DNA of 22,319 bases from Balneolaceae bacterium (GTDB lineage Bacteria > Bacteroidota > Rhodothermia > Balneolales > Balneolaceae). Shown piece by piece: positions 1 to 22,319 of this stretch. The notes beneath the pieces were generated by a model. It searched no databases. It saw only the letters and a list, made by a program, of their open reading frames with translations, and was not told the DNA's origin. The stretch is from positions 1 to 22,319 of the forward strand of contig SKGY01000022.1 in the NCBI GenBank assembly GCA_007117235.1, given 5' to 3'. The translations under genes and the position numbers were made by a program. Positions within the stretch are counted from its first letter, which is position 1. Each line of letters begins with the position of its first letter.

Positions 1-975
1 ATACTGAAAGCCTTTGATGGTGTACTCGGGCAGTGCCTCCCAATTAGCAAGGAGTTCACTTTGACGCTCTTCATCAGCGTTTTCAGCAACGGGATCAGTT
101 TGGTAGAAAAACCTGAGAAGTGGTCCATCAGGGACTTGAGCCGTTACATGGGTATAATCGGGATCTGCCGCCCACATAACATCGTGAACATTTTCTGCCC
201 TGAAATGCCAGGTTAACTTTTCACCGGAAGGACGCTGAACCTGCATGTCTGGAGTTTCATATCCGTAGCCAACTTCTTCAGGATTTTGCAGAATGGATCC
301 TGATGCAACCACATAATCGCGGTCAATGTGAATATTTATATCAAACGTACCGAACGGTGCAAAAAACTCTCTGCCGATATATGGATTTGCATGCCACCCC
401 ATCTCATCATAAGCAGCAATTTTGGGATACCATTGAGCCATAGAGTAGCGAATACCTTCTGCGTTATCACGGCCTGAACGTCGGGTCTGAAGTGGTACTT
501 GAGCTTCATGCTCCATCTCAAATACTACTGTTTCGCCCGGTTGAATTGGTTCATTGAGGTGAACTTCCATAATGGTGCCTTTGATCGTAAAATCTACCTC
601 AGTTCCATTTTGTGTAATCCGCTCGACTTTCTGATATCCAATTTCGGTTTCATCGTAATGGAAAATTCTGTCGCGCACTCTGCTATCAGGGTCAACTATG
701 GTTCGGGATCGCACATCCATCATGCTGTTTGGCTGGAAAGCGTTGAAGAAAAGGTGGTAGAATACTCTGTCTAAAACATCTGGGGAGTTATTATGATAGG
801 TGAGTTTTTGATGACCCTGATATCTATTCGTTTCAACATCGAAATCGATATCCATAACGTATTCAACTTCCTGCTGCCAATATCCGGCGCGCTGTGCTTC
901 TGATATATCTGAGCACAGCAGAAAAAGTGAAAACAGAAGAAGATGAGCGGTAATTATTTTAAATAAGGTGTTCAT
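1..975 (-). CDS. M1-family (gluzincin) aminopeptidase-like secreted protein, C-terminus outside window
   Basis: I translated this by hand from the ATG at 975 down to base 1 (325 codons, no stop); the gene runs off the left edge. Residues 1-28 form a Sec signal peptide (hydrophobic LLLFSLFLL core, ending SEAQ). The mature N-terminus, with YWQQEVEYVMDIDFDV, then NNSPDVLDRVFYHLFFNAF and MMDVRSR, is the pattern I know from the N-terminal beta domain of periplasmic M1 peptidases of Bacteroidota. Later AQWYPKIAAYDEMGWHANPY and FGTFDINIHIDRDYVVASG fit the same family. The catalytic HExxH...E zinc site would lie beyond the window, so activity cannot be judged. It starts 21 bp after the recR stop on the same strand and may be co-transcribed with recR. 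The family call is good; the substrate is unknown. Confidence 0.85.
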   Translation of the reverse strand, partial: MNTLFKIITAHLLLFSLFLLCSDISEAQRAGYWQQEVEYVMDIDFDVETNRYQGHQKLTYHNNSPDVLDRVFYHLFFNAFQPNSMMDVRSRTIVDPDSRVRDRIFHYDETEIGYQKVERITQNGTEVDFTIKGTIMEVHLNEPIQPGETVVFEMEHEAQVPLQTRRSGRDNAEGIRYSMAQWYPKIAAYDEMGWHANPYIGREFFAPFGTFDINIHIDRDYVVASGSILQNPEEVGYGYETPDMQVQRPSGEKLTWHFRAENVHDVMWAADPDYTHVTAQVPDGPLLRFFYQTDPVAENADEERQSELLANWEALPEYTIKGFQY

Positions 976-996
976 TTGGTCTGTTTTATTGGTTGA

Positions 997-1602
997 TTAA
1001 AATGCTGTTCTGCTTGCAAAAGCACGGCTTAACGTAGCTTCGTCTATAAATTCCAGTTCAGTGCCCATGGGTATACCATAGGCAATACGGGTTACCTTTA
1101 TGTCGTAATTGAGCAGCAGTTTATTTATGTAGTAAGAAGTGGCTTCACCCTCAGCGTCCGGGTTAAGTGCCAATATTATTTCGTTTACCGGTTCATCACT
1201 ATTGCCGACACGTTGTAGAAGCTCTTTAACTCTGATATCATCGGGACCCACATTGTCCATTGGAGAGATGATACCACCGAGAACATGATAACGACCAAGA
1301 AACTCATTGGTTTTCTCAATCAGGTAGACGTCCTGAAACTCTTCAACAACACATATCGTCCCGTTTTGTCTTTTTGAATTACTGCAGATTGAGCAGGGAT
1401 CTGTATCGGTTATGGTGCCACAGGTAGAACAACGGGTAACAGATTTTTTAAGCTGAATAAGTGCATCAGCTAAGGTGAGTACTTTCTCATCTGTCTGTTT
1501 GAGCAGATGAATCGCAATTCGCTGAGCAGACTTTCTTCCCGTTCCCGGTAATTTCGCCAACTCTTCAATAGCTCTCTCAAGAGCCTCGGATGTTATTTGC
1601 AT
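997..1602 (-). CDS. recR: Recombination mediator protein RecR
   Basis: A protein of 201 residues, the normal RecR length. Visible parts in order: the N-terminal helix-hairpin-helix (LAKLPGTGRKSAQRIA, about 16-30), a four-cysteine zinc finger (C58, C61, C70, C73), and a Toprim domain from about residue 80 (CVVEEFQDVYLIEKT, then GGIISPMDNVGPDDI), ending with the C-terminal GTELEFIDEATLSRAF segment typical of the family. RecR works with RecO and RecF in loading RecA at single-strand gaps. It is the last gene of dnaX-ybaB-recR, a very widely conserved bacterial gene order, here on the minus strand. The gap to ybaB (180 bp) is longer than usual and contains a palindromic repeat. Confidence 0.97.
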   Translation of the reverse strand: MQITSEALERAIEELAKLPGTGRKSAQRIAIHLLKQTDEKVLTLADALIQLKKSVTRCSTCGTITDTDPCSICSNSKRQNGTICVVEEFQDVYLIEKTNEFLGRYHVLGGIISPMDNVGPDDIRVKELLQRVGNSDEPVNEIILALNPDAEGEATSYYINKLLLNYDIKVTRIAYGIPMGTELEFIDEATLSRAFASRTAF

Positions 1603-1722
1603 TCAGTTATGAGTGAATTTCTTTTTTAAAACTATAATCAAAAAGGAAAATGTGTAATTGAAGATCGTTAACTGGCATGTGAAGTTTTTCTGGTTAAACT
1701 AAATGTCAATCTTGAATGAACA

Positions 1723-1776
1723 CACCCCTAAATCCCCTCTCAAGCCACACTTGGTCCCGATTCTTCGGGGAGGGGA
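1723..1776. repeat. Palindromic G/C-run repeat between ybaB and recR
   Basis: An outer stem pairs TCCCCT (1733-1738) with AGGGGA (1771-1776). Inside are two small hairpins: CAAG/CTTG with loop CCACA (1741-1753) and CCCGA/TCGGG with loop TTCT (1757-1769). A further CACCCCTA segment sits outside one end. Read on the minus strand this is a CCCCTCC arm, a hairpin, a GAGGGG arm, a short spacer and GGGGTG. That is the same architecture as the two repeats at 15497-15552 and 15603-15653. It occupies part of the 180-bp ybaB-recR gap and lies within the presumed operon transcript. The sequence similarity to the other copies is partial, so family membership is inferred from architecture. Confidence 0.55.
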
Positions 1777-1782
1777 CTTATA

Positions 1783-2130
1783 TTAAAGCCCAAATTTACT
1801 GAGGTCCATGCCGGGCATTCCGCCACCGGGAAGCATGTCTTTATAGACTTCCTGCATTTTTTCCTTACCTGCTGCTTCGGCTTTCTCCAAAGCTTTATTA
1901 ACGCCTGCAACGATCAAATCTTCCAGAATTTCTTTGTCGTCGGGGTCAATGACATCCCTGTCAACATTGATGCTCAAGATCTCTCTTTTACCATTGGCGG
2001 TAACTTTAACCATTCCGCCACCGGCTTCAGCATCGACTGTTACTTCACCGAGTCGTTCTTGTGCTTCTTTTACTTTACCCTGCAGGTCTGAAATTTTACC
2101 GAACATATCGGCCATGTTAAATTGATTCAT
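1783..2130 (-). CDS. ybaB: YbaB/EbfC family nucleoid-associated protein
   Basis: A protein of 115 residues. It begins MNQFNMADMFGKISDLQGKV with the long amphipathic helix of the YbaB family, followed by EVTVDAEAGGGMVKVTANGK, VDPDDKEILEDLIVAGVNKAL and the glycine/methionine-rich tail (LPGGGMPGMDLSKFG), all hallmarks of YbaB/EbfC. Family members are small dimeric DNA-binding proteins associated with the nucleoid. It lies 37 bp downstream of dnaX on the same strand and upstream of recR, as in most bacteria. No oddities were seen. Confidence 0.96.
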   Translation of the reverse strand: MNQFNMADMFGKISDLQGKVKEAQERLGEVTVDAEAGGGMVKVTANGKREILSINVDRDVIDPDDKEILEDLIVAGVNKALEKAEAAGKEKMQEVYKDMLPGGGMPGMDLSKFGL

Positions 2131-2167
2131 AGTAAGTATAGTTTAAAAGTTAAATTCATGTAGATAT

Positions 2168-4042
2168 TTAGTACTCCAGCTCCGCTCCAAAAAGCTCTAC
2201 AATTGTTTGCAGGTGCGGATCTTTCTTCTGTAACTCTTTAAAACGTTCATAAGGACTTATTGATTCCTTCTCTTTAGTTTCAGCGCGCTCAACTATGCAC
2301 TTCATTCTCATAAAAACACCGGTAACTTCTTTAAAATATGTAGATAGTAATTGTTGATTCTCTTCAACTATATTTGTTGCAAATTCACTATCTGTACTAA
2401 TTAAAAGTTCTTTGCCTTTGAGATCTTTCAGCTGAACTCTCATCATTTGAAAATAGAGCATTTGCGGTGCGTTATCCTTCAGCTGATTAAGATACTCATT
2501 CCAGTTCGCTTCAACATCCTGAAGTGATGTAATTGATCTGGCTTTTTTTGTTTCTAAAACCTCTGACGTTTCTTTTTCAACTGAATTAGTATTGCTTGAA
2601 GAGCTTATCCCTTTTGCAAAACCAAGACTGGGTTTTATGATGGAGTCATCGTCGTCGTCATCATCGTCAGCTTCGTAAGTTGAGGAGGGTGGATTCGATT
2701 CAGATTCGGGTATGTCATTTACTGAGGCAAATCTATGATCAGACTCTTTATTCTCATCATGTAGCTCATTCTGAAAATTCTCCTGACCATTAGATGATGG
2801 CTCAGAAACCGGAATATCACGCTTTGGAGTAGATTCTGTTTGATGACTTGAGGTGTGTCCGTTTGTCTCTGTATTGGAAACAGTGGATGGCGTTTTCTCA
2901 AGTTTAGGTGGAGCTACCTGGTTACTACCGTTTTTTTTTAACTCTTCGAGTCCGGCAATCAATTTTTTAAGCTCATTAGAACGACTCATGTGAATGAGTT
3001 TGAGCATTAAAATTTCAAAATGGACGCGTGGCTGTTGAACATCTTTAATTTTGATCTGAGCATCACTAACCAGATGAAGCATCCGCATAAGATCTTCTTC
3101 AGAAAAGTGACCTGCAGCTGCTTTGTATCTCTCTTTAGTCTCAGGAGTTGCTTCAACTAAATGCATATTCACGCCCTGCTTGGCGATATAAAGATTTCGG
3201 ATGTGCTCCGTCATGGAAACCAAAAATTCGAGTATATCGGCTCCATCCTTCATCAATCGATGAATGAGATTTAATCCGGTGCTTGAATCCCTGTTTTGCA
3301 CGGCATCAGTAAACTCAAAAAGCAGATCATTGCCAATCACATTTAGAGCCTTCAGCAGCTCATCATGGCTGATGTTCATACCGCAAAATGCAATGGCCTG
3401 ATCCATCAAGCCTAAAGCATCCCTAAGCGCACCATCAGCTTTTTTTGCAATTATGTGAAGCGACTCATCATCAATTGTGATTTCTTCGTTGGAACAGATG
3501 TGCTTTAAGCGATCAACAATCTCTTCAACACTGATTCGCCTGAAATCAAATCTCTGCACGCGAGACAGAATTGTGGGGAGTACTTTGTGTGGTTCAGTAG
3601 TGGCAAAGATAAAGATGGCGTGGGCCGGGGGTTCTTCAAGCGTCTTAAGCAAAGCATTAAATGCTTCTTTAGTGAGCATATGAACTTCATCAATAATGAA
3701 GATCTTGTAATTCCCACTTTGAGGAGGAACCCTTACAACCTCCTTCAGTTGACGCACATCCTCAATTTTCCTGTTTGAAGCGGCATCCATCTCAACAATG
3801 TTGAGCGTTTGATTTAATGCTTCTCCATCAATATCCTGGTCAATTTCATTTACGGCCCTGGCCAATACACGTGCCATTGTTGTTTTTCCAACACCACGGG
3901 GGCCACAAAACATATACGCATGCGAGATGCGATTTTGTTTGATTGCATTCTTTAGCGTGCTGGTTACATGCTCCTGAGAGACAATGTCATCAAACGTCTG
4001 CGGTCGGTATGTACGTGTTAAAGCTCGGTAATTATTGGCCAT
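2168..4042 (-). CDS. dnaX: DNA polymerase III subunit gamma/tau (clamp loader), lacking the zinc module
   Basis: A protein of 624 residues. The AAA+ clamp-loader ATPase part shows YRPQTFDDIVSQEHV (12-26), Walker A GPRGVGKTT (47-55), the DAASN box (86-90), Walker B FIIDEVHML with KEAFNALLKTLEEPP, and the sensor/arginine-finger segment ATTEPHKVLPTILSRVQRF. Domain III runs to about residue 365. It is followed by a low-complexity linker with eight consecutive aspartates and by a C-terminal tau-type domain from about residue 500. Odd points: the four-cysteine zinc module expected between Walker A and DAASN is replaced by a short cysteine-free stretch (about 65-84). An A9 run at codons 368-371 could allow frameshifting to a gamma-like product of about 372 residues. 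It is the first gene of dnaX-ybaB-recR. The start ATG at 4042 gives the canonical N-terminus. Confidence 0.97.
   Translation of the reverse strand: MANNYRALTRTYRPQTFDDIVSQEHVTSTLKNAIKQNRISHAYMFCGPRGVGKTTMARVLARAVNEIDQDIDGEALNQTLNIVEMDAASNRKIEDVRQLKEVVRVPPQSGNYKIFIIDEVHMLTKEAFNALLKTLEEPPAHAIFIFATTEPHKVLPTILSRVQRFDFRRISVEEIVDRLKHICSNEEITIDDESLHIIAKKADGALRDALGLMDQAIAFCGMNISHDELLKALNVIGNDLLFEFTDAVQNRDSSTGLNLIHRLMKDGADILEFLVSMTEHIRNLYIAKQGVNMHLVEATPETKERYKAAAGHFSEEDLMRMLHLVSDAQIKIKDVQQPRVHFEILMLKLIHMSRSNELKKLIAGLEELKKNGSNQVAPPKLEKTPSTVSNTETNGHTSSHQTESTPKRDIPVSEPSSNGQENFQNELHDENKESDHRFASVNDIPESESNPPSSTYEADDDDDDDDSIIKPSLGFAKGISSSSNTNSVEKETSEVLETKKARSITSLQDVEANWNEYLNQLKDNAPQMLYFQMMRVQLKDLKGKELLISTDSEFATNIVEENQQLLSTYFKEVTGVFMRMKCIVERAETKEKESISPYERFKELQKKDPHLQTIVELFGAELEY
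2925..2944 (-). promoter_or_regulatory. Candidate slippage/frameshift site (A9) in dnaX
   Basis: On the coding strand, bases 2939-2931 are nine consecutive A, read in frame as TTA AAA AAA AAC (L368 K K N371). One extra A (or a -1 shift) gives AAA AAA AAA CGG TAG, so translation stops two codons after the run (TAG at 2927-2925). Loss of one A gives AAA AAA ACG GTA GTA ACC AGG TAG, which also stops soon. The site falls at the end of clamp-loader domain III, where gamma ends in other species. Thermus thermophilus dnaX makes gamma by slippage on an A9 run, and E. coli by -1 frameshifting on A6G. Function here is inferred from position and layout only. Confidence 0.6.
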
Positions 4043-4345
4043 AAAATCATCATGTTCTCTTCGCCTACAATGTACTAAAAATTGAACTTTCTTTAAGGGT
4101 CTTTATGCATCGTAAAAAAATTCTAAATGAACTTACTCCATTTCGTACCCACAAAGATTGGCTGTAAGTGTTTGGGTTTTTTTAGAAGCACAATGATAAA
4201 TACTATTGCAATACAGCTGATAACAATGGGGGCAACCCGAATAAATTTCCTATACTGAACAGTCTAAAAATGAGTTATAAACCGGGGAGTAATATAAAAT
4301 GTAAAGGTGGTATTTTTTGCAAAATGCGTTAATTTGTTCAGCCAT
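4043..4345. other. Divergent intergenic region, no gene recognised
   Basis: About 300 bp between the divergently transcribed dnaX and the GWxTD-like gene; it should hold both promoters. I saw no structured RNA, strong terminator or repeat. A 20-codon ORF (ATG at 4105, stop at 4167, plus strand) is too short and unsupported to call. No TAnnTTTG-type promoter element with suitable orientation was found. Confidence 0.5.
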
Positions 4346-6406
4346 ATGCTTAAAGTTCAGACATACTCGTTACTATTCGCAATTCTTATCGCCTTCGGTT
4401 TAGCAGAAATTGTTAATGCTCAGCCTCAACGGGCGTATGAAAGAGGGTTAGAGGAGCTCTATCGCGGCAATACCGCACAGGCACTTGATATCTGGTACGA
4501 AGCTTACAATGCGGTGAACGGTGTTGACGCTCGCATCGGTTTTGAGTTTATCAGGGTGGTAACCGAGCAGAAAAGAACAAATTACTACGCACAAGCAACG
4601 GAACTTTACTACCGTGCGTTAGTGGATGCTGCCGGCATTGATAGCCGGGTAGCTATTCGTCAGGAGATAAATCGATTGCGTCCAATTATTGGAGAAGGAA
4701 TCTACAGACAGTGGGTGAATTGGTGGGAACAAGAAAGCCGAAATCTTGGAAGTGACATGAGAGGCTTTTGGGTACAGCAAGATCCTACGCCTTCACAAAT
4801 ATCTAATGAAAGATTGATAGAACACTGGGAGCGCATTTCTGAATCTAAAAGGCGCTTTACCCGGAACAGCAGAACTGTATATGGAACTGACGACAGAGCA
4901 TTAATTTATATTCGATATGGAGAACCTGATCGTCGACAAAATGGAATCTTTACGCTGCAGAGCTTTAACATGCGTAATTGGTTGCTAAGGCAACTGAATC
5001 CATATACTGGTGATTACCCCGAGGAGATGGCTCGTGATGACAGTAACATGCAGATGATGGAAGATCAGCGAATGATTGACCGTTTGCAGGATGCAATCTA
5101 TGAATTTCACAGATATCCGGAATATGAAGTATGGTTTTATGATAACCTGGATGCAGAATCGCGATCTTCAATTCCTTTTATCTTTGGTACAGATGTAAAT
5201 ACAGATACATTTAAACTACAGAGCAGCATCGAAGATTTTATTCCTGAAAGAGCTTACCACCCGGAAAGAGTTCGACAGCAGGAGGGAGTAGAGTTTACAA
5301 GGGCTGGGATTACCCCGGCACTAATGTTACAGCTTCTCTACTATGAACAACTGGTTCAGGTAGACCCATTTTTTAATGAACGGCTAAACTCTCTTCAGGA
5401 TAATGTTCTTGAACAGGGGTTGCAGGCATTTCAAGGCATGGATTTGGCATTTAAAGAAGAAAGCCGCGAGCTAATTAATCAGCGAACAGTGAGGGCGCCT
5501 GTTGAGAAGTCGGAGTACACAAGCCGAATTGCAGGAATTCCACTTTCAGTTTATCAGTATCGATTTCTTGATGAAGAGGGAGAGCCATACGTTCTAACCT
5601 ATTTAGAAAGCTCTGCCCAGGAATCCTTTTTGATTGATTATCATCGAAACTCAGTTGGCGGACAGAATGATCGTGAGTTGGTTTATGGTGAGAATATCCT
5701 TACTGTTTTTCCTTTCTATGAACTAAACCATACTCTAATTGAGTACGATAATTCATGGAATATTAAAGAAGCGAAAAAGGATAATCCCTCTCTCATTCTA
5801 ACCCGCAGTAGTTCCGGCAATGTCTCACGTTCTGTTTTTGTAAACAGACATACAGACAGAACAAATTTCTCTGCAACAGCGGAACTAATGAATTACGACC
5901 CTGATACGAGAACTGTTTTCGATACCCCATTTTCTCATGCACTTCGAGGGCTTGGCAGCTCTCAATTCAGGATTCAGCGGCCATTGGTCAGCCACACGGA
6001 TTCACTTGAGATGGGAGATTTGATATTGGGATTTGAAGAGGAAGATCAACAAACCAATCCCTTTAATTTTGTAGTTGCTAATGATGGTGTTGTACCTGTT
6101 GATAAAACTCTTGTACTCCATTTTGAAGTGTACAATCTCAAGCGTAAAACAGATGTCACAGAATTTACTGAGTTTGACCTTACCTACCGAATACTACCTG
6201 TTGATGAACAGGGTATGACTCGTGAAGACCAATCTGAGTTTGTGCTTACTTTGAACTTTATTAACGAAGATCGAAATGTAATTGAAGATCTTGAAATTGA
6301 GACTGCAGACCTGCAACCGGGTCTATACGATCTCAGAGTTCAGATTGTTGATTTGGTGGCTAATCAGGAGAAACACCGCCGACTCAGATTTGAAGTAGTA
6401 GAATAA
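4346..6406 (+). CDS. Secreted GWxTD-domain-like protein with N-terminal helical (TPR-like) region
   Basis: I chose the ATG at 4346, which gives 686 residues and a clean signal peptide (residues 1-25, LLFAILIAFGLAEIVNA, mature start QPQ). The reading frame opens upstream at a GTG (4307), but that would put 13 unrelated residues before the signal peptide. After it comes a helical TPR-like stretch (ERGLEELYRGNTAQALDIWYEAY). Next is FWVQQDPTPSQISNERLIEHWERI (141-164) and YGTDDRALIYIRYGEPDRR (179-197), the core pattern of GWxTD-domain proteins of Bacteroidota and relatives, followed by EYEVWFYDN. The GW of the name-giving motif is not intact here. The C-terminal half is beta-rich and resembles the extracytoplasmic extension of these proteins. 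No enzymatic function is known to me. Its stop codon abuts that of the convergent DUF1684 gene with no spacer. Confidence 0.75.
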   Translation: MLKVQTYSLLFAILIAFGLAEIVNAQPQRAYERGLEELYRGNTAQALDIWYEAYNAVNGVDARIGFEFIRVVTEQKRTNYYAQATELYYRALVDAAGIDSRVAIRQEINRLRPIIGEGIYRQWVNWWEQESRNLGSDMRGFWVQQDPTPSQISNERLIEHWERISESKRRFTRNSRTVYGTDDRALIYIRYGEPDRRQNGIFTLQSFNMRNWLLRQLNPYTGDYPEEMARDDSNMQMMEDQRMIDRLQDAIYEFHRYPEYEVWFYDNLDAESRSSIPFIFGTDVNTDTFKLQSSIEDFIPERAYHPERVRQQEGVEFTRAGITPALMLQLLYYEQLVQVDPFFNERLNSLQDNVLEQGLQAFQGMDLAFKEESRELINQRTVRAPVEKSEYTSRIAGIPLSVYQYRFLDEEGEPYVLTYLESSAQESFLIDYHRNSVGGQNDRELVYGENILTVFPFYELNHTLIEYDNSWNIKEAKKDNPSLILTRSSSGNVSRSVFVNRHTDRTNFSATAELMNYDPDTRTVFDTPFSHALRGLGSSQFRIQRPLVSHTDSLEMGDLILGFEEEDQQTNPFNFVVANDGVVPVDKTLVLHFEVYNLKRKTDVTEFTEFDLTYRILPVDEQGMTREDQSEFVLTLNFINEDRNVIEDLEIETADLQPGLYDLRVQIVDLVANQEKHRRLRFEVVE

Positions 6407-7324
6407 TCAGAGAGTCAAACCATCCCAACCGACCGGGCGTAATTCGCCGGCAGTAATCGCAACATTCAATCTGTTTTGCATTGGCGGCAACTGACACGTT
6501 GTGTAAAGATTATAGGCACAAGGTGGGTTATAAGCTTTATTGAAATCAATAACTGTATAGTTTGAGCCATCTTCAGGGTAGTCTATATACATATATCTGC
6601 CTGCCTGGTACGTCTCTGTTCGATTAGTCAGATCAGCAACGATGATGAATAGTCTTTCACTTCCTTCAAGAGCATCAAGAGTGTAAATATTATCATTTAT
6701 CATGAACTCGAGTGTACCGGGTGATGGTGTTTCAACCTGCTGCCCCAATACATTAATTATTGGTATGGTGGTGCCTTCAGGTGCGGGATGATACTTTGCT
6801 TTGAGCACCCAATCTGAACTGGTCTCATATCTGGGAAAGCCTTCAAATTCATCAACCTTTTGGTTCTCTTTGTTGTAGAGTCGTACTGCAAAAAGTCCCT
6901 CTCTCTCAATGATGATCCATTCAAGCGACCCGTATTCAAGTGCGGGAGCATCTTCACCATCATAAATTACCATGGTATCCACGAGATTATTGTCATGGGT
7001 TATATCCACTCCCTCAGCTACTGATATTACAACGATATCGTTTTGAAGAGTTATGGTCCCTGCAAATTCGGGGATTGAGCCATCCGGAAATTGAATATCT
7101 ACATCATCACCACTGCCGAATCTGTTTTCACCCTCTTCTAAAAAGTACATACCAGCGAGTCTCATCCATCCGGTGGGGCTTGTCAGACTTTCCAAACGAT
7201 CCATTTTCCACTCTTCCAACTCAGAGTGATAGTCTTCCGCAACCGCAGCGGGTCCAAGATCATCTCTTGAACAGTTTGTTATAAACATAATGAGCAATGC
7301 AAACAAAACAGTTCTTTGTAACAT
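6407..7324 (-). CDS. DUF1684 family lipoprotein
   Basis: A protein of 305 residues. The N-terminus has a hydrophobic signal followed by cysteine C18 (FITNC), so a lipoprotein is likely, although N before the Cys is not typical. The body begins with SELEEWKMDRLESLTSPTGWMRLAGMYFLEEGENRFGS and ends with the strongly conserved DUF1684 signature DFNKAYNPPCAYN (260-272) and YTTCQLPPMQNRL (274-286). The molecular function of DUF1684 is not established. It converges with the GWxTD-like gene (stop codons adjacent at 6406/6407) and is divergent from the first amidohydrolase. Confidence 0.9.
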   Translation of the reverse strand: MLQRTVLFALLIMFITNCSRDDLGPAAVAEDYHSELEEWKMDRLESLTSPTGWMRLAGMYFLEEGENRFGSGDDVDIQFPDGSIPEFAGTITLQNDIVVISVAEGVDITHDNNLVDTMVIYDGEDAPALEYGSLEWIIIEREGLFAVRLYNKENQKVDEFEGFPRYETSSDWVLKAKYHPAPEGTTIPIINVLGQQVETPSPGTLEFMINDNIYTLDALEGSERLFIIVADLTNRTETYQAGRYMYIDYPEDGSNYTVIDFNKAYNPPCAYNLYTTCQLPPMQNRLNVAITAGELRPVGWDGLTL

Positions 7325-7347
7325 GTTTATTGAGTTTTAAAATCAGA

Positions 7348-7355
7348 CAAATTTA
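7348..7355 (-). promoter_or_regulatory. Possible Bacteroidota-type -7 element for the DUF1684 gene
   Basis: On the minus strand these bases read TAAATTTG, a perfect match to the Bacteroidota -7 consensus TAnnTTTG, about 24 bp before the ATG at 7324. I could not find a convincing TTTG -33 element at the right distance, so this is weak. Confidence 0.3.
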
Positions 7356-7507
7356 TCCAATGTAACGTAATTCATCTTCTAAAATCTCCCAAATTGATCA
7401 CATTACCCAATTGAACAGGTTTAATATTTACTTTCATAATGGATAATCAAGTTCAACTACTATATCATTGGGGCACAGTCTTAAAAAAATTAAATTCCTC
7501 AATTGCT

Positions 7508-9058
7508 ATGTATAAATTTACAATCACCATTCTATTTGCAACTCTATTAGGGGTCATTTCATGTACGGTTTCAGATGATAATGATTACGATTTACTGATT
7601 ACAAATGCGGTGATAGTTGATGGAACCGGAGAGTTATCGTATGAGGGAAGTATTCTTGTTCGTGACGGAATTATTGTTGCTTCAGGTGAAGTGGATGTAG
7701 ATCCAGATAGGGTACAGATTGTAATTGATGCAGAAGGGAAGGTGGTTTCTCCGGGTTTTATCGACAGCCACTCTCACGGCAATGCACTTGAAACAAGACG
7801 GTTTGACAACTTTTTATCGATGGGAGCCACTACAATTACACTGGGCCAGGATGGAAGCAGTCCCGGGGGTAGAAATGTTGACAGCTGGATGAATGAAGTG
7901 AATGCTGTTGGAACAGGGCCAAACATTGTTCATCTGATGGGCCATAATACTCTTCGCCGCGAGGTAGAAGCTCCACGAGAGCCGGGGCTGGATGATTCAT
8001 ACATTACTTCAATGCGGGAAATTTTGAGAGCTTCATTAGAAGCGGGTTCATTTGGGATGTCTACAGGCCTGGAATATGACCATGGTACTTTTGCTGATAT
8101 GGATGAACTTGTGGCTCTTGCCAATGAGGTGGCAGAAGTGGATGGTATTATCATAAGCCATATGAGAAATGAAGATGATGACAAAATTGAAGAGTCAGTT
8201 ACTGAGCTATTGAATCAGGGCAGAGGATCCGGAGCACGGGTGCAGGCATCGCACATCAAAATTGTATTTGGTAACGATCCACAACAGGCTGAAAGCGTGC
8301 TTCATTTAATGGATTCAGCACGTGATGAGGGCTTGGACGTAACCGCGGATGTCTATCCATATACAGCCAGCTACACGGGAATCGGGATTGTCTTTCCGGA
8401 TTGGGCTCTGCCCCCAAATGATTTTGATGAAGTAGTGGCCAACCGACGGGATGATCTGGCCGAATATTTGCGAAACCGTGTAAATATGAGAAACGGTCCC
8501 GAAGCTACACTTTTCGGCACAGAACCCTGGGCCGGGATGACTCTTGCAGATGTAGCTGAAGAGCTGAACAAACCTTTTGAAGACGTGTTGATTGATGACA
8601 TTGGCCCGCGAGGAGCCGGAGCGGCATATTTTGTGATGAATGAAGATGTGATGAGAAGATTTCTGATAGATCCTTACGTCATGGTCAGTTCCGATGGCAG
8701 CCCGACTATGCGTCATCCGCGCGGATATGGAAGTTTCGCCAAAATTATTCGTCAATATGTAAATGAGGAGAATCTGCTCTCTCTCGAAGAAGCAGTTTAC
8801 AAGATGAGCGGACTGCCCGCTAAAACGCTCGGCCTGTCAAATCCGGCAAAAGTGGAAGTGCCGCGGGGTTTGATCCGGGAAGGTTTTGCGGCCGACCTGC
8901 TTATTTTTGATCCGGCTTTGGTTCGTGATACGGCAACCTTTGAGGAGCCACATACCTACGCCGAAGGATTTGACTGGGTGTTTGTGAATGGAGTAGCTGT
9001 GATTGAGGATGGTGAGCGAAATGCGAAATTACCTGCCGGTGTGATTCGTAGGCGTTAG
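7508..9058 (+). CDS. N-acyl-D-amino-acid deacylase-like amidohydrolase, lipoprotein (paralog 1)
   Basis: I chose the ATG at 7508 (516 residues) because it opens directly into a lipoprotein signal with lipobox GVISC (C19). An upstream in-frame start at 7439 would add 23 unrelated residues. It shows the amidohydrolase superfamily pattern of D-aminoacylases: DLLITNAVIVDGTG (N-terminal beta domain), PGFIDSHSHG with the HxH metal pair H88/H90, TTITLGQDG, SFGMSTGLEY, a His in ISHMRNEDD (H218), a His in QASHIKIVFG (H249), and the catalytic-type Asp in MVSSDGSPTMRHPRGYGS (D396). These families hydrolyse N-acyl-D-amino acids or related amides; the substrate here is unknown. The usual metal-site cysteine of D-aminoacylases is replaced around GQDG. 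The gene ends directly in hairpin array A and is followed by a tandem paralog. Confidence 0.85.
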   Translation: MYKFTITILFATLLGVISCTVSDDNDYDLLITNAVIVDGTGELSYEGSILVRDGIIVASGEVDVDPDRVQIVIDAEGKVVSPGFIDSHSHGNALETRRFDNFLSMGATTITLGQDGSSPGGRNVDSWMNEVNAVGTGPNIVHLMGHNTLRREVEAPREPGLDDSYITSMREILRASLEAGSFGMSTGLEYDHGTFADMDELVALANEVAEVDGIIISHMRNEDDDKIEESVTELLNQGRGSGARVQASHIKIVFGNDPQQAESVLHLMDSARDEGLDVTADVYPYTASYTGIGIVFPDWALPPNDFDEVVANRRDDLAEYLRNRVNMRNGPEATLFGTEPWAGMTLADVAEELNKPFEDVLIDDIGPRGAGAAYFVMNEDVMRRFLIDPYVMVSSDGSPTMRHPRGYGSFAKIIRQYVNEENLLSLEEAVYKMSGLPAKTLGLSNPAKVEVPRGLIREGFAADLLIFDPALVRDTATFEEPHTYAEGFDWVFVNGVAVIEDGERNAKLPAGVIRRR

Positions 9059-9193
9059 GCAGCAGAGCTGCCTGAAGCTCATGATCAGCGGAGCTGATCA
9101 TGAGGCTTACTCGCGGCGCAGTGGAACTGCGCGCGATCTCATCGCGCTCATCCGGAGCTCTGCTCCGGATAGAGGTAAGCCAGCACTGCTGGC
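9058..9193. repeat. Hairpin array A (RAYT-type REP-like cluster)
   Basis: A run of small perfect hairpins starts on the stop codon of the first amidohydrolase. (1) 9058-9072: arms GGCAGC/GCTGCC, loop AGA. (2) 9078-9104: 12-bp stem with arm CTCATGATCAGC, loop GGA. (3) 9116-9132: arms GCGCAGT/ACTGCGC, loop GGA, extended by TCGC/GCGA. (4) 9133-9145: GCGAT/ATCGC, loop CTC. (5) 9150-9170: arm ATCCGGAGC, loop TCT. (6) 9179-9193: GCCAGC/GCTGGC, loop ACT. An outer pair GGCTTAC (9104-9110)/GTAAGCC (9175-9181) encloses hairpins 3-5. Stems differ but most share the inner pattern AGC-RGA-GCT (or AGT-GGA-ACT), read on the plus strand for 1-3 and on the minus strand for 5-6. The array fills the gap to the next gene. 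Confidence 0.85.
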
Positions 9194-9214
9194 AGAAATA
9201 AACCACAAGCGAAT

Positions 9215-10753
9215 ATGACAATCAGACTAACTACTGCACTTACTATAATTCTTTTTGCCATCTCCTGCACTCGGCCGGATTACGATCTGTTGATTAAAAA
9301 CGGCACAATTATCGATGGAAACGGATCGGAAGCCATGTCTGGGCATGTACTGATAAATAACGGTTTGATCGTCCGGTCCGGAGATTTTGATCTGGATAAT
9401 ATTACAGCCACCAAAATCATTGATGCCAGTGGACGTGTGATTGCTCCGGGGTTTGTGGATGCACATTCAAGAGGGGTACCTCAGGAGACTCCGCGGTTTG
9501 ATAATTTTCTTTCCCAGGGAGTGACCACGATCACGCTTGGACTCATTGGCCGAAGTCCCGGGGATGATGATGTTGCAGGCTGGATGAGGGAAGTTGATGA
9601 AATCGGAGCCGGTCCCAATGTGATCCATTTTACAGGACACAGTACGCTTCGAAACCTGACTAATGCCCCAAGGGAAGGGAGTCTGAGTGACTCCTATATA
9701 AACAGGATGAAGGAAATTATTGAAGCATCGATGAGTGCCGGTTCATTCGGCTTATCATACGGACTGGAGTTTGAGCCCGCAAGCTACGCCGATATGACTG
9801 AACTGGTATCACTTGCTTCCGTTGCTGTTGAACATGGGGGTATGATTATGGGGCATGTCCGAAGTGAAGATGATGACCGTATCGAAGAAGCCATCACTGA
9901 AATATTGGATGTAGCAAAGGAGTCAGAAGCGAAACTCAATATTTCGCATCTGAAGATTGTATATGCAAATGACCCCGCCCGTGCTGAAGTAGTACTTGCC
10001 CTGATGGATGAAGCCCGAAAAAATGGAATGAAGGTTACGGCTGATCTCTATCCGTACATAGCGAGTTTTACCACTATCGGGATTGTATTCCCGGAGTGGG
10101 CACGGCCACCGAATGATTTAGGTGAAGTGGTTGAAGCCCGACGTCCTGAACTGGAAGAGTACCTTCGAAATCGTATTCAATTAAGAAATGGTCCGGAGGC
10201 AACTCTGTTCGGGTCGGGACATTGGACAGGGAAAACTCTCAAGGAAGTGGCAGATGAACTGAACAAACCTTTTGAAGACGTTTTGATTGATGACATTGGC
10301 CCCGAGGGTGCGAGTGCTGCCTACTTTGTGATGAATGAAGAAGTGATGCAACGATTCCTGATTGACCCCTATGTGATGGTAAGCACAGATGGCGGACCGG
10401 AAATGCGTCACCCGCGCGGCTACGGCAGCTTTGCAAAAATTATCCGGAAATATGTTAATGAGCTGGAATTGCTGTCACTTGAAGAGGCGATATATAAAAT
10501 GAGCGGACTTCCGGCTTTGACACTTGGACTTACCGACTCTGAAAAAGTGGATATTCAGAGAGGCCTGATACGTGAAGGGTTTGCTGCGGATCTGGTGATA
10601 TTTAATCCTGATCATGTTCGGGATACCGCTACTTTCGAGGAACCACATAGTTTTGCCGAAGGATTTGACTGGGTGTTTGTGAATGGGGTAGTGGTGATTG
10701 AGGAGGGTGAGAGTAATGAAGAATTGCCTGCGGGTATGATTCGAAGGCGTTAG
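9215..10753 (+). CDS. D-aminoacylase-like amidohydrolase lipoprotein (paralog 2) with altered metal site
   Basis: A protein of 512 residues with lipoprotein signal and lipobox FAISC (C18). It aligns along its whole length with the preceding gene (long near-identical blocks such as NKPFEDVLIDDIGP, MRHPRGYGSFAKIIR and GLIREGFAADL), so the two are tandem duplicates. The key difference is at the HxH metal motif: paralog 1 has DSHSHG, this one DAHSRG (H84-S-R86; the codon is AGA, checked in the raw sequence). The following TLGQDGSSP becomes TLGLIGRSP. The other candidate ligands remain (GHVRSEDDD, ISHLKIVYA, VSTDGGPEMRHPRG). The frame is intact, so this is not a decayed pseudogene by length. Activity may be lost or changed. 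It starts 22 bp after hairpin array A and ends in array B. Confidence 0.85.
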   Translation: MTIRLTTALTIILFAISCTRPDYDLLIKNGTIIDGNGSEAMSGHVLINNGLIVRSGDFDLDNITATKIIDASGRVIAPGFVDAHSRGVPQETPRFDNFLSQGVTTITLGLIGRSPGDDDVAGWMREVDEIGAGPNVIHFTGHSTLRNLTNAPREGSLSDSYINRMKEIIEASMSAGSFGLSYGLEFEPASYADMTELVSLASVAVEHGGMIMGHVRSEDDDRIEEAITEILDVAKESEAKLNISHLKIVYANDPARAEVVLALMDEARKNGMKVTADLYPYIASFTTIGIVFPEWARPPNDLGEVVEARRPELEEYLRNRIQLRNGPEATLFGSGHWTGKTLKEVADELNKPFEDVLIDDIGPEGASAAYFVMNEEVMQRFLIDPYVMVSTDGGPEMRHPRGYGSFAKIIRKYVNELELLSLEEAIYKMSGLPALTLGLTDSEKVDIQRGLIREGFAADLVIFNPDHVRDTATFEEPHSFAEGFDWVFVNGVVVIEEGESNEELPAGMIRRR

Positions 10754-10846
10754 GCAGCAGGAGCTGCCGTTGCTCACGGCGCAGTAGAACTGCGCGCGAG
10801 CTCATTCGGAGCTCTGCTCCGGATGAGAAAAGCCAGCTCTGCTGGC
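10753..10846. repeat. Hairpin array B
   Basis: A second array begins on the stop codon of paralog 2 and ends 2 bp before the RAYT stop codon. (1) 10753-10768: GGCAGC/GCTGCC, loop AGGA. (2) 10779-10795: GCGCAGT/ACTGCGC, loop AGA, with GCTC/GAGC further out. (3) 10801-10827: 12-bp stem with one G-U pair, inner arms CGGAGC/GCTCCG, loop TCT. (4) 10832-10846: GCCAGC/GCTGGC, loop TCT. The order and sequence match array A, except that A has two extra hairpins (its second and fourth). Hairpins 1-2 and 3-4 carry the conserved loop context in opposite orientations. Confidence 0.85.
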
Positions 10847-10848
10847 AG

Positions 10849-11427
10849 TCAGAGCTCGAACAGGGTAACTGGAATTATTGCATCGAGTCCAAGGTAGTTT
10901 CTGGCAGATGAGTAACGCCAGTCTTCTTCTCGGTCAACATATCCGCGTTTGACGGGGTTTTGATGTATATACTCTATTTTTTGAATCATCATTCTGTCAC
11001 CATATATGTGTTTTGGATGATAGCCCTCCTGCCAAAATTGATGAACAGAATCAGCGTGGGATGGATTTTTAGCCTTTCTCAGTTTGGACAAGTGCAGATA
11101 GTGTCCGTTATCTGAAAACAGATCGATAATGGCCCGGGCTGTCCATGATTTAAAGGCCTGCATTTTGGATGAAAGCTCGTCCGACTGTAATACCATATGA
11201 ATGTGATTTTCCATAATGACGAATGCGTACAGCTTGGTATCTCTCTTTTCCTGAAGAAACAGAAGTGCGTCTAACAAAATTTGTGTAGCTGTGGGAATGG
11301 CGAAAAGAGGGTATCCTTCAACAACTGAGCTTGTGATGAAATATGGATAGCCCGGGTCATATACTCGATTTCGTGATCGTCCCACTAGTATCTCCTGAAT
11401 TTTCTTATTTCGTTCTCTCAGTAGCAA
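10849..11427 (-). CDS. REP-associated tyrosine transposase (RAYT, Y1/HUH family)
   Basis: A protein of 192 residues. Near the N-terminus it has RSRNRVYDPGYPYFITSSVV, the usual opening of this RAYT type. It has the HUH motif in MENHIHMVL (H75-I-H77) and the candidate catalytic tyrosine Y153 in KIEYIHQNPVKRGYV, followed by WRYSSARNYLG (170-180). RAYTs are single-copy, non-selfish relatives of IS200/IS605 transposases that cut single-stranded REP hairpins. No ATG exists upstream of M72 in this frame; TTG at 11427 is the most reasonable start (frame closed by TAA further up). It is flanked by hairpin arrays B (2 bp after its stop) and C (about 90 bp before its start), matching the gene-plus-REP arrangement known for RAYTs. 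No accompanying TnpB or IS ends were seen. Confidence 0.9.
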   Translation of the reverse strand: MLLRERNKKIQEILVGRSRNRVYDPGYPYFITSSVVEGYPLFAIPTATQILLDALLFLQEKRDTKLYAFVIMENHIHMVLQSDELSSKMQAFKSWTARAIIDLFSDNGHYLHLSKLRKAKNPSHADSVHQFWQEGYHPKHIYGDRMMIQKIEYIHQNPVKRGYVDREEDWRYSSARNYLGLDAIIPVTLFEL

Positions 11428-11515
11428 GAACCGGAAAATGGAGAATGCTTACAGAGTTTTGGAGAAATTCTACAGAAGTATGGAGTAAAAATTGATAAAG
11501 TGGAAAACTACGGTC

Positions 11516-11562
11516 GGCAGCAGAGCCGCCTTTGCTCGCAACACAGTGGAACTGTGCGCGAG
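11516..11562. repeat. Hairpin array C (partial)
   Basis: Two hairpins lie between the helicase stop and the RAYT start. (1) 11516-11530: GGCAGC/GCCGCC with loop AGA, one A-C mismatch. (2) 11542-11556: CACAGT/ACTGTG with loop GGA, extended by CTCGC (11535-11539)/GCGAG (11558-11562). Compared with hairpin 3 of array A, the stem differs by paired changes while the inner AGT-GGA-ACT is kept. The second, inverted half seen in arrays A and B is absent. Confidence 0.75.
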
Positions 11563-11591
11563 GTGAACTGAGCAAGTGAAATGAGTTATCC

Positions 11592-12866
<1,275 letters not shown>

Positions 12867-12881
12867 AAAGGGGATAAAATG

Positions 12882-12916
12882 AAAAAAGCCCGCTTTCAAA
12901 TAAAAAGCCGGGCTTT
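12882..12916 (-). terminator. Intrinsic terminator / candidate attenuator just before the helicase start
   Basis: Read on the minus strand, the outer arms AAAGCCCG (12916-12909) and CGGGCTTT (12892-12885) pair perfectly. An inner CTTT/AAAG extends the stem past one bulged base. The hairpin is followed at once by six T (12887-12882). On the plus strand no T run follows, so it acts on minus-strand transcripts. It lies about 110 bp after the stop of the binding-protein gene and only about 15 bp before the helicase ATG. Confidence 0.75.
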
Positions 12917-12966
12917 AAAAAGTGAATTGAAAGGTACGGAATAATATGGTGAGTTCCTTGTTTAGA

Positions 12967-12989
12967 CAGTGGAGCTGCCGGAGGTCGGC
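12967..12989. repeat. Possible decayed remnant of the hairpin repeat family
   Basis: CAGT-GGA-GCTG (12967-12977) matches the conserved core of arrays A-C, with one G-T pair, but has no extended stem. It is followed by GCCG/CGGC with loop GAGGT (12977-12989). It lies downstream of the stop of the binding-protein gene, the same 3'-end position as arrays A and B. It is short, so this may be chance. Confidence 0.35.
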
Positions 12990-13024
12990 GGTTTACAGCA
13001 GAGTTATGAACCAGAGTTATAGGG

Positions 13025-14206
13025 TTATCTCGCACTCCACGGAGGAGTGGGATATCGAGGGAGGGATTCTGCTGTATTTTCAGGCCACACAATCGCCTTT
13101 TCACCATCTTGCCACTGAATGAAAAGTCCATCATTGGCAATCTGGTAGCCTCGTTCATCAACAGCATAGTTGCCAAAGATGGTTTGGGTTTCAAGATTCA
13201 GCAACTCATTCCGGATGGCGTCCGAATCCAGCGAACCGGCCAGTTCAATGGCCTCAGCAAAAATCATACAGCTACCGTAGGCTCCGGCGGCGTGAAAACT
13301 GGGGGCCACATCGAATTTCGATTCATATGCTGCAACAAACTCATCAATGCCGGGATAGGGTAGTCCGGGCTCCCATGCTGATAAACCGTAAGCGTATTCT
13401 GCATCTGCCCCCAGCTCTTCCTGGAAACGGGTTACAGCACCTGAGGTGCCGAACATCTGTACATTTACATCCAATTCTTTCATCTGGCGTACCACAGCAA
13501 TAAAGTCATCCAGTGGGGACGCTGCCATAGCAAGAACTTCCACGTTCTCATCCCGAATCCGGTTTAAAATATTCGAAAAATCGGTTGTTCCCGTGGTGTA
13601 GGTTTCCATGAGTACAAGATCCATCCCTTTTTCTGTGGCCAAATTCATAGCGCCATTTCCCGCCGCTCTGGGAAAAAGTTCATTCTGCTGAATAATTCCG
13701 ACACGGTTCAAGCCTCTTTCATGAGCCATCTCAATCAATCCCGCCAAAAAGAGTTCGGCAGGTGGCAGCACCATAAAGAGGTATTCACGCCCCTGTTCCC
13801 AAATGGAAGTAGTTGCCGCCAGTGGTGAAATATGAACCATTCGATGCTGTTCTGTTGTTGGTGCCACGGCTTCTGTTAATGTAGAGCCATACGGCCCCAT
13901 AATGAGATCTGTCCCATCCTCGGTAATCAGCTGTTCATAAAGTGCGATAGCCCGATCGGTATTGGATTCATCATCATATATCAGGAACTCAATGTTTCGC
14001 CCGAGAATACCACCCTGGTTATTAATCTGGTCCTGACATAACAAATAACCGTTTTTAGCTGCTGTTCCCTGTGTATTGTAAGCACCGGTTTCTGACATGG
14101 TGGCCCCAATGAGAATTGGCGGCTCGGACTGACAGGCAATCAAAAGAGAAAAGAGACAAAGTGTTGAGATTAGAATTATGTAGCGCAGAATATTTTTCGG
14201 GATCAT
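13025..14206 (-). CDS. Branched-chain amino acid ABC transporter-type (LivK-like) substrate-binding lipoprotein
   Basis: A protein of 393 residues with lipoprotein signal and lipobox LLIAC (C25). The mature part opens PPILIGATMSETGAYNTQGTAAKNGY, then DQINNQGGILGRNIEFLIYDDESN and LIMGPYGSTLTEAVAPTTEQ, the type-1 periplasmic binding fold of the LivJ/LivK family (Peripla_BP_6). Later GLNRVGIIQQN and FGTSGAVTRFQEELG fit the second lobe. Such proteins deliver amino acids or other small ligands to an ABC importer, or act as sensors. No LivH/M/G/F partner genes are in the window, so it is an orphan here and the ligand is unknown. The two neighbouring genes are unrelated in function. Confidence 0.88.
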   Translation of the reverse strand: MIPKNILRYIILISTLCLFSLLIACQSEPPILIGATMSETGAYNTQGTAAKNGYLLCQDQINNQGGILGRNIEFLIYDDESNTDRAIALYEQLITEDGTDLIMGPYGSTLTEAVAPTTEQHRMVHISPLAATTSIWEQGREYLFMVLPPAELFLAGLIEMAHERGLNRVGIIQQNELFPRAAGNGAMNLATEKGMDLVLMETYTTGTTDFSNILNRIRDENVEVLAMAASPLDDFIAVVRQMKELDVNVQMFGTSGAVTRFQEELGADAEYAYGLSAWEPGLPYPGIDEFVAAYESKFDVAPSFHAAGAYGSCMIFAEAIELAGSLDSDAIRNELLNLETQTIFGNYAVDERGYQIANDGLFIQWQDGEKAIVWPENTAESLPRYPTPPWSAR

Positions 14207-14323
14207 GATCTATATTTGATGGAAAAGAGTTGATAAAGTATAAACCTTCAGATTTAATTCGGCAAACTGCAGCATACCATCTGAATACAGTTTGTGCTTA
14301 CTGACAAATTCTGCCATAGAATC

Positions 14324-15583
14324 TCAAAAATTCCACTTTAGTGAACCTGCAGCCACACTTCCTGCATTAGAAAATACGGAGTCGTCGCTCCCGAAAAATA
14401 GCTGCGATAGCAGGTTAACATCAATATTCTGCGTAATGGAGTAGGTTATTGAAGGGGAGATAAAAACGGCCTGTTCATCAGGATACCAGATTGCAGCCAG
14501 CGATCCGTTCCAGACCGGTGAAAAGGGATAGCTCGCCGACCCTGTGAATTGGAAACGTGAAAATGAAGGATTGTCGGCCGAAAGCGGCTCACCCAGAAGC
14601 TGAAACTGATCGCGTCCGCCTTCTTTATTGTAAAGACCTTCTAGAACAAGGAACAGGCTGTTTTCAAACATATGGTCGGCGGATAGTGCAGCAATTAAAT
14701 TGGTTTCACGAATGCCCGCCGGGTTTATTTCAATATCGGTGAAGAACATCACCTCTCCCTTAAATCCCGATTGACGAATACTTCCAGCCCAACCACCGCC
14801 AAGAGCAAACCGGTTTCTGAAATAGCCGGTAATGAGTTGGAAATCGTAACCGCGCGTATTAAATCCGTATAGAGCGGCAGCAACGGAGTTTCTCATTTCA
14901 CGGGCCGGACTTAAGGCAACCTCCACACGAGAAGCCCAATCTATAAAATGCTGAATTCGAACAGCATCCGTACCCGGTCTCTCCGGATAATCAAATTCAT
15001 AAAAGGAGTAGATGTTGAAAAGGTCGTTCGGGTTGGTTACCATATTTATCCCCCAGTTCACCCGCTGCCGGCCCACCGTTACCCGCCAGTCATTATTGTA
15101 CCAGTCAAGGTTCAGGCGGTCGGGGATGTAGTGTATCAAAAAGTTATCCTGATCTGCAATAATCCACGATAAATCAAAATATCCGTCATCAAAATCAATC
15201 AGGTCAGCATATGACAATCCCGGTATTTCATTCAGTTCACTTAAAAGGTCGCCGGCAAAAAAGCGGGTTCTCATCTGCCAGTTAAACGTGAGGCTGGAAT
15301 TTATATCATACCTTAAATTCAGCCTATTTTGAAGCCTGTACTCCCAAAAAGAATCCCTCTCGAAGGGTTCAGGCAGATCGGCACTGATCCAGACAGGCAT
15401 CCCCTGCACATATCCGCTGATACGAAGGTTGTCGGTCTGGGCGTGGGTTGTGGTGGTGTTCAACAGGGAAATGAGCAAAAAAAGTATAGCGGTAAGACCC
15501 ACCCCCGACCCCTCCCTATCCCGGCCAAAAAACGGCCGTGACAAGGAGGGGAGCTTTTTCTTAGATTTTTTTATAAACATCAT
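14324..15583 (-). CDS. Outer-membrane beta-barrel (porin-like) protein of the Lol-like operon, signal peptide interrupted by repeat
   Basis: A protein of 419 residues. From residue 50 it is a run of amphipathic strands with aromatic girdles (LRISGYVQGMPVW, LNLRYDINSSLTFNWQM, WRVTVGRQRVNWG) and ends NVDLLSQLFFGSDDS...AAGSLKWNF with a C-terminal phenylalanine. This is an outer-membrane beta-barrel; I do not recognise a closer family. The N-terminus is odd: MMFIKKSKKK, then about 19 residues from a palindromic repeat (L11-G29, SRPFFGRDREGSG), then the hydrophobic core LTAILFLLISLL and THAQ. Without the insert the flanks would join to an ordinary signal peptide. It is the last gene of the LolA-permease-permease-ATPase-barrel operon, 68 bp after the ATPase, so probably the outer-membrane partner of that system (inferred). 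Confidence 0.75.
   Translation of the reverse strand: MMFIKKSKKKLPSLSRPFFGRDREGSGVGLTAILFLLISLLNTTTTHAQTDNLRISGYVQGMPVWISADLPEPFERDSFWEYRLQNRLNLRYDINSSLTFNWQMRTRFFAGDLLSELNEIPGLSYADLIDFDDGYFDLSWIIADQDNFLIHYIPDRLNLDWYNNDWRVTVGRQRVNWGINMVTNPNDLFNIYSFYEFDYPERPGTDAVRIQHFIDWASRVEVALSPAREMRNSVAAALYGFNTRGYDFQLITGYFRNRFALGGGWAGSIRQSGFKGEVMFFTDIEINPAGIRETNLIAALSADHMFENSLFLVLEGLYNKEGGRDQFQLLGEPLSADNPSFSRFQFTGSASYPFSPVWNGSLAAIWYPDEQAVFISPSITYSITQNIDVNLLSQLFFGSDDSVFSNAGSVAAGSLKWNF
15497..15552 (-). repeat. Palindromic element inserted in frame in the barrel gene's signal peptide
   Basis: On the minus strand: CCCCTCCTTGT arm, a hairpin CGGCC/GGCCG around a T-rich loop, an AGGGAGGGG arm, then TCGGGGGTGGGT. 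The CCCCTCC/GGAGGGG arms pair. The same order of blocks is found in inverted orientation at 15603-15653. The inserted length keeps the reading frame and contains no stop in that frame. It encodes residues 11 to about 29 of the barrel protein. Confidence 0.75.
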
Positions 15584-15602
15584 TTAGTTGTTCTAAAAAT
15601 TC

Positions 15603-15653
15603 ACCCCTCCTTGTGGCGTGCTTTTCGGCATAGGGAGGGGCTGGGGGTGGGTC
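15603..15653 (+). repeat. Palindromic element between ATPase and barrel gene
   Basis: On the plus strand: ACCCCTCCTTGT arm, a short imperfect hairpin, ATAGGGAGGGG arm, then CTGGGGGTGGGTC. Arms CCCCTCC (15604-15610) and GGAGGGG (15634-15640) pair. It is the inverted counterpart of 15497-15552, with the barrel start codon between them. Its end overlaps the TGA stop of the ATPase gene (15654-15652), so it fills almost the whole gap between the two genes. Confidence 0.75.
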
Positions 15654-16335
15654 ATTTCCTTTCATCCTTAAAAATCGCACCATCCACCATTGTAATTACC
15701 CTCCGGGCGCGGTCTATCACGCGCTGGTCGTGGGTGGAGAAGATAAAGGTGACGTTTTCCTCTTTGTTCATCTTTTCCATCATATCTAGCAGGTTCATGG
15801 CGGAGTCGGTGTCGAGGTTTGCAGTGGGTTCATCGGCGAGAATGAACTTAGGGCGTGATGCCAATGCCCGAGCAACTGCCACTCTCTGCTGCTCACCGCC
15901 GGATAGTTGTTTAGGCCGGGAGTCGAATTTTTTACTGAGTCCCATGGCCGTCAGCAGTTCTTCTGCCCGCTCTTTCATTTCTGATTTTTCACGCTTTTGC
16001 AACAGCATGATGAACGAGACATTTTCGTAAGCAGTAAAAACCGGAATCAGATTATAGGCCTGGAAAACAAACCCGATATTATTCAGCCTGAAGTTAATCA
16101 GTTCCCGGTCTTTCATGCCGGTGATTCGCGTGCCATCAATCTCTACAAATCCTTCTGTTGGTATATCAAGCCCACCGATCATATTTAAGAGCGTGGTTTT
16201 TCCTGAACCGGATGGGCCACGCACCGTCGTGAATTCACCCTCTTCAAATTCGAGACTCACATCACGCAGGGCATGAACAGGAATCGTATCCGGATTGTAG
16301 ACTTTTGAAAGATTGTGGGTTGTTATGATTGCCAT
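15652..16335 (-). CDS. ABC transporter ATPase, LolD/MacB-type
   Basis: A protein of 227 residues, the usual length of stand-alone LolD-like ATPases. It has Walker A GPSGSGKT (40-47), Q-loop FQAYNLIPVFTAYEN (Q92), signature LSGGEQQR (144-151), Walker B FILADEPTANLD (164-175) and H-loop FSTHD. The A-loop tyrosine region NLSKVYNPDTIPVHALRDVS is typical of the LolD/MacB/FtsE group. It should energise the two FtsX-type permeases encoded just upstream, giving an inner-membrane complex that moves lipoproteins or other hydrophobic cargo rather than an importer. The stop codon touches a palindromic repeat. Confidence 0.93.
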   Translation of the reverse strand: MAIITTHNLSKVYNPDTIPVHALRDVSLEFEEGEFTTVRGPSGSGKTTLLNMIGGLDIPTEGFVEIDGTRITGMKDRELINFRLNNIGFVFQAYNLIPVFTAYENVSFIMLLQKREKSEMKERAEELLTAMGLSKKFDSRPKQLSGGEQQRVAVARALASRPKFILADEPTANLDTDSAMNLLDMMEKMNKEENVTFIFSTHDQRVIDRARRVITMVDGAIFKDERK

Positions 16336-16372
16336 GGTTTTATGTTCTTATTGAATAATTTGTTAAAGCGTT

Positions 16373-16486
16373 CCCCCTTTGAAGGGGGACAGGGGGATGA
16401 TTGGTTGTGAAACTTGTCATTTAAAAAAAATCAATCTGATTTCAATACGTACAGGATCATCCCCCTAACCCCCTTCAAAGGGGGAG
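16373..16486. mobile_element. Element 1: gene-less 114-bp element with palindromic inverted ends (MITE-like)
   Basis: The left end (16373-16401) is a CCCCCTTT/GAAGGGGG palindrome followed by ACAGGGGGATGAT. The right end (16456-16486) is its inverted counterpart, ATCATCCCCCTAA then CCCCCTTCAAAGGGGG. The 50-odd bases between show no ORF and no similarity to the DUF559 gene. The left end, including the flanking AAAGCGTT, is identical over 37 bp to the left end of element 2. It lies between permease B (stop 16491, only 4 bp away) and the ATPase start. The ends match those of two DUF559-carrying elements, so this looks like a non-autonomous relative. Confidence 0.75.
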
Positions 16487-16490
16487 TTTT

Positions 16491-17708
16491 CTATTCTCTT
16501 ACTACCTCCCTGGGGTTCAAGCTCAGCGCCTTAAAAGCCGGATAAATGGCGGCAAGCAGTGCGGTAATAACCACGAGGGTTATGGTTGTCAGATAATCAT
16601 TGGAGTAGGCGATGGGGTAAACAACCGCATCATACCCGAATTCCGCCATCGAATCGCCACCCATAGAGGTCATATCAATCCCTTTTTCCCCGAGATATTC
16701 CAGGGTGAGCCATGCCAGCAGCAGTCCGCCGGCCGCTCCGGTCAGCGTGAGGATAACAGACTCCAACATGATCATAAAAAATACCCGCATCTTGTTCATC
16801 CCAATAGCCAGCAGCATTCCCAGTTCACGCATTCGCTCAAAAATGGCCATCAGCATGGTGTTGAGTATTCCGAAGGCAAGTGCCAGCAGTATCACAGCCA
16901 TAATGTAAACGATCAAGCCTCCTCCCATATCGGTGATATAGCGGAGTTCAGGGGATAGTTCATACCAGGATTCTGCTACAATATTTTCGAATTCGTTGTT
17001 GATATTGCTGGTAACCGCTTCACTGAGGCCTTCATCCTGAAGCATCATTGCAATTTCATGGAAGACTGCATCTCCGAGCAGCTCTTGTAAATCAACATCA
17101 CGTACAAACACATTTCTTTCGTCATACGGATTAGAAGCCGTACGAAAAAGGCCCGAAATAGTAAAAGAGCCTGAGGTAATTTCATTATCAAGATCCTGGA
17201 ATGTGAGCACGATGCGATTTCCGACTTCAACATTTAGCTTGTTTGCAAGCCTTTCACCCAGCAGTACTGGATTTCGGAGCTCACTGTCGAGATAATCACC
17301 TTCAGTCAGATTTTCGTGAAAGGTGGTTGTGGCTCGTTCACGGTCTGTTTGCACACCCCGAATTTGTACCCCTGATGATGTGAGTGGTGATTGAATCATA
17401 CCGCCGATAAGTGCCCGGGCCGACCACGAGAGGATTCGTTCATCTCTATCAAGGAATGAGAAGATATCATCTGAATTTTCGATGTACATCCACGGCTCAC
17501 CTTCAGTGCGAAATTCCGGATGGTGAATTTGTGCATGAGTGATCTCCTCCTGAATCAGGTTTACAAACCGCTGATGAATCCAGCCGTTTGTAAGTGCCGA
17601 TACCAAAATTCCGGCCCATAAACCTGCTACAATCGCCATCAGCAGCACACCGCTCCGCGCCGGATGCCTCCAGATGTTTCGCCATGATATGGATAAGAGC
17701 ATTTTCAT
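16491..17708 (-). CDS. FtsX/LolC-like ABC transporter permease B
   Basis: A protein of 405 residues. The N-terminus SISWRNIWRHPARSGVLLMAIVAGLWAG is the characteristic amphipathic and first membrane segment of LolC/E and MacB permeases. A periplasmic MacB_PCD-like domain follows (about 45-265; LLGERLANKLNVEVGNRIVLTF). Then come three membrane segments of an FtsX domain (IMAVILLALAFGILNTMLMAI, ILTLTGAAGGLLLAWL and TITLVVITALLAAIYPAF), with the coupling segment ERMRELGMLLAIGMNKM. It probably pairs with permease A and the LolD-like ATPase. Its ATG is 5 bp after the stop codon of a DUF559 gene. Confidence 0.92.
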   Translation of the reverse strand: MKMLLSISWRNIWRHPARSGVLLMAIVAGLWAGILVSALTNGWIHQRFVNLIQEEITHAQIHHPEFRTEGEPWMYIENSDDIFSFLDRDERILSWSARALIGGMIQSPLTSSGVQIRGVQTDRERATTTFHENLTEGDYLDSELRNPVLLGERLANKLNVEVGNRIVLTFQDLDNEITSGSFTISGLFRTASNPYDERNVFVRDVDLQELLGDAVFHEIAMMLQDEGLSEAVTSNINNEFENIVAESWYELSPELRYITDMGGGLIVYIMAVILLALAFGILNTMLMAIFERMRELGMLLAIGMNKMRVFFMIMLESVILTLTGAAGGLLLAWLTLEYLGEKGIDMTSMGGDSMAEFGYDAVVYPIAYSNDYLTTITLVVITALLAAIYPAFKALSLNPREVVRE

Positions 17709-17713
17709 ATTAT

Positions 17714-18151
17714 TTAGTCGCGAGTTTTTCGCGCTGATACACGATTTGGCAAAGCGTTCCCCCTTTGAAGGGGGACAGGGGGATGATCCTCAATCCATGA
17801 TTCAATGACCCTTTCTGCATTTCTGATATCTTGTAAAACCTCCTCATCTGTAAATCTAATAACGGTAAAGCCCAGTTCTTCAAGTTTATTCTGTCTTGAT
17901 TGATCCAATATCCACTGCTCTTCCCACTCAAGTGTATATCCATCAACTTCAATAATCAGCATCAACTCTTTGCACATAAAATCAGCAATGAAAAACAGAA
18001 CCGGCCGTTGCCGCAAAAACGTATAACCATACATCTGCCTGCCACGCAAAACCTCATCCCATAGCTTCACTTCAGCATTGGTGGCTTGCTTACGAAGTCT
18101 GCGGGCAAATTCTTTCAGTTTTTTGTTGTAGTACAAGTTTGAATCGTTCAT
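17714..18151 (-). CDS. DUF559 (VSR-like endonuclease fold) protein, copy 1, in element 2
   Basis: A protein of 145 residues starting at ATG 18151. It shows the DUF559 pattern: ARRLRKQATNAEVKLWDEVLRG, FLRQRPVLFFIADFMC (D57), LMLIIEVDGYTLEW (E68, D70), DQSRQNKLEELGFTVIRFTDEEVL. The fold is related to VSR and other PD-(D/E)XK-like nucleases; the biological role of free-standing DUF559 proteins is not established. The usual histidine after EVDG (EVDGYTH in copy 2) is leucine here (L74), so this copy may be impaired. Residues around DHPPVPLQRGN are encoded by the palindromic end of the element, and the last 13 or so by flanking sequence. It is about 86% identical to the copy at 19452-19862. The stop lies 5 bp before the permease B ATG. 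Confidence 0.85.
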   Translation of the reverse strand: MNDSNLYYNKKLKEFARRLRKQATNAEVKLWDEVLRGRQMYGYTFLRQRPVLFFIADFMCKELMLIIEVDGYTLEWEEQWILDQSRQNKLEELGFTVIRFTDEEVLQDIRNAERVIESWIEDHPPVPLQRGNALPNRVSARKTRD

Positions 18152-18207
18152 TTGTCCAATGATCTAAATTCGGGAGATCATCCCCCCAGCCCCCTTCGAA
18201 GGGGGAG
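17759..18207. mobile_element. Element 2: palindrome-ended element carrying a DUF559 gene
   Basis: About 449 bp between permeases A and B. Left end 17759-17787: CCCCCTTT/GAAGGGGG palindrome then ACAGGGGGATGATC. Right end 18177-18207: ATCATCCCCCC, AG, then CCCCCTTCGAAGGGGGAG, the inverted counterpart. The only gene inside is the DUF559 gene, which reads out through the left end. No transposase and no clear target-site duplication could be seen. Length and ends match element 3 almost exactly. Confidence 0.75.
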
Positions 18208-18227
18208 TTTTTGGTGCATATTTTTTT

Positions 18228-19445
18228 CTAAGTTTTCGAGGCTTCCAGTATTTTCAGGGTTAAGATTTTAATTGTCGGATATAAACAGATTATGGTTGTT
18301 AGTATAAAAACCATCAGTCCCTGCCAGAGGAAAATATCCGGCGCTATGGCTGTTGGCATGATCGGTTCAACACCAAACTCAGCAACTACCTCTTCCATTT
18401 CTCCTCCCAGTTCAATAGGATTGAAATAGAAGTAGAGAATTGGGATGATGCCCAGCACAAAACCTGCCAAAACACCCATAATGGTGATAAAGAAGGTTTC
18501 GATGAAGACCACTAAAGCGAGTTTAATTCGCTGCATTCCTACCGAAAGAAGGATGCCGAATTCCCTCATCCGTTCAAGGGTCATGGTTAAGATGGTGCCA
18601 AAGATTCCAAAACCGATAACCACATAAAGGATTCCCATCATCAGGCGTGACTGTGCCTGATCAAATTCAAGGGCTTCTACCAGTTCAGGTATCAGCTCAC
18701 GCCATGTAAAAACTGCCAGTTCTTCATTTTCAAGTTCAGATCGCAATTGTCTGGCAATCGATTCGGTGTCACGGACTCGGTTAGGTGTTACAAGCAGGGC
18801 AGTTATATGATCATCAGCAGAAAGAAGCCACTGCGCATCAGGCAGTGATAGATAGACAAGCTGGTTGTTCATCTCGCGGGTGGGGTGACGCAACAGGCCG
18901 GATATTTCATAAAGCCCGGATGCTGTCATCCCAAATCGTCCCTGCCCAAGCAGTACAAGAGAATCACCCACAGCCAGATTGAGCCGATTAGCCAACCCTT
19001 CGGTTACAACCGCAGTACCGTCATTCGGCTCGAAGAAACGGCCTTCAGTCAGGCGTTCTTTCAAATTATTGAGGCGGTCTTCCCGGTCAACTTCAACTCC
19101 CATCACAAAAGCACCTCGCGTCGCTTCAGCCCCCGCAGCCAGCATAAAGGTTTCAATTCGCGGGATTGTATATTCGACCGACTCGAGCCCAATTACCTGG
19201 TCTGAAAGTTCATCATCGTAATAAAATGCGTTATCAAGTGAAGGCTCATCTTCAAACCGGTAATCCTGAACTTGTATATAACCCGTATGAAATTGGGTCA
19301 TATTGTCGATCATGACATTATGAGCTCCACGCTCGAGCGACTCCAGAAAGAGAGCAAAAACCACAGCAAACATCACCGAACTGACTGTAATCAGCGTCCG
19401 CCGTTTGTTCCTCCAGATATTTCTCCAGGCTAGTTTTAGGTACAT
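18228..19445 (-). CDS. FtsX/LolC-like ABC transporter permease A
   Basis: A protein of 405 residues. The N-terminus KLAWRNIWRNKRRTLITVSSVMFAVVFALF is the LolC/E-type cytoplasmic helix plus first membrane segment. It is followed by a periplasmic MacB_PCD-like domain (VTEGLANRLNLAVGDSLVLLGQG) and a C-terminal FtsX domain with three membrane segments (LYVVIGFGIFGTILTMTL, FFITIMGVLAGFVLGII and GLMVFILTTIICLYPTI) around ERMREFGILLSVGMQRIKLA. Clearly a paralog of permease B, so the exporter is probably a heterodimer as in LolCDE. Its ATG is 6 bp after the stop of the second DUF559 gene. Confidence 0.92.
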   Translation of the reverse strand: MYLKLAWRNIWRNKRRTLITVSSVMFAVVFALFLESLERGAHNVMIDNMTQFHTGYIQVQDYRFEDEPSLDNAFYYDDELSDQVIGLESVEYTIPRIETFMLAAGAEATRGAFVMGVEVDREDRLNNLKERLTEGRFFEPNDGTAVVTEGLANRLNLAVGDSLVLLGQGRFGMTASGLYEISGLLRHPTREMNNQLVYLSLPDAQWLLSADDHITALLVTPNRVRDTESIARQLRSELENEELAVFTWRELIPELVEALEFDQAQSRLMMGILYVVIGFGIFGTILTMTLERMREFGILLSVGMQRIKLALVVFIETFFITIMGVLAGFVLGIIPILYFYFNPIELGGEMEEVVAEFGVEPIMPTAIAPDIFLWQGLMVFILTTIICLYPTIKILTLKILEASKT

Positions 19446-19451
19446 GATTTA

Positions 19452-19862
19452 TTAATTTTCCAAGGAGTTCTCCCTTTGAAGGGGGGCAGGGGGATGATCC
19501 TCAATCCATGATTCAATCACCCTTTCTACATTTCTAATGTCTTTCAAAATCTCTTCATCTGTAAATCTTAATATGGTAAATTCCAACTCCTCGAGTTTAG
19601 CTTGTCTTTGCTGATCCAATATCCATTGTTCCTCCCATTCATGGGTATATCCATCAACCTCAATAATCAGCATCAATTCCTTGCACATAAAATCTGCAAT
19701 GAAGTACAAAATAGGGCGTTGCCGTAAAAACGTATATACGTGCATCTGCCTGCCACGCAAAACCTCATTCCATAGCTTCACTTCAGCCTTGGTAGCCTGA
19801 TTACGAAGTCGGCGGGCAAATTCTTTCAATTTCTTGTTGTAGTACAAGTTTGAACTGTTCAT
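19452..19862 (-). CDS. DUF559 (VSR-like endonuclease fold) protein, copy 2, in element 3
   Basis: A protein of 136 residues from ATG 19862, which matches the start of copy 1 (MN.SNLYYNKKLKEFARRLR). An in-frame TTG at 19910 lies inside the repeat and is rejected. It contains FLRQRPILYFIADFMC, LMLIIEVDGYTHEWEEQW and LEELEFTILRFTDEEIL, so D57, E68, D70 and H74 of the DUF559 core are all present. This is the better candidate for an active nuclease. The tail DHPPAPLQRENSLEN is encoded by the left palindromic end and the first bases beyond it. The gene sits between the LolA-like gene and permease A, with its stop 6 bp before the permease ATG. Confidence 0.87.
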   Translation of the reverse strand: MNSSNLYYNKKLKEFARRLRNQATKAEVKLWNEVLRGRQMHVYTFLRQRPILYFIADFMCKELMLIIEVDGYTHEWEEQWILDQQRQAKLEELEFTILRFTDEEILKDIRNVERVIESWIEDHPPAPLQRENSLEN

Positions 19863-19918
19863 GGCTTCAGCGATATTTATCCGGGCGGTCATCCCCCCGG
19901 CCCCCTTCAAAGGGGGAG
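19470..19918. mobile_element. Element 3: palindrome-ended element carrying a DUF559 gene
   Basis: 449 bp. Left end 19470-19499: CTCCCTTTGAAGGGGGG then CAGGGGGATGATCC. Right end 19889-19918: TCATCCCCCC, GG, then CCCCCTTCAAAGGGGGAG. The element has the same length, ends and cargo orientation as element 2. The DNA between the ends is alignable with element 2 throughout, including the inner CAATCCATGATTCAAT next to the left end. It is inserted between the LolA-like gene and permease A. Confidence 0.75.
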
Positions 19919-19980
19919 GTTTAATTCGTTACCTATTATCTAATCTGACACACTGTTGGCCCTGATAAACTGTAAAACTG

Positions 19981-20745
19981 TTACCTAACCCTCCTCATAT
20001 TTTGTTGCGTAAAAAACGATTCGCTTAAATCTACGTCGAACTCAATGCTCTGATAATTCATAATTGTTCTCTGATCGGGCTTGTCAGCCGGGGTCATAAC
20101 CATTCGTGCCGGGAAAACTCTTCCTCCCATTTCCCCTATGTCCAAAAATTCAATCGTATTAGCAAGTTCATCACGCTGGTCATAATTCTCCACTTTTAAC
20201 TGGATATAATGCTCTTTGTCAACCCATATCAAAACCTTGCCGTACACAATAGGGGTATCCGGTTTTGGGATGAGTTCGAGCACCCAAGCATTACGGCCGT
20301 TGTACTCTTCTTCTTGTAGAATTCTGTGCTCATAATCATCAACAGTAGAACTTTCCCGCACCAGGTCATCATTTGTAAAGTCGGATCCCATCCAGGATTG
20401 CGACATCATTGATGGCGGCATATTAATGGTCCGGTCAATATTAGGAACATAATTCCAGATCTCATTTTGACGCTTCAGATAGGTTGTGCCCTGATCACGA
20501 GCCGGAGCGGTTAACAGAATTAGTGAGTAATTTTCGCCCAGTGACCATGCTTTCATACTAACATCCCGGGTATATCTTGGTCTTTCAATAGTCATCGTCA
20601 TTTCAGCAATGCTAGATTCCCCGTGCATCACCTCTTCCATCCGTTCGATAATATCACCGGCCGTTTGTGCTGAACTAAATTGAAAGAATCCGATTTCGAT
20701 GAGAAATGCAGAGAACGCAATCGCGAATAATTTAGAGTGATTCAT
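19981..20745 (-). CDS. LolA-like outer-membrane lipoprotein-sorting family protein
   Basis: A protein of 254 residues with signal peptide 1-26 (FSAFLIEIGFFQFSSA). It begins GDIIERMEEVMHGESSIAEMTMTIERP and contains YLKRQNEIWNYVPNIDRTINMPPSMM, SWMGSDFTNDDLVRES, VYGKVLIWVDKEHY and the end QSIEFDVDLSESFFTQQNMRRV. These are typical of the LolA-like (PF17131-type) proteins often annotated as outer membrane lipoprotein-sorting protein. They are encoded beside FtsX-type permeases and are thought to shuttle hydrophobic cargo across the periplasm. It is the first gene of the operon leading to the beta-barrel protein. The cargo is unknown, and this is not necessarily the housekeeping LolA. Confidence 0.88.
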   Translation of the reverse strand: MNHSKLFAIAFSAFLIEIGFFQFSSAQTAGDIIERMEEVMHGESSIAEMTMTIERPRYTRDVSMKAWSLGENYSLILLTAPARDQGTTYLKRQNEIWNYVPNIDRTINMPPSMMSQSWMGSDFTNDDLVRESSTVDDYEHRILQEEEYNGRNAWVLELIPKPDTPIVYGKVLIWVDKEHYIQLKVENYDQRDELANTIEFLDIGEMGGRVFPARMVMTPADKPDQRTIMNYQSIEFDVDLSESFFTQQNMRRVR

Positions 20746-20841
20746 TTTAAAAGGTGTTTTAAATGAACTCCGATTAACACTTTCTTTAATGGGAAAAAAT
20801 AATGCTACTATATCTCAAATAGCAATCTAAAGGATTAGAAG

Positions 20842-20849
20842 CAAACTTA
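20842..20849 (-). promoter_or_regulatory. Possible Bacteroidota-type -7 element for the Lol-like operon
   Basis: Reads TAAGTTTG on the minus strand, a perfect TAnnTTTG match about 97 bp before the LolA-like ATG. The region upstream is AT-rich (TATTTATATAAAA) but has no clear TTTG -33 box. Weak, but in the only gap where the operon promoter could lie. Confidence 0.3.
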
Positions 20850-20932
20850 TGACTTACAGTGTTTTATATAAATAGGTGAGAGCAGTGATTCAAAGGTAGG
20901 GAATACCCTTAATGTTTTTGAGTTGCAGTGAA

Positions 20933-22198
20933 TTAATGGCTAAGAAACTGCATACCTATTGAAAGCCCCAGCCAAACTCGCCAGCCACGGTCTCTTGTTG
21001 TTCCGGAAATAATTGAGTACCACGTGTACTGATTGGCTACGTCTTCCTTAGAGATGAGCAGGTTTAAAGAAGGCCCTGCATACATTTTAAATCCGCCACT
21101 GAAATCTTTACCGAGCATAAATCTGTATGTGTACATATTGTCGAGCGAAATTGCCGCTCTTCCTTCCTGAATATTTTTTATGGTGAAATCACTTTTCGAA
21201 AAGTACCCATCATATTTTGAGTCTCCCCATCTTTCGACCAAATCGCGATATGAACCAATCGTCCAGCCCAAGCTCCAGACGTCCCGATCATTAATTAGCG
21301 GATTATATCCAATTGACACCATATTGTAGATATGCTTGGTGCCCAATTTTAAACCAACGTGTGAAAAACCCCCATCTGTTGTCCAGACATCTATGTTATG
21401 GCGACCATCTCCATAAAGACTGATTAACCCAACCGGAATACCCTGAAATTCTCTTGCTACATTAATCAATCCTATCTGTACACCTGTTGCACTGTAAGCA
21501 ACATTAGCGAGGCCTGAAAACTGAATGCCATGCATAAATCGTGTTGCATTCAGTACACCGGCTCCGGAAATACCCTGAAAATCTCTGGATAAATTAGTTA
21601 CCCCGGAAAAGAAAAATCCCTGAGCTCTGCCGGCATTTACGTTCACAACTCCAGACACATAAACTCCTTGGGCATTGTCGTAATTTGCATTTGTAATACC
21701 TGCAATCTGTATACCCTGCACCTCCTGTCGAGAAACATTTGTGATACCTGCAATCTGGATTCCCAATGTATTTTGCCAGTTGGAATTTGCTACCCCGGCA
21801 AGCTGAATACCTTGAATAGCTCCCCTCGATGCGTTTACAAAACCTGCTAATTGTAAACCCGTCATGTCGAGTTGTGATAGATTGGCACCAGCTGCAATAT
21901 TGACGCCCTCCATAACTCCCCCTGTCGCGTTCAGAAGTCCAAGCTGTACTCCACGAGAGTAGTGCCTGTTTACATTTACAGGCCCTATTTCAAACCCATC
22001 AAGGCCTCCATGATAACCGGCTAAAAGATTTAGAGAAAATCTTGCTGTGTAATCTGTAGACTCTATCCCATTTGTACTCATTGGGTAGATGAACGTGAAT
22101 CGTACATCACGCTTCTGCAACTCTTTTTCCTGCGAATAAACCAGAAGAGGAGTACTGATTGCTAATACTAAAATAAGCAGCAACTTCCTGACGAACAT
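20933..22198 (-). CDS. LA_2272-type surface-repeat protein with C-terminal beta-barrel
   Basis: I chose the ATG at 22198 (421 residues) because it starts the signal peptide MFVRKLLLILVLAISTPLLVYSQ directly. The frame opens further up at a GTG inside a hairpin. From about residue 68 to 270 there are about 13 repeats of 14-16 residues built on G-[IV]-Q-[IL]-[AS]-G-x-x-N (GIQIAGITNVSRQEVQ, GIQLAGVANSNWQNTL, GVYVSGVVNVNAGRAQ). This is the pattern of LA_2272-family surface-repeat proteins, expected to fold as a beta-solenoid or extended sheet. The last 150 residues (NMVSIGYNPLINDRDVWSLGW to LGLSIGMQFLSH) look like barrel strands. Probably outer-membrane or surface located; function unknown. It lies upstream of the Lol-like operon on the same strand. 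Confidence 0.75.
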   Translation of the reverse strand: MFVRKLLLILVLAISTPLLVYSQEKELQKRDVRFTFIYPMSTNGIESTDYTARFSLNLLAGYHGGLDGFEIGPVNVNRHYSRGVQLGLLNATGGVMEGVNIAAGANLSQLDMTGLQLAGFVNASRGAIQGIQLAGVANSNWQNTLGIQIAGITNVSRQEVQGIQIAGITNANYDNAQGVYVSGVVNVNAGRAQGFFFSGVTNLSRDFQGISGAGVLNATRFMHGIQFSGLANVAYSATGVQIGLINVAREFQGIPVGLISLYGDGRHNIDVWTTDGGFSHVGLKLGTKHIYNMVSIGYNPLINDRDVWSLGWTIGSYRDLVERWGDSKYDGYFSKSDFTIKNIQEGRAAISLDNMYTYRFMLGKDFSGGFKMYAGPSLNLLISKEDVANQYTWYSIISGTTRDRGWRVWLGLSIGMQFLSH

Positions 22199-22231
22199 TG
22201 TGATCTTGTTTGAACTCTGTTGATTTAGGTT

Positions 22232-22252
22232 GGAGTGCCATGCAGGCACTCC
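22232..22252. repeat. Perfect 8-bp hairpin upstream of the surface-repeat gene
   Basis: Arms GGAGTGCC/GGCACTCC with loop ATGCA lie between the stop of the upstream gene and the surface-repeat gene start. No T run follows on either strand, so it is not a standard intrinsic terminator. It may be an RNA-processing or 5'-UTR element. Confidence 0.5.
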
Positions 22253-22262
22253 GATAATTAAT

Positions 22263-22319
22263 TTATTTCAAATGCTTTTCGAAAAACTCAAAGATTCTGA
22301 AATACTCATCATACCATGA
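22263..22319 (-). CDS. C-terminal 18 codons of a probable S9/alpha-beta hydrolase-type peptidase (partial)
   Basis: On the minus strand an open frame from the window edge reads SWYDEYFRIFEFFEKHLK then TAA (22265-22263). The pattern of aromatic residues ending FFEKHL is common at the C-terminus of S9 prolyl-oligopeptidase-type hydrolases. Only 18 residues are available, so the family is a guess; that a gene ends here is more likely than not. Confidence 0.45.
   Translation of the reverse strand, partial: SWYDEYFRIFEFFEKHLK

Follow-up and report, generated by a model that had tools for sequence, protein, structure and literature searches.

The three palindrome-ended elements at consecutive gene junctions in the 22,319-nt stretch of DNA analysed here (the window; Balneolaceae bacterium, contig SKGY01000022.1) belong to a family that is found across Bacteroidota and beyond, and this family is best read as one of likely REPIN-like mobile elements, with a Vsr-fold nuclease in place of the HuH transposase, for which the palindrome serves as target, scar and swap point. 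We regard it as fairly probable that this is a widespread family of small units, with a DUF559 gene or no gene between matching units, in which the nuclease likely cuts its cognate palindrome and the element is copied there.

The host operon lies on the - strand and comprises a LolA-like gene, two FtsX/MacB permeases and an ABC ATPase, all of them intact despite the elements between them, as the earlier note had described. At the ATPase/permease-1 junction (J1) there is a gene-less type A pair (16373-16485, no strand assigned) composed of a unit on the + strand (16373-16402; hairpin CCCCCTTTGAAGGGGG, ACA and GGGGGATGAT) and an inverted unit on the - strand (16455-16484; hairpin, TTA and GGGGGATGATC). 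Two type A elements with DUF559, both on the - strand like the operon, occupy the permease-1/permease-2 junction (J2; 17759-18206) and the permease-2/LolA junction (J3; 19470-19917). The J2 element has a + strand unit on the 3' side of DUF559 (17759-17788, overlapping the reading frame) and a - strand unit on the 5' side (18176-18205); in the J3 element the + strand unit (19470-19499) has one base changed in its hairpin (CTCCC..GGGGG), the low-coordinate palindrome being CTCCCTTTGAAGGGGGG, and the - strand unit again lies on the 5' side of DUF559 (19887-19916). The number, position and gene content of these elements agree with the earlier note, except that their right ends lie one base inside those given there. 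Their ends consist of CCCCCTTYRAAGGGGG, 2-3 nt and GGGGG(G)ATGA in inverted orientation (within each element, complementarity between the arms is 87-93% over 29-31 nt), and conform to a general plan of a C-run hairpin, 2-6 nt and a second G-run. The two end palindromes are also direct repeats of one another, because each is nearly its own reverse complement. The same plan with different letters is seen in a gene-less type F pair with outward tails at the porin/ATPase junction (J0; 15496-15653, no strand assigned), and a lone C-type unit (1719-1775, - strand; long-loop hairpin, ATTTA and GGGGTGTGTT) lies between the genes at 997-1602 and 1783-2130. The units probably lie between the genes of the operon because only gene-sparing insertions would persist.

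The type A ends in the window are not due to chance, since a 26-base end pattern (up to 3 mismatches) had six matches in the 1.59-Mb assembly, all inside the window, and none when the pattern was read backwards. Looser spacing with no mismatch gave eight A units in the genome, five in the window and three on contigs C16, C187 and C212. Single-stranded folding of five A ends was no better than that of shuffles (z -0.6 to -1.1), and no known RNA family was detected in the window by Rfam at gathering scores.

The J2 gene (17714-18151, - strand; 145 aa; domain at 17804-18121; predicted model with pLDDT 84) and the J3 reading frame (19452-19910, - strand; 152 aa from TTG, the start being more likely the ATG at 19862) both match DUF559 (PF04480; the two E-values are 2e-26 and 3.3e-26). 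Besides PF04480, Pfam gave just a PF18741 nuclease match below cut-off, NCBIfam gave DUF559 alone, below its cut-off, and neither database revealed a DDE, HuH or serine transposase domain in the element proteins. The DUF559 frames extend across a terminal palindrome: ORF 17714-18151 covers 17759-17774, so gene and end overlap. The protein is predicted to have the Vsr/I-Bth0305I homing-endonuclease fold (the I-Bth0305I-type catalytic domain is recognised in the predicted model and the sequence profile), and it is under purifying selection. With a dS of 0.90, the two copies of the window are old, and therefore no very recent jump is visible in it. The source genome has five DUF559 matches, the fifth of which is truncated by a contig end with one side visible; three of the five lack the A letters, which is the situation that the earlier note had named as speaking against it, but their ends follow the same plan in other letters. 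A defence-system gene was rejected (by PADLOC the first DUF559 protein was unmatched and the second matched once, weakly, with E 0.0066), as was carriage by plasmids or phages (2 phage and 37 plasmid records, every one below 60% identity).

The comparison of orthologous operons, which had been proposed to look for empty sites, revealed both occupied and empty junctions, three of the empty ones holding single palindromes. These are found in G004, a close relative with no DUF559 match that has exactly one palindrome at each of J1, J2 and J3; because 16-bp direct repeats can be deleted by slippage without a nuclease, G004 favours precise loss over nuclease-driven gain. G026 has a B-type pair at J1 and a decayed palindrome at J3, and an A-type pair occupies J0 in both genomes. 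T1Sed10 carries a complete DUF559 element with ends at J2, and G024 a DUF559 gene with ends at J3 (the sole one at these junctions in the operons of 19 relatives); DUF559 at these places with no trace of the ends, which would have contradicted the earlier note, was absent from the 19 operons. The J2 palindrome is absent in 18 of the 19 relatives. Between a filled and an emptied site only the palindrome is doubled; the junction comparison revealed no other target duplication, and no pair of near-identical genomes was found in which one has cleanly gained an element and the other keeps an untouched empty site. Elsewhere, a single nucleotide position is shared by three families across four genomes.

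The search for ends around DUF559 genes was extended to 58 genomes (the source genome and 57 relatives; a second set was also scored), 33 of which contain DUF559. Inverted flanks scoring above 30 were found at 49 of the 65 small DUF559 genes versus none of 55 displaced controls; the remaining 16 scored 30 or less, as did 29 of the 73 in the second set. The two flanks carried the same unit type in all 38 genes compared, the letters varying between families, and tails pointed inward in 27 of these genes, outward in 5 and in the same direction in 6. End type follows the DUF559 tree (26 of its 78 rows remained untyped), the presence of units tracks that of the matching DUF559 type, and any of seven unit types was found within 350 bp of 53 of 82 DUF559 genes, with type patterns that were drawn up after viewing the very flanks they classify. 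A units without a matching gene occur in six genomes and B units likewise in six, which requires past presence of the gene or incomplete assemblies. Among six DUF559 domains in frames longer than 260 aa, one scored above 30 and four had a generic unit on a single flank (in the second set, 3 of 3 such frames scored above 30); these genes were thus dropped as a clean negative control. The mismatched-partner measure (just 14 of 76 above the 99th percentile) was unfit as a null, because same-type loci match one another, and displaced windows were used instead. Outward tails as a clade-wide trait of L001/L004 kin were also dropped, since the two E-type genes with both flanks typed disagree, one having outward and the other inward tails.

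The uniform type in 38 of 38 genes and the occupied and empty junctions make it very likely that nuclease gene and palindromes form one mobile unit, as had been suggested; the further suggestion that the 114-bp element is a non-autonomous derivative found no support for that copy, as no resemblance to DUF559 elements was detectable in its 54-nt interior (31 of 200 shuffles scored as high). Two B-type gene-less pairs elsewhere keep the 3' end of the gene (0 of 200 shuffles each) and, judged by their sequence, are deletion derivatives. The G026 J1 pair also matched an element, but this was not counted, because the similarity falls in the unit itself.

Judged by its predicted fold and by purifying selection, the nuclease is likely to cut or copy the palindromes. 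In the proposed mechanism, the DUF559 protein would recognise and nick or cut the hairpin/G-run unit that matches its type, and the break would be repaired from an element copy, converting a palindromic site into palindrome-element-palindrome. Slippage or recombination between the end palindromes could then excise the element, and the single palindrome left behind would be open to the next element, other families included. Gene-less pairs may be moved in trans, as is assumed for REPINs and RAYT. A variant that we consider unlikely has the nuclease acting, like a junction resolvase, on a hairpin or cruciform in replication, with the unit moving single-stranded and no double-strand-break homing.

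About as unlikely, in our judgement, is that spread and loss proceed only through homologous recombination or slippage at G-run palindromes used as recombination handles, with DUF559 performing a host job such as mismatch repair. Precise loss is possible without an enzyme, the palindromes being mutually direct repeats, the one-nucleotide family swaps could be exchanges via CCCC/GGGG, and a repair role has been proposed for VsrA, a DUF559 protein of Caulobacter (passages of PMC12907096); the clade-specific ends of each DUF559 clade, the units accompanying the matching gene and the dispersal of gene-less copies are, however, left unexplained. Lower still do we rate the alternative that Y1 (RAYT-type) transposases move the units in trans as ordinary REPs, DUF559 being a passenger gene trapped between a pair of them. 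RAYT typically goes with REP-like layouts, 38 of the 58 genomes have Y1_Tnp matches and the window itself carries a RAYT (NF047646, 108 bits), but that RAYT is, by reading, flanked by other palindromes, and any of the seven unit types was found at only 1 of 30 Y1 loci (the best-scoring ones, some cut by contig ends) versus the 53 of 82 DUF559 genes, so that a Y1/RAYT mover was rejected as the main cause. Nor would the tree of a passenger gene be expected to follow unit type, and the GT[AG]G foot described for canonical REPs in passages of PMC6006769 is missing from the A units. It is very improbable that the hairpins serve at the junctions to terminate transcription or stabilise mRNA, with DUF559 simply lying between them: units are positioned between genes and T-runs follow some ends on the + strand (GGGGGAGTTTTT from about 18201), yet the operon is on the opposite strand, all but one of the 19 relatives do without the J2 palindrome, and terminators are not expected to come with paired inverted tails or a nuclease of matching type.

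In agreement with the earlier note, no description of such a palindrome-DUF559 system was met in the titles, abstract beginnings and passages of the literature searched. Both DUF559 genes and G-run palindromes are common in these bacteria, and neither had such a partner in those sources. Their pairing would supply a likely mover for the repeats and a likely job for DUF559. The known movers of short palindromic repeats, so far a short list of HuH RAYTs (see also PMC6006769), would then include another enzyme superfamily. It is directly testable, because each nuclease clade predicts its own substrate. We give even chances to a broader proposal: that DUF559 elements form another REPIN-like class of bacterial mobile DNA, independent of the first and ranging over Bacteroidota, Balneolota, cyanobacteria and proteobacteria. 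Under it, a Vsr-fold nuclease would home to the C-run/G-run palindromes that match its type; the palindrome would combine the roles of recognition site, target duplication and excision scar, and competing families would replace each other at a single nucleotide.

Among known systems, RAYT/TnpAREP with REPs and REPINs (REPtrons) share with the DUF559 elements a small nuclease gene between inverted palindromic units, a unit family of its own for each gene and dispersed gene-less inverted pairs. The REPtron enzyme is a HuH/Y1 protein, whereas that of the DUF559 elements has a predicted PD-(D/E)XK Vsr-type fold, with no HuH/Y1 domain (PF01797) in the two DUF559 proteins of the window by Pfam or predicted fold. 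Unlike in REPtrons, the unit has a second G-run past the hairpin and emptied sites keep one palindrome; instead of a GT[AG]G 5' foot, the A units of the window have GTT, ACT or CCT ahead of the C-run (B tails contain GTGG, but on the 3' side). The Vsr repair endonuclease nicks T:G mismatches and is linked to a cytosine methyltransferase. Vsr and Caulobacter VsrA, which has a DUF559 domain, share the predicted fold of the element protein; they were studied as repair proteins, and no palindromic element is described for them in passages of PMC12907096. In contrast to EDxHD homing endonucleases (I-Bth0305I), the DUF559 gene is free-standing between palindromes with no intron or intein, has gene-less kin, encodes a small protein (mostly a 110-210 aa open frame in the set examined) and appears to spread to many sites of one genome, palindromic ones rather than one allele. 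GTAG- and CGTC-tagged REPs and untagged cyanobacterial repeats are likewise small intergenic palindromes of several phyla, the tagged ones bearing GTAG or CGTC, and passages of PMC3733652 link none of them to DUF559. With MITEs and insertion sequences the DUF559 elements share inverted ends enclosing a single gene, gene-bearing and gene-less copies and presence/absence at orthologous sites, but they have no DDE transposase and no separate target duplication was seen, and their ends are themselves palindromes and hence direct repeats too.

In the window, which is one contig (C38) of a 1.59 Mb assembly with 58% completeness, the genes of the operon lie on the reverse strand: an ABC ATPase (15652-16335), permease 1 (16491-17708), permease 2 (18228-19445) and a LolA-like protein (19981-20745). 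Type A ends occupy three successive junctions, as a gene-less pair between ATPase and permease 1 (J1, 16373-16485) and as elements carrying a DUF559 gene between the two permeases (J2, 17759-18206) and between permease 2 and LolA (J3, 19470-19917). Below the ATPase, the porin/ATPase junction (J0) carries a gene-less type F pair with tails outward (15496-15653); in the relatives G004 and G026 this junction holds an A-type pair. A lone C-type unit was also seen between two other genes (1719-1775), and two clearly similar amidohydrolase-like genes, judged from their translations, are adjacent in tandem (7439-9058 and 9215-10753).

The end units follow one plan: a hairpin of a C-run arm and a G-run arm, 2-6 bases, a second G-run and, last, a tail characteristic of the type. 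The letters vary between types (type A, CCCCCTTYRAAGGGGG..GGGGATGA; type B, CCCCTCCTTnnnAAGGAGGGG..GGGGTGGTT; type C, CCCCTCTnAGAGGGG..GGGGTGTGT; tails TGT in D, TGAGTC in E, TGGGTC in F and AGAGGT in H) while the complementarity of the two arms is kept. Some units have an additional stem-loop between hairpin and second G-run (e.g., at loci L059, L063, L066 and L062).

Five DUF559 matches, a count that may be low as the assembly is incomplete, were found in the genome itself; four of them have end units on either side, and the fifth, truncated by a contig end, has one on its visible side (type A letters in two, other letters in three). PF04480 matches occur in 33 of 58 genomes (this one and 57 of the order). 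Among small genes (at most 260 aa, score of at least 100, both flanks available), 49 of 65 had an inverted flank score >30, vs none of 55 control windows displaced by 900 bp; a generic hairpin-plus-G-run detector found units on any side in 41/65 vs 3/55, and on both sides in 26/65 vs 0/55. DUF559 domains in frames >260 aa scored >30 in one of six cases (generic unit on one side in four of six), and weak or partial matches in 5 of 18. A second set, the best 80 of 580 loci from a scan of named genomes, was mainly from Bacteroidota but also, by title, from Chlorobiota, Ignavibacteria, Scalindua/Brocadiales, Nitrospirae and proteobacterial assemblies, the nearest match being a Balneolaceae assembly. 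Within these 80, 44 of 73 small genes scored >30 (displaced, 0/60), 31 of 73 had generic units on both sides (displaced, none), and the large frames also scored >30 (3/3).

Seven plasmid loci (7 of 37 plasmid records; cyanobacteria, Deinococcus, Azospirillum) gave flank scores of 29 to 104, without a displaced control, and units such as CCCCCagaattGGGGGatttaGGGGG are legible in the cyanobacterial ones. In three of the latter (L331-L333), C5-N5/6-G5-N3-G5 units cluster densely around DUF559, which might be relevant to unassigned small cyanobacterial repeats; on a Pseudanabaena galeata plasmid (L337), one long annotated frame takes in DUF559 and palindromic units through both flanks. At five loci (L057, L058, L064, L074, L075), DUF559 lies within frames of about 960-1330 aa; none of these five holds any of the seven typed units, and generic G-run hairpins lie near some.

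With type patterns drawn up after inspection of these same flanks, 53 of 82 genes could be assigned a type from at least one flank and 38 from both flanks, and the two sides agree in all 38 (10,000 shuffles: mean 9.2, maximum 18); the tails point inward in 27, outward in 5 and the same way in 6. On a quick tree of 78 proteins (26 rows untyped, 22 of 75 inner branches open), the seven types on 52 rows require six changes, the minimum possible. The ends and the gene are one unit. Type A units are present in 9/10 genomes with a type A DUF559 gene vs 6/48 without, and type B units in 11/11 vs 6/47 (p = 4e-6 and 5e-8; within the genus 0.013 and 0.0009); these values are rough because units beside the gene are counted, part of the gene typing was done by eye and the genomes are related. 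The reversed unit pattern did not occur. Gene-less B pairs in G019 and G009 retain the gene's 3' end (0/200 shuffles each); the window's J1 pair (31/200 shuffles as high) and one further pair (71/200) showed no kinship to the gene, and three A pairs were borderline or negative (1, 16 and 2 per 200), two of these best matches being to the wrong type.

A search of 27 genus members located the permease in 23, and 19 operon stretches were compared; some of the more distant ones may be paralogous (permease 1 49-63% identical). J2 holds neither element nor palindrome in 18 of the 19; it holds one palindrome in G004 and a full DUF559 element in T1Sed10 (L205), which has no palindrome at J1. G004, without a DUF559 match in the PF04480 search, carries a single palindrome at each of J1, J2 and J3 (seven perfect palindromes in all). 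In G026, J1 holds a B pair, J2 is empty and J3 retains a decayed palindrome; the more distant G024 has its own type A DUF559 element at J3. T1Sed10 falls outside the window, G004 and G026 in the permease-1 tree (support 97-98). The simplest history is a gain at J2 before these four split, followed in G004 by a precise loss that left one palindrome; the pattern may also reflect independent gains or a lone palindrome that came first.

A single nucleotide position can receive three different families. At another junction, ATTCAAAAGT|CCCC leads into an A pair in G000, a B DUF559 element in G026 and G008, and a C pair in G024; the same holds at J1 for families A and B. We read the palindromes as probable landing sites for one another; alternatively, the families were exchanged via their common CCCC/GGGG. 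A Y1/RAYT transposase is an unlikely rival mover. Y1_Tnp matches occur in 38 of the 58 genomes; of 30 Y1 loci compared, one holds any typed unit. The window has its own RAYT gene (10849-11427; NF047646, REP-associated tyrosine transposase, 108 bits), whose palindromic flanks, by reading, are different, so that two separate palindrome systems share the window. In G005, 26 of 33 A-type units have a CAAT spacer variant and one typed A gene was found; these units may belong to a gene-less lineage that is mobilised in trans.

The association of DUF559 with the palindromes and the mobility signature are strong, and we infer a role of the enzyme in element movement. None of the literature consulted, including PMC12907096, PMC9403480, PMC3943268, PMC3733652 and PMC6006769, was found to describe DUF559 together with palindromic elements; subscription papers and preprints lay mostly outside the search, and an earlier description is possible. 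The system appears to work like a REPtron (RAYT with its REPs/REPINs), but its enzyme and end anatomy lack features that define RAYT elements on the one hand and classical insertion sequences on the other.
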